A stretch of 44,874 nt of DNA. It comes from a virus. The position numbers and the translations under genes are program-made. Of the stretch, positions 1 through 44,874 are shown one piece after another. The notes beneath the pieces are model-generated. The model was not told the DNA's origin, did no database searches, and saw only the letters and a list, made by a program, of their open reading frames with translations. The stretch covers positions 1-44,874 of IMG/VR virus record IMGVR_UViG_3300031841_005919; one strand, 5' to 3'. Each line of letters begins with the position of its first letter. Positions within the stretch are counted from its first letter, which is position 1.

Positions 1-668
1 TAATATATGTTTTTGTTGGAATCCTCAACTTTCAATATTTCTGTTATCGCAGAGTCTGGTATTTCCACCTTGAGAAATCTTCTAAAGTTTCCAACCTCAA
101 CTGTGTAGACCGCCTCCTCACCCGAGATAACTGGAACTTTTGCCTTGAAAATATAGTAGTCTATCTTCGAGCCGTCTGTGGTGGTATTGTATCCCACAAT
201 CTGAGAGTTGTCTTCCGTGAAAGTTATGTCTCTCATTTGGGTATAGACTGTTCCTCCTTGGGAGCGAAATTTAGTACCAGCCTTTGATGTTACTCTGTAG
301 TTTGAATCTGGTCCTGGTGTTGAGGAGTCCGCTGGCTGAAGGATATGTACGTCGACTTCCCCAACTCCGACCGGATTTGTGACTGGTGTCTGACCCAAGG
401 CCTGAATCAACTGTATTGTCACATTTGGGTCTTTCGTAAATGGTAATATAGCTTCGTTAGCGTTGTGATCTAGATAATAATGTAACTGATCTCCGACGTA
501 AGAAACAAGATCAAACATAAGCGAACCAAATGAGGACTTCTTAAAATCCTTATATGTGTCAGGATAGTGTCTCTTGACATATTCTACTAGTTCTTTTTTT
601 ATTTCGTTGAAGCTAGTCTTAGTATAGTCAACTTCTGTTATTCTTTTAGTTCTGTTTGTTGTCGTCAT
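1..668 (-). CDS. T4 gp6-like baseplate wedge protein (partial)
   Basis: This gene runs off the left edge, so only its N-terminal 222 codons are present. The start is ATG at 668. The protein opens MTTTNRTKRITEVDY and then shows a stretch (KKSSFGSLMFDLVSYVGDQ, then LHYYLDHNANEAILP) typical of the N-terminal region of gp6/J-type baseplate wedge proteins, where one early helix carries a G-x-L-x-D pattern. A beta-rich region follows. gp6 forms the ring of the T4 baseplate and contacts gp25. The gp25 homologue ends at 710, 41 bases upstream, which matches the gp25-gp6 adjacency known in T4-like marine phages. The assignment rests on motif and neighbourhood. Completeness cannot be judged here. Confidence 0.75.
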   Translation of the reverse strand, partial: MTTTNRTKRITEVDYTKTSFNEIKKELVEYVKRHYPDTYKDFKKSSFGSLMFDLVSYVGDQLHYYLDHNANEAILPFTKDPNVTIQLIQALGQTPVTNPVGVGEVDVHILQPADSSTPGPDSNYRVTSKAGTKFRSQGGTVYTQMRDITFTEDNSQIVGYNTTTDGSKIDYYIFKAKVPVISGEEAVYTVEVGNFRRFLKVEIPDSAITEILKVEDSNKNIY

Positions 669-696
669 TTTGTTGGATCTCTTGTCCCCGTTTTAA

Positions 697-702
697 TAAA
701 TA
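697..702 (-). promoter_or_regulatory. TATTTA element upstream of gp6-like gene
   Basis: In the 41-base gap between the gp25-like stop and the gp6-like start the minus strand reads AATATTTATTAAAA. The core lies 28 bases before the ATG. It resembles the element found before several other genes in the window and may be a late promoter. AT-rich DNA makes chance occurrence possible. Confidence 0.3.
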
Positions 703-709
703 TTACCTT

Positions 710-1186
710 TTAGCCACGTTTCTTATTAAAATTTGAATATAATGAATCTTCGTTTAACTTAACCATCGATTGCTGTAGGTCTAATGGGCTTAGTAAATCA
801 AAATTAAGTTCATCTGACAAACCTAAATCTGGTACAGAATATACTATCTTTAAAATCGAAATATGATCGTCTTGGTTTTCCAAACTGGCTTCGAATGTTG
901 CCCTGATTAAAGTAATGTTGGGCAAATATTTTCTTAGTTGCTTTCTTATATTATCTTCTATATCCGAGAGATCTAATGATTTTTTGTCTTCAAACAGATA
1001 TCTTGATAAACCTACTCCAAGATCTGGGTTCATTGGCCACTCTCCCGGTATAGTCTGTAACAAGAAGACAAAGTCTTGCTTTAGGGACTCATCTGGGCCT
1101 GATACAGACTTGTATGGGCCAACCGACGGGTCAATCCTTAGTGGATATAATGGCTGTATCTGTGTATCGGATGGTAAAATTGACAT
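710..1186 (-). CDS. T4 gp25-like baseplate wedge protein (GPW/gp25 family)
   Basis: This is a 158-residue protein, close to the usual length for gp25 (about 130-160). The fold signature is present: DFVFLLQTIPGEWPMNPDLGVGL around residues 38-60 matches the family pattern of a helix, then a P-G-E-x-x-x-x-P-x-x-G-x-G-L turn, followed by helices and a C-terminal beta strand (residues 110-130). gp25 is a small wedge component at the inner baseplate that contacts gp6 and the sheath-initiating ring. The start is ATG with GAGG upstream. It lies between the giant structural gene and the gp6 homologue in one transcription direction. Confidence is high because motif, size and neighbour agree. Confidence 0.88.
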   Translation of the reverse strand: MSILPSDTQIQPLYPLRIDPSVGPYKSVSGPDESLKQDFVFLLQTIPGEWPMNPDLGVGLSRYLFEDKKSLDLSDIEDNIRKQLRKYLPNITLIRATFEASLENQDDHISILKIVYSVPDLGLSDELNFDLLSPLDLQQSMVKLNEDSLYSNFNKKRG

Positions 1187-1201
1187 ACAAAACCTCAGTA
1201 T

Positions 1202-1207
1202 TAAATA
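1202..1207 (-). promoter_or_regulatory. TATTTA element upstream of gp25-like gene
   Basis: The minus strand reads ACTATTTAATACTGAGG between the giant gene and gp25. The core is 15 bases before the ATG, and a GAGG ribosome-binding site lies between them. This gap is one of the few real breaks in the baseplate block, so it is a plausible promoter position. Confidence 0.35.
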
Positions 1208-1246
1208 GTAACATTATTTAATATTTTATAGTTATCAGATATTCTT

Positions 1247-4200
1247 CTATTCCTCTTCTAGATCAGAGATCGGACCGAAGGGCGGCTCTTCCGAATCCTG
1301 ATCTTCGCAAGCATTAGCGTCTATTGCTTCTCTTGAGTATGGCGCTTCTGGATCGTTAGGACAACCACGAAGTTCACGTTGCCTTACTTCTCCCTTAAGT
1401 TCTGGGAAGGTAAGCGCAAGGACCGTCAATGGCGACAGTGGGTGTCCATAGCGATCAAAGTTCCACGATCTATCTCCCGGCCATTCAACACCATCCTCCA
1501 AACAAGACGACTGAAAGTTGAACCCTTGATCCAGAAGTGATATATTACCTTTTATGATATATCCAGTCAAACGCTCAATAACGCGCCTGAGTCTTTCCCA
1601 AGATGTACTGGAAAGAGGATTTGCTGCCAAATTTGCTGTGGCCGCAAACATATCGATCGGATACGACGGAAATATCATTGAGTACGAACTATCACGGTTT
1701 CCGTCTGGTGTTCCCATCAAGCCTGCTGTCATATCTCCTTCTTTATAAGTTGGAGCAAACTGAACGCCAGAAAAGTTTAGCTTATCAATATCACAGTTTT
1801 CCCAATGTAGCTTCATTTCTTTGTATGCCGGATCCGCAACACTCGCTATGCCTCTAAACAAAATCGATGGAAAACTTGTGATTAACTCACTCAGTAAATC
1901 TATAAACTGACTTAAAAAGTCTTCTGGGTATGGGAAGCCAAAACACTCTAGTGCCTTTTGGTTTGAAGTTGGGTTGTCCATTATTTGCTTCAAGAATTCA
2001 CCTTGACTAAAGCCTTCAAGCAGCTCAGCCCTGCTGCTTCTGTTCGTCGATACTATGCCCATGAGCGCTGCCAAGCTAGCCTTTGGGGTCTGCAGAATGG
2101 TCGGCATTCTGCTGTATCCAGCTAAACAAGATGTAACAAACGCTGTAGAGACAGCTTGATATCTCTTTACTGGAAAGATATACTGAAAAATCTGCTTTGC
2201 ATCTGGGCTTTCTATCAACTGGTCAGTCAACCATGGTTGAAGATTTATATAGTCTTGCCTAAACGTACTCAGGTCAAAACAGTCTATGATTCCAATATCA
2301 GGACCGCTGATTTGTTTTTTAGCTTCTGCGACTGGTACACAGAATATCTTCTCATCACCTATTCCAAACATGTGAAAAGATCTGAACTCTTCTGATACTT
2401 GTTGGATTATTCCATCGTCTCTCGTTACGAACCTGTTATATGCGGCGGGCTCAAGACCAGTCGGATCAAGAACAAAAGCATTTGCGACCAAGCGGCTAAC
2501 TTGATTTATTTCTGATTGCTCGGCTAAATCTCTAAGGACCCTGGAGCTGAGAACTGCATTCGATAGCAAGCTACTTCCCATTAAAGCTGCTGTTATCCCA
2601 GTATGTTGCCCATATGCAGCGTTCCAGCTTTCTGTAAATCGATCTACGACATCAAAAGATCGATTAATTGTGTGATCAGCAAAACTAAACTTTGTGCCTG
2701 GAACTAGACCTGGAACTGTTCTCTTAAAATATTGCTCCATAGTTTCTGCTGGTTGGAGTCGACCTGCTAGTTCTTGTATGATTCCGGATATATATCTTAC
2801 TTCAGGATCAAATCGGCTGAGGTCACCCAAATCAACAAACATGTCTCTAAATTGCGCATAATCTAACTTTGTTATAAAGCTTGTTATATCACCGTTTTGA
2901 ACTGCAAGGATCTGTTCTTGTGATAACAAGCCTCTAACGTATGCTGACTCTTCGATATCCAAATATGTATTTGGAGAACTCATGAGTTCTGTCTTATATT
3001 GATTAAATTGTTCAAAAGCCTCTCTATATTTTTCCGCATACTTTTGTGAAAAGACCGGAGGTGAGAAATCATTGTTCGATAATGCTTCAAAAATAAGATG
3101 ATTGTTCTCAAAAGTGGAACCACGAGGTGAGTCTGGTCTGGTAATCTCTTCTTCGGTAAAGTTAAACGTTCCATTCAAGAATATAAAAAGCCTATTTGTA
3201 AATCTAACGATGTCAGATATTGACGCTCGGCCTTGAGCAACATAATTCAATATTCGGCGGCGAATCCGCTCCCACAAAACATCTGCGTCTTGGTTAATGT
3301 GATCATCACCAGCGACATAGCCGACATCACTAGTGTTCTCATGGACGGCGAGGCGTCCCGAGAAGCGCTCATTGTCTACGCGGCGGGACCCGGCAGCAGT
3401 AGATACAAGGCCTTCTTCAACTGCCGGGGGCGTTGTCAAGTAATAAAGCTGACGCGAGGCCACTTGTACCACAAAAATGTCTTTAAGAACATTATATTCC
3501 GCACGAGACGGGGCAAATAAATCAATATCCTCTGCCATTTGGCGATGAGCCACTGCCATAAAATGTATGCAAGCCACAGCCCAATTCAACATGGGGCTAC
3601 CTGCGGGATTATCTTGGTCAAATCGCTGCTGATGATTATCGTAAATAAGATTATCTACATTTTCAACTCTGCGATTGGGGCGGGCATTTTCATGGTGCGC
3701 ATATAAAATATTAGTCTCTAAGTTGTAGGAGGAAAACACAGCCAATAACATTAAGTTTTCTTCAGGGCTATGGTTCCCTGTTTGTATAGTTTGTATCAAC
3801 CTATACAATAGTCTAAATTTATAAGGCGCGTGAAGTATTTCCATGTTTTCTCGAGTTGCTTCGGAAATATTTCTAAACGCAGCTTGACGAGCTGAAATAA
3901 TATATAACTTCTCAATAATATGAAGCAGTGCTCTGACCAAATCATCTACGTCATCCCCAGAGACATTGAGATTTCTTCCAGGGTTTCTTCTGTAAATTCG
4001 CACATTTTCAAAATTAAAACCCTCCTCTATGTTTCTACTTCTTAGTAAATTAAGAATAACACCTGTATTCCTATTCTCATTTGCTTGATAAAAAGACGCA
4101 AAATCATAAATATCTAGACCTGTATTAAGTGTTCGAGACAAGAATGAATCCAAAAGGAGCCTACTTATCAAGGTCTTCATAAATGTCTTAAAATCTGCAA

Positions 4201-7200
4201 AACTAAATATGCCATCATTTAAGAACGGCGAAGACCCCACATTATTAAATGGAGTGTGCTCATATCGATTGTAGTTTATAAGCTGAGTGCCGAGACCATC
4301 TGAAACTAAACCTGAAGTTCCATTTGAGTAAAAATCCCAGCTTGAAAGGTCAAACTTGTTTATTTCCGCATTCCACGGACCTCTTTCACCGGGGGCGATA
4401 TAAGACTCTATGTTATTTACATCTTCGCTGCCAGGATATAAAGTCACTAATCCAGGCTGCTGCCATATCTCCCTTTTGTCTCCGTCCAGATTTGGACCGT
4501 CGCGATCATCGAAAGAATCTCTAATAACATTTCTGTATAGATTATATCTCTTATCCGGTAATATCCCTATTGCCCATTCAGCAAAAATGGGAAAATCATC
4601 AGTTATATCCCACCCTTCCCGAACGTTTCTGCGACCAAGTTCGCCAGGAGCAAGATTCCCAAAAGTTCCTGGTTCACTAAGTTTCTCAGAATAACTCATC
4701 GCTAGAGGCAAGAGTTGTGTGGGTCTTTCTTTTAGCCTCGACCCAGAACGTGTAGTGCCTAGCGGTGGAGTCAGGGCGCCCCATAGGGTATTGTCCCTTC
4801 TGTTTTTCATATACCATTTAAAAATGTTCTTTAAAGAAAACACTGTTCTATGAAAAGACGTTTGATCAGAAGTCATATTTTGGTCTTTTGTCATCTTATA
4901 AAAGAGATTGTAAGACTGCATAGCTCTCATATAGTCATAGATTCTATCTTCAGTCCAAGCTTGGCGAGAGCCATCTTCATTAAGTATTTGACGACTCAAA
5001 TCAGGTACCTCTGGAGATCCAGGGATCCCTCTGTCTCCCTGAGGGGCTGGTTCATCTTTGGACATGAGTGAACCTCGATCCCTAAAAAGACCGTCTAGTT
5101 CTTCTGTTGAATTGTAGTTTGCTGACTTAGTTTCTGTCTCAAAAACTTTAGAATATATTCTCTCTATTGAACAATATTGTATAGGAGAATCTTCATTTAC
5201 ATTTGGATTCAAGCGATCTGCTACATGGTTTCTTGTAAAATCAGTACTAAAATCTGGAAACCTATCGTTTGCCCTTCTTGCTTCATCTAGCACCCTGACT
5301 CTACGTCCTGGATCTTCTGGTTCGATTCCATTCGACCGCAAAAAAGCATCAACAAACACCCTATACTCTGTCATTATTTGAGACATCGCAAAATTAAGAT
5401 CATTAATATTTTCCTGTAAAGAATCAGGATTGTGCATCTCTCTTATATACTTTGGAAGCACAACTCTACAATAAACCTCTCTAGGTATTGCAGCGCGACG
5501 GCGTCGAGCAAACGTTGAACCCTCTTGACCCTCAGATATGTAAACTTGAGTCACTAAAACCCTCATTGGTATCTTATAGAAGTTTGGCGGATAGATTTCA
5601 TCAGTACTAGGTACACTTCCAGCGCCGAAGCCAGAATGAGATAACACATGTTTCCGGCTTTCTCTCTGTTTGGCTATTTGCTCGTCTCCGGATTTACGAT
5701 CTTCAAAAGGGATCGTATCATTCCCCTGATATTCAAACATGCGCGATGGCGGAAAAGAAGCCCGGATATCTGTAATCCAATGATGAGTCATTGTGGTATT
5801 TGTTTGTGGGTTTATACCCATGGGCCTTGCAATAAACACATCTGGTCGGTCCGGGTCATCAGTTTGCTTTGTGTATAACACTCTGCCATATTGGGATAAT
5901 CTTTCATCTTTCATGCCGTCAACAGATGCGTTTGCAATAATAGGAGCCCCATTGTTTAAGTCCCTGCTGTCTCTGTCGGCATATAATTTGTCCATCGCAA
6001 CCTGAAGATCTTCTCGAAGCGCTCTCGAAACTGTAAAATCTGGCATAAACTCCAATACAGCAGGGTCAAAAGTCTCTCCTATAGAAAATGAACCAAAAAG
6101 GCCGGTGATTATAGATGCAGAGTCACTAAAGTCGAAAACTGTCTCTACCCATGTTTCTTCATGAACGGGGCCATACTGTTCTTTTATCCGCTCAAATTCC
6201 GCTGATTCGACTAAGCCTAGCTTGTTTTCAAATATCACTTCAGATTCTTGACTGTTTTCGTCCCTTCTATGCCTTAGAATATCGTTCTCATTACCAGTAG
6301 GACCCTCAGGGGTAAGCTGCTTGTGTTTGCCTAATGTTCTGCCTTTGCCTCTATCTTGAGGTTGTGCTGCTTGAATGTAAGTGTTCTTGGGATCATTTGC
6401 ACTTCTTTCGTTTCTAAATGTTCTAGATCTCACAACTCCAGATCCAGCAGGCGTCTCATCATTGGTCGCTATACCATTCTCTTCGGTTATATACCTAGAG
6501 AACCGACCATCATCTATTGCCTCTGCGACGGAAAAACCACTAGCGCGGAGAGCCAATAACTCTTCTCCATCAGACGGAAGTATATAATATTTTGTTTCCT
6601 CACCCCTTAGAGGTGAAATTTTGTTCCTAAGTGTCTGATATGAACTTGCAGCATCAGGATTATCAACCTGTGATGAATAAGATACTGGATCGTTATAAAG
6701 TTCTTCTGAATATGCTGTTAAACTAAAATTGTTATCTGGGAACAAATTCTCTTTTTCGTGAGAAATAAAATCTTGCTCAAACTTGATAATCCTTCTCTTG
6801 GTAGTTATAAATCTTGTTGGTGTTCGCCTTATTACTTCTGGTCTTGCATTGGCTTCACGAACGGAAGTGTTTCTCAACAGTCCACCTGGGGCATTTCCTG
6901 GGTTTTCGTCGTAATGCATTAGACCCCTGTGATGCAAAATGATCTTTTCTAGGTGGTCGTAGTTCAGCGCGCTGTTGAGCCCATCAATAAAGTCATCTAT
7001 GTGAAAGATCTCATGCAAAGCATTGAGGTCATCTGATGTTTCCGCTGCTGAACCTCTTGCATCTTGAGGCAATTGCACTGTCGAAGAAATATCATAATCA
7101 TTCAAGTTGATTGCCGGTAAACTAACTCTATCGTAAGCACTCGAAATAGAAAGCCTTCGGACATCTCTAAATCTAGCAAAACCAGGACCAAGATCTGTAT

Positions 7201-10200
7201 TATATGCAGATTCTGGCTCAGGATTGAGAATTTCTGCCATAATTTCATTAGTTGGTAAGACTAAGTTCTCTAAATCGGCCAGCGGGCCCATCACCTCAAG
7301 ACAATGCTCAATGTGAAAAAACGGATCATTACCTGCTAATAGATCATATGGTCGATTATAGAATCCTCCATTTTCAACAGACCTAGGGCCCAAACTAAGG
7401 GCACGATCACTAACACCGGGGCTTAAAATCGGGTGCTCCCAAAAAATCTTATCTGGTACATCTCTTCTATCTCCCACTATCCTTGTGCCTGCAGTGTCCC
7501 TATTGGCAATGATTCTTGATACTTCCGTCTGTGGGACAAAAAACTTTACGAACCAGTTAAAATAATCAAGGTCTGGATCATTTTGAAATATCTTTTTTGA
7601 AAGACCTTGAACTTTGGTAAGTTGTTTTTGCACTATATCTCTAAGTGCTGCTTTTGGTTGTTCTATGCCTGTCACCCTTTCTGCTACTTGTTCCCACTTT
7701 CCAGACAGAGAAGGGTGCCGCCTTATTTCTTCTTCGACAAATCTAATGAAGAAATCCCTCATAAACGGCTCATCAGCAACACCCTCAACGTCCCAAACCG
7801 GATATGCTATAGAGCCCTTTAAAACCAATTCTAGAATACAAATCCGAACAAACCCAACAAGACAAACATTTTGTATGGCCTTATCTATCGGAGATGGGTC
7901 ATCCACATCGAGATTATAGAGATTGTTCTCGGGCTTAGACATTTCTAGTGCGATTTGGTCCGCTATATCATCAGTGACGATTTTTTCAAAAGATAATAAG
8001 CCAAACTGAGAAACATTGTATCTATTCTTGTAACAACCTTCTTCTTCCGAAAAATAAACCTCTCCATTTACTCTTCTTCTGAGTTCTGGGTAGTAACCCT
8101 CTTCGTCGTAGATTCTAGAGCGGCGAAGAGAAAAAAGCACTTGTTCAAAAACTCCCTCAAAGAACTTAGGAGCTTCAGAATTGTATATATGATTTCTTAG
8201 AAAATTGTTTAGGTAGTTGCCTAAATCAGCGCGTTGTCTGGTCTCTTCCTCATTTTCGGCTCGTTGTTGTTCTCCAGGACGATTGTCATAAATAAAGTCG
8301 ACTTTTCTTTTAACGCTTTCCCAAAACTTTCTAGCAAAAAGCTCCCTTCGCGTATATATCCCTGCGGGAATACCCTGGATTGCTCTTTCAAATATGTCTC
8401 TATCTCTCGCTTGATCTCCTGTTATGGTCTCTTCGTTTAATCCGGGGCCAGGAATCGTATCACAATATTCAAATATCTGGTCTTGTCGAAACAGAGGACT
8501 GCCTCTCACCTCTATAGTGTAAGGATCAAAACGATTTGTTTGTCCTGTGCTTGTAAATTCATTAAGAGTGATTATTGGCCTCAGGTTGCCAAGAGCAGGT
8601 ACTGCAAATTCAAGCTTTACGGCCTGACGATTCGGTGTGATCTGCTCGACATCAACAATCTCAACATTAGTTAAACTAGGATCTTGTTGGTTTTCGCGGC
8701 GTGTCTCAAAAGTTAATTTGAGAACATCCTTCAGGATTTTCAGATAAGACTCTTCTGTTATTGTGTTGGAGATATTTTCAAGATGCGTTTGTAACAGTGC
8801 TTGCAGTTGTTGTAATCTTTCGCCTATTCTTTCTCTCAGAAAGTTATTTACTTCTTCTGGCCTTACTGAACCATCTTCTCTTTCTGATGCTTCTTTTATT
8901 AATTTGTAGGCGGTAACAAACCCAAAATCTCTCAAAACTCCAGAGTCCAAATTGTTTCCTAAGTCTGCAATTGAAGTAGGTTGTCCTCGGACAGCCCCCA
9001 CCATTGGGTAATTTCTGATTTCTCCATCATTATTTACTACAAAAAAACTGTCCTGCATAAATCCTACTGGTCTTAAAAAAAGAGGTCGAGTTGTGGATTT
9101 TGCCGCCTCATAGCCTATATACGGGAAGGCATTATTCCCGACGAGAGTTTGAGGAGTTGGGTTTCTACTATTATCATTGTCTGCATATATTTTTACTACT
9201 TTTTTACCACCTGTTACAGTCTCTAGTTCATATATCTGATAAAGGATTGCTAATTGTTGTGTTAAACGTCGCTCGTCTGCGGCGCCTTCACCTGGACCTA
9301 AGGCTGTATATAGTTTTAAGTTTTCCAGTATAGTCTGTACTATAATATTTGATTCCTGATTGTATTCAGGGTCTTTGGGATCTGCTAATCGAATCGAATT
9401 CAAAAATAGTGCTGGTCCAAAATTTGTCAAGGAACTAACATATCCCATCTTAGCCGGCTCAAAAAGACTAGCAACTGTGCTGCTAATCTGAGAGCCTAAG
9501 CGCTCAGGCAAACTCGGCAACAAAGAGTTTGGATCGCTAAAGTCCATGATGGATGGTAATATTGCATTAAGACCCTCTTCTCCAAACCTTCTAAGTGCCT
9601 CAGCTTGTCCCAAAAGGTTTTTATTTGCTATGTCAACAGCTTGCTGTATTTCTTCATCTGTTGCATCGTTAGCCAGCATCCTTCTTCTTATTTGGTCCAA
9701 AAAGCTTGAAGTCTCTGCACAAGAAGCGGAACCCAATACCGAAGTCGATTGACTCAAATTGTCACAAAAATCTGGAGGCAGGAATATTGAGATAGTTTCA
9801 AAAAATGCCCTAAGCTTGTCTTCTGTGTCTGTTTCCTCTATTCCAATTCTCTCTGCCAATCTAAGTATCATGTTCATTGTTGGCGAATCGATCTCTCCGC
9901 CCTGAAGAACTCTACACAACTCCTCTCCTGTAAGAAATAAGGCCATTTCGTCGATAAGCTGTTTTGATTTTTCTACATTCTCATCACTAAGATTCAGGTC
10001 TATCAAGCCCTCAATTAATGCTCTTTTGATCGTCGGGGTTGAGCTAGAGCCAGATCCGTAAAGTTCGTCTTGTAACCGATCAGTACAAGGAACCTTCAAG
10101 ATATCTAACAGCGTCTTTGCAAAGGCGCACAAAAGCTGCGTCAAAAATTCATTCCATTTTTCTATCAATGTGTCGATAAGTTGTGCATACCAACCAAAAA

Positions 10201-12958
10201 TACTAAAATCTGGTCTCGGGGGTGCAGCTAGTTTAGGAAGTGTAAAATCAACTGAAGGGACTCTTATACATTTAATATAATCACACAATAAGCCTGTTAA
10301 CCAACTAGTATTAAAGAATTGTTCCCAAAGTTGTTTAAGGCTTATACATTGATCTCCAAAAACTGATAATATTTCATCCGTTCCATAATTGACCTTCAAT
10401 TGGTTTTCGATGTCAAGTATTTCTTTAATGTTTCTCCAGTTCTCTATCGGATCTGATATATTGTTTTTGGTCCAAAGCTCTATTGGATTATATTCTCCTT
10501 TAGAGAAGCCAGTCACTTTCATCGTGTGTTTTACAATATATGCAAGGCCCTTTTTTCCTAATCCCAAATCTTCACAAGATAGCCCTATATTGAAAAAGCT
10601 ATTTGTTTCTGACATCTCTTCAACTTGCGCAAGATAGCCAACAGTTCTTGGGTTTTTAAGAGCTGGCACCTCTTTTAAGAGATTGGCAATACTTCTAACT
10701 GGGGCTCCTGCTGCTGAAAACGCAAGGACATCTAAACCTTTTCCATTTTTTGAAGGGCCGAATTGAAACCTAATCTCTGATTGTTGGAGTCCTGAAAATC
10801 CCTGAAGCCTTAATCTTCCCTGATCATCTGTTCCAAACTCAAAATCCTCAAACCTTGAATCAATGAACCTCCTTAACTGAGGTGCAATCTGAGTAAGGCG
10901 ACCAGCCTCTGTGTTTCCATTAAAATCTGAAGGTGTGATTACAACATTATCTTTGTTGCAGTTTTTTTGTGCAGATCTGAGATTTTCAGCTGTCTTAGTC
11001 AGCATTCTCTCTAGATCAAAGAAAGATATTCTTAACTCAGTTAAATCAGAAAACTTTGGATTTGACACCCGAGATATGTCCTGTCTGCGGCCTGATGACA
11101 ATGTATCAACGATTCCTGATACCAACTCCGTAGCCGGCACAGTTATATTGGTGTTACCAAAGACCCCCAAATCTGCAGATGTTTGGTCTATCGTTTGATT
11201 ATTATTATAGTTTTCTAGCGTACTTTCCCTTAGGATACGAGCAATCTCTCTTTTTCTCTTGTTAGCTAAAGCTCGATATTCCTCATATCTCCTCTGCTGT
11301 TCTTCCTCATCTATAGGATCCCCATCACAAGAGACGGATATGTCTGGAGCTGGTGGACGCGGGGGCTGCTCTTCAGCTACTGATGTACTTTGTTCTGTTT
11401 CCCTAAGCCTGACTCCTTCTTGTATTAGTGCTAGTTTTTCTCTATTTATTTCAAATTTAGCCCTATAAACATCCCCAGGTCTTAAAGACGGAGACCTGAA
11501 TTCAATAAACTTTATTAAGGGACTTTCTTCGTTTTCGCGCTCGATAATATCGTACTTTTGCGCTCCATCAAGCAAAGTGTATTTCTCAATCGAAACATCT
11601 GTCGACAAAACATATTCAGTCTGTGGTGCATATGTAGCGTCATGATTTGGAAATACATCTGACGGTGGATTATATAAATCCTTGAATTCATTAGATTCTG
11701 GATCTAAAATCCATAAATCAGGCTTGTTGTAGAATTTTAATATTGCGTCGAGCGCTAGATCTTCTAGTTCTTTAATTTTTCTTTGGTATCGCAAAAACCT
11801 GGTTGGGCCATCGCCCTCTCTGAACCTAGGAGGTAAGTTGTCGAGTGTGTATTCTGTCTCGTGAAAAAACCCTATCCTAGTTGAATCAATATCAAAAGGT
11901 GGAGGATCTGTAAGCGGATCAGGCTCAAATGCGCGCCGAATTGAATCATAAACAGACGGCGAAACCTCCGAGGACTCTATTGGTTGCTCTGTTGTGACTG
12001 CGATCATCGCGTCATAAAGAACACTTCTCTGGTCTTGTGGGATTATGCTATACCTTAGCGTTCCGAAATAGGAGGACCTTATTATATAATCATCTGGTGA
12101 TTCTTCAAACCCAAAGCGAAGACGCTCAGCGGAAGAGACTTGGTCCTCATATCTTCTTAAGAATTCTATTCCTTTTTCCTTAACTCCGATATAATCTACA
12201 AAATCTGACCGGGGTTCGAGGATATCTTCCGTGTTTTCTAGTTTTTGTGTCAAGGTACCTTGCACAAATGCCGAATAAAGCCCCAGTAAGACGACGTCAT
12301 AGGCAGAAGATCCCTCACCGAATACCCGAGGGTTGTGATAGTAAGAAGTGGCTCCTACGCTTGTTCTAGGCCGCCAGCCATGCATCACTGCTAGGGTTGC
12401 TTCTCCTAAAGTTCCCATCTCTGAATCAAAAAGCCTAAAAATCAAGTCTATTAGCGTTGATGTGTAGCGACTGTTCAAATAAGAATTTAGTTCATCGAAT
12501 GGAAGTAATCCGGGTACTACAGACATCGTTCCACCAGATGGAAGCTGAACTTGTCTTTCCTGGTAATCCGGCTGCGACGCTAGAACGTCTTTCTCTATTT
12601 TCTGCAACTCTTCAAAATCTCTATTAACAGAAAATTTTGTGAAGAGATAGTTTAAAATATGGAATTGATTATCTAGCTGAAACTTTACTAAAAACTTTTG
12701 CATATTACTATCAAAAGTAGCTGCTTGCATTTTTGATAATGTTACGCCAGTTGCACAATCAAACCATCCTTCTGGATCCTCCAAGGATGGATTCGCATCA
12801 TTTGGATCCACTAATGAAGAATAATCAACTATTGCTCCGAGGGCTCGTTTGACTACTAGAATGTCTCTACCGACGTCACCCAACTTTCTAGGCCCAAAAT
12901 CAACACGTTCTTTTGTTTGTGGGTTTCTAAGTTCTAGTTTAAAAAATCTTATAGCCAT
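1247..12958 (-). CDS. Giant virion structural protein, baseplate/tail associated (3903 aa)
   Basis: A single uninterrupted frame of 3903 codons fills about a quarter of the window. The N-terminal 100 residues look like a peptidoglycan-binding-type fold: LGDVGRDILVVKRALGA near residue 26 and a FLVKFQLDN helix near residue 88 recall the G-x-x-V-x-x-L-Q and F-Q motifs of that family. Around residues 900-1000 there is a hydrophobic stretch (IFGWYAQLIDTLIEKW, LLCAFAKTLLDIL) of a kind seen in very long structural proteins of marine T4-like phages. Much of the rest is charged and Tyr/Asn/Arg-rich, without recognised domains. No signal peptide, collagen repeat or tape-measure-like long coiled coil was seen. 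It sits between a spike-like protein and gp25, so a role in the baseplate or an attached appendage is inferred. The start lacks a Shine-Dalgarno sequence but has GATTTATCAAT directly before ATG. Confidence 0.7.
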   Translation of the reverse strand: MAIRFFKLELRNPQTKERVDFGPRKLGDVGRDILVVKRALGAIVDYSSLVDPNDANPSLEDPEGWFDCATGVTLSKMQAATFDSNMQKFLVKFQLDNQFHILNYLFTKFSVNRDFEELQKIEKDVLASQPDYQERQVQLPSGGTMSVVPGLLPFDELNSYLNSRYTSTLIDLIFRLFDSEMGTLGEATLAVMHGWRPRTSVGATSYYHNPRVFGEGSSAYDVVLLGLYSAFVQGTLTQKLENTEDILEPRSDFVDYIGVKEKGIEFLRRYEDQVSSAERLRFGFEESPDDYIIRSSYFGTLRYSIIPQDQRSVLYDAMIAVTTEQPIESSEVSPSVYDSIRRAFEPDPLTDPPPFDIDSTRIGFFHETEYTLDNLPPRFREGDGPTRFLRYQRKIKELEDLALDAILKFYNKPDLWILDPESNEFKDLYNPPSDVFPNHDATYAPQTEYVLSTDVSIEKYTLLDGAQKYDIIERENEESPLIKFIEFRSPSLRPGDVYRAKFEINREKLALIQEGVRLRETEQSTSVAEEQPPRPPAPDISVSCDGDPIDEEEQQRRYEEYRALANKRKREIARILRESTLENYNNNQTIDQTSADLGVFGNTNITVPATELVSGIVDTLSSGRRQDISRVSNPKFSDLTELRISFFDLERMLTKTAENLRSAQKNCNKDNVVITPSDFNGNTEAGRLTQIAPQLRRFIDSRFEDFEFGTDDQGRLRLQGFSGLQQSEIRFQFGPSKNGKGLDVLAFSAAGAPVRSIANLLKEVPALKNPRTVGYLAQVEEMSETNSFFNIGLSCEDLGLGKKGLAYIVKHTMKVTGFSKGEYNPIELWTKNNISDPIENWRNIKEILDIENQLKVNYGTDEILSVFGDQCISLKQLWEQFFNTSWLTGLLCDYIKCIRVPSVDFTLPKLAAPPRPDFSIFGWYAQLIDTLIEKWNEFLTQLLCAFAKTLLDILKVPCTDRLQDELYGSGSSSTPTIKRALIEGLIDLNLSDENVEKSKQLIDEMALFLTGEELCRVLQGGEIDSPTMNMILRLAERIGIEETDTEDKLRAFFETISIFLPPDFCDNLSQSTSVLGSASCAETSSFLDQIRRRMLANDATDEEIQQAVDIANKNLLGQAEALRRFGEEGLNAILPSIMDFSDPNSLLPSLPERLGSQISSTVASLFEPAKMGYVSSLTNFGPALFLNSIRLADPKDPEYNQESNIIVQTILENLKLYTALGPGEGAADERRLTQQLAILYQIYELETVTGGKKVVKIYADNDNSRNPTPQTLVGNNAFPYIGYEAAKSTTRPLFLRPVGFMQDSFFVVNNDGEIRNYPMVGAVRGQPTSIADLGNNLDSGVLRDFGFVTAYKLIKEASEREDGSVRPEEVNNFLRERIGERLQQLQALLQTHLENISNTITEESYLKILKDVLKLTFETRRENQQDPSLTNVEIVDVEQITPNRQAVKLEFAVPALGNLRPIITLNEFTSTGQTNRFDPYTIEVRGSPLFRQDQIFEYCDTIPGPGLNEETITGDQARDRDIFERAIQGIPAGIYTRRELFARKFWESVKRKVDFIYDNRPGEQQRAENEEETRQRADLGNYLNNFLRNHIYNSEAPKFFEGVFEQVLFSLRRSRIYDEEGYYPELRRRVNGEVYFSEEEGCYKNRYNVSQFGLLSFEKIVTDDIADQIALEMSKPENNLYNLDVDDPSPIDKAIQNVCLVGFVRICILELVLKGSIAYPVWDVEGVADEPFMRDFFIRFVEEEIRRHPSLSGKWEQVAERVTGIEQPKAALRDIVQKQLTKVQGLSKKIFQNDPDLDYFNWFVKFFVPQTEVSRIIANRDTAGTRIVGDRRDVPDKIFWEHPILSPGVSDRALSLGPRSVENGGFYNRPYDLLAGNDPFFHIEHCLEVMGPLADLENLVLPTNEIMAEILNPEPESAYNTDLGPGFARFRDVRRLSISSAYDRVSLPAINLNDYDISSTVQLPQDARGSAAETSDDLNALHEIFHIDDFIDGLNSALNYDHLEKIILHHRGLMHYDENPGNAPGGLLRNTSVREANARPEVIRRTPTRFITTKRRIIKFEQDFISHEKENLFPDNNFSLTAYSEELYNDPVSYSSQVDNPDAASSYQTLRNKISPLRGEETKYYILPSDGEELLALRASGFSVAEAIDDGRFSRYITEENGIATNDETPAGSGVVRSRTFRNERSANDPKNTYIQAAQPQDRGKGRTLGKHKQLTPEGPTGNENDILRHRRDENSQESEVIFENKLGLVESAEFERIKEQYGPVHEETWVETVFDFSDSASIITGLFGSFSIGETFDPAVLEFMPDFTVSRALREDLQVAMDKLYADRDSRDLNNGAPIIANASVDGMKDERLSQYGRVLYTKQTDDPDRPDVFIARPMGINPQTNTTMTHHWITDIRASFPPSRMFEYQGNDTIPFEDRKSGDEQIAKQRESRKHVLSHSGFGAGSVPSTDEIYPPNFYKIPMRVLVTQVYISEGQEGSTFARRRRAAIPREVYCRVVLPKYIREMHNPDSLQENINDLNFAMSQIMTEYRVFVDAFLRSNGIEPEDPGRRVRVLDEARRANDRFPDFSTDFTRNHVADRLNPNVNEDSPIQYCSIERIYSKVFETETKSANYNSTEELDGLFRDRGSLMSKDEPAPQGDRGIPGSPEVPDLSRQILNEDGSRQAWTEDRIYDYMRAMQSYNLFYKMTKDQNMTSDQTSFHRTVFSLKNIFKWYMKNRRDNTLWGALTPPLGTTRSGSRLKERPTQLLPLAMSYSEKLSEPGTFGNLAPGELGRRNVREGWDITDDFPIFAEWAIGILPDKRYNLYRNVIRDSFDDRDGPNLDGDKREIWQQPGLVTLYPGSEDVNNIESYIAPGERGPWNAEINKFDLSSWDFYSNGTSGLVSDGLGTQLINYNRYEHTPFNNVGSSPFLNDGIFSFADFKTFMKTLISRLLLDSFLSRTLNTGLDIYDFASFYQANENRNTGVILNLLRSRNIEEGFNFENVRIYRRNPGRNLNVSGDDVDDLVRALLHIIEKLYIISARQAAFRNISEATRENMEILHAPYKFRLLYRLIQTIQTGNHSPEENLMLLAVFSSYNLETNILYAHHENARPNRRVENVDNLIYDNHQQRFDQDNPAGSPMLNWAVACIHFMAVAHRQMAEDIDLFAPSRAEYNVLKDIFVVQVASRQLYYLTTPPAVEEGLVSTAAGSRRVDNERFSGRLAVHENTSDVGYVAGDDHINQDADVLWERIRRRILNYVAQGRASISDIVRFTNRLFIFLNGTFNFTEEEITRPDSPRGSTFENNHLIFEALSNNDFSPPVFSQKYAEKYREAFEQFNQYKTELMSSPNTYLDIEESAYVRGLLSQEQILAVQNGDITSFITKLDYAQFRDMFVDLGDLSRFDPEVRYISGIIQELAGRLQPAETMEQYFKRTVPGLVPGTKFSFADHTINRSFDVVDRFTESWNAAYGQHTGITAALMGSSLLSNAVLSSRVLRDLAEQSEINQVSRLVANAFVLDPTGLEPAAYNRFVTRDDGIIQQVSEEFRSFHMFGIGDEKIFCVPVAEAKKQISGPDIGIIDCFDLSTFRQDYINLQPWLTDQLIESPDAKQIFQYIFPVKRYQAVSTAFVTSCLAGYSRMPTILQTPKASLAALMGIVSTNRSSRAELLEGFSQGEFLKQIMDNPTSNQKALECFGFPYPEDFLSQFIDLLSELITSFPSILFRGIASVADPAYKEMKLHWENCDIDKLNFSGVQFAPTYKEGDMTAGLMGTPDGNRDSSYSMIFPSYPIDMFAATANLAANPLSSTSWERLRRVIERLTGYIIKGNISLLDQGFNFQSSCLEDGVEWPGDRSWNFDRYGHPLSPLTVLALTFPELKGEVRQRELRGCPNDPEAPYSREAIDANACEDQDSEEPPFGPISDLEEE

Positions 12959-12963
12959 ATTGA

Positions 12964-12969
12964 TAAATC
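12964..12969 (-). promoter_or_regulatory. GATTTA element 5 nt before the giant gene start
   Basis: The minus strand reads AAGATTTATCAAT then ATG. This closely parallels CACTATTTATCAGT-ATG before the gene starting at 43763. No Shine-Dalgarno sequence is present. The element is one mismatch from the TATTTA consensus and is followed by a 5-base spacer. Confidence 0.35.
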
Positions 12970-14403
12970 TTAATTGACAGTATTGTGTCTACTATTAATG
13001 AAAACTTCCGAGTTTTCGTTTAGATAATTAGTAATCCTATTGAAATTGTTTACGTCTATCTTTAAGCCGTCTAGACGATTATTAACGCCTTCCAGAACTG
13101 TTAACAGACCTGTCCAAGTGGTGTATGGGTTCTGTATTGTGACAGCTGAAGGTATTGGCAAAAGATCAAAAGCGGTAGAAGTTGTTGCATTAAACTTGTT
13201 TTGTGCGGCGACAAAGTTATCTAGACGCCTATTAACTTGCTCTACCAATTTTAATATGGATTTTAAACACTCGACCAGATTATCACCAAGAACCATAGGA
13301 TGCTGGGGTATAGATTCTCCATCTCTATTTGTTCCATTTTCTGCTATCAGGTGTATGCCGTTATTTCTTTTTATCCTATTACCTTGAGAGTTCCAAGATT
13401 CATCTGGTCCTCCTGTTACTATCTTTAGATCTTGTCTTGAGTGCATTCTCAACTTGTCTGCTTTGATCATTATCCCACTTGTTGGAGCGACTTCATTTGT
13501 ATCTTCATCACCAGATCTTATTCTTTCAGTTACTTTAAAATTCTTGTCGATTATCGTCATTTGACTTATGTAAATTCTTGCAGCATCCATAACCATGCCG
13601 GGGTGGTTCCCACCGGTTAATGATATTCCTTTTACTTCTGGTGGAAAACTAGTATTGAAGCTAGGCCCCAAGACTATTGGGCTTCCATTTATCTCCTCTA
13701 AAGGGAAAGGAGCCATGCGGCCAACAACTATATCAATCGCGCCGGCACCCATGTGATCAGAAAATCCTGAATTATACTTTCTCGAGAATAAGCTATTAGA
13801 ATATGTTTGACTATTTTGAGGTGCAGAATCTCTACCGAGAAGTATGAGAGTATTATTGCTTCCCTGTATTATATGATCTCCTGGTCTCTCAAAAGGAGCT
13901 GGGTTTGGTTCATCTAGTTCAGAATCACCTATACCGTCTTGAGGAGACCCTATGCCTAAAAAATTATCAGTATATGGTACATGGTTTTTAGGTTTACCTT
14001 TTACCATTGCAGAAGGGTTCTCCTCTACTTGAAATGTTTCTCCGCGTCTAGATAAAGTCTCCCCCTCTGGCCCTACTACACCTAAAGTATTGGCTGGACT
14101 GTCTTCTTGTGGGCTTGAGGTCTGCCTTGCCAGCATTTGTGCTGGGCTGACTTGCTTAGGATTGGAGCCTATTGAAGAATCAACGTCTGTCTCTATTAGG
14201 GAAGAGTACTCAGAATTTCTTAAAGTCTTATCATATCTTGCACGGAGCAGATTCATGGCATCGGACTCATTCCTGCCGACTACAGTAGTTGAAAAGGTCT
14301 TACCCTCTATCTCTACAGACCAAGAAGCTCTCGTTTTGCCATCTTCTGTTTTCTGAAAAGAATAAACTGGCTTTTTAGTTATTTTATTTTTAAGTTCTGA
14401 CAT
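12970..14403 (-). CDS. Baseplate hub/spike-like structural protein (477 aa)
   Basis: The N-terminal third (residues 1-130) is polar and Ser/Pro-rich. It begins with a beta-hairpin-like section (TRASWSVEIEGKTFSTTV). The middle shows GDHIIQGSNNTLILLGRD and a G-A-G-A-I-D-I-V-V-G-R strand near residues 172-227. Later comes a segment of alternating polar and hydrophobic residues, SGIMIKADKLRMHSRQDLKI near residues 308-328, of the type found in OB-fold/beta-helix spike proteins (gp5/gpV-like). The C terminus is helical, with LVEQVNRRLDNF and LEGVNNRLDGL. Position next to the giant tail protein, gp25 and gp6 supports a central hub or spike role, but no lysozyme domain is visible, unlike T4 gp5. The structural assignment is reasonably sure; the exact counterpart is not. 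Confidence 0.55.
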   Translation of the reverse strand: MSELKNKITKKPVYSFQKTEDGKTRASWSVEIEGKTFSTTVVGRNESDAMNLLRARYDKTLRNSEYSSLIETDVDSSIGSNPKQVSPAQMLARQTSSPQEDSPANTLGVVGPEGETLSRRGETFQVEENPSAMVKGKPKNHVPYTDNFLGIGSPQDGIGDSELDEPNPAPFERPGDHIIQGSNNTLILLGRDSAPQNSQTYSNSLFSRKYNSGFSDHMGAGAIDIVVGRMAPFPLEEINGSPIVLGPSFNTSFPPEVKGISLTGGNHPGMVMDAARIYISQMTIIDKNFKVTERIRSGDEDTNEVAPTSGIMIKADKLRMHSRQDLKIVTGGPDESWNSQGNRIKRNNGIHLIAENGTNRDGESIPQHPMVLGDNLVECLKSILKLVEQVNRRLDNFVAAQNKFNATTSTAFDLLPIPSAVTIQNPYTTWTGLLTVLEGVNNRLDGLKIDVNNFNRITNYLNENSEVFINSRHNTVN

Positions 14404-14421
14404 TGTTAGCTACCAATAAAC

Positions 14422-15024
14422 CTACTGTATTATAACACCATAAGAATAGTCAAAGTTATAGGGAAAAGCTATCTGAACTTTGCTTTCTAAACTTGGCGTC
14501 TTTTTTCCGTCCTCATTATTGAGTGCCATATAAGCCTTGGGGTATCTCTGAATCTGCTTTAACTGCCTTAGAGATACAGATGATGACCCCTCTTCTCTTA
14601 GAGTCTTTATAGCTTCGTCTATTGACTTAGGGGTTTTACTAAACTCTTTTATCTTCTTGAAATATACGTCTGCATTTTCAGGCTGAGGTAGGCAAGCACA
14701 CAGTTCTTGTATATAGACAATGGCTTCTAAAATCTTTGTATTGGACTTTGTTGAGCCCTTCTTTACTGTTGCGGGCGACGCTGTTTTTAAACAATATTCA
14801 ACAAACGTGTCATCATATTTTGATTTAAATTGACCCAAAGTCAAGATACTGGTGTATAATATTAAACCTGAAAACTTTATATTGAAGTGAGGTTTATCGT
14901 TTTTTCCCTGAATGTGCTCGTAGGCTATTGTGTTTAAAATATCTTCTCTTTTTCCGCCTGCGGGATGTAATGCCGGTTTTTTGCTTGTTGGGACTGGCAA
15001 GACTAGATTATCAAAGTTACTCAT
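14422..15024 (-). CDS. Uncharacterised protein in baseplate block (200 aa)
   Basis: The 200-residue product is not recognised. It is mixed helix/strand, with a hydrophobic strand FSGLILYTSILTLGQF near residues 51-66, a helix with IVYIQELCACLP near 107-118, and a C terminus ending in PYNFDYSYGVIIQ. There is no signal peptide. Its ATG overlaps the end of the preceding small acidic protein gene by eight bases, so the two are probably translated together. It lies between the late sigma factor pair and the spike-like protein. A minor tail or baseplate component, or a completion or assembly factor, is possible. It does not show the N-terminal pattern of T4 gp53. Confidence 0.5.
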   Translation of the reverse strand: MSNFDNLVLPVPTSKKPALHPAGGKREDILNTIAYEHIQGKNDKPHFNIKFSGLILYTSILTLGQFKSKYDDTFVEYCLKTASPATVKKGSTKSNTKILEAIVYIQELCACLPQPENADVYFKKIKEFSKTPKSIDEAIKTLREEGSSSVSLRQLKQIQRYPKAYMALNNEDGKKTPSLESKVQIAFPYNFDYSYGVIIQ

Positions 15025-15331
15025 CTTCTTCGTTATCCTCAGAATCTGTGCTAGCCTTTATCATGTCAAAAAGCTCTTGTTTGTCCTCTTCTGTTATATT
15101 CTGGCTTTCCTTTGAATCTTTACTAATCAACGCTGCAAGCTTTACGAGCTGTTCGTTTGATCTCTGGAGGGTTTCCAAATATTTAGCTGCAATAAGGCCA
15201 ACTTCACGATGTCTATCATCGCCTGTTTGCATGTATTTCATAAGACTCATTAGCAGAGTCTTTGTTGCAGCCCTATCTTCTGTTATGTTATTTTTTGCTT
15301 GTTCTATGAAATTTTCAACTTTTTTTGACAT
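15017..15331 (-). CDS. Small acidic protein downstream of late sigma factor (104 aa)
   Basis: The protein is helical and unrecognised. It has a central basic-to-neutral helix region (residues 1-75) and a strongly acidic tail ending in DSEDNEEDE. The tail contains DKQELFDMIKAS, a short hydrophobic patch in acidic surroundings. In T4 the gp55 sigma factor and gp33 co-activator contact the sliding clamp through short hydrophobic/acidic C-terminal motifs, and this gene follows the gp55 homologue by 28 bases. A regulatory partner is therefore possible but unproven; the sequence does not otherwise resemble gp33. The ATG is preceded directly by AGTATTTAATAT and lacks a Shine-Dalgarno sequence. It overlaps the next gene by eight bases. 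Confidence 0.55.
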   Translation of the reverse strand: MSKKVENFIEQAKNNITEDRAATKTLLMSLMKYMQTGDDRHREVGLIAAKYLETLQRSNEQLVKLAALISKDSKESQNITEEDKQELFDMIKASTDSEDNEEDE

Positions 15332-15335
15332 ATAT

Positions 15336-15341
15336 TAAATA
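15336..15341 (-). promoter_or_regulatory. TATTTA element 4 nt before the 15331 start
   Basis: The minus strand reads AAAAAGTATTTAATAT then ATG, with no Shine-Dalgarno sequence. It lies in the 28-base gap after the sigma factor stop codon and is one of the clearest members of the recurrent start-proximal element. Confidence 0.4.
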
Positions 15342-15359
15342 CTTTTTACTCAAAAATAT

Positions 15360-16076
15360 TCACTCTTTATCCCACTTGGTTTTGAAATTTCTGTATCTCT
15401 CTCTGAGTTTATTAAGATTATTTACGACCTGTTTTGTATTAAGGCCTGTGAGTTCTCTAAGGTATAGATATATCGCTTTCTTATTGAAAATTTCTATGTC
15501 ATCAATGTTGTGCACGAGAACTTTTACTGCGTCTAGCACTGCCTTTTCATTCTTCTTTAAGCTTCCGGTATCCCATGTTTCCAAATTATCTAATAGAGTA
15601 TTCCAAAACTCCATCTCAATTCTTTGAGAAACATAAGATTCATTTGGGTCTGTAGTGCCAAGGATATCGGCGCCACCATTTTCGACAAGATTTTCAAACG
15701 AAACTTCTTTTTTTATCTTCTTAGAATTTACTTTAACCTTGTGTATGAACCAATTTTTTGTAACAACTGAGAAATATGAAAAAGCTTTAGAACCCTTATT
15801 TGGGTCATACTTGTTCAAGATTGTTGTTAACCACACCTTGCAATCTTCCCTGAGTGAGTCTATATTTGGCAGTATATTGAACTTATAAGTAAAAATGATC
15901 TTATTGACCATTTCACTAAAAGCCGGCTGGATTAAGTTTTCGTACAGCTCTGATCTCTCCTTGTGATCATGAGTTTTGCAGTAATCTATCACTGCTTGTT
16001 CATGCACCTTAGTAAAGTACAGGTTCTTTGTTCTCCGGCGACGGCGGCGAGGTTTTTTAACTTGTTCTGCAGACAT
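15360..16076 (-). CDS. T4 gp55-like late transcription sigma factor
   Basis: The 238-residue protein matches the gp55 family of sigma factors, which redirect host RNA polymerase to phage late promoters. An Arg/Lys-rich start (PRRRRRRTK) is followed by a sigma-2-like segment. Near residues 90-115 lies NKYDPNKGSKAFSYFSVVT followed by KNWFIHKVKVNSKK, the characteristic region 2 helix with aromatic residues for promoter melting. A C-terminal helical region with TKQVVNNLNKLRERYRNFKT may act as a region 4 remnant or beta-flap/clamp contact. T4 gp55 is 185 residues, so this one is somewhat longer, like the homologues in marine T4-like phages. Its promoter specificity in T4 is TATAAATA. The recurrent TATTTA elements in this window are candidate targets. 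Confidence 0.85.
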   Translation of the reverse strand: MSAEQVKKPRRRRRRTKNLYFTKVHEQAVIDYCKTHDHKERSELYENLIQPAFSEMVNKIIFTYKFNILPNIDSLREDCKVWLTTILNKYDPNKGSKAFSYFSVVTKNWFIHKVKVNSKKIKKEVSFENLVENGGADILGTTDPNESYVSQRIEMEFWNTLLDNLETWDTGSLKKNEKAVLDAVKVLVHNIDDIEIFNKKAIYLYLRELTGLNTKQVVNNLNKLRERYRNFKTKWDKE

Positions 16077-16082
16077 GGACTA

Positions 16083-16388
16083 TTATTCTCTATCTAGAGC
16101 AGCTTTTTCAGCCTCCTCCTCTTCTTCATCATCAAAAAGAAGATAATCAAAATTATCTATTTGCTCTACTAGATCAGTACCATGTTGTATGAGTTGGACT
16201 AGGGTTGGGTCTCCATAAAACATCTCCATTTCATGCACCCCTTTTACATGTGCCACATATTCTGATATCAATATTGATAAATTTGTAATATCTTCTTCTT
16301 TTGTTTTTATTATGTTGATAAGCCACCGAGCATAGAAAACAAAAAAAAGATTTATCACTATACTAACAATAAGAAATGCATACTCCAT
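16083..16388 (-). CDS. Small membrane protein, acidic tail (101 aa)
   Basis: The best start is ATG at 16388, overlapping the upstream stop as TGATG; a TTG one codon earlier is possible. Residues 1-22 form a single hydrophobic membrane segment (MEYAFLIVSIVINLFFVFYA), followed by a basic RWLINIIKTK, so an N-out anchor with a cytoplasmic helical domain is likely. The C terminus is very acidic (DDEEEEEAEKAALD). No family was recognised beyond resemblance to small membrane proteins common in large phages. It is coupled to the zinc-ribbon gene upstream and to the sigma factor gene six bases downstream. Confidence 0.6.
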   Translation of the reverse strand: MEYAFLIVSIVINLFFVFYARWLINIIKTKEEDITNLSILISEYVAHVKGVHEMEMFYGDPTLVQLIQHGTDLVEQIDNFDYLLFDDEEEEEAEKAALDRE

Positions 16389-16645
16389 CAATCTAAAGTC
16401 TCCATTTTTAAATCCCTTTTTTGGTTTTGCAAGTCTTTTTTTGCATCCTTTATAAACTCGTCGACCACGCGGCCGGGCTTGGATTTCGCTTCAATACTAG
16501 AATGTTTCTTTAATAAAAAACTAGGGATCTTTTTTATTGTTTTTATTTTTTTGCAAAGAATACACTCTTCCTGTTCATGAGACATGCTGTGACTGATTTC
16601 GAATTGCTCCTCACAAGAACAGCACTCATAAACATACCTAGGCAT
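16388..16645 (-). CDS. FmdB-type zinc-ribbon protein (85 aa)
   Basis: The N terminus MPRYVYECCSCEEQFE fits the FmdB-type zinc ribbon, with a CxxC at residues 8-11 and a second CxxC (CILC) at about residues 28-31 after a short His-containing loop. The remaining 50 residues are lysine-rich and probably disordered. Such small ribbons are frequent in phages and bacteria and their function is mostly unknown; nucleic-acid or protein binding is the usual guess. The start ATG lies three bases after the upstream stop. Confidence 0.65.
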   Translation of the reverse strand: MPRYVYECCSCEEQFEISHSMSHEQEECILCKKIKTIKKIPSFLLKKHSSIEAKSKPGRVVDEFIKDAKKDLQNQKRDLKMETLD

Positions 16646-16648
16646 TCT

Positions 16649-16870
16649 TTAATCTGAGCCTATGGTTGCTTTTGTTTCTTTTATCGCTTGTGGCGTTAAT
16701 GCCGCTTCTTCAGGGATCTTAAAATTTGGAGGGTTTCTCACAACAAGTTCCTCTGAATCACTTAATTCAAAGTTAAAAGAGTTAAGCACAGGAACAATAT
16801 CACTCTGCTCTAATAACGACTTTTGAAGTGCCATCATGATGGCTCCAAGTGCTTGGTTTGATAATTTCAT
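16649..16870 (-). CDS. Conserved small phage protein (73 aa)
   Basis: The sequence MKLSNQALGAIMMALQKSL followed by EQSDIVPVLNSFNF recalls a small family in T4-like marine phages with no known function. A helix (residues 3-20) precedes a short mixed domain containing VRNPPNFKIPEE and a Thr/Ala-rich tail. The ribosome-binding site is one of the best in the window: AAGGAG seven bases before ATG. It follows the HAD-like gene directly. Confidence 0.6.
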   Translation of the reverse strand: MKLSNQALGAIMMALQKSLLEQSDIVPVLNSFNFELSDSEELVVRNPPNFKIPEEAALTPQAIKETKATIGSD

Positions 16871-16871
16871 T

Positions 16872-17174
16872 TTATTTCTCCTTAAAAAATCTTTCTGAAT
16901 TTATATTTTTGTCATCTATGAAGAGATCATATATAGGCTTCCCGAAGTGGAGTTCGTGATACTTTACTCCCCACTTTTCGAACTGCTTCTCGGTAATATC
17001 TCTCCAATCAATACCAGACCCTGTTCCACGGGCAGTCCAATAAACAATCTTATCCCCATTATCGTACATTTTATTAATTTTTTTAATGTTTTTATTTATT
17101 GGTAATGCCTTAGAATAATCTCTGTCTTCAGGAGAGATGCATATAGTCTCATCTATATCCACATAAATAATCAT
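16872..17174 (-). CDS. Small HAD-like hydrolase (100 aa)
   Basis: This is a minimal haloacid-dehalogenase-fold phosphatase. Motif I is YVDIDETIC (nucleophile Asp near residue 6, acid/base Asp two residues later). Motif II is YWTARGT near residues 45-51. The C-terminal motif KPIYDLFIDDKNIN (residues 79-92) provides the metal-binding Asp pair. Similar 100-140 residue proteins occur in capsule and LPS clusters and in phages, where some act as polynucleotide or sugar phosphatases. It follows the glycan operon and overlaps the preceding gene by four bases (ATGA). It could supply a missing phosphatase step of the nonulosonate pathway, but that is inference. Confidence 0.75.
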   Translation of the reverse strand: MIIYVDIDETICISPEDRDYSKALPINKNIKKINKMYDNGDKIVYWTARGTGSGIDWRDITEKQFEKWGVKYHELHFGKPIYDLFIDDKNINSERFFKEK

Positions 17175-17431
17175 ACACTTTTGCCTTTTTCATTACTAAC
17201 TCTCTCCGCGACGACCCTATCAAAACCTCTTTTTGTCCAATTGCAATACAGATGTTCCAGTATTTTATGATTATAATACTCCTCTTTATAGGTTTCATAC
17301 TTGAATGTGTCCCCTTCCCACATATACAACTTATGACCAACAGAGTGCAAGAGATCAACAATATTTTTTGATTCTTCTAAGGTTTTTCCACATTTTGATC
17401 CACGTATTTCAACAAAAATTTTGTCTATCAT
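17171..17431 (-). CDS. Uncharacterised protein (86 aa)
   Basis: ATG at 17431 is preferred because AGAAGGTG lies eight bases upstream; a GTG at 17470 overlapping the previous stop (TAGTG) would add 13 residues. The product begins MIDKIFVEIRGSKCGKTLEE and is a mixed alpha/beta protein with many aromatics (YMWEGDTFKYETYKEEYY). No family was recognised. It is coupled by ATGA to the HAD-like gene, and a shared role with that phosphatase is possible. Confidence 0.5.
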   Translation of the reverse strand: MIDKIFVEIRGSKCGKTLEESKNIVDLLHSVGHKLYMWEGDTFKYETYKEEYYNHKILEHLYCNWTKRGFDRVVAERVSNEKGKSV

Positions 17432-17469
17432 ATAAGTGACACCTTCTTCAACTAATTTTTCTACCCACA

Positions 17470-18219
17470 CTAAACCTCACTATAATATCTGAAAAGTGGT
17501 ATTTTATGCTTTTCCATCTTTTCTTTAAAGGACCTTTTGATTTGAAACATTTCTGTATTCTTTTCTTTTTTTGTAGAAAAATTAATGGTAAACATATCTC
17601 TGTAACCTTTTTTCACTTTTGTTCCCTTGTGCAAACCTGTAGTATCTGCTGATATTATTGATCCCGCAGGTGCTATACACTTTATTTCAGTTTCATTTCC
17701 GTACATTTTATAAACTTCTTCGTCTGGTATTCTATATTTGTTGGAATCTTCTTTTTGATTCTTGTTGCTTCCCACTATATACGTAAACGGTCCATTCTCA
17801 TGCGATACATCTGTCAGATATACAAATACCTTAAGAAAATTTCCCCTAGTGCTCTTTAAGCTTCCCAAATTTTGGTCTCTATGAAATAAAGTTGTTGTTG
17901 TTTCCGGATATGCAGTCTCCTTGCTGCTTCTAAGGTTTACAGTTCCTAAGAAAAAATCTCTTCCTTCAAAAAATAAAAATGGTAGCTTTAAAACTTCATC
18001 TAAAAGAACTATCTTAGCAAAACTATCATACAACAAAGGTTGCTTGAATAAAGTAAAATTATGGTTATTTCTCATATGTGCGACAGGATCGTGTCTGATG
18101 TTCTCCAAAACACTATTGCAGTCTGACAATATGCTTCCTGGTATCTTGGGGTTTTTATTAGAATATAAAAGTCCATGTTCACTAAGATTATACAAGACGT
18201 CTTTACCTCCAGGTCTCAC
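17470..18219 (-). CDS. Phytanoyl-CoA dioxygenase-like (PhyH) Fe(II)/2OG oxygenase
   Basis: The 249-residue protein has the PhyH jelly-roll signatures. TTLFHRDQNLGSLKSTRG near residue 110 supplies the first iron-binding His and Asp. FVYLTDVSHENGPFTYIVGS follows. IISADTTGLHKGTKV near residues 190-204 carries the distal His, followed by R-D-M-F-T-I-N. Such enzymes hydroxylate small molecules or sugar/lipid moieties and occur in phage and bacterial glycan clusters. It ends the operon, directly after a DUF115-like gene. The start is ambiguous: GTG at 18219 overlaps the upstream stop (TAGTG), but a strong GGAGGT is followed nine bases later by TTG at 18195, which would give 241 residues. Confidence 0.78.
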   Translation of the reverse strand: MRPGGKDVLYNLSEHGLLYSNKNPKIPGSILSDCNSVLENIRHDPVAHMRNNHNFTLFKQPLLYDSFAKIVLLDEVLKLPFLFFEGRDFFLGTVNLRSSKETAYPETTTTLFHRDQNLGSLKSTRGNFLKVFVYLTDVSHENGPFTYIVGSNKNQKEDSNKYRIPDEEVYKMYGNETEIKCIAPAGSIISADTTGLHKGTKVKKGYRDMFTINFSTKKEKNTEMFQIKRSFKEKMEKHKIPLFRYYSEV

Positions 18220-19169
18220 TATCTGTTATTTGGAATATCACCAGTCATATTTGACGCATGGCCACTGCCATAATTAAAGAAATGCGTATTTGTTGTATTA
18301 TGGCTCAATAGATAGTCCCACAGCGTGACATAGTGCCTACGATATAGATTAATATCCAAACTACCATGTCTGGCTGGGTCATTTGATATCTTTTCTTCTT
18401 GAAAGCACGACGATGGTGCTCCCAGCACCAAACCATCCATACCAACAAGAGATATATTTTTCGCTCCTATTTGTGTTGCTAGAACAAGCATCCTAGGAAT
18501 AGATCCAATTGAGCCAAAAAATCTAGTTGAAAAAAAGAGGCTTCTCTTATCATTAATCTGAATAAAATTAGAAAAATATGGCTCTTCTCTAGAGATATTT
18601 GTTTCTACAGCTATTAGCGAATTATCTCTATTTATTCTTTCTAAAACTTGCTGATTTCGTATATCAACTTCATTCCCCAAGCTAACTAGGTCGAATTTTA
18701 TATCTTTTAAAAATTTTACTTGAAAGTAATGATTACATGACCACACATAGTCATATTCATCAATATTTGCTCTCCATTTATCTTCGAAATCTCTAGCACT
18801 CGGGCCGGCGCCAATAATAAGAATTTTAGAGTCTTTAAATTTTGTAAGCTTATCATATCCACTTATTATTATTTCGTTGTTAAAATAATCTATTTTTTTC
18901 CCATTTTGTATGTATTTTTTTCTATTAAAACTCTCTATCCCAAACACATTATTCTGACAAAAACCTTCCTCTGTATCTAGAAAAGCAGCCCGATTATTGT
19001 GTTTTCGGGTTTCGCACGTGCTAAAAATATCACCTGTGATTAAGTCTTTCCACACGTGGTTACGGATATGCGAATTTTCATCTATGAACTGCAAAACACT
19101 AGTGATAGTATCGGAATCATATCTGTGTAACAACTCCATGTCTACTTTAGAGCACTCAAGCCAATTCAC
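18219..19169 (-). CDS. DUF115/Maf-like putative glycosyltransferase (316 aa)
   Basis: Residues 116-128 read ILIIGAGPSARDF, followed by DYVWSCNHYF, and later NISLVGMDGLVLG near residue 240. This pattern, a strand, G-x-G-P-S, then an Asn-containing strand, is typical of the DUF115 domain of Maf flagellin glycosyltransferases and related enzymes whose fold resembles GT42 sialyltransferases. Directly upstream are the CMP-sugar and synthase genes, so transfer of an activated nonulosonic acid is a reasonable inference. The start is GTG, overlapping the upstream stop as GTGA, with AAGGA 11 bases before. ATG at 19139 is an alternative. No signal peptide or membrane segment is visible. Confidence 0.55.
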   Translation of the reverse strand: MNWLECSKVDMELLHRYDSDTITSVLQFIDENSHIRNHVWKDLITGDIFSTCETRKHNNRAAFLDTEEGFCQNNVFGIESFNRKKYIQNGKKIDYFNNEIIISGYDKLTKFKDSKILIIGAGPSARDFEDKWRANIDEYDYVWSCNHYFQVKFLKDIKFDLVSLGNEVDIRNQQVLERINRDNSLIAVETNISREEPYFSNFIQINDKRSLFFSTRFFGSIGSIPRMLVLATQIGAKNISLVGMDGLVLGAPSSCFQEEKISNDPARHGSLDINLYRRHYVTLWDYLLSHNTTNTHFFNYGSGHASNMTGDIPNNR

Positions 19170-19852
19170 GTATTGCTGATTCCTTTATATAAAGCTTCGC
19201 ACATCTTAAATTGCCACTCATAATCTATATCAAAAACTTCCTCTTCCGGGACTGGGTGTAGTTGAATGTCTCCTTTTTTAGTAAAGTCTCCCATCCATAT
19301 GCCTTCGCCTATCTTTTGTAAGGACCCTGCATACAAACAATGTGCCGCTTCATAAACAGTCTGTGCAGTCTTTGTGTTCATCACTGCCTCTTCGACACTT
19401 GTTAAAAGGTCTCCTTCCGAATTCCAAAAATAGTTCTTCTTTTGGATAACCCCAAATAATCCATCGTTGTCAGTCTTTAAATATTCCTCAGTAAAGTCAT
19501 CAATAGTCTGCACTGATAACATAGGAGTACAAGCGTTAACAAGAATGACATATTTATGTGGTATCTTATCCCACCATTCATATATCTCTGTCATCGGAGT
19601 ACCCTCAGACATTGCTGATTTTTTACTTCTGTGAAAAATATTGACAGGATACTTCTCTGCTATCTCTACCAACTCATCTTCGTATACGGAAACGTATATA
19701 TTTTCATTTGGGATAAGTTCTGATTCTACTAATTTTTCAACACTTATATCCAACAGGGTAGTACCTGCAAAAGGCCTAATCATCTTTTGTGGGCATCTTT
19801 GCGAGGATAACCTTGCCTGAACCAGAAAAGCTATGTCTTTTATATTTTTCAT
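19166..19852 (-). CDS. Acylneuraminate cytidylyltransferase-like protein, copy 1 (NeuA/SpsF family)
   Basis: The 228-residue protein resembles CMP-nonulosonate synthetases, which activate sialic-type acids with CTP. The nucleotide-binding start is LVQARLSSQRCPQKMIRPFAG (residues 9-29), matching the family A-R-x-x-S-x-R-x-x-x-K signature. VILVNACTPML near residue 103 and EVFDIDYEWQF near 206-216 are the other family motifs, the latter containing the metal-binding D-I-D. It is the same length as, and clearly paralogous to, the gene at 22883-23569. It overlaps the NeuB-like gene upstream as TAATG and the DUF115-like gene downstream as GTGA, so synthase, activation and transfer genes are contiguous. 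Confidence 0.82.
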   Translation of the reverse strand: MKNIKDIAFLVQARLSSQRCPQKMIRPFAGTTLLDISVEKLVESELIPNENIYVSVYEDELVEIAEKYPVNIFHRSKKSAMSEGTPMTEIYEWWDKIPHKYVILVNACTPMLSVQTIDDFTEEYLKTDNDGLFGVIQKKNYFWNSEGDLLTSVEEAVMNTKTAQTVYEAAHCLYAGSLQKIGEGIWMGDFTKKGDIQLHPVPEEEVFDIDYEWQFKMCEALYKGISNT

Positions 19853-20685
19853 TAGATGCCTCTTAGTTTCTTTCTGGAGGCTAGCTCTCCGTCGGTCACT
19901 CTTTTGACTCCGTCACCAAAAGCTTCTTCCAACTCGCGGACGCCCCTTACCAATTTGATCAAACCCTGTGGCTCCACGGATGCAAGATGATCGGAACCCC
20001 ACATTGTGCGGTCTAAAGTGATATGTCTCTCTAGAATTGTTGCCCCCAAGTAGACTGCTGCGACAGTTGTACCTAGCCTAAATTCGTGACCACTGTATCC
20101 AACTTCGCAATCATATCTATCTTTTAGTGTTTTGATGCAGCTCAGATTCAAATCTCTAAGTGGTGCCGGGTATGCAGAATTGCAGTGCAGAAGCGAAAAG
20201 TCAACACCCTCTTCTCGCATCCACTTTACAGCCTGATCCGTTTCTTCTAATGTGCTCATTCCGGAAGAAAAAATAATTTTCTTACCAGATCTCGCTGATT
20301 GTCTCATTAAATCTTCATTAGTTATCATGGCAGATGGGATTTTTATAAAAGGAATGTCATATTGTTCCAAAAACCTAAGACTATCTAGGTCCCATGGGCT
20401 TGCGGACCATTCAATTCCTTTCTCAGCACAATGAGAATTTATCTCATCATATTCTGGTTTCTCAAATTCAACCTTGTGCTTGTACTCCAAATAAGTCATT
20501 GTGCCCCATGGGGTTTCTCTTGGTATGTTTTTTTGATGCTCTGGAACACAAACGTCTGGGTTTCTCTTTTGGAACTTAACAGCATCACATCCTGCTACCA
20601 CTGCAACATCTATTAATTTCTTTGCAATATCCAAAGACCCATTGTGATTTATTCCAATTTCTGCTATGATATATGTTTTTTTCAC
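19852..20685 (-). CDS. NeuB-type nonulosonic acid synthase lacking the SAF domain, copy 1
   Basis: The TIM-barrel part of the NeuB family is intact: IIAEIGINHNGS (residues 6-17), DAVKFQKRNPD, KIPSAMITN, LLHCNSAYPAP, VGYSGHE and ERHITLDRTMWGSDH (metal- and phosphoenolpyruvate-binding residues). It condenses PEP with a hexosamine to give a C9 acid. The protein stops at 277 residues with ASRKKLRGI, exactly where the C-terminal antifreeze-like SAF domain would begin in the usual 330-350 residue enzyme. The stop overlaps the next start (TAATG), which argues against a recent frameshift. The SAF domain normally completes the partner's active site, so activity or substrate may be altered. Confidence 0.85.
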   Translation of the reverse strand: MKKTYIIAEIGINHNGSLDIAKKLIDVAVVAGCDAVKFQKRNPDVCVPEHQKNIPRETPWGTMTYLEYKHKVEFEKPEYDEINSHCAEKGIEWSASPWDLDSLRFLEQYDIPFIKIPSAMITNEDLMRQSARSGKKIIFSSGMSTLEETDQAVKWMREEGVDFSLLHCNSAYPAPLRDLNLSCIKTLKDRYDCEVGYSGHEFRLGTTVAAVYLGATILERHITLDRTMWGSDHLASVEPQGLIKLVRGVRELEEAFGDGVKRVTDGELASRKKLRGI

Positions 20686-20692
20686 TACTTAC

Positions 20693-21493
20693 TCATCCCT
20701 CATACTCTAAAAATTTATTTGGCAAACTTATTGGATCTCTTGTTCCAGAAACTATTTTCATACCATGAGTACTCTCCCATTCTATCCATTTTTGCAGCAA
20801 ACTTAAAGAAAATTCGACAGAACTATTGCCGGTCTGCGTCTCATCATTCCATGGATGCCTGGTGACGGCGGAATAAAACCTAGGGCCCCTATAGTCGAAA
20901 CCGTATACTTTCACTTTTTTGGCTCGCAAATGATAAGCCACAGGTAAGGCAACTGATGTCAGCTTATTTTCTAAACCCCACTTAAACCTATCACCTATTA
21001 CCGATTCGTTATCAAATTCGACCGTACCAAAGACAACTTTCTCTGACATAAATCTTAAATACTCTTCTTCAAACAAATTACTAATTTGAGTACCATTTTC
21101 AAACGTTTTTATATATTTTGTAGTCGTGGTTGGGAATATTTTTACTTTGTAATGTTCGGCCGAAGAAGACAACAGATCCTGGAGTTTGTTCCAACCTCCC
21201 ATCATTCTCATCAGAGGAGTGCTCCCGCAATACTTCCTGTAATGAGAAAGGTCCTTTGTAAAAATATCAGGCACTAGAATTTCTATGTTTTTTAATGCTT
21301 CCTTATCGGTATTCTGGTTTAAAAGGGCTAGTCCCGATATATAAGCATAAGGATCTCCGCAAACCCAATAATCAGGAACAATACCTAAATGTTCTATACA
21401 GTGCGGAAACACATTTTGAAAAGCTAGTACTTTTTGTTGACCTTTCTTGAAGTCCAGTGTTGTTTTACCGGGGCCCAAAACTACTAATTCCAT
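20693..21493 (-). CDS. DUF115-like putative sugar transferase (266 aa)
   Basis: The N terminus ELVVLGPGKTTLDF, followed by VLAFQNVFPHCIEHLGIVPD and YWVCGDP (residues 2-47), resembles the first Rossmann-like segment of DUF115/GT42-type proteins, where G-x-G/P-S/T precedes a strand with Asn. Near residues 185-200, HLRAKKVKVYGFDYRGPRFY matches the later strand-G-x-D pattern also seen in the protein at 18219-19169. A nonulosonate or other sugar transferase role is inferred from this and from its place between the GNAT and NeuB-like genes. The ATG follows a G-rich site (GGGGGG, seven bases) and overlaps the upstream gene by ten bases. Confidence 0.5.
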   Translation of the reverse strand: MELVVLGPGKTTLDFKKGQQKVLAFQNVFPHCIEHLGIVPDYWVCGDPYAYISGLALLNQNTDKEALKNIEILVPDIFTKDLSHYRKYCGSTPLMRMMGGWNKLQDLLSSSAEHYKVKIFPTTTTKYIKTFENGTQISNLFEEEYLRFMSEKVVFGTVEFDNESVIGDRFKWGLENKLTSVALPVAYHLRAKKVKVYGFDYRGPRFYSAVTRHPWNDETQTGNSSVEFSLSLLQKWIEWESTHGMKIVSGTRDPISLPNKFLEYEG

Positions 21494-22029
21494 TTGCTGT
21501 CCCCCCTCAGAACATCATATTCCTCTCTTAGCATTGACAGCATATAGGAGTCCCAGTATCTACCTTCATTGTAGTAGGACTTTCTCATCACACCTTCATC
21601 GATAAAGCCTATGTGCCTATACATATCAAGAGAAGCATTGTTGCTATAAACTTCGCACCAGATGCGGTTTAAGTTTAGGTCTTCAAAACCATATTTGCAC
21701 AAGTGTCTCAAGGCATCGGAGCCGAATCCACCACCGCGATATTCATCATCGCCAACATATATGCCAAACTCTCCAGTCCTATTAATCCAGTTAATATAAT
21801 AGAGCCCGCAATGACCTATCAGTTTTTGATTTGTTTTATCTTTTATGCTAAAATTAACCTGATTAGGATCATTTGTGATTTTTTCAAACCACTTTTTCTG
21901 CATGACGTCAGTGATTTCTCTGTATTCTCTAAAATATTTTCTCAGGTGGGGCTCATTTCTCCAAAGCCTAAACGATTCTATATCTCCTGAAGTTACCCCT
22001 TCTAAAATGACTTTCTTCCCTATAATCAC
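21484..22029 (-). CDS. GNAT N-acetyltransferase, RimJ/PseH-like (181 aa)
   Basis: The protein shows the GNAT order: RLWRNEPHLRKYF near residue 22, IGHCGLYYINWINRTGEFGI around 70-90, the acetyl-CoA pyrophosphate loop GDDEYRGGGFGSDAL (R-G-x-G-x-G) near 93-107, and IWCEVYSNNASLDMYRHIGF near 118-138. The family includes PseH and LegH, which acetylate the 4-amino group of UDP-linked deoxy-amino sugars in pseudaminic and legionaminic acid synthesis. With a PseB-like dehydratase, an aminotransferase and NeuB-like genes nearby, that role is likely here. The start GTG overlaps the preceding stop (GTGA). Confidence 0.78.
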   Translation of the reverse strand: MIIGKKVILEGVTSGDIESFRLWRNEPHLRKYFREYREITDVMQKKWFEKITNDPNQVNFSIKDKTNQKLIGHCGLYYINWINRTGEFGIYVGDDEYRGGGFGSDALRHLCKYGFEDLNLNRIWCEVYSNNASLDMYRHIGFIDEGVMRKSYYNEGRYWDSYMLSMLREEYDVLRGDSKWN

Positions 22030-22883
22030 ACTCTCACCTTAATACCTTTATTAATGGCATCAATAAGTCGCGAAGCTTCATGAATATCGTTCATACACTT
22101 TTCGCCAGAAGATACCCGATCAACAAAATATGATATTTCCTTTACATAATCATCGTTTGTCGGCTGAACGTCTACTCTGATCATTTCTCCGTTACTCATG
22201 TCTAGCTCAAAAAATCTAGTATACCTTTCCTCTATATAATCAAGCTCTATGAATGCAGTGGTACCATTTTTAAACAGAATCTCTCCAGAAACATAATCTT
22301 CTGTATCGACCGTAACATCAGTTCTTTTTTCCTGCACTAGGTTCATTGATTGTATTTCCCCGAACCAATGATACAAATAATCGAACTCATGTATGCAATC
22401 AAAAGTTATGCCTCCATGCATGTGCTTGTTGGCACTATAAGACTGCAGATGCTTACCATCGTTATGCCATTTTCTAAGATCATAACCAAATCGCGCTGTG
22501 ACGTTTCTTATCGAATTTGAGAGGCTGTTTTTTACGTTTTCTATAGTTGGCTCAAATCTAAGATTACAACCAATCATATTAACTAAATTTTGCTCGTTTA
22601 CTAAGGAAGTAAGAGCAAACCATTTGCTTGTATCCTTTTCGACGTATAGAGGCTTTTCGCAAAAAAAGGGGATCCCAAAAGAAGCCAACAATAAACAATG
22701 TTCTAAATGCAAACTATTTGGTGTGCATACGAGACCAAAATCATATTTATTATTTTTCAGTATCTGTTCTGCTCTAGGAATTTCATCTATATCGATCGTA
22801 TCTACAGCGAAACCCATATTCTTGAGTATCTTATAGTGCCTCTGGCCGATTGAACCGAACCCTATTATAACTGCTTTTTTCAT
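22026..22883 (-). CDS. Gfo/Idh/MocA-family sugar oxidoreductase (285 aa)
   Basis: The N-terminal Rossmann motif AVIIGFGSIGQRHYKIL (residues 4-20) binds NAD(P). GLVCTPNSLHLEHC and FFCEKPLYVEKD around residues 54-100 are the diagnostic family motifs; the E-K-P Lys is catalytic. The C-terminal domain has HGGITFDCIHEFDYLYHW near 153-170, with the typical G-G-x-x-x-D-x-x-H pattern. It is shorter than the usual 320-350 residues but complete. It probably oxidises or reduces a sugar nucleotide or free sugar acid in this pathway. ATG at 22883 overlaps the upstream stop as TGATG; a GTG one codon earlier is possible. Confidence 0.8.
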   Translation of the reverse strand: MKKAVIIGFGSIGQRHYKILKNMGFAVDTIDIDEIPRAEQILKNNKYDFGLVCTPNSLHLEHCLLLASFGIPFFCEKPLYVEKDTSKWFALTSLVNEQNLVNMIGCNLRFEPTIENVKNSLSNSIRNVTARFGYDLRKWHNDGKHLQSYSANKHMHGGITFDCIHEFDYLYHWFGEIQSMNLVQEKRTDVTVDTEDYVSGEILFKNGTTAFIELDYIEERYTRFFELDMSNGEMIRVDVQPTNDDYVKEISYFVDRVSSGEKCMNDIHEASRLIDAINKGIKVRV

Positions 22884-23569
22884 CACGATTGGTACATTTT
22901 TTCCGCTATTTCAAATTGCCATGGCCAATCTATATCGAATGCCTCTATTTCCTCCATGACAAAAAGATCTGGGTCTCCAGGTTTTGTAAAGGTACCCATA
23001 TAGACATCTTTTCCTATATCTTCCATCGTTCCAGCATATAGAGAATGGGCTGCTTCATATAAAGGCTCCACCATCTTGGTCTCTAAAGTAGCCTTATATT
23101 TATCTGGTCCATTGAATTTGCTAACCATTGCTCCCTCTTTATCAAAGAAAAAAGTCTTTTTTTCAGTTACAGCAAATAATCCCCTACTCTCAGTTTGGAG
23201 AAACTTTTCCACAAAAGAGTCAATTGTCTCGATTTTTAACAAGGGATTGCATGCATTGATCAGAATAAAATATTTATATTGTAATTTATTGTACCACTCC
23301 AGTGCTTTCTGTAAAGTTAGAGGCTCCACAATAGACGCTGCGCTACGCATAAAAACGTTTATACCCCTCTCTTTTGCTATATAATCAAATTGAGAATCAA
23401 AAATACTAGCATAAAAATTCTCTTTTGGTATTATTTTCGAAGACAATACTTTCTCTAGAGCGATAGTAAATAAATTCGACCCAGCAAAAGGCCTGAGCAT
23501 CTTATTTGGAACTCTTTTGGATTGTCTTCTTGCCTGTATCACAAAGCATACATCTTTTATTTCTTTCAC
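22883..23569 (-). CDS. Acylneuraminate cytidylyltransferase-like protein, copy 2
   Basis: The product is a paralogue of the protein at 19166-19852, and both are 228 residues. It shows CFVIQARRQSKRVPNKMLRP, FILINACNPLL and EAFDIDWPWQFEI in the same positions. The chosen start is GTG at 23569 because AGGAG lies six bases upstream and the N terminus then aligns exactly with the paralogue (MKEIKDVCF against MKNIKDIAF). It activates a nonulosonic acid as its CMP derivative. Two diverged copies beside two synthases suggest two different sugar acids. The gene follows the methyltransferase stop by one base. Confidence 0.8.
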   Translation of the reverse strand: MKEIKDVCFVIQARRQSKRVPNKMLRPFAGSNLFTIALEKVLSSKIIPKENFYASIFDSQFDYIAKERGINVFMRSAASIVEPLTLQKALEWYNKLQYKYFILINACNPLLKIETIDSFVEKFLQTESRGLFAVTEKKTFFFDKEGAMVSKFNGPDKYKATLETKMVEPLYEAAHSLYAGTMEDIGKDVYMGTFTKPGDPDLFVMEEIEAFDIDWPWQFEIAEKMYQS

Positions 23570-23570
23570 T

Positions 23571-24161
23571 TTACGCTCCTGTTGCAAACTTATAATATAA
23601 GACCCCTGGGGATTTTGGATAGTTAGAGCCTTTTATTTCATTGAAGTGTTCTCTAGGAAGTAAGAAGACTCCATCTGGTCTTCTTGAGTCGGGATCGTGC
23701 TCAAAAAACATATAGTTTTTACAGCCTGATGCTTTTATCTTATTTAGGAATTTCTCTTGTATATCTCGGCCAACATACATCAAAACACCAGCAGTCATCA
23801 CTACTGCATTTGTTAAATCCTTATCAAACATATAGTCATCATCAACAAATTTTTCTATTGAACATCTGACATATTCTAGATTGTCAAATTCTGTCGCCCA
23901 CTTTATCTCCTCCTCAGGATGAATGTCGTAGCCTCTCAATTTGAAATCTTTCTCAAAAAAAGGTATAAAGTTTCTACCGTTACCGCACCCAAAATCATAA
24001 ATCTCATTAATATTATTTGGTAGAAGTTTTAAAGCAGAATATGTCCATTCGCTGGGTTGTCTTAGCCAATCTTGGTCCTTACAATCTGCATATTTTCTCC
24101 ACTGGGTCCATCTCTTTAGCCTTTTGGACTCTGGATTTGAATTTGAAAAATCAATAAACAT
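23571..24161 (-). CDS. Class I SAM-dependent methyltransferase (196 aa)
   Basis: The SAM-binding motif I is IYDFGCGNGRNFIPFF near residues 54-69, followed by the acidic residue that binds the ribose (LRGYDIHPEEE, near 76-86). A later motif AVVMTAGVLMYVGRD near 119-133 corresponds to the strand/helix after the active-site loop. The substrate is probably a sugar or sugar acid, judging by the surrounding glycan genes. O-methylation of nonulosonic acids is known in bacteria, but the link here is inference. The gene begins with ATG 13 bases after the aminotransferase stop. Confidence 0.78.
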   Translation of the reverse strand: MFIDFSNSNPESKRLKRWTQWRKYADCKDQDWLRQPSEWTYSALKLLPNNINEIYDFGCGNGRNFIPFFEKDFKLRGYDIHPEEEIKWATEFDNLEYVRCSIEKFVDDDYMFDKDLTNAVVMTAGVLMYVGRDIQEKFLNKIKASGCKNYMFFEHDPDSRRPDGVFLLPREHFNEIKGSNYPKSPGVLYYKFATGA

Positions 24162-24174
24162 TATCTGTTAAGCC

Positions 24175-25434
24175 CTATGTATTCTTTCTAAATACGCTAA
24201 CTGGTCTTTTGCCTTCAATCGCCGCATCTAGATTGTCGATATTGTTTTTAACAACCTCAAATGCCTTTTTGGAAGCAGAGACAGTTTTTTCTATGTCTTC
24301 TTCAGTATGAGAAAACTGTATATAAATAACATTAGGAAATAATATCCCTTGTTTAACCATCTCCTGATAAAATAAGGTCTTCATACCCTCTGGATCATCA
24401 TAATTTTCAGAAAATGTAAGATTGTGACGTGGTGCGGAGCCTGCAAAATTTATTTTAAGACCTGCATCAACGGCAGCTTGTTTGATTCCGACATCAAGAA
24501 GGTTTCCAAGCTTCCAAATATATTCATAGTCTTTTTCTTTCAACTCTTGAATAGTTGCTATGCCTGCTGCCAGAGATAAACACTCTCCTCCAAACGTCAT
24601 AGAGAAAAAAGCATGATCTAATTCAGACATGTACTCTTTTTTTCCCGCTATGGCACTAAGTGGCATGCCATTGGCAATCGACTTACCCAAACAACACAGA
24701 TCAGGAGTTACCCCAAAACGCTCTTGGGCGCCGCCTAATGACCATCTAAAGCCAGTTACGACCTCATCGAATATCAACAAAGCGCCATACTTGTCAGCAA
24801 GTTCTCTAACGCCTTCTAGGAAGCCAGGAGCAGGGGCAGTTAGGGCTTGTGCTTCCATTATTATTCCTGCTACCTTATGCTTCTTGAGTATCTCTTCTAA
24901 GCTATCTAGATTATTATATTCAAAACTATGAACATAATCTTTTAACACGGAGGGAATACCATATGGCCTGAGTGTAATACCATGCCAATCACCCCAACCG
25001 TGATAACCGCATTTTGCAATGTGCTCCCGCTTAGTGTATGATCTTGCGATCCGAACTGCTGCCAAATCTACATCCGTTCCATTCTTCGCAAATCTGACTT
25101 GTTCTGCGCATGGTACCACTTCACAAATAAGCTCAGCCATCTGTTGTTCTAAAAGTGTTGGAAGAGAAAAAATAATACCTTTTTCTAATTGCTGTTTTAC
25201 GGCTTCATTTGTATTGTCGTGGTTGTAGCCTAGAATTATCGGGCCAAGACCACACATAAAATCTAAATATTCCTTACCATCAAGACCAGTCAAATAAGCA
25301 CCTTTAGCTTCAGTGGCAAATTTAGGATAAACGCCATCAACAAATTGATCTGGGCATTTACTCATTGTTTGAGTGCCTCGAGGCATTAAACTAATCGCTT
25401 TTTCCCATAAGTCTTCTTCTTTTTTTGTACTCAT
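24175..25434 (-). CDS. Class III aminotransferase, glutamate-1-semialdehyde aminomutase-like (419 aa)
   Basis: The PLP fold is clear: KYGALLIFDEVVTGFRW (residues 217-233) contains the cofactor-contacting Asp. PDLCCLGKSIANGMPLSAIAG (about 244-264) contains the Schiff-base Lys. FMCGLGPIILGYNHD near the N terminus and FFSMTFGGECLSLAAG near 274-289 are further class III motifs. Overall it resembles HemL, but in O-antigen and nonulosonate clusters such enzymes act on keto-sugar nucleotides. It may replace the DegT-type PseC/LegC aminotransferase, which is absent here. A tetrapyrrole role is unlikely given the neighbours. It lies 20 bases behind the second NeuB-like gene. Confidence 0.8.
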   Translation of the reverse strand: MSTKKEEDLWEKAISLMPRGTQTMSKCPDQFVDGVYPKFATEAKGAYLTGLDGKEYLDFMCGLGPIILGYNHDNTNEAVKQQLEKGIIFSLPTLLEQQMAELICEVVPCAEQVRFAKNGTDVDLAAVRIARSYTKREHIAKCGYHGWGDWHGITLRPYGIPSVLKDYVHSFEYNNLDSLEEILKKHKVAGIIMEAQALTAPAPGFLEGVRELADKYGALLIFDEVVTGFRWSLGGAQERFGVTPDLCCLGKSIANGMPLSAIAGKKEYMSELDHAFFSMTFGGECLSLAAGIATIQELKEKDYEYIWKLGNLLDVGIKQAAVDAGLKINFAGSAPRHNLTFSENYDDPEGMKTLFYQEMVKQGILFPNVIYIQFSHTEEDIEKTVSASKKAFEVVKNNIDNLDAAIEGKRPVSVFRKNT

Positions 25435-25454
25435 AATATGCTCTCTATTTATAT

Positions 25455-26456
25455 TTATAGGATACCGCCATCTGTTATGAAATCATCCTCTTGATAATCA
25501 CGATCAGCGGATTTACCTATTATATCATAAAATCTCGAAGAATGTATATTTCCTTGCAAAAAAGGTCTTTTTGTTGTAAGATTTTTTTCTGTTAGCTTAT
25601 CGCCCTTCTTTATAGGCCCAGATGCCACAACAGATCTCATAGCCTTAATAAACTTGTTTTCACTTTCTGTCAATAAATGTTGTGTATCCGAACACATGCT
25701 TTCTGAGATCCTTATATTTTTAATCATTTGATTTAATTCATCTGGCTCTAAAGCAAAGGGGTGATCTGGGCCCGGAAGGTGCCGAGATAAGGTATAGTGT
25801 TTTTCTATACATGTTGCTCCCTTAGCCACCGCTAAAACTGGTGCCAGGATTCCTTGCGTGTGATCAGATAAACCAACTTTAATCACTTCAGAATAAAGGG
25901 ATTTTAATGCATCTATTCTATTGAGATTTATATCATTATCTGGAGTTGGGTAAGCATTATTGCAGTGAAGTATTGTAATATCTGGATCTTTTTGCTCTTC
26001 TGAAATCCATTTTATAACATTTTTGACTGATAATATGTTGCTGCCAATTCCTGCTGAAGCTATGATTGGCAAACCAGAAGATGCTACCATTCTTACAAAC
26101 CTAGGGTCAGTAGATTCAAACCCGGCAATTTTGAGTCGCCTAACACCCAGACTCACTAGTTCCTCTACAGCCTTCTCGTCAAAAGGTGTCGACATAAACT
26201 CAATGCCCACATCATCACAATAAAGCTTTAAGTCTTTTTGCCATTCTCTAGGCAATTGGATACTTTCTATAAGTTTTGTTATATTCTTATAGCCCGCAAA
26301 ATCAGGGGTATTTTTAGAATACAATGTACTTGAAGAATATGTCTGGAATTTTACTGCATCTGCTCCTGACTCTTTTGCTACATCTATCAAAGAAAAGGCT
26401 TGTTTGATATCTTGATTATGGTTAGCGCCGGCTTCAGCTATGACAAAAACACTCAT
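25455..26456 (-). CDS. NeuB-type nonulosonic acid synthase, full length, copy 2
   Basis: This 333-residue enzyme has both domains. The barrel motifs are FVIAEAGANHNQD (residues 4-16), DAVKFQTYSSS, LKIAGFEST, ILHCNNAYPTP, VGLSDHT and EKHYTLSRHLPGPDHPFALEP. The last is close to the metal site of legionaminic/pseudaminic acid synthases. The C-terminal SAF domain runs from about residue 275 (RSVVASGPIKKGDKLTEKNL), so it is complete, unlike copy 1. It overlaps the dehydratase gene upstream by ATGA. Substrate identity cannot be read from sequence alone. Confidence 0.87.
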   Translation of the reverse strand: MSVFVIAEAGANHNQDIKQAFSLIDVAKESGADAVKFQTYSSSTLYSKNTPDFAGYKNITKLIESIQLPREWQKDLKLYCDDVGIEFMSTPFDEKAVEELVSLGVRRLKIAGFESTDPRFVRMVASSGLPIIASAGIGSNILSVKNVIKWISEEQKDPDITILHCNNAYPTPDNDINLNRIDALKSLYSEVIKVGLSDHTQGILAPVLAVAKGATCIEKHYTLSRHLPGPDHPFALEPDELNQMIKNIRISESMCSDTQHLLTESENKFIKAMRSVVASGPIKKGDKLTEKNLTTKRPFLQGNIHSSRFYDIIGKSADRDYQEDDFITDGGIL

Positions 26457-27433
26457 TTGTTGTCCGTATTTGATTCCTTGGATCCACGAAGAATTAACTT
26501 TAAAAGAACTTCTACATCATCACTGACATGCAATGAAGAATTAAAGTGAGGGCCATCATATCTAGGCCACTTAGTATTGTGACTTCTTTTTGAATATTGC
26601 GGCCTCACACATAGAAGATTGGCATTGTCAACCTTGTATGTAAATGGAAGTTCCGTTTCAGCCAACATGTCTTCATGCATTTTTTCTCCTGGGCGGAGTC
26701 CAATAATATTATATTCAAACGGTTTTCCGTGAATGTTTTCTACTGCTTTGAGAACAGTCCTCATATCATAAGACTTAATCTCTGGGATAAAAACCTCGCC
26801 ACCCTCACAATTGTCGACAGCGCCAAGCACAGTATCGACAGCATCTTCCAAAGTGAACAAGAATCTGGTCATATCCAAAGATGTGACCTTAATATCTTTT
26901 TCCTCTTGTAACAAACCTAGCCACAAAGGTATAAAAGAACCCCTAGATGCAATAACATTACCATACCTAACCGATGCAAAGATTGTTGTTTCAGAGTCGT
27001 AATCATGGTTAGTAAACAGCCTCTCTGCGATAAATTTAGATGATCCATATACATTAACAGGCTGGCAAGCTTTATCTGTCGATATAAGCACGCACTTCTT
27101 AACATCTGACAACAAAGCTGCTCGTGCAACATTGTCTGAGCCATGTATGTTTGTCTTTATACATTCATCTGGGTGGTATTCCATGTCATCAATTCTTTTG
27201 AGAGCTGCTGTGTGTATAACGATATCAGGCTTCTCTTTTTTCATTGAAGTGTAGAGCTTGTCATAATCTCTAATATCACCTATGATACATTTAACGTCCT
27301 TCTTCTGACCGTATACTAATGCCTGCTTGCCTTCATCTCTAGAATACACCACAACTTGGTGACCCTCTGACATTAATCGTTTCACAAGAGCTTTTCCTAA
27401 AGATCCAGTACCACCCGTAATAAAGTATTTCAT
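26453..27433 (-). CDS. UDP-GlcNAc 4,6-dehydratase-like SDR (PseB/CapD type)
   Basis: The start chosen is ATG at 27433, overlapping the upstream stop as ATGA; an earlier in-frame start at 27457 would add eight residues of no obvious use. The NADP-binding motif is FITGGTGSLGKALVKRL at the N terminus. VVYSRDEGKQ, IIGDIRDYD and IHTAALKRIDDMEYHP follow, and the catalytic Y-x-x-x-K lies in VYGSSKFIAERLF. GLRPGEKMHEDMLA near the C terminus is diagnostic for the PseB/CapD-like group. These enzymes make the 4-keto-6-deoxy sugar that begins the bacillosamine, legionaminic and pseudaminic pathways. It is thus the probable entry step of this cluster. Confidence 0.85.
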   Translation of the reverse strand: MKYFITGGTGSLGKALVKRLMSEGHQVVVYSRDEGKQALVYGQKKDVKCIIGDIRDYDKLYTSMKKEKPDIVIHTAALKRIDDMEYHPDECIKTNIHGSDNVARAALLSDVKKCVLISTDKACQPVNVYGSSKFIAERLFTNHDYDSETTIFASVRYGNVIASRGSFIPLWLGLLQEEKDIKVTSLDMTRFLFTLEDAVDTVLGAVDNCEGGEVFIPEIKSYDMRTVLKAVENIHGKPFEYNIIGLRPGEKMHEDMLAETELPFTYKVDNANLLCVRPQYSKRSHNTKWPRYDGPHFNSSLHVSDDVEVLLKLILRGSKESNTDNK

Positions 27434-29463
27434 TTTATATGTAACCTCTCTATACACTCCGGGGCTGGGTTTATATCTGATATGATTTTCAAAGTAGTTC
27501 CCTTAGATTTAAGCCACTCATACCATGGTAGCATAGCATCTGTTGTGATTTTCTCTTCATGCTCGAGTGTTTTAACTGCATCTTCATTCATAGCTACTTC
27601 ATTGCTATGAATAAAATCTTTTTTATCAAATCCTGAATCTTGCTTGTCATAAAAATGCTGTTGATCTGCATTTCCCTTGATCAACTTATTGTCCCAGCCG
27701 ATAGTTATCACTTCGGAAAAACCCAAATGTTCTAGCGCAAAAAACACCACTTCATATTCAATACCGGGGCCGTATGGTCTTAATAGCGGCTGCTTATCAA
27801 AAGTCCATTCTTCAAAATTGTGGGCTGCAGCCGTTGACTTGTTGAAGTCCCGTTCTCTAATGAAAAATTTCAAATCACACTCTCCCATTTTATACGGAGC
27901 TGTTGAAGCTTCCATCACAATAGGTCTGTGATTTGAATAATCGTACTGCTTATGATTTGCGCAGTTATAAAGGTGTAAATCTATATTTTCTCCAAACAAA
28001 TCAAAGGCTTGCTTTATAGAGATACCAAAGTTTTTGCTTAACAAATCTTTTATCTTTTCTGGATCGTGATCTGTCAATGTTGGACCACAAGAGACCAAAT
28101 ACGCGGTATCTCCTCTGAAGAGATCCTTTAAGAAATCTATTTTATCTCTCTGAGACATTTCCGAGTCCGAGATTGTACTTCTTGCAAACTTTGCTCTTTC
28201 TTTAACATCTGAAATTTCCAGTGCTTGGTTTCTCAATGATTCTATGTCATTTGAATTATTGGACACAAAGTTTCCAAAAATAGAAGTATTATACTTCTCT
28301 AAGATATCATCTAGCTTATGATTCTTGTTTGCCTGCTCTTGCAAGATAGAGGCCCACTTCTTATACATTCCATAATTTGAATAGATTTTTCTCATTTGTG
28401 ACTTATAGCTAGACTCTGATGGATATGCCCACTTACTATCTTCCGTTATGATATCTTTCCAAACCGCTTTTTTGTCGACCTGCTTAACATCATAATCGAT
28501 TCTTGCAAAAAGCTTCTTTGTCTTTCCCTTTAGTGGACCAGATAAAAAGTCTAAATGTCCTGACCAATCGGTAACAGCGACTGGCATGCCAGAATATACA
28601 GCTTCAAAGACGGGTAACCCATAGCCCTCTCCATGCGTAGTTGAAACATAAGCCTTTATCTTTGGATGCTTGTAGAGCGAGTGTATTTCGCTTTCCGAGA
28701 GATCTCCGTGTAACAAATATATTTTACACTTTTTTTCTCCTAAGTTGGAAATAAACTTACTTACCTGATTTAAGGTTTTTCTTCGATCTTCGATACTAGA
28801 CCTGCCTAAGCTCGTCTTTAGGATCAACCCAACATTCTCATCATTTCTGAACTCTTCGATAAAACCCCTGATTGTCATGTCCAGGTTCTTTCTTGGGCCG
28901 GTCATAGCGATACTCAAGAAATTAAAATCAGTATCAAAGTCTATCTCCAAATCTGGGCCTTCAGTCTTTTTAACTGGGTAATGTATTACATCTACAGGGC
29001 ACGCACAATTGATTTGCGTTTTTGTGCCTTCTTTTTTGTTTATGATTTCATAAATGGTTTTGACAAACCCGCTCTTTGCATGCTCCGAAGGAACTATAAA
29101 CTTATCTATACCTTGATGTGTTTTTATCAACCAGGATGGAGCAACTCTGTCTGTCTCAATGCCGGCCGTTACGCAAATAGAATACGGAGCCTTTTTTTGA
29201 AATTCATTAGGGATACCTACATGTATCTGCATTGAAAATTCTGGTTGCTTTTGCTGTTGGTTACAAGCTGTGGCATATCTGCCGAGGGCTCTAATATCTT
29301 CTACCACCTCTTCATCTGGCTGCTCCCACGTAGTCTGGCCCCAAGCCAGTGGATCAACCAATACCTCGATATCATCTCTCTTTTTTAAGGCCCTGTATAC
29401 CAATCTTGCATGTTCGCCGTATCCTGATTTTGTGAGGATTGGCCCTTCTAATAATACTTTCAT
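27430..29463 (-). CDS. Two-domain protein: GT4-type glycosyltransferase fused to DUF115-like domain (677 aa)
   Basis: Residues 1 to about 390 form a GT-B glycosyltransferase: VLLEGPILTKSGYGEHARLV at the start, then FNFLSIAMTGPRKNLDMTIR near 185-205, and AYVSTTHGEGYGLPVFEAVY near 270-290 with the sugar-nucleotide-binding Glu. From about residue 450 a second domain begins with TAYLVSCGPTLTDHD and later has VITIGWDNKL, the same strand-G-P-T/S and strand-G-x-D pattern as the stand-alone proteins at 18219 and 20693. The fusion could couple two sugar transfers. It is joined to the GT4 gene upstream by TAATG and to the dehydratase downstream by ATGA. Confidence 0.75.
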   Translation of the reverse strand: MKVLLEGPILTKSGYGEHARLVYRALKKRDDIEVLVDPLAWGQTTWEQPDEEVVEDIRALGRYATACNQQQKQPEFSMQIHVGIPNEFQKKAPYSICVTAGIETDRVAPSWLIKTHQGIDKFIVPSEHAKSGFVKTIYEIINKKEGTKTQINCACPVDVIHYPVKKTEGPDLEIDFDTDFNFLSIAMTGPRKNLDMTIRGFIEEFRNDENVGLILKTSLGRSSIEDRRKTLNQVSKFISNLGEKKCKIYLLHGDLSESEIHSLYKHPKIKAYVSTTHGEGYGLPVFEAVYSGMPVAVTDWSGHLDFLSGPLKGKTKKLFARIDYDVKQVDKKAVWKDIITEDSKWAYPSESSYKSQMRKIYSNYGMYKKWASILQEQANKNHKLDDILEKYNTSIFGNFVSNNSNDIESLRNQALEISDVKERAKFARSTISDSEMSQRDKIDFLKDLFRGDTAYLVSCGPTLTDHDPEKIKDLLSKNFGISIKQAFDLFGENIDLHLYNCANHKQYDYSNHRPIVMEASTAPYKMGECDLKFFIRERDFNKSTAAAHNFEEWTFDKQPLLRPYGPGIEYEVVFFALEHLGFSEVITIGWDNKLIKGNADQQHFYDKQDSGFDKKDFIHSNEVAMNEDAVKTLEHEEKITTDAMLPWYEWLKSKGTTLKIISDINPAPECIERLHIK

Positions 29464-30716
29464 TATAGTTCAAACATCTCCCAACTCTTATAATTCTTTC
29501 TATTTTTCCAAGATCCCATGTTCTCAAAAACATCATTGAAAACTTGATACCACAGGCCTGTATATTTGGCCATTCCGTAATTATCAATAACATGTTGGCG
29601 GCCAGCTTTACCCATCGCTTCTCGGTCTTCTTTTGACATGTTATAGAACTTCTCTATTGCGCTTAAGAAATCCTCTTTAGATACCCTATCTTCATAAATA
29701 TACGGAACATCTTGCGAGCCAATAACTGCTTTTGATGCGGGCTCTAGACCAAAGCCAAACCAATTTTCACCATCTGTTACTTGTTCCTGCATTCCGCCCG
29801 TCATTGTCACTATGATTGGAGTTTCGCAGGAAAGTGACTCCAATGTACCTAAACCAAAACCTTCGGCGTCTGCTATGTTTATAGTACAATCAGCTAAGTT
29901 ATAAAGACAAGAAAGTTCTGCAGGTGGCAGTTTAGTAGTCGATATCATCACTTGGCCCTGATCCAGGCCCAGCTCGTCGATGATAGCTTCCAGGTCTTGG
30001 CCGTTTGGATCCTTAGGCTCGGTATGCATTATCAGCATTGCTTTGTCGTGACCAACTTTGTCTAAGAATTCTTTAAACCAAAAAATAAGAGTTCCAGACT
30101 GCTTTCTTCTTGCATTTCTATTGTTCCAAAAGAAAACCATCTTGTTTTCTGCTTCGGCTTGTCTACGAAATTTTTCAACTGTTTCTTCAGATCTCCTATT
30201 TTTAAAAATTGAAGTATCAACTGTATGCGGTACCCACACACATTTAACATCCGGAGACACTGTTCGAACAATATCGTCGGTAACCTTACTGATGGTGCAA
30301 ATAACATCAGTTGAATCATAATAATTCTTATTAAATTTTGGATATGGATAGTTATCCCAAACATGATAATATATCATTGGAACGTTAGGCCTGATTTCAT
30401 CTTCCATTTGCCAAAGCCAAGTGTAGAACCTAGGATCGGTCATGAACCAAAGCGCGTCCGGCTTATAAAGTTGAAGCATTTGTCGAATGATATTAGGATT
30501 TCCATATCCATCAACAGGGTGAATGATCCAGTCCTCCCCATACGGGTCGACCTTAACAGGACTATAATCGTAATGTTTTAAAGCTCCAGCCAGACAGACA
30601 AAGGAAAACTCCCCTGTTCTCAACATTCCTTCAATCATATATTTTGTTTGTGTTCCCACACCAGAAGGGGCCAACGGGCTATCTGCTATAACTAATATTC
30701 TCTTTTTTTTACTCAT
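29463..30716 (-). CDS. GT4-family glycosyltransferase (417 aa)
   Basis: The protein is a GT-B enzyme: RILVIADSPLAPSGVGTQTK at residues 6-25, FFWNNRNARRKQSGTLIFWF near 196-215, and CTINIADAEGFGLGTLESLS near 280-299, the retaining GT4 donor-binding E-x7-E region. It probably adds a hexose or related sugar to the phage-directed glycan, from the cytoplasm. ATG at 30716 (ATGA overlap with the nuclease stop) is preferred over an ATG two codons earlier. The related N-terminal domain of the next gene suggests the two arose by duplication. Confidence 0.82.
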   Translation of the reverse strand: MSKKKRILVIADSPLAPSGVGTQTKYMIEGMLRTGEFSFVCLAGALKHYDYSPVKVDPYGEDWIIHPVDGYGNPNIIRQMLQLYKPDALWFMTDPRFYTWLWQMEDEIRPNVPMIYYHVWDNYPYPKFNKNYYDSTDVICTISKVTDDIVRTVSPDVKCVWVPHTVDTSIFKNRRSEETVEKFRRQAEAENKMVFFWNNRNARRKQSGTLIFWFKEFLDKVGHDKAMLIMHTEPKDPNGQDLEAIIDELGLDQGQVMISTTKLPPAELSCLYNLADCTINIADAEGFGLGTLESLSCETPIIVTMTGGMQEQVTDGENWFGFGLEPASKAVIGSQDVPYIYEDRVSKEDFLSAIEKFYNMSKEDREAMGKAGRQHVIDNYGMAKYTGLWYQVFNDVFENMGSWKNRKNYKSWEMFEL

Positions 30717-31507
30717 GTGCATTTCTCTGTATTGTAAAATTTACAGTACCTGCAAGAAAGACGGTTCTTTATTGCAAATCCTTTCTCAATATTTATAACA
30801 GTTTTTTCCAAAGAACTTAAGCAATTATTTAGCTTCTTGCTTCCAGATGTGACTCTAAATATTTCTACATTTTCTTTTTTTGCAGTTCTCTTGAGAAGAG
30901 CAAAATAAGTTTCGATCTGAGATAAGTCGACATTATGCTTTTTTGCGAAAAAATGTTTATACATAGTTAGCTGGTAACTAACCAACTTATCTGCTTTCTT
31001 TTCTGCGCGCCAGCCCCAGCTACAAGTCTTCCAATCAATGATATGGTATTTCTCATCTGGTGTCTTGATAACGAGGTCGATGAAGCCTTTGAACTTCTTT
31101 CCATAAGACTCAAAGTCAGTTATTGGTTCCATTAGAGATTCTTCTATAGAGACTACTTCAAAATCTCCAAAGTGCTCTCTTACTGCTGGTAAAACCTGAT
31201 CACAAATAGGCTTTGCCTGCTCTCTCATTTCTAGTACTAACTTTTTGTTGAAATCATGATTGTTTTCTTTTAGTTTTTTTAATTCACTTAAAAAAGACTT
31301 TTCGAAAATCTCATAAGCATTGACCTCTTCGTTGGGTATCTTTTCTTCGCAAGCAGCGTGGATTGCTGTTCCGAAAGCAGTGTATTCGTTATCAGAATAA
31401 TAAGGCTCTTTATCTACATAAATAAGTTTATGTCTATAAGGGCATTCATTCCAAGTCTTATACTCAGAATAGCTTATTCTTTTTTCTTCTATTTGTACTA
31501 GGGACAA
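30713..31507 (-). CDS. PD-(D/E)XK nuclease, Cas4/RecB-like, with probable 4Fe-4S cluster (264 aa)
   Basis: Catalytic motifs are present: the His in FGTAIHAACE (near residue 50), KFKGFIDLVIKTP (Asp near 142), YHIIDWKTCSWGW (D-x-K near 155-158) and the QLTMYKHFF helix. Four cysteines fit the Cas4/AddB iron-sulphur arrangement: one in NECPYRHKL near residue 22, then CRYCKFYNTEKC at the C terminus. Such nucleases process DNA ends in phage replication and recombination. The start is TTG, the only usable codon after an in-frame stop, with a weak AGAAAGAA site. It overlaps the GT4 gene by four bases, an odd partner for a nuclease. There are no CRISPR repeats or other cas genes. Confidence 0.8.
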   Translation of the reverse strand: MSLVQIEEKRISYSEYKTWNECPYRHKLIYVDKEPYYSDNEYTAFGTAIHAACEEKIPNEEVNAYEIFEKSFLSELKKLKENNHDFNKKLVLEMREQAKPICDQVLPAVREHFGDFEVVSIEESLMEPITDFESYGKKFKGFIDLVIKTPDEKYHIIDWKTCSWGWRAEKKADKLVSYQLTMYKHFFAKKHNVDLSQIETYFALLKRTAKKENVEIFRVTSGSKKLNNCLSSLEKTVINIEKGFAIKNRLSCRYCKFYNTEKCT

Positions 31508-31519
31508 TTTGTTTTCTTT

Positions 31520-31882
31520 CTATTTGTTTTTATTAGAAAGAGATGACATTCGGGATCTTATAGAATTGGTTTCTTTTTCTTTTTCCGAACCAGTCTCTTT
31601 TTTCTTAGATCTAGTTCTTCTTGTTGTTTTTGGCGAACTGTCTTCTTTGGCTATAGAGAATACCCAAGTACCCGTAAGTTTCATTTTGCTTCTCTCGGAA
31701 TTGCCAACTTTATGATTAGGCTCACTTATTACATCAAGAATCTTATGATCTTTTTTTAAAATATCAGATAGTTCTTCAGTTGTCAACCTTTTTATTGGCC
31801 AAACAGCATATTTTCTTACAGCGCAAGTAACCTTAACTTTTAGTTCTGTTCCATTTTCTTCTTTAGTAATACTTTCTATCAT
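31520..31882 (-). CDS. Uncharacterised basic protein (120 aa)
   Basis: The first 80 residues form a compact beta-rich region (GTELKVKVTCAVRKYAVWPI, then LTGTWVFSIAKED). The last 40 are Lys/Arg/Ser/Glu-rich and probably disordered (TTRRTRSKKKETGSEKEKE). No family was recognised. The start ATG has GGAG eight bases upstream and lies inside the end of the metallopeptidase gene, a 20-base overlap. It precedes the nuclease gene by 12 bases. Confidence 0.55.
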   Translation of the reverse strand: MIESITKEENGTELKVKVTCAVRKYAVWPIKRLTTEELSDILKKDHKILDVISEPNHKVGNSERSKMKLTGTWVFSIAKEDSSPKTTRRTRSKKKETGSEKEKETNSIRSRMSSLSNKNK

Positions 31883-32552
31883 CTTCTATCTCCAATAATA
31901 AGGTAAGTTTTGCAAACAAATGAGGACACGATTTCTTGATAAAATCATAATCCCCATAATAGAAAAAGGCCTCAAAACCATTAGCAAAGTATTCTCTAAG
32001 CGAAGTAGCAGCGTAAGGTGAATAAAATATACTAGTACTTATCATATTAAGAACTGGATATCCTATCTCCTTATAAAGATAATCATCAAAGTCTTTATTG
32101 TATGAAGGTTCCATGAAAAAATGCAAACTAACTGGATAACCTTCTGATTTTAAAACAGAATAAAGTTGCGATCTTTTGTTTAAGAATTCTTTTTCCAACA
32201 ATCCGTCTTCGTAGATTTCTCTCTGATGCATATTCTCTACTGAGTGTGCTATTTCGTGGACAATATCATCAGCCATATCGCTTACACTGCTTTGGTTATT
32301 TGTCAAGAATATGGAAGAATTCTCATATGTTGCTTGAATGTCTCTTCCATTTAAAAAGTCAAAATCACCCATATAAATAGACTCTATATCTCTCATCAAA
32401 TGCATAGGAATTTTTTCTTTTATTATTTCGAGAGCTTTTGTAATCGATACTTCTTTATTTGGCACAGGATCTTTAATGAAGACTTCTATACCATTCCAAG
32501 TAAAATGATTTTTTTTATTTTCTTTTTCTTTTATAAAGCCCCTAAGACTCAT
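31863..32552 (-). CDS. Zinc metallopeptidase-like protein with HExxH (229 aa)
   Basis: The zinc motif DDIVHEIAHSVENMHQRE lies near residues 95-112, with H-E-x-x-H and a downstream helix. A second acidic helix near AATSLREYFANGFEAFFY (about 185-202) would supply the third ligand Glu, as in gluzincins. No signal peptide was seen, so it probably acts in the cytoplasm or virion. ATG at 32552 (MSLRGFIKEKENK) is chosen; the frame is open further upstream but only inside the preceding gene. The overlap with that gene is 11 bases. Targets are unknown. Head-maturation or host-protein cleavage are possibilities only. Confidence 0.65.
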   Translation of the reverse strand: MSLRGFIKEKENKKNHFTWNGIEVFIKDPVPNKEVSITKALEIIKEKIPMHLMRDIESIYMGDFDFLNGRDIQATYENSSIFLTNNQSSVSDMADDIVHEIAHSVENMHQREIYEDGLLEKEFLNKRSQLYSVLKSEGYPVSLHFFMEPSYNKDFDDYLYKEIGYPVLNMISTSIFYSPYAATSLREYFANGFEAFFYYGDYDFIKKSCPHLFAKLTLLLEIEDDRKYY

Positions 32553-32802
32553 GGTTTTTTTCTCTTTTTTGCTTTTCTTCTTTGGCCATGATTCTTTGCT
32601 GTTGCAGCATAAAATCAACATCACTTAAGGCCTGAGTATATCCGTTGATCCAGTTTTCTTCTGCCACAGACATCATAAAGTCTGGAAATTCATCGGCTAA
32701 TATACTTGCAACATGATCTACCGTAACCTCGTCATTGTCTGGCTGCAGCTTGGTTCCTACATAGTTTATTATCAATTCTTTTAGTGGTGTATGTTTTTCC
32801 AT
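32542..32802 (-). CDS. Conserved small phage protein (86 aa)
   Basis: The sequence begins MEKHTPLKELIINYVGTKLQ and continues with a winged-helix-like run (VTVDHVASILADEFPDFM) and EENWINGYTQALSDVD. A highly charged Lys/Glu tail follows. No function is known to the annotator, though similar small proteins occur beside phoH in large marine phages. It starts three bases after the PhoH stop and overlaps the metallopeptidase start. Confidence 0.6.
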   Translation of the reverse strand: MEKHTPLKELIINYVGTKLQPDNDEVTVDHVASILADEFPDFMMSVAEENWINGYTQALSDVDFMLQQQRIMAKEEKQKREKNHES

Positions 32803-32805
32803 TGT

Positions 32806-34116
32806 TTATAGCTTCGAAGCCGCTATGGTCGCGACTTTTGACCTCTCACCTTTCGTCAGTGTTATGTGACCTGTTATGTTTTCTTGTTTAAGGCGCTCTA
32901 CGACGTATGAGAGGCCGTTGTTGGTAGCATCTATATACACATTGTCAATCTGTTCAATATCTCCTGTAAGGACGATTTTAGTACCCTCTCCAACTCTTGT
33001 GAGGACAGTTTTTATTTCGTGTTGAGTCATGTTTTGAACTTCATCTATTACTATAAAGGCATTAGATATCGAACGTCCTCTAATAAATGTCATAGCTTCA
33101 ACTTCGATCTGTCCCTTTTCCTGATACAAATCCAGAGTCATCCGGTCGTCACCCATCAGGAACTGTAAATTGTCTTGTATGGGTGCGAGCCATGGCAACA
33201 TCTTTTCTTCCAGAGTGCCAGGTAAAAAACCAATATCTTTACCTACTGGTTCCACTGGTTTGGTTACTACTATCTTTTTGTATCTCGGCGAGGATCCCAA
33301 AGTCTGCTCCAAACCAGCCGCTAATGCTAGAAGGGTCTTGCCGCTACCAGCTTTTCCTATAAGGCTCACAACGGGAACCTCTGGGTCCATCAGTAAGTCT
33401 AGAGCGAACTGTTGTTCCTTATTTCTTGCTCTTGTACTCCAAACTTCAGTTTTGTTTATTTTCTCTAGTTTGCTTAGTTTGTCTTTAAATTTTGCTAGTG
33501 CTGTCTTTTTTGAATTAGAATTAGAAATAAGCATCACGAACTGGTTAGGGCAAAGGCCAACCATCTGTGCCTCATCTAATGTAACTGGCTTATCTTCGTA
33601 GAAGTTTTCCACAATTTGATCATCAACCAATATCTCTGCAGTTCCTGAAAATAAATCGTCTGATCGCGCAACAACTTGTTCTACCTGATAATCCTCTGTA
33701 AGGATTCCGAGAGCATCACATTTTACTCTCATGTTTATGTCACGAGACACAACGACTACTTTTCTATTTTTATTCTCTTCCATTTCAGAGAGTGCAGTTG
33801 CAATGATTTGATTATCTGAGTCTTCTAGTTCTAAATCATCAGGAAGACATAGGGGATTGTAGCCTTTTACTTTGATTATGCCTTTTCCTCTGGCGAGGCG
33901 AACACCTTTCGATAGATTACCCTTCGACCTTAATTGATCCAAATTCCTGATCGTGCTTCTTGCCTGGACTCCTACTGAGTCTTGGCGCTTTTTGTGTTTA
34001 TCTATTTCGTCTAAAACCTTTAAAGGGACAAGAATATCGTTATTACTAAAAGAGTTAATAGACTCAGAGTCTGTTAGATAAACGTTGGTATCTAACACAT
34101 AAGTTTTTTTTGCCAA
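32806..34116 (-). CDS. phoH: PIN-PhoH fusion protein (PhoH2-type, 436 aa)
   Basis: Residues 1-150 are a PIN ribonuclease domain, with TYVLDTNVYLTD (first acidic residue at 9), KVLDEID, DSDNQIIATALSEME and VVVVSRDINMRVKCDALG as the further acidic sites. From about residue 235 a PhoH ATPase follows: VVSLIGKAGSGKTLLALAAG (Walker A), VVTKPVEPVGKDIGFLPG, and SNAFIVIDEVQNMTQHEI (Walker B). The fused form is the bacterial PhoH2/YlaK type, an RNA helicase-nuclease, whereas many phages carry PhoH alone. The start is TTG at 34116, with AAGGA seven bases upstream. Host RNA turnover or phosphate-stress roles are usual suggestions, not shown here. Confidence 0.87.
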   Translation of the reverse strand: MAKKTYVLDTNVYLTDSESINSFSNNDILVPLKVLDEIDKHKKRQDSVGVQARSTIRNLDQLRSKGNLSKGVRLARGKGIIKVKGYNPLCLPDDLELEDSDNQIIATALSEMEENKNRKVVVVSRDINMRVKCDALGILTEDYQVEQVVARSDDLFSGTAEILVDDQIVENFYEDKPVTLDEAQMVGLCPNQFVMLISNSNSKKTALAKFKDKLSKLEKINKTEVWSTRARNKEQQFALDLLMDPEVPVVSLIGKAGSGKTLLALAAGLEQTLGSSPRYKKIVVTKPVEPVGKDIGFLPGTLEEKMLPWLAPIQDNLQFLMGDDRMTLDLYQEKGQIEVEAMTFIRGRSISNAFIVIDEVQNMTQHEIKTVLTRVGEGTKIVLTGDIEQIDNVYIDATNNGLSYVVERLKQENITGHITLTKGERSKVATIAASKL

Positions 34117-34158
34117 GATTATATCCTTTAATATCTTTCGATATCGATATTAACATAT

Positions 34159-34164
34159 TAAATA
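34159..34164 (-). promoter_or_regulatory. TATTTA element upstream of phoH
   Basis: The minus strand reads TTAGTATTTAATATG in the gap between the small exported protein gene and phoH. The core is about 42 bases before the TTG start. It abuts the stop codon of the upstream gene, so a phoH promoter here is plausible but weakly supported. Confidence 0.3.
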
Positions 34165-34368
34165 CTAATCATTAAAAGGATTTGACAAAGAAGTGGGTGC
34201 TTTTTCGTATATAATGGTCGTGTTATAGGTGTTTTTAGAGTTTATTTTTTTAGAAGTTACTTCGTATTTCACTTTATTATCTTTTTCTATTGTTGATTCT
34301 TGAGGTATTGAAGGTTGCACTGTCGTGGCCACTAGCAGAATCATGTTTTTCAATAAACAAATATTCAT
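34165..34368 (-). CDS. Small putative exported protein (67 aa)
   Basis: The N terminus MNICLLKNMILLVATTVQPS looks like a short signal peptide or membrane anchor, followed by about 45 polar residues rich in Lys, Asn, Ser and Thr. No family was recognised. A good ribosome-binding site (GGGAGAT, nine bases before ATG) supports a real gene. It is divergent from the plus-strand lipoprotein protease gene, with 64 bases between the two starts, and both products appear to be exported. Confidence 0.5.
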   Translation of the reverse strand: MNICLLKNMILLVATTVQPSIPQESTIEKDNKVKYEVTSKKINSKNTYNTTIIYEKAPTSLSNPFND

Positions 34369-34420
34369 TGTTATAATATCTCCCGGAAATTAAAGCCTTT
34401 AAAAAAAGCTTCTTATTGTA

Positions 34421-34426
34421 TATTTA
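34421..34426 (+). promoter_or_regulatory. TATTTA element 6 nt before the plus-strand gene start
   Basis: The plus strand reads TTGTATATTTATTATAT then ATG, without a Shine-Dalgarno sequence. It is the only plus-strand gene and carries the same start-proximal element as several minus-strand genes, which strengthens the case that the element is functional. Confidence 0.4.
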
Positions 34427-34432
34427 TTATAT

Positions 34433-35221
34433 ATGAGAGTGAAAAGCACACATTTATTACTTTTATTATTTTTTAGTGTTTTGTCTTGCAATAGACCCCT
34501 GGCATTTAGTTCTGAGAGAGAAGAAGCTTCTAGGTATTTTGTTAAAGTTTTCACACACATACAAGTAACAAGATGCGATAAAGAGAAAATTCCAGAAAGT
34601 GAAGAATCTTGTGAAGATAGATGGGTTACATCAACGGGAAGCGGATTGATTATTGATCTTTCTGAAGGGCACCAGAATCAGATAGTCCTATCCGCAGGCC
34701 ATGTGTGTAATTCTCACATGAAAGATTCTGAAGATGAAAAATATACATATAAAATATCGGAAACTATCAGAATTCTTGACAGGAATTCATATATTCACGA
34801 TGCTAGCGTCATATTGTCTACTATGCCTCCAGAGGGAGGAGATTTGTGTTCGCTTTACGTGCCAACTCTTCAATATTTGAATCCAGAAGGTAAATCTAAA
34901 ATAAAGCTAGCATACAGCGCGCCGAGACCGGGTGAAAATGTTTACTATGTCGGGGCACCTATAGGTATACACCACCCTCCTGCAGCACTTATGTTGCACG
35001 GTATATTCTCCGGAGACATTGATGATATTTCTTCTCTTACGTCTGTACCTGCTGCACCTGGTGCAAGCGGCTCTGTTTTGTTGTCTTTACAAAATAAAAT
35101 ATATGGCGTCGTCTATGCTGTCCATCCGTTATTCAATCATGCAACGATTGTTACCAGCCATGAAGAAACAAAGAGATTCCTCATAAAAACAAAAGAAATG
35201 ATAGGTGATGTATCTGATTAA
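34433..35221 (+). CDS. Exported trypsin-like serine protease, probable lipoprotein (262 aa)
   Basis: A signal peptide with a lipobox-like end (LLLLLFFSVLSC, Cys 19) suggests lipidation and anchoring in the cell envelope. The chymotrypsin-like triad is visible: His in IVLSAGHVCNSH (about residue 89), Asp either in YIHDASVIL or in GGDLC, and Ser in PAAPGASGSVLLS (about residue 214). Several Cys residues (RCDKEK, ESCEDR, GHVC, DLC) could form disulphides outside the cytoplasm. This is the sole plus-strand gene. Its stop overlaps that of the facing gene. No Shine-Dalgarno sequence is seen before ATG. A role in modifying the infected cell's envelope or degrading surface proteins is inferred. Confidence 0.75.
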   Translation: MRVKSTHLLLLLFFSVLSCNRPLAFSSEREEASRYFVKVFTHIQVTRCDKEKIPESEESCEDRWVTSTGSGLIIDLSEGHQNQIVLSAGHVCNSHMKDSEDEKYTYKISETIRILDRNSYIHDASVILSTMPPEGGDLCSLYVPTLQYLNPEGKSKIKLAYSAPRPGENVYYVGAPIGIHHPPAALMLHGIFSGDIDDISSLTSVPAAPGASGSVLLSLQNKIYGVVYAVHPLFNHATIVTSHEETKRFLIKTKEMIGDVSD

Positions 35222-35511
35222 TCTTCTACAGGATGATATTTGACATATACTTTATAGTTCATCGAAATACCATCTAATCCATGACCTGGTGCCGGGGCTG
35301 CACTAGTAAAATAGACATTATGAACTTGCTCATGCTCCATAATACTTATAAGCAAATCTAAAGACATAATATTTATTGTGAATCTGTATACACCTTCTCC
35401 AAAACCTTTATGCGGGAAGGGCATATGGGCTGAAAACTTGAGATATTTTTCATCCTTTATTAAAGGTGCTAATATCTTTAAAGATTCTTCTTCAGTTATT
35501 GGTCTACTCAT
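35218..35511 (-). CDS. Uncharacterised protein (97 aa)
   Basis: No family was recognised. The protein is alpha/beta, with KYLKFSAHMPFPHKGFGEGV and YRFTINIMSLDLLISIMEHE in the first two thirds and a conserved-looking PAPGHGLDGISMNYKVYV near the end. The start ATG has AGAGGTG six bases upstream, which supports it. It ends head-to-head with the serine protease gene, the two stops sharing TTAA at 35218-35221. It follows clpP by 15 bases and is probably co-transcribed with it. Confidence 0.5.
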   Translation of the reverse strand: MSRPITEEESLKILAPLIKDEKYLKFSAHMPFPHKGFGEGVYRFTINIMSLDLLISIMEHEQVHNVYFTSAAPAPGHGLDGISMNYKVYVKYHPVED

Positions 35512-35526
35512 TTTGTCACCTCTTTA

Positions 35527-36159
35527 TCAGATAAGCTCGTCAACTAAGCCATACTCTAAGCATTTTTCTGCTTCCCACCACAGATCATGCTTTAAGATGT
35601 TGTCTAATTCCCTCTTGGGAATCTTTGTGTGCTGTTTATAAATATCTTTTATCTTCTTCATAAGCATTTCTGAATTTTGCATATCATCTTGCATGTCCTG
35701 AAACTTCCCCCACAACAGGCCAGAAAGCTGGTGAACTAACATACATGCATTTCTGTGCATATATCTTCTCTCAGCTACGACAGACATTAAAGTTGCTGCA
35801 CTTGCTGCGCAGCCATCTATAATCGAATGAACAGGGACCTTTGAAGACTTGATATAATCAACAGCCGACAACCCTGCGAATACAGAACCGCCATAACTGT
35901 TTATGTGTAGTTTAATGGGCGGAGGCTCATATTCTAGCGGTACAGTCTTACCCAAAAAGGCGACGTTTAAGTTGTGAATACCTCTATTCACTTTTAAGAT
36001 TTTAGGACGAGTAACTGCAGAATAAAAATAAATTCTATTATGACTAAACTCTACGACATTATTGTCGGTTGTTGCATGAGCTTTTGTTTCGCTCGCCATC
36101 TCGTGAGGTGTTCTTAGCTCTTCCTGTTCATCTTCTGAACCCCAATAGTGGTCTAACAT
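35527..36159 (-). CDS. clpP: ClpP-like serine protease (210 aa)
   Basis: The ClpP/crotonase fold shows LHINSYGGSVFAGLSAVDY near residues 73-91, the nucleophile Ser in HSIIDGCAASAATLMSVVAE (about 108), the His in NACMLVHQLSGLLWG (about 133), and an Asp in LKHDLWWEAEKCLEYGL (about 190). The final GLVDELI is typical. It is of usual ClpP length with a roughly 25-residue acidic N-terminal extension. Phage ClpP homologues may act in head maturation or host proteolysis. No ClpX/ClpA partner lies in the window. The start ATG has AAGGAAAGGAAAA upstream. Confidence 0.87.
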   Translation of the reverse strand: MLDHYWGSEDEQEELRTPHEMASETKAHATTDNNVVEFSHNRIYFYSAVTRPKILKVNRGIHNLNVAFLGKTVPLEYEPPPIKLHINSYGGSVFAGLSAVDYIKSSKVPVHSIIDGCAASAATLMSVVAERRYMHRNACMLVHQLSGLLWGKFQDMQDDMQNSEMLMKKIKDIYKQHTKIPKRELDNILKHDLWWEAEKCLEYGLVDELI

Positions 36160-36189
36160 TGTATTTTCCTTTCCTTTTGATTCACAAAA

Positions 36190-36753
36190 TCAAAATCCTT
36201 TAATGATATTTTGTATTTCTTTTTTGCTTCTCTTTTTTTCCTGGGGAATATGAGTGTATATTATCTCAATATACAACGACCTTTCGCCATCAGCAAATAG
36301 ACTAGATTCGATATGGTACCCACCATGTGTCCAATACGTATTAATATCGTGAAGCCCCAAAGATATAGGATAACAGGGAGCAGCGGTTAAAAGGTCCTCA
36401 ATGATTGGGTCTCTCCATTCTTTGACCAGACTGTAAGGTCCATATTTGCTATTAAGAAACCTTCGCACTTCTTTGTATTTATCGATACAGTTTTGCTCGT
36501 TTAAGCCGCGTGGGCCCAATATAAGGTAAGCCTTTGATATCTTATTCTTGTGGAAAACCAGTTGTATCTCTGCCTCGAGGCCCAAGACACTTTCTTCCTT
36601 AAGATAAACAACTTTGCCCCAATCAACACCACCATAAAAGTAACTATATCCAGATATTTGAGGATATTCTTTGTGAATCTTATCCCAGGAGATATTTAAT
36701 GGGTTTAGCGAAGTGAAAGATAAAATTAGGTACGATAATATACTTTGAAACAT
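36190..36753 (-). CDS. Putative secreted protein (187 aa)
   Basis: Residues 1-20 (MFQSILSYLILSFTSLNPLN) look like a signal peptide without a strong basic start. The mature part is beta-rich, with LGLEAEIQLVFHKNKISKAY and LYIEIIYTHIPQEKK at the end, and two Cys. The layout resembles small periplasmic or lipoprotein domains of bacteria that use a YxFxxGKL-like strand, but no family was identified. It starts 16 bases behind the tRNA and is probably on the same transcript. No Shine-Dalgarno sequence is clear. Confidence 0.5.
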   Translation of the reverse strand: MFQSILSYLILSFTSLNPLNISWDKIHKEYPQISGYSYFYGGVDWGKVVYLKEESVLGLEAEIQLVFHKNKISKAYLILGPRGLNEQNCIDKYKEVRRFLNSKYGPYSLVKEWRDPIIEDLLTAAPCYPISLGLHDINTYWTHGGYHIESSLFADGERSLYIEIIYTHIPQEKKRSKKEIQNIIKGF

Positions 36754-36768
36754 AATAAAATTTTACAG

Positions 36769-36842
36769 TGGGCCCACCTGGACTCGAACCAGGAACCGAC
36801 GGTTTATGAGACCGGCGCTCTAACCTATTGAGCTATAGGCCC
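36769..36842 (-). tRNA. tRNA with CAU anticodon, probable tRNA-Ile2 (AUA-reading after lysidine modification)
   Basis: The minus strand folds as a full cloverleaf: acceptor GGGCCTA/TGGGCCC, D arm GCTC-GAGC, anticodon stem CCGGT/ACCGT (one C-U mismatch), loop CTCATAA, T arm CCTGG-TTCGAGT-CCAGG, discriminator A, no encoded CCA. The anticodon CAT is at 36808-36806. Initiator features are absent: positions 29-31 are GGT, not GGG, and pair 1-72 is G-C. C4-G69 and C5-G68 match the acceptor pairs reported for TilS recognition of E. coli tRNA-Ile2, whereas E. coli elongator tRNA-Met has T4 and A5. With a TilS gene 24 bases upstream, tRNA-Ile2 is the likeliest identity. Confidence 0.93.
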
Positions 36843-36850
36843 CCACTTAT

Positions 36851-36869
36851 TAAGTATATAATATACTTA
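36851..36869. repeat. AT-rich inverted repeat between tilS and the tRNA
   Basis: TAAGTATAT and ATATACTTA are 9-base arms around a single A. The stop codon of tilS lies in one arm. In RNA it could form a hairpin of about eight pairs just before the tRNA 5' end, perhaps helping processing. It has no following U-run, so it is not a clear terminator. Confidence 0.45.
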
Positions 36870-37472
36870 TTTTACATAAAGTTCAAGAAGTTTTTTTCGA
36901 ATAGTCTTTCTAATCCCTGGATTTACTTTTAGGACATGTGGGATAATGTTTTTTCTCACATGGTTTCTCATAAAATTTGTGTGCTGATTTGACGGATCTT
37001 CAATCCACTCTACTCCCTTCCTCTTTGCATAGCCAATAATAGATTTTTTGTCTGTCAACAAGAATGGACGATATATGTTACTTGACCTTTGATATGGTAT
37101 TAACCTTCCTTGGCCATGAAAGCTTGTCATAAGCCACGTTTCTACACAGTCATCCAAATGGTGACATGTTAACAGAAAATCAGCATCCAAGCTATCAAAA
37201 AAAGAATATCTCTCATCTCTCCAAAACTCCTCAAGAGACCTCTTACCTCGAGACCCCTTCACTTTACCTATATCAAGTTTAAGGTTGCTTTTTTGCGCAA
37301 AAGACTTTACAAAGTCTTCAGCTTTTCTGGAGTGTGCAGTATCGTGGTTGAAATATGCTAAAGAGATATCTCTCTTTCCTTGCATAAGAAAATGAACAAA
37401 CGCCATTGAATCCACGCCGCCAGAACAAGCAACTGTAACTTTTTCAGGTATTTTGCCTAAGATACGAATCAT
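36867..37472 (-). CDS. tilS: tRNA(Ile)-lysidine synthase, minimal catalytic form (201 aa)
   Basis: The PP-loop ATPase motif TVACSGGVDSMAFVHF is at residues 13-28. LTCHHLDDCVETWLM near 100-114 and NFMRNHVRKNIIPHVLK near 166-182 are the TilS-specific signatures. The enzyme uses ATP and lysine to convert C34 of CAU-anticodon tRNA-Ile to lysidine, changing both its codon (AUG to AUA) and its charging. The protein ends after the N-terminal catalytic domain; bacterial TilS is usually 310-460 residues with C-terminal tRNA-binding domains. It lies directly upstream of the CAU tRNA. The ATG is preceded by ATATTTATTGT with no Shine-Dalgarno sequence. Confidence 0.88.
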   Translation of the reverse strand: MIRILGKIPEKVTVACSGGVDSMAFVHFLMQGKRDISLAYFNHDTAHSRKAEDFVKSFAQKSNLKLDIGKVKGSRGKRSLEEFWRDERYSFFDSLDADFLLTCHHLDDCVETWLMTSFHGQGRLIPYQRSSNIYRPFLLTDKKSIIGYAKRKGVEWIEDPSNQHTNFMRNHVRKNIIPHVLKVNPGIRKTIRKKLLELYVK

Positions 37473-37473
37473 A

Positions 37474-37492
37474 CAATAAATATATTTTATTG
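37474..37492. repeat. Short inverted repeat before tilS
   Basis: CAATAAA and TTTATTG, seven bases each, flank TATAT. The repeat overlaps the TATTTA element and ends one base before the tilS ATG. It may be part of the promoter or a weak RNA hairpin. Confidence 0.35.
37477..37482 (-). promoter_or_regulatory. TATTTA element 4 nt before tilS
   Basis: The minus strand reads AAATATATTTATTGT then ATG. There is no Shine-Dalgarno sequence. It may drive tilS, the tRNA and the downstream secreted-protein gene as one unit. Confidence 0.4.
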
Positions 37493-37515
37493 TCGATTAT
37501 TTGTCAAGTGTATTT

Positions 37516-37722
37516 TTATCTAGAAAGCAACTGAACTATGTATCTTTTTATTGCTTCTTCTAAGTTTTTGGCGAGGAATTTATCTTTGTCTTCGTCAGAA
37601 CCTTCTGTAGCATCATCTACCACTTTCTGAACTAGGTCATCCCTTTGTTGTTGTGTGAGTTCTATTTCCTCATCTACAACTGTCGCATTTGGAGATTGTT
37701 TATTTATTTTTATCTTTAACAT
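37516..37722 (-). CDS. Small uncharacterised protein (68 aa)
   Basis: ATG at 37722 is preferred, with GAGG 11 bases upstream; the frame continues upstream but without a better start. The sequence MLKIKINKQSPNATVVDEEI starts beta-like and ends in an acidic helical region (GSDEDKDKFLAKNLEEAIKR). No family was recognised. It overlaps the end of the 53-residue gene by 23 bases. Confidence 0.45.
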   Translation of the reverse strand: MLKIKINKQSPNATVVDEEIELTQQQRDDLVQKVVDDATEGSDEDKDKFLAKNLEEAIKRYIVQLLSR

Positions 37723-37861
37723 CTTTTTTGTCCTCAACGTGATCGGACTCTTGCAATGCCGAGCTTGCAATCAGGGAAATCGGCATGCTTCTTTCTTTTG
37801 CATGCACTTTCACTAAAGCAGATCCTAAAACTTTCTGCTCCTCCAACTGTTTAACTAGCAT
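37700..37861 (-). CDS. Small overlapping ORF (53 aa)
   Basis: A short frame opens with ATG at 37861, seven bases after a strong AGAGGA site and one base after the stop of the 211-residue gene. The product begins MLVKQLEEQKVLGSALVKVH and ends in a charged DHVEDKKDVKDKNK tail. No family was recognised. The ribosome-binding site and packing argue that it is real; its 23-base overlap with the next gene is larger than usual here. Confidence 0.45.
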   Translation of the reverse strand: MLVKQLEEQKVLGSALVKVHAKERSMPISLIASSALQESDHVEDKKDVKDKNK

Positions 37862-37862
37862 A

Positions 37863-38498
37863 TTATTTTCCTCTCTCTATTGAGTCAATTGCAGTCGCGA
37901 TTATTCGCATAATTGAGAGTGCATTCTTTGCATTGATGCCTTTGGAATAATCAATGTCTAAAACAGCTTTTAATGCAGGCAGTATTTGAGATAAGGTAAC
38001 CCTTGAATCTTCTTTGTCTTGAGTTTCTCCTGATTCTGGTCCTCCAGAATGAACGTCATACGTTGATTGATCAACAGGAGACAGGCCGTCAGCTGGTAGG
38101 TCCTTGGCTGTTTGCTGCTGACTTGTTGCTTTGCCATATTTAGTTGGAAAATCTTTGTATTTCGAGAATAACTTAGCCTTTGTATGATCTCCAAACATTT
38201 GCATAGCTCGTTTTAATGTTGGGCCTCCAAGATGAGACAAACGACCAGTAATCCAAGCTACAAGAAATTCTGGATCTTCTGCCATTTTAGAAGGCAGGCC
38301 AGCTCTTTGTAGGAGTCTTAGTATGTTTTGTATATCCAGATCTGGGCCCGCATTTATCATGATGTCTCTTGCGACTGGCTGACTTCTGCCGAGTCCCATA
38401 TCTGATGCTATATCATCAAAAACTTCTTGCCATTCAGGATCTACAACTTCGTTGGTTGTATATTTATTCCAGTTTTCTACTAGTTTTTTGAACTTCAT
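37863..38498 (-). CDS. Uncharacterised protein, possible internal head protein (211 aa)
   Basis: The N terminus MKFKKLVENWNKYTTNE resembles that of the protein at the right edge of the window (MKLIMENWKHYLKE). It contains L-V-E, which fits the L/I-x-E cleavage preference of T4 prohead protease. The middle is helical (FLVAWITGRLSHLGG, KRAMQMFGDHTKAKLF), then a Gln/Ser/Gly-rich linker, then a C-terminal helical domain (LPALKAVLDIDYSKG, SIMRIIATAIDSIER). No family was recognised. The ATG follows ATACTATTTAATAGT without a Shine-Dalgarno sequence. Confidence 0.5.
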   Translation of the reverse strand: MKFKKLVENWNKYTTNEVVDPEWQEVFDDIASDMGLGRSQPVARDIMINAGPDLDIQNILRLLQRAGLPSKMAEDPEFLVAWITGRLSHLGGPTLKRAMQMFGDHTKAKLFSKYKDFPTKYGKATSQQQTAKDLPADGLSPVDQSTYDVHSGGPESGETQDKEDSRVTLSQILPALKAVLDIDYSKGINAKNALSIMRIIATAIDSIERGK

Positions 38499-38503
38499 AC
38501 TAT

Positions 38504-38509
38504 TAAATA
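38504..38509 (-). promoter_or_regulatory. TATTTA element 5 nt before the 38498 start
   Basis: The minus strand reads GATACTATTTAATAGT then ATG. ATACTATT and AATAGTAT also form a near-palindrome. No Shine-Dalgarno sequence is present. Confidence 0.42.
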
Positions 38510-38540
38510 GTATCTTTTCTCAAAAGCAGATGTATACAGG

Positions 38541-38560
38541 GTATTTTTAAGTATTTTTAA
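38541..38560. repeat. Tandem decamer gtatttttaa x2
   Basis: Two perfect copies of GTATTTTTAA (plus strand) cover the end of the uvsE gene, whose stop codon lies inside the second copy. On the minus strand this reads as A-rich, not a U-run, so it is not a typical terminator for uvsE. It may be a chance slippage repeat. Confidence 0.5.
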
Positions 38561-39486
38561 GCAACGTTAAGAATGTCACGATATTTGAGAAGTGCTTGCT
38601 CTTTCTTTTTGCACTCCAGCATTATGTCGTGTGCTAATCCATAACTGTTGGCTGGATTGAGTATATAGTCTGAGTGGGCTTGTGGTTTGATTTTTGGATT
38701 TTTTTGTTCTTCAGCTCTAGACTCTGAGAGGTGGACTACTGGCTTAAGATGTTCTGGCCAGGTAGAAGCTGCCAATTTAAGCGCTTCCTCTTCTGTTTGC
38801 CCGCCTGTGCAGAACCTGTGGTGATGGTAATCAAACACTATTGGAACGCCAGTCTTTACATGAATGTAGTCGTATAGATGCTTTGTCGACCACATGCTAG
38901 CTTTATCATCGTTCTCTAGAGTGAGGCGAGCCTGACAATTGTTATCTAGCTTATAGAAGTTTTCACACCATCGTTTCGCTGTGCTCTCAAAGTCTCCACC
39001 ATAAGTGCCGCCAACATGAATATTGATTTTGTTGTATGGAGTCGCATCGTAAAAGCCCATAAGATCAAACACCTCAGAGTGCGTATTCAGCTCTTTTATT
39101 GTATTCTCCACAACTTTAGGATTAGGAGAGCCAAGCACGTTGAAGGGGCCAGGGTGCGTTGTGATACGATGACCATGGCGAGTAGCGAAGGCGCCGGCTT
39201 CGTCGAGTGCATACGCAATATCATCAAAGTCTGGCAGGTCCTTGAGTTCATACTCGCTAGCCCAAGGAAATACATCACTACTCATACGATAAAATTTAAT
39301 GTTATTGGCTTCGTTCCACTGTAGAATCTTGAGAAGATCTTGGCAGTTCTGAAGTGCAAGTTCAGATGCGTAAGCTAAGCCCTTTTCTTGAAAGGTTCTC
39401 TTGATCATAGAGCGATTAGTTGTGATTCGTTTTGATTTCGGTACTTCAGATAAGGCAGTGTTAATACAAGCATAACCTAGATTCAT
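38557..39486 (-). CDS. uvsE: UV damage endonuclease (UvsE/UvdE family)
   Basis: The 309-residue protein is a full-length UVDE. It begins NLGYACINTALSEVPKSKR, the family's first barrel strand. FYRMSSDVFPWASEYEL, HRITTHPGPFNVLGSPN, INIHVGGTYGGDFESTAKRW, ARLTLENDDKASM and PIVFDYHHHRFC carry the metal-binding His, Glu and Asp residues of the TIM barrel. It nicks DNA 5' to UV photoproducts, giving photolyase-independent repair. Such a gene suits a phage of sunlit water. The ATG lies 27 bases downstream of TATAAATA, the T4 late-promoter core. Confidence 0.92.
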   Translation of the reverse strand: MNLGYACINTALSEVPKSKRITTNRSMIKRTFQEKGLAYASELALQNCQDLLKILQWNEANNIKFYRMSSDVFPWASEYELKDLPDFDDIAYALDEAGAFATRHGHRITTHPGPFNVLGSPNPKVVENTIKELNTHSEVFDLMGFYDATPYNKINIHVGGTYGGDFESTAKRWCENFYKLDNNCQARLTLENDDKASMWSTKHLYDYIHVKTGVPIVFDYHHHRFCTGGQTEEEALKLAASTWPEHLKPVVHLSESRAEEQKNPKIKPQAHSDYILNPANSYGLAHDIMLECKKKEQALLKYRDILNVA

Positions 39487-39512
39487 GATAAAACTTTCAT
39501 TGTTGTTGAATG

Positions 39513-39520
39513 TATTTATA
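39513..39520 (-). promoter_or_regulatory. T4-type late promoter core TATAAATA before uvsE
   Basis: The minus strand carries the exact T4 late -10 octamer, 26 bases of sequence before the uvsE ATG, in a true intergenic gap. A gp55-like sigma factor is encoded in this window. The match is exact, but single octamers occur by chance in AT-rich DNA. Confidence 0.5.
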
Positions 39521-39557
39521 CTATATCACAAGGAAATGTATTCTGCAAGATTTATGT

Positions 39558-39830
39558 TTAAAGTTTTTTTACTTGTATTTTTAAATTTCCAGAACCTTTA
39601 ATGACTCTATGAAAACTGTATTTTTCTATAAAGTAAGTTTTACCTTCTTCCAGGTCGATTGGTAGCTGATTGTCAAGCTGTAGTTTCCAGCCATTAGATT
39701 TTATGACTTTTACTTGGCGGTCTTCTCTATCCATATGCCATTTAAGTTCTCCGGAATCAACTTCTTCCTTGAACTCTCGTAAAAATATATTTTCTTTGAT
39801 TTGCTCCTCTATAAAAGGAAAATCGCTCAT
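39558..39830 (-). CDS. Small cupin-like conserved phage protein (90 aa)
   Basis: The start ATG at 39830 overlaps the upstream stop (TAATG); a TTG two codons earlier is unlikely. The sequence SGELKWHMDREDRQVKVIKS, GWKLQLDNQLP, GKTYFIEKYSFHRVIKGSGN is an all-beta protein. Its strand order and final HRVIKG recall small cupin-like proteins of T4-like marine phages, but the metal-binding His cluster is incomplete. Function unknown. Confidence 0.6.
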   Translation of the reverse strand: MSDFPFIEEQIKENIFLREFKEEVDSGELKWHMDREDRQVKVIKSNGWKLQLDNQLPIDLEEGKTYFIEKYSFHRVIKGSGNLKIQVKKL

Positions 39831-40687
39831 TACCAAAATCTTCCGGATACATTTGTTCCGAAATCTTTATGTGCCCTGCAGGCCCAGTAACCGGCTTTGG
39901 TGCGGTCTTTTTTGTCAGCACAGTTATGCCTTGCGGCAAAGGACTTACGGGCCTCAGGATTGTTCCAGTTGCCCTTTAAACCACCCTTACTATCGCCGTA
40001 TGTAATCTTTTTTACACGACCAGACTTAGAACGAACATAGACTTTATATTTCTTTCCTCCGCCAGTATTCTTCATTGGTTTGCCAATTGGTGGATCTTTC
40101 TTTTTTTTCTTTTTTCTTTTTTCATCTAGAAGTTGTTGAGAAGCATTTTCGTAAAGTGGAAAGTCTAGCGGCACCCTTTCGCCTTCGTAAATGCCCCACT
40201 CGCCAAGATCAGGATTTTCATTTAAAAAATCCATTTCTTCCATAGTTGGTTCGTATATATTCATCTCAACAAGAGTTCGAACTTCTTTTATTAAAGAAAA
40301 GTATTTATCACTACCGTGACGATAAACATTTTCTGTTATTGGTAATTTATTTTTTAGATGATATATTAAACCTTCAGAAATAAAGTCTTCCTCAAGTTGT
40401 CCTCGCTCTCTAGCTTCTTCTCCAACAATATACCTAGCAGCTGAATGCATATAATCTCCTGCTTTAGTAATCTTTGTTTTAAGCCATTCTGGGAGATCAT
40501 CTCCATCTTCTATGAGGCTTAGTAAAACCTTTACATCAGCCATAAGAGTGGCAAGTGTAGTGCGATGCATTCTGGCCTCTTCACCGTGATGAATACCCTT
40601 GGAACTCATTGCTTCTGGACCACAAACAGAGCAGCCTCCACAGCCGCTACAACCATGTCCTTCTGTTATATTTATTTTAATTTTCAT
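39830..40687 (-). CDS. Basic Cys/Lys-rich phage protein, modular (285 aa)
   Basis: The start ATG at 40687 overlaps the upstream stop as TGATG. The N terminus has a Cys/Gly cluster (HGCSGCGGCSVCGPEAMSS) with four Cys that could bind metal. A helical region follows, with HRTTLATLMADVKVLLSLIE. Then comes LLDEKRKKKKKKDPPIG near residue 205 and a C-terminal domain KYKVYVRSKSGRVKKITYGD, continuing NNPEARKSFAARHNCADKKD and KAGYWACRAHKDFG. This last domain is familiar from many large marine phages and giant viruses, with unknown function. It shares the LDEKRKKKKKK linker with its upstream neighbour. Confidence 0.65.
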   Translation of the reverse strand: MKIKINITEGHGCSGCGGCSVCGPEAMSSKGIHHGEEARMHRTTLATLMADVKVLLSLIEDGDDLPEWLKTKITKAGDYMHSAARYIVGEEARERGQLEEDFISEGLIYHLKNKLPITENVYRHGSDKYFSLIKEVRTLVEMNIYEPTMEEMDFLNENPDLGEWGIYEGERVPLDFPLYENASQQLLDEKRKKKKKKDPPIGKPMKNTGGGKKYKVYVRSKSGRVKKITYGDSKGGLKGNWNNPEARKSFAARHNCADKKDRTKAGYWACRAHKDFGTNVSGRFW

Positions 40688-41259
40688 CACTTTTTTCCCT
40701 TTGCTGATTTTTTGCCCCACGATTTACCTCTCCCTCTTTCACCGCATGCTCCAGGTGTTGGGCGGCAAGATGGATACTTTGACCTTTTTTCTCCGGAGCT
40801 TCTTCCGCAAGCTTTACAGGTTTTCTTTCCAGTTTTCTTATCTTTGCGACAGGTATTGCAATCAACCCATCCTTTCTTTTTTCCTTTCTCGCCCTTACGC
40901 CCAAACCAGTCTGCCAAAGAACTTTCTTTACTAGATTCAGTACCAGCTTTTTTCTTTTTCTTTTCTTCTAAAAAACCTTCTAATTCTTCTTCAACTATGG
41001 ATTTGATTTCATCATCAAGATCTATTTCTTCATTCTGCTTGCTTTTATTTCCCCAATTTTTAGCGCCGACCTTCCGACATTTCACAAGGGCACCAGAGGC
41101 ATAAGCAGAAGGCCACACGGCATAACGAGACCTAACTTTGTGATAACACGCATCCTTTTTGCCAGAAGACTTTTTCTTCTTTTTTTTCTTTTTGCGCTTC
41201 TCATCAAGAACGATCTTTATTTCTTCTTGAATTATGTTTAGTAAAGACTCTTTATCCAT
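40687..41259 (-). CDS. Very basic modular phage protein with lysine runs (190 aa)
   Basis: A short helix (MDKESLLNIIQEEIKIVLDE) is followed by KRKKKKKKKK, then CYHKVRSRYAVWPSAYASGA and LVKCRKVGAKNWGNK. An acidic helix (LDDEIKSIVEEELEGFLEE) leads to KKKKKAGTESS, then GWVDCNTCRKDKKTGKKTCK and CGRSSGEKRSKYPSCRP. Both Cys-containing modules are seen in other marine phage proteins without known role. The pattern of acidic helix ending L-x-E, lysine run, basic module occurs twice here and once in the next protein. DNA binding inside the head is inferred from the charge. A ribosome-binding site (GAGGG) precedes ATG. Confidence 0.65.
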   Translation of the reverse strand: MDKESLLNIIQEEIKIVLDEKRKKKKKKKKSSGKKDACYHKVRSRYAVWPSAYASGALVKCRKVGAKNWGNKSKQNEEIDLDDEIKSIVEEELEGFLEEKKKKKAGTESSKESSLADWFGRKGEKGKKKGWVDCNTCRKDKKTGKKTCKACGRSSGEKRSKYPSCRPTPGACGERGRGKSWGKKSAKGKK

Positions 41260-41295
41260 TATATTGCACCCTCTTAATAAGTAGTCTACATTTCA

Positions 41296-42840
41296 CTATT
41301 GTTGTTCAAACCAGTTAAGAGTGAATGTCCCACTAGCAGTACCAGATGTTTTTATAGCAATCAACACCTCTCTACCAATTTGAAAAATTAATTTCAAGGA
41401 TTCTAGAAAGTCTGTTTGAGTACCAGAAGGGCCGGCGATTATTTCATAAAAAGGTGTAAGATTTGCTAAATTGTCTATTGTTTGTGAAGCGGGGGCCAGT
41501 GTAGCATATGATACGATACTATTACCCTGGTTGACATATTGATAATTTACTTCTCCTGTTACTGTTGCATCTAAAAATAACCCAATTGTAATAGTTTTAC
41601 TACTAGCGCCAGCAGTTTCATTGGACAATGAAGCTCGCAGTAAGTCAAACTCTCCAAAATTACTTTGATCTAAAAATACCCTATTAGATTTAACTAGTGC
41701 TAGTGGTCGATATGTTGATTGGTTAACTGAAGAGATTGCCCAGCTTTTAGAAAATTTAGGGTCTAGTTTCTCAATTTTTCCCTGCGTAAATGAAGCCATT
41801 GAAGCAGTTCTTAGGGTCTTACTTGTAGTACCACCAATGTTTGCTGATGTTGCTAAAACAAACATGTTAGGGTTCTTTAAAACTGGACTGGTTCTAGAAT
41901 TTGCGTTCTTAATCATATGAAATGGCACAAGTCTTCCAGTATTTGGATCTTCTATGGAAAATGTTGAATTTCCAAACCCTAAATATTGAACCTCAATTTG
42001 ATAAACATTTCCCTTTTGAGGATTCAATATCATTCCTGACGGGCCTGTCCCATCGAGTTTATCAATATTAAATGATCCAGAAGGAATAAATATATTTGCT
42101 TGAGATTGCCCATCTTGAACTTGAGTGAAAGTACCGACAATATTTGCCCCAGCCACGCTATAAGCGCCGTCTAACCCTTCTGCAGATCTAGCAGAAATAT
42201 AATACACAGAATCAGACTGAGCGTCAGCTAACCAGCCACCTGTTCCAAGTTGGGAATAGTCAGCAGCCCGAACAGCTAGCTGGTACGCCGTCTGTTCGGG
42301 ACTATTAGCACCAGTAACCGGTACCACTATTGAACTACCATTTAATGTGACAGTTACATTTTCAGTTGCGGCGCCCGTGGTAATATCTAGTCTCCTAATC
42401 TCACGGGAACCAGACACAGAATGAAGAATACCAAAACTAGTGCCAAAATAACCAACATAATAGCCACATTCGGCTGTACCAACCCCAGTAAACATGGCGT
42501 TCCCGGCGTCGGGTGTATCAAAAATAGCTGTAGATCGCATTGTTGATCCCAATCCGGGGCGATACTCCAAACCTCGTCTCAACTGAACTGTGGCAGATCC
42601 AGAAGCAGATGTACCACTGGACAACTCACACATCCCAGATGCTTGAGACACAGAAGCTCCAGCAAAAGAAGAAGTTGTAAAAGTTTGATCATTTATGTTA
42701 GATACGAAGTCGCCCTGTGCATTTGGAACCAGTTGGCCAACCAATATTTCACCAAATGTCGAAGAGGGTGAGGCAACCTCTACCTTATTAGAGCCTCTTC
42801 CGTTTGAATTAGAACCGTTATTTAAATCTGAAAAACCCAT
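41296..42840 (-). CDS. Virion adhesin or fibre-like structural protein (514 aa)
   Basis: The sequence is rich in Ser, Thr, Gly and Asn with almost continuous predicted beta structure, typical of fibre or decoration proteins. GLEYRPGLGSTMRSTAIFDT and CGYYVGYFGTSFGILHSVSG near residues 90-145 form a motif also seen in marine phage and large-virus structural proteins. C-terminal sequence FTLNWFEQQ ends the last strand. No enzymatic site was recognised. The start ATG overlaps the stop of the preceding gene (TAATG). The two genes together probably encode a surface structure, perhaps for receptor binding. Confidence 0.6.
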   Translation of the reverse strand: MGFSDLNNGSNSNGRGSNKVEVASPSSTFGEILVGQLVPNAQGDFVSNINDQTFTTSSFAGASVSQASGMCELSSGTSASGSATVQLRRGLEYRPGLGSTMRSTAIFDTPDAGNAMFTGVGTAECGYYVGYFGTSFGILHSVSGSREIRRLDITTGAATENVTVTLNGSSIVVPVTGANSPEQTAYQLAVRAADYSQLGTGGWLADAQSDSVYYISARSAEGLDGAYSVAGANIVGTFTQVQDGQSQANIFIPSGSFNIDKLDGTGPSGMILNPQKGNVYQIEVQYLGFGNSTFSIEDPNTGRLVPFHMIKNANSRTSPVLKNPNMFVLATSANIGGTTSKTLRTASMASFTQGKIEKLDPKFSKSWAISSVNQSTYRPLALVKSNRVFLDQSNFGEFDLLRASLSNETAGASSKTITIGLFLDATVTGEVNYQYVNQGNSIVSYATLAPASQTIDNLANLTPFYEIIAGPSGTQTDFLESLKLIFQIGREVLIAIKTSGTASGTFTLNWFEQQ

Positions 42841-43289
42841 TATCCCACCCCTATAGAGCCAGACCAGTTATTTATTAGGTGACTATTATCTATTCCAGTC
42901 AACCCAGCTATCACTGAGGCCGAGCATTGATTAACGCCTGAATCGCTTAATAAAAACACACTAACAACTTTAAACTCTGCTTCAAAGCTTTCACCATTAT
43001 TCAAAATAGCATAGTTATTTGTAATATCGCCGCTCACGCCGGCTGATGAAAACCCAAACCTTAACGGAACATTAGTATCTGAACCCGGTAAAGTATTGGA
43101 AATAATAACAAATCTTGATACTGATTCAAACTCCACCTGAAGGGGTGCACTTGAAGAAATTGGTATTGTTAAAGAAGAAGTTAAGAAAGGCCTTGCTGAA
43201 GCCTGATATGATCCCACATGCCCCAGACCGACAGTATATTTGTGAAATTCGGATGAAGGCGTTGTTCTGCTGAATCCCTTTTCTGACAT
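42840..43289 (-). CDS. Small beta-rich structural protein (149 aa)
   Basis: The N terminus SEFHKYTVGLGHVGSYQASA is followed by RPFLTSSLTIPIS, FVIISNTLPGSDTNVPLRFG and a Ser/Gly-rich C terminus. This resembles small head-decoration or fibre-associated proteins found beside the larger adhesin in marine viruses. No Cys cluster, signal peptide or coiled coil was seen. A TGGAG site lies 12 bases before ATG. A role as the partner of the next protein is inferred from stop-start overlap. Confidence 0.55.
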   Translation of the reverse strand: MSEKGFSRTTPSSEFHKYTVGLGHVGSYQASARPFLTSSLTIPISSSAPLQVEFESVSRFVIISNTLPGSDTNVPLRFGFSSAGVSGDITNNYAILNNGESFEAEFKVVSVFLLSDSGVNQCSASVIAGLTGIDNSHLINNWSGSIGVG

Positions 43290-43330
43290 TTACTTACAAA
43301 TCTCCACAATTAAGCTATTGCTTTATAAAA

Positions 43331-43336
43331 TAAATA
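43331..43336 (-). promoter_or_regulatory. TATTTA element upstream of the fibre-like pair
   Basis: The minus strand reads CACTATTTATTTTATAAAG, 41 bases before the ATG at 43289, in a 54-base intergenic gap. It is a candidate promoter for the two structural genes. The following TTTATAAAG also resembles a -10 box. Confidence 0.35.
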
Positions 43337-43343
43337 GTGTTTT

Positions 43344-43763
43344 TTATTCTATTTTACTCTTATCTTGCCACTTGTGAGATTCTTCATCTATCTGAATCGG
43401 GCCACCTTTAGCCCAGGTGTGACACGACCTTGCAGAGTGGCACTTGAAATGATGCATCCAACAATACCCAAGTTCCCCATCTTTATCAAAGGTATCACCA
43501 GGCATGCAGTCTTTCATTCTAGGCGATATATCAAAAGCAACACAATTTCCACATAAAGATTTTTTTGCCGCTTTTTCGGTTGTTTTCCAATAGTCAGCAA
43601 TATCTTTCCAGTAATCTCCAGGCTCATCAACATTGAGAGGGCCATAATTGTATTCTTTTATTGTGGCATCTCTATTTTTTGTGTTTAGTTTCAAATCTTG
43701 AGTTGCTGGTGGGCATATGTATTTTTTTATTGTTTTTGTTATTTTTATCAGTATATTTCTCAT
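43344..43763 (-). CDS. Cys/His-rich conserved phage protein (139 aa)
   Basis: After a basic N terminus (ILIKITKTIKKYICPPA), the core reads RDATIKEYNYGPLNVDEPGD, KKSLCGNCVAFDIS, MKDCMPGD and LGYCWMHHFKCHSARSCHTW, with seven Cys and several His that could bind iron-sulphur or zinc. The same core is familiar from T4-like marine phages, where it has no assigned function. The ATG is preceded by CACTATTTATCAGT and no Shine-Dalgarno sequence. Confidence 0.6.
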   Translation of the reverse strand: MRNILIKITKTIKKYICPPATQDLKLNTKNRDATIKEYNYGPLNVDEPGDYWKDIADYWKTTEKAAKKSLCGNCVAFDISPRMKDCMPGDTFDKDGELGYCWMHHFKCHSARSCHTWAKGGPIQIDEESHKWQDKSKIE

Positions 43764-43768
43764 ACTGA

Positions 43769-43774
43769 TAAATA
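43769..43774 (-). promoter_or_regulatory. TATTTA element 5 nt before the 43763 start
   Basis: The minus strand reads CATCACTATTTATCAGT then ATG. It is nearly the same as the sequence before the giant gene start at 12958. No Shine-Dalgarno sequence is present. Confidence 0.42.
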
Positions 43775-43785
43775 GTGATGGTTTT

Positions 43786-44454
43786 TTAATTTAGCTTATG
43801 AAACCAAAGCGGCAAATAACTCCACCCATCAGACGTGGCAATTGCTGCCTCGAATGCATCCTTGTGGTATTTTATTCTTTCTCCTGTCTTTCCACTCGGG
43901 CACCAACCATAGCCCCCCTTGAAGCTTTCTGACCAGCAACCTGCTGGGTCATTTACTGTATAATATGCTCCATCAAAATCAAGTGCCACAAGAACGTGTC
44001 CATAACTTGTAAAATAACCATGAACTATAGTTGGCTTACCTTGTCGGAGTAGATCCCTAAATTCTTGTAAAGTTCCATTAGTTATTGGAGTGAGTCTTTT
44101 TTGAATTCTGTTTCTTGCGGCAAGTTCATTAAAAACATTTGCCAGACCAGATGGAGATTGGGCATAATCTTTGCCCCATTCTCTTGTTATATCGTCGGGC
44201 TTACCCCACCAACCAAACTTTGATAGTAGCATTGCTACTGATGTGTTTTGACAAGTCGAAGCTGGATGCATTTGGTTGTCATATTGGTTGAAATAACTTA
44301 AGTTATTTTCTTCTTCTTGCTCTGGGCAGTGACATAGATTATCTGCTTTTCCTGTCTTTTCTGGGACATTGACAGCACTAGATGAGACATTATCGATGGG
44401 TACATCAGAACACGCCATTAAAAATGTCAGTATAAATGGTAAGTATTTTAGCAT
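43786..44454 (-). CDS. C39-like cysteine peptidase lipoprotein (222 aa)
   Basis: A signal peptide with lipobox (LPFILTFLMAC, Cys 15) predicts a lipid-anchored envelope protein. The mature part begins with a Ser-rich linker and a short Cys cluster (NLCHCPEQEE). The papain-like C39 pattern is seen: YDNQMHPASTCQNTSVAMLL (Cys near 68), SYGHVLVALDFDGAYYTVND (His near 153, Asp of VNDPAG near 168). A good AGGAGGAT site precedes ATG. Such peptidases cleave leader peptides or cell-wall cross-links in bacteria. Here envelope modification during infection is inferred. Confidence 0.72.
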   Translation of the reverse strand: MLKYLPFILTFLMACSDVPIDNVSSSAVNVPEKTGKADNLCHCPEQEEENNLSYFNQYDNQMHPASTCQNTSVAMLLSKFGWWGKPDDITREWGKDYAQSPSGLANVFNELAARNRIQKRLTPITNGTLQEFRDLLRQGKPTIVHGYFTSYGHVLVALDFDGAYYTVNDPAGCWSESFKGGYGWCPSGKTGERIKYHKDAFEAAIATSDGWSYLPLWFHKLN

Positions 44455-44484
44455 TTTATCCTCCTGTTTTTTGCTAACAGGGGA

Positions 44485-44874
44485 TTATCTTGCAGTTATT
44501 ATGCCAGTATTATCTTTTTCTTTTTCTAGGCGGCACATCTCTAGCTCCTGCTTTAGTCTTTCTACTTCTTTTTTAAGAAATTCAACTGATTCAGAAGCTC
44601 CCGACAAATCAGGATACTCGGGAAAAGAGTAGGTTTTTACTTGGTCATCTATGGTTTTCCAAAAGTTAGATAACCAAGATCTATATTCTTCAGCGTCAGG
44701 CGCTGAGTCTGATATGTCCTCTGGTCTGGGGTATGCATCTTTTTCTGCTCTATCGGCCAAAGAGATTGCGTATTTTCCACCAGTAGCTTTGTATAGGAAA
44801 CTAGTATCCCCTCTAGGGTCCTCAAGATCTTGCTCTTTAAGGTAGTGTTTCCAATTTTCCATTATAAGTTTCAT
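44485..44874 (-). CDS. Possible capsid-targeted protein at window edge (129 aa)
   Basis: The first in-window ATG is the last base triplet of the window, so a longer upstream start cannot be excluded. The N terminus MKLIMENWKHYLKEQDLEDP is similar to that of the protein at 37863-38498 and contains I-M-E and L-K-E, which fit the T4 prohead-protease preference. A polar middle with SDSAPDAEEYRSWLSNFWKT leads to a C-terminal coiled coil (SVEFLKKEVERLKQELEMCR). Function unknown. It sits just before the C39-like lipoprotein gene, with 30 bases between. Confidence 0.5.
   Translation of the reverse strand: MKLIMENWKHYLKEQDLEDPRGDTSFLYKATGGKYAISLADRAEKDAYPRPEDISDSAPDAEEYRSWLSNFWKTIDDQVKTYSFPEYPDLSGASESVEFLKKEVERLKQELEMCRLEKEKDNTGIITAR

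Follow-up and report, generated by a model that had tools for sequence, protein, structure and literature searches.

A tilS–tRNA-Ile2 gene pair in marine phages and its predicted role in AUA decoding

Phage tRNAs are usually treated as bare genes, and their correct modification is seldom asked about. This question is raised by a locus in which a tRNA gene with the anticodon CAU lies beside a gene for tRNA(Ile)-lysidine synthetase (TilS), the enzyme that converts C34 to lysidine and so switches a tRNA from Met/AUG to Ile/AUA. Does the phage carry a modifying enzyme for its own tRNA, and what would it gain from it? In many phages, and in either of two gene orders, the enzyme is encoded together with the one type of substrate known for it, so that a single tRNA, enzyme and codon would suffice for a direct test of the codon-supply hypothesis. 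The locus belongs to a 44,874-base IMG/VR fragment from a marine virus infecting bacteria, which was analysed over its whole length and is called the window below (Table 1). With a probability of about 85% we regard the two genes as an AUA-decoding cassette, consisting of a phage tRNA-Ile2 (CAU) and a single-domain TilS predicted to lysidinylate it.

Table 1. The tilS–tRNA locus and its neighbours in the window
Feature	Position	Strand	Remarks
Sigma70-like tilS promoter TTGACA-17-TATATT	37479..37507	-	11/12 matches
tilS	36867..37472	-	201-aa catalytic-domain-only tRNA(Ile)-lysidine synthetase; TIGR02432, fold and motifs
Putative tRNA promoter TTGAAC-17-TATTAT	36858..36886	-	Overlaps tilS end; 9/12, weak here but stronger among relatives
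tilS-tRNA spacer, 24 nt	36843..36866	-	13-25 nt in window-clade relatives
tRNA-Ile2 gene, anticodon CAU	36769..36842	-	No encoded CCA, C27.U43 mismatch; ARAGORN, Rfam, profile
187-aa ORF, no family match	36190..36753	-	Begins 15 nt past the tRNA
ClpP-like head maturation protease	35527..36159	-	PF00574, phrog_94; conserved downstream neighbour

Identity of the enzyme and of the adjoining tRNA

The window protein scores 130.6 bits against the curated equivalog-domain model TIGR02432 (lysidine_TilS_N, cut-off 93.6) and 125.7 bits against Pfam PF01171. By sequence, the closest solved structures are the TilS enzymes of A. aeolicus (1wy5) and G. kaustophilus (3a2k). An AlphaFold2 model (pLDDT 95.5, pTM 0.90) has as its top PDB folds the A. 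aeolicus TilS entries 2e21, 1wy5 and 2e89, with TM(query) 0.83–0.84 (2e21: 0.84, E 2.9e-15). The motifs SGGVDS, HHLDDxxET and DPSN...RNxxR are present and kept among the homologues, and S17, G18, G19, D21, S22, H104, H105, D108, E111, D159, N162, R169 and R173 are invariant in 39 aligned sequences. With bacterial TilS, be they type I (E. coli; G. kaustophilus, 3A2K) or type II (A. aeolicus, 1WY5/2E21/2E89), the protein has in common the PP-loop ATP-binding catalytic domain, the signature motifs and the predicted fold, and also the presumed substrate class, tRNA-Ile2 with CAU.

The difference lies in the C-terminal part. We know of no TilS lacking both CTD1 and CTD2 for which activity has been demonstrated. 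The window enzyme stops at the end of the catalytic domain and has neither, and we have filed it for this reason as a catalytic-domain homologue belonging to neither of the two types, of which type I possesses CTD1 and CTD2 and type II lacks only CTD2 (PMC12514573). In characterised type I enzymes CTD2 touches the acceptor stem and contains residues essential for lysidinylation (PMC12514573). That the C-terminal tRNA-binding domains are missing had been noticed in the initial annotation, and the same is true of every phage homologue found: these measure 189–233 aa, compared with 283–479 aa in 25 sampled bacterial relatives, if the 207-aa sequence L101 is counted among the phage enzymes in which it is nested. 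In a maximum-likelihood tree the phage and bacterial sequences are split with 100/100 support by a stem of 1.14 changes per site. As judged from the sequences, phage TilS is a monophyletic family made up of the catalytic domain only. Full-length TilS in several 'phage' records (Acinetobacter, Salmonella, Listeria and others) was excluded as being probably of bacterial origin; in the Acinetobacter record the full-length tilS has polA, proC and accA as neighbours. L101 itself (PBIO01000016.1, 48.8 kb) comes from a Halobacteriovorax MAG and holds a minimal phage-type tilS, which is followed after ~550 nt by a CAU tRNA. It was rejected as a bacterial minimal TilS: since it nests inside the phage clade despite its bin, we read it as probably a phage contig within that bin, which is a possible hint to a host.

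The tRNA is the sole tRNA or tmRNA detected in the window by ARAGORN and Rfam. It is placed at 36768–36842(-) by ARAGORN, with anticodon CAT, and at 36769–36842(-) by Rfam RF00005 (69.1 bits, cut-off 29); as the initial annotation had stated, exactly 24 nt separate it from tilS. The minimum free energy fold of the transcript has a non-cloverleaf optimum, and the covariance-model match was judged the better evidence. With profiles whose CAU class labels rest on likeness to E. coli and Bacillus types, the tRNA scores 100.4 as Ile2, 57.6 as elongator Met and 28.7 as initiator fMet, confirming its assignment to Ile2 instead of Met. The references were taken from E. coli and from a sample of genomes covering Bacteroidota, Aquificota, Bacillota, Bdellovibrionota and Gammaproteobacteria, and 22 of 22 were classified correctly in leave-one-out. 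Among those of E. coli, Ile2 was confirmed in E. coli genomes and was used together with presumed Met and fMet sequences. The nearest bacterial tRNA is the Ile2 of Salinibius, with 81% identity and an identical acceptor stem. Initiator features are indeed absent, as had been claimed, for 1:72 is a G-C pair and the tRNA is hence not an initiator. The discriminator is A73; CCA is encoded in several relatives though not here.

Both acceptor pairs reported earlier, C4-G69 and C5-G68, are present. In the window clade 4:69 is C-G in 15/15 tRNAs and 5:68 in 14/15 (one U-G); 3:70, 6:67 and 7:66 vary, with pairing preserved in nearly all. Outside this clade 4:69 is often not C-G (A-U, U-A or G-C in L043, L047–L050, L058, G039 and MIJ3). 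To call the two pairs determinants here, as had been done, was an overstatement. They were mapped with E. coli TilS (PMC12514573), the CTD2 that contacts the acceptor stem is missing from the phage enzyme, and other phage pairs have lost 4:69; given an enzyme without CTD1 and CTD2, their role for this TilS is an assumption. The mismatch C27.U43 leaves a 4-bp anticodon stem. A pyrimidine mismatch at this position (C.U or U.C) is found in 10 of the 17 listed phage Ile2-type tRNAs, to which one C.A can be added, and in one of eight bacterial Ile2 references; the clade members L004, L005 and L007 have 27:43 paired. In L040 the anticodon loop reads CTCATAA.

CAU tRNAs with a long, class-II-like variable arm were seen 17 to ~1030 nt upstream of five tilS genes (L047:7838-8428, L049:6071-6658, L053:6290-6877, L054:10001-10591 and L064:8192-8791). 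Their acceptor stem is GGAACGG, or GCAACGG in L054, and in sister loci with an identical acceptor stem and T arm the variable loop is short. Other TilS phages contain tRNA-like matches of 123 nt (L229:1501-1623, record G036; G037:188468-188590; G039:74281-74403), which exceed the model length by ~49 bases and are possibly intron-containing tRNAs.

Conservation and predicted transcription of the pair

A scan of viral contigs with the window TilS protein yielded 17 relatives, and in each of the 15 with 61–73% identity a CAU tRNA was found just downstream of tilS. A TilS profile scan matched at least 527 TilS-like stretches, and the best 80 of these were retrieved. In the window clade, which consists of T4-like marine phages, every recovered locus has the CAU tRNA 13–25 nt downstream of tilS. 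In related lineages the distance is 11 nt (L056), 262 nt (L055) or ~550 nt (L101 and L198), and in a second TilS clade the order is reversed, the tRNA being located 16–22 nt upstream (L046, L048, L050–L052, L054, L058). Whole-record searches detected an Ile2-type CAU tRNA in 13/13 TilS phage records exceeding 120 kb, MIJ3 and two huge-phage genomes among them, and in the record of L006 (G018, 175 kb) it is the only tRNA gene, accompanied by a tmRNA. An exception is L043, where the CAU tRNA 1.2 kb downstream of tilS classifies as Met. A motif search found no CAU tRNA in 18 of 20 shorter TilS records, which may be fragments, and many TilS phage sequences, again probably fragments, showed none across up to 96 kb; a first motif search for overlooked CAU tRNAs in 39 loci gave zero. 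Because all 15 close relatives and further ones carry the pair, the association is, on this comparison, not due to chance, and the idea of enzyme and substrate tRNA as a module stands insofar as the two form a conserved unit across relatives.

The surroundings are conserved as well, in the order tilS, tRNA, ClpP-like head protease, trypsin-like gene (opposite strand) and PhoH. Thirteen loci were compared: in 11 of them 0.7–1.3 kb separate the tilS start from a ClpP-like homologue, and among the 13 the 187-aa ORF is inserted only in the window, L003 and L009. One-piece tmRNAs were observed in relatives (L004:3943-4250, L006:6384-6693, L009:224-534, L015:6124-6429), with tags such as ANDDVETFEDFALAA. 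For the DNA around the cassette no matching phage record was found; the closest cultured major capsid proteins are those of Flavobacterium phage immuto (47%), a Microcystis phage (47%) and Rhodothermus phage RM378 (41%). Elsewhere in the window (24175-30722) genes for a NeuB/PseI-like synthase, a PseB-like dehydratase, a GSA-aminomutase-like aminotransferase and glycosyltransferases form a sugar-modification cluster, which suggests a phage-made glycan.

The -10 hexamer of the tilS promoter ends exactly 6 nt before the ATG, and there is no Shine-Dalgarno sequence upstream of this ATG. From this position the predicted +1 is the A of the ATG and the mRNA would be leaderless. Among the 39 window ORFs of at least 100 aa, no other has a promoter of such quality within 40 nt of its start. 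Eight of the 17 clade members share this offset with at least 10 matches, and weaker promoters at the same offset are seen in L061, L071 and L074. Ahead of the tRNA gene, clade members show a -10 element, mostly at a distance of 8–12 nt, and a -35 element TTGAAA or TTGAAC inside the tilS end; the -10 mean score is 5.58 compared with 4.70 in shuffles, 0 of 1000 of which reach 5.58. The element of the window, 15 nt from the tRNA, is within chance when the window is taken alone. No terminator was found after the window tRNA. These positions suggest that the cassette could be transcribed independently by a sigma70-type polymerase inside the virion-gene region, and that it may be expressed early.

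Use and meaning of AUA

AUA is the commonest isoleucine codon of the window (482 of 972, 49.6%; 33.7 per 1000 codons), in agreement with the earlier expectation that it is frequent in phage genes; it is also correct that it forms codon 3 of the gene for a 3903-aa protein and codon 8 of tilS. An emphasis on late genes was not substantiated, as AUA is common throughout the window and the cassette promoters look sigma70-type. Homologues have Ile at 41% of the AUA positions, Val at 23%, Leu at 17% and Met at 2%, a pattern like that of AUU/AUC and unlike that of AUG, so AUA means isoleucine. A reassignment to Leu, Ser or Met was considered for the sister clade with class-II-like CAU tRNAs and rejected, since AUA still aligns with Val/Ile there.

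With the third bases of fourfold boxes as expectation, the observed/expected ratio of AUA is 1.22 in the window and has a median of 1.15 in the window clade (n=19), compared with 0.73 in five T4-like controls without TilS (T4, HTVC008M, P-HM2, S-SSM7 and immuto), 0.615 (median) in TilS phages whose searched DNA contains no CAU tRNA (n=20) and 0.64 in the tRNA-upstream clade, with individual ratios down to 0.35; the samples are small (5–20 kb) and come from related phages, so that p-values overstate their independence. By these ratios, AUA is avoided in these other T4-like phages, and the avoidance is lifted in the clade whose pair is invariably linked as one unit. Cause and effect may run either way between AUA use and the cassette. 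The sister clade, in which the pair persists although AUA is rare, speaks against AUA abundance as the full explanation, and the codon rationale is not general.

Proposed mechanism, alternatives and known systems

In the mechanism we propose, host-type promoters would start each transcript at or near its first functional base, giving a leaderless tilS mRNA and a tRNA with a short leader. Host enzymes would mature the 5' end of the tRNA, add CCA and charge it with isoleucine. The single-domain TilS, acting specifically on this tRNA, would turn C34 into lysidine and thereby change the codon from AUG to AUA and the amino acid from Met to Ile. The payoff for the phage would be a supply for AUA, which its clade uses at or above the base-composition expectation while other T4-like phages avoid it. 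The label 'self-contained' given in the initial annotation was too strong for such a system, as the host must provide lysine and ATP and also carry out CCA addition and tRNA maturation; among the window genes no IleRS was recognised. Tentatively, and at not quite even odds, the phage enzymes may further constitute a virus-only third type of TilS, in which the catalytic domain alone reads the tRNA without an acceptor-stem domain and evolves jointly with a private substrate encoded next to it. The tRNA body would thereby be free to change while AUA is kept as isoleucine, and the lost 4:69 determinant, the 27.43 mismatches and the long variable arms of the sister clade could be read in this way. 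The Met/Ile boundary of the genetic code depends on how TilS discriminates between tRNA-Ile2 and tRNA-Met, and a TilS of one domain provides a minimal system for this question.

In those TilS phage fragments that lack a CAU tRNA, the enzyme may serve a host tRNA. That this is the main role of phage TilS, sustaining or boosting lysidine on host tRNA-Ile2 or the whole CAU pool during infection with the adjacent tRNA as a secondary supplement, appears rather unlikely to us. Such a role would suit the many tRNA-less stretches and the low AUA use of the second clade, and maintenance of host viability was proposed by the authors of MIJ3 (PMC6892783), but within the window clade the two genes always stay together, all 13 of the large records have an Ile2-type tRNA, the tRNA-less records are probably fragments, and G018 retains the CAU tRNA as its only one. 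As an improbable reading, the pair could be a counter-defence that makes up for tRNA-Ile2 lost to a host anticodon nuclease or toxin; the variant tRNA, with its 27.43 mismatch and altered arms, would escape cleavage and still be modified by the phage TilS. We know of no nuclease specific for tRNA-Ile2. The AUA excess of the window clade points to codon supply instead, and no tRNA-repair gene was recognised when the window genes were scanned against families; the strongly remodelled D and variable arms of second-clade tRNAs, the recurrence of 27.43 mismatches and the retention of the pair where AUA is rare would nevertheless agree with it, and phage tRNAs that evade tRNA-targeting defences are documented (PMC10264068).

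Two further possibilities concern the chemistry. The weakened 27.43 stem might allow the tRNA to read AUA by extended wobble without lysidine while being charged with Met, so that AUA would partly mean Met. Changes at 27-43 enhance wobble and 4-bp stems, as in the window tRNA, were proposed to let C34 read NNA codons (PMC13092985), but the near absence of Met at AUA positions, the dedicated TilS adjoining the tRNA and the paired 27:43 of three clade members make this very improbable. Hardly credible at all is a TilS homologue that diverged to another substrate or chemistry, as a TtcA- or TtuA-like PP-loop paralogue, beside an ordinary phage tRNA-Met: both C-terminal domains are absent and weak cross-matches to TtcA and TtuA exist, but these amount to 34.3 (272 needed) and 22.3 (450 needed), the TilS model is matched above its curated cut-off, TilS comes first among the fold matches, and the tRNA is classed as Ile2.

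Phage TilS genes and a lysidine-bearing phage tRNA-Ile2 are already known, each separately. The Pseudomonas jumbo phages MIJ3/PA5oct have a 203-aa minimal TilS of the same phage clade, 44% identical to that of the window, and ~9 kb away, in a tRNA cluster, an Ile2-type CAU tRNA annotated as tRNA-Met; in the accessible part of that paper the authors draw no link between the two (PMC6892783). A tRNA(Ile)-lysidine synthetase is annotated and mentioned in passing for the T4-like marine pelagimyophages of group PMP-A (PMC7029224) and, listed with 349 aa, for Ralstonia jumbo phage RsoM2USA (PMC8504454), and no pairing with tRNA-Ile2 was found described in the accessible parts of either. The tRNA(CAU) of a T4-like vibriophage bears k2C34 and, as proposed here, is a phage-encoded, lysidinylated tRNA-Ile2 that decodes AUA; it differs in that the accessible text mentions no phage TilS, the modification presumably being made by the host enzyme (PMC13191261). 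Giant viruses share a viral tRNA(Ile)-lysidine synthase gene but have eukaryotic hosts, and a tilS–tRNA cassette is not described in the parts accessible of PMC8570155 and PMC5871332. In the open-licence PMC literature we found no description of a linked tilS–tRNA-Ile2 cassette, nor of single-domain phage TilS as a family in its own right or of the promoters, and the novelty is accordingly provisional.

TiaS, the tRNA(Ile2) C34 agmatinyltransferase, is an archaeal enzyme. Flavobacterium phage immuto carries a gene annotated as such (NC_055915.1:112261-112575; L269:12262-12576), which encodes only 104 aa; if this annotation is right, it would represent a different phage solution to AUA decoding.
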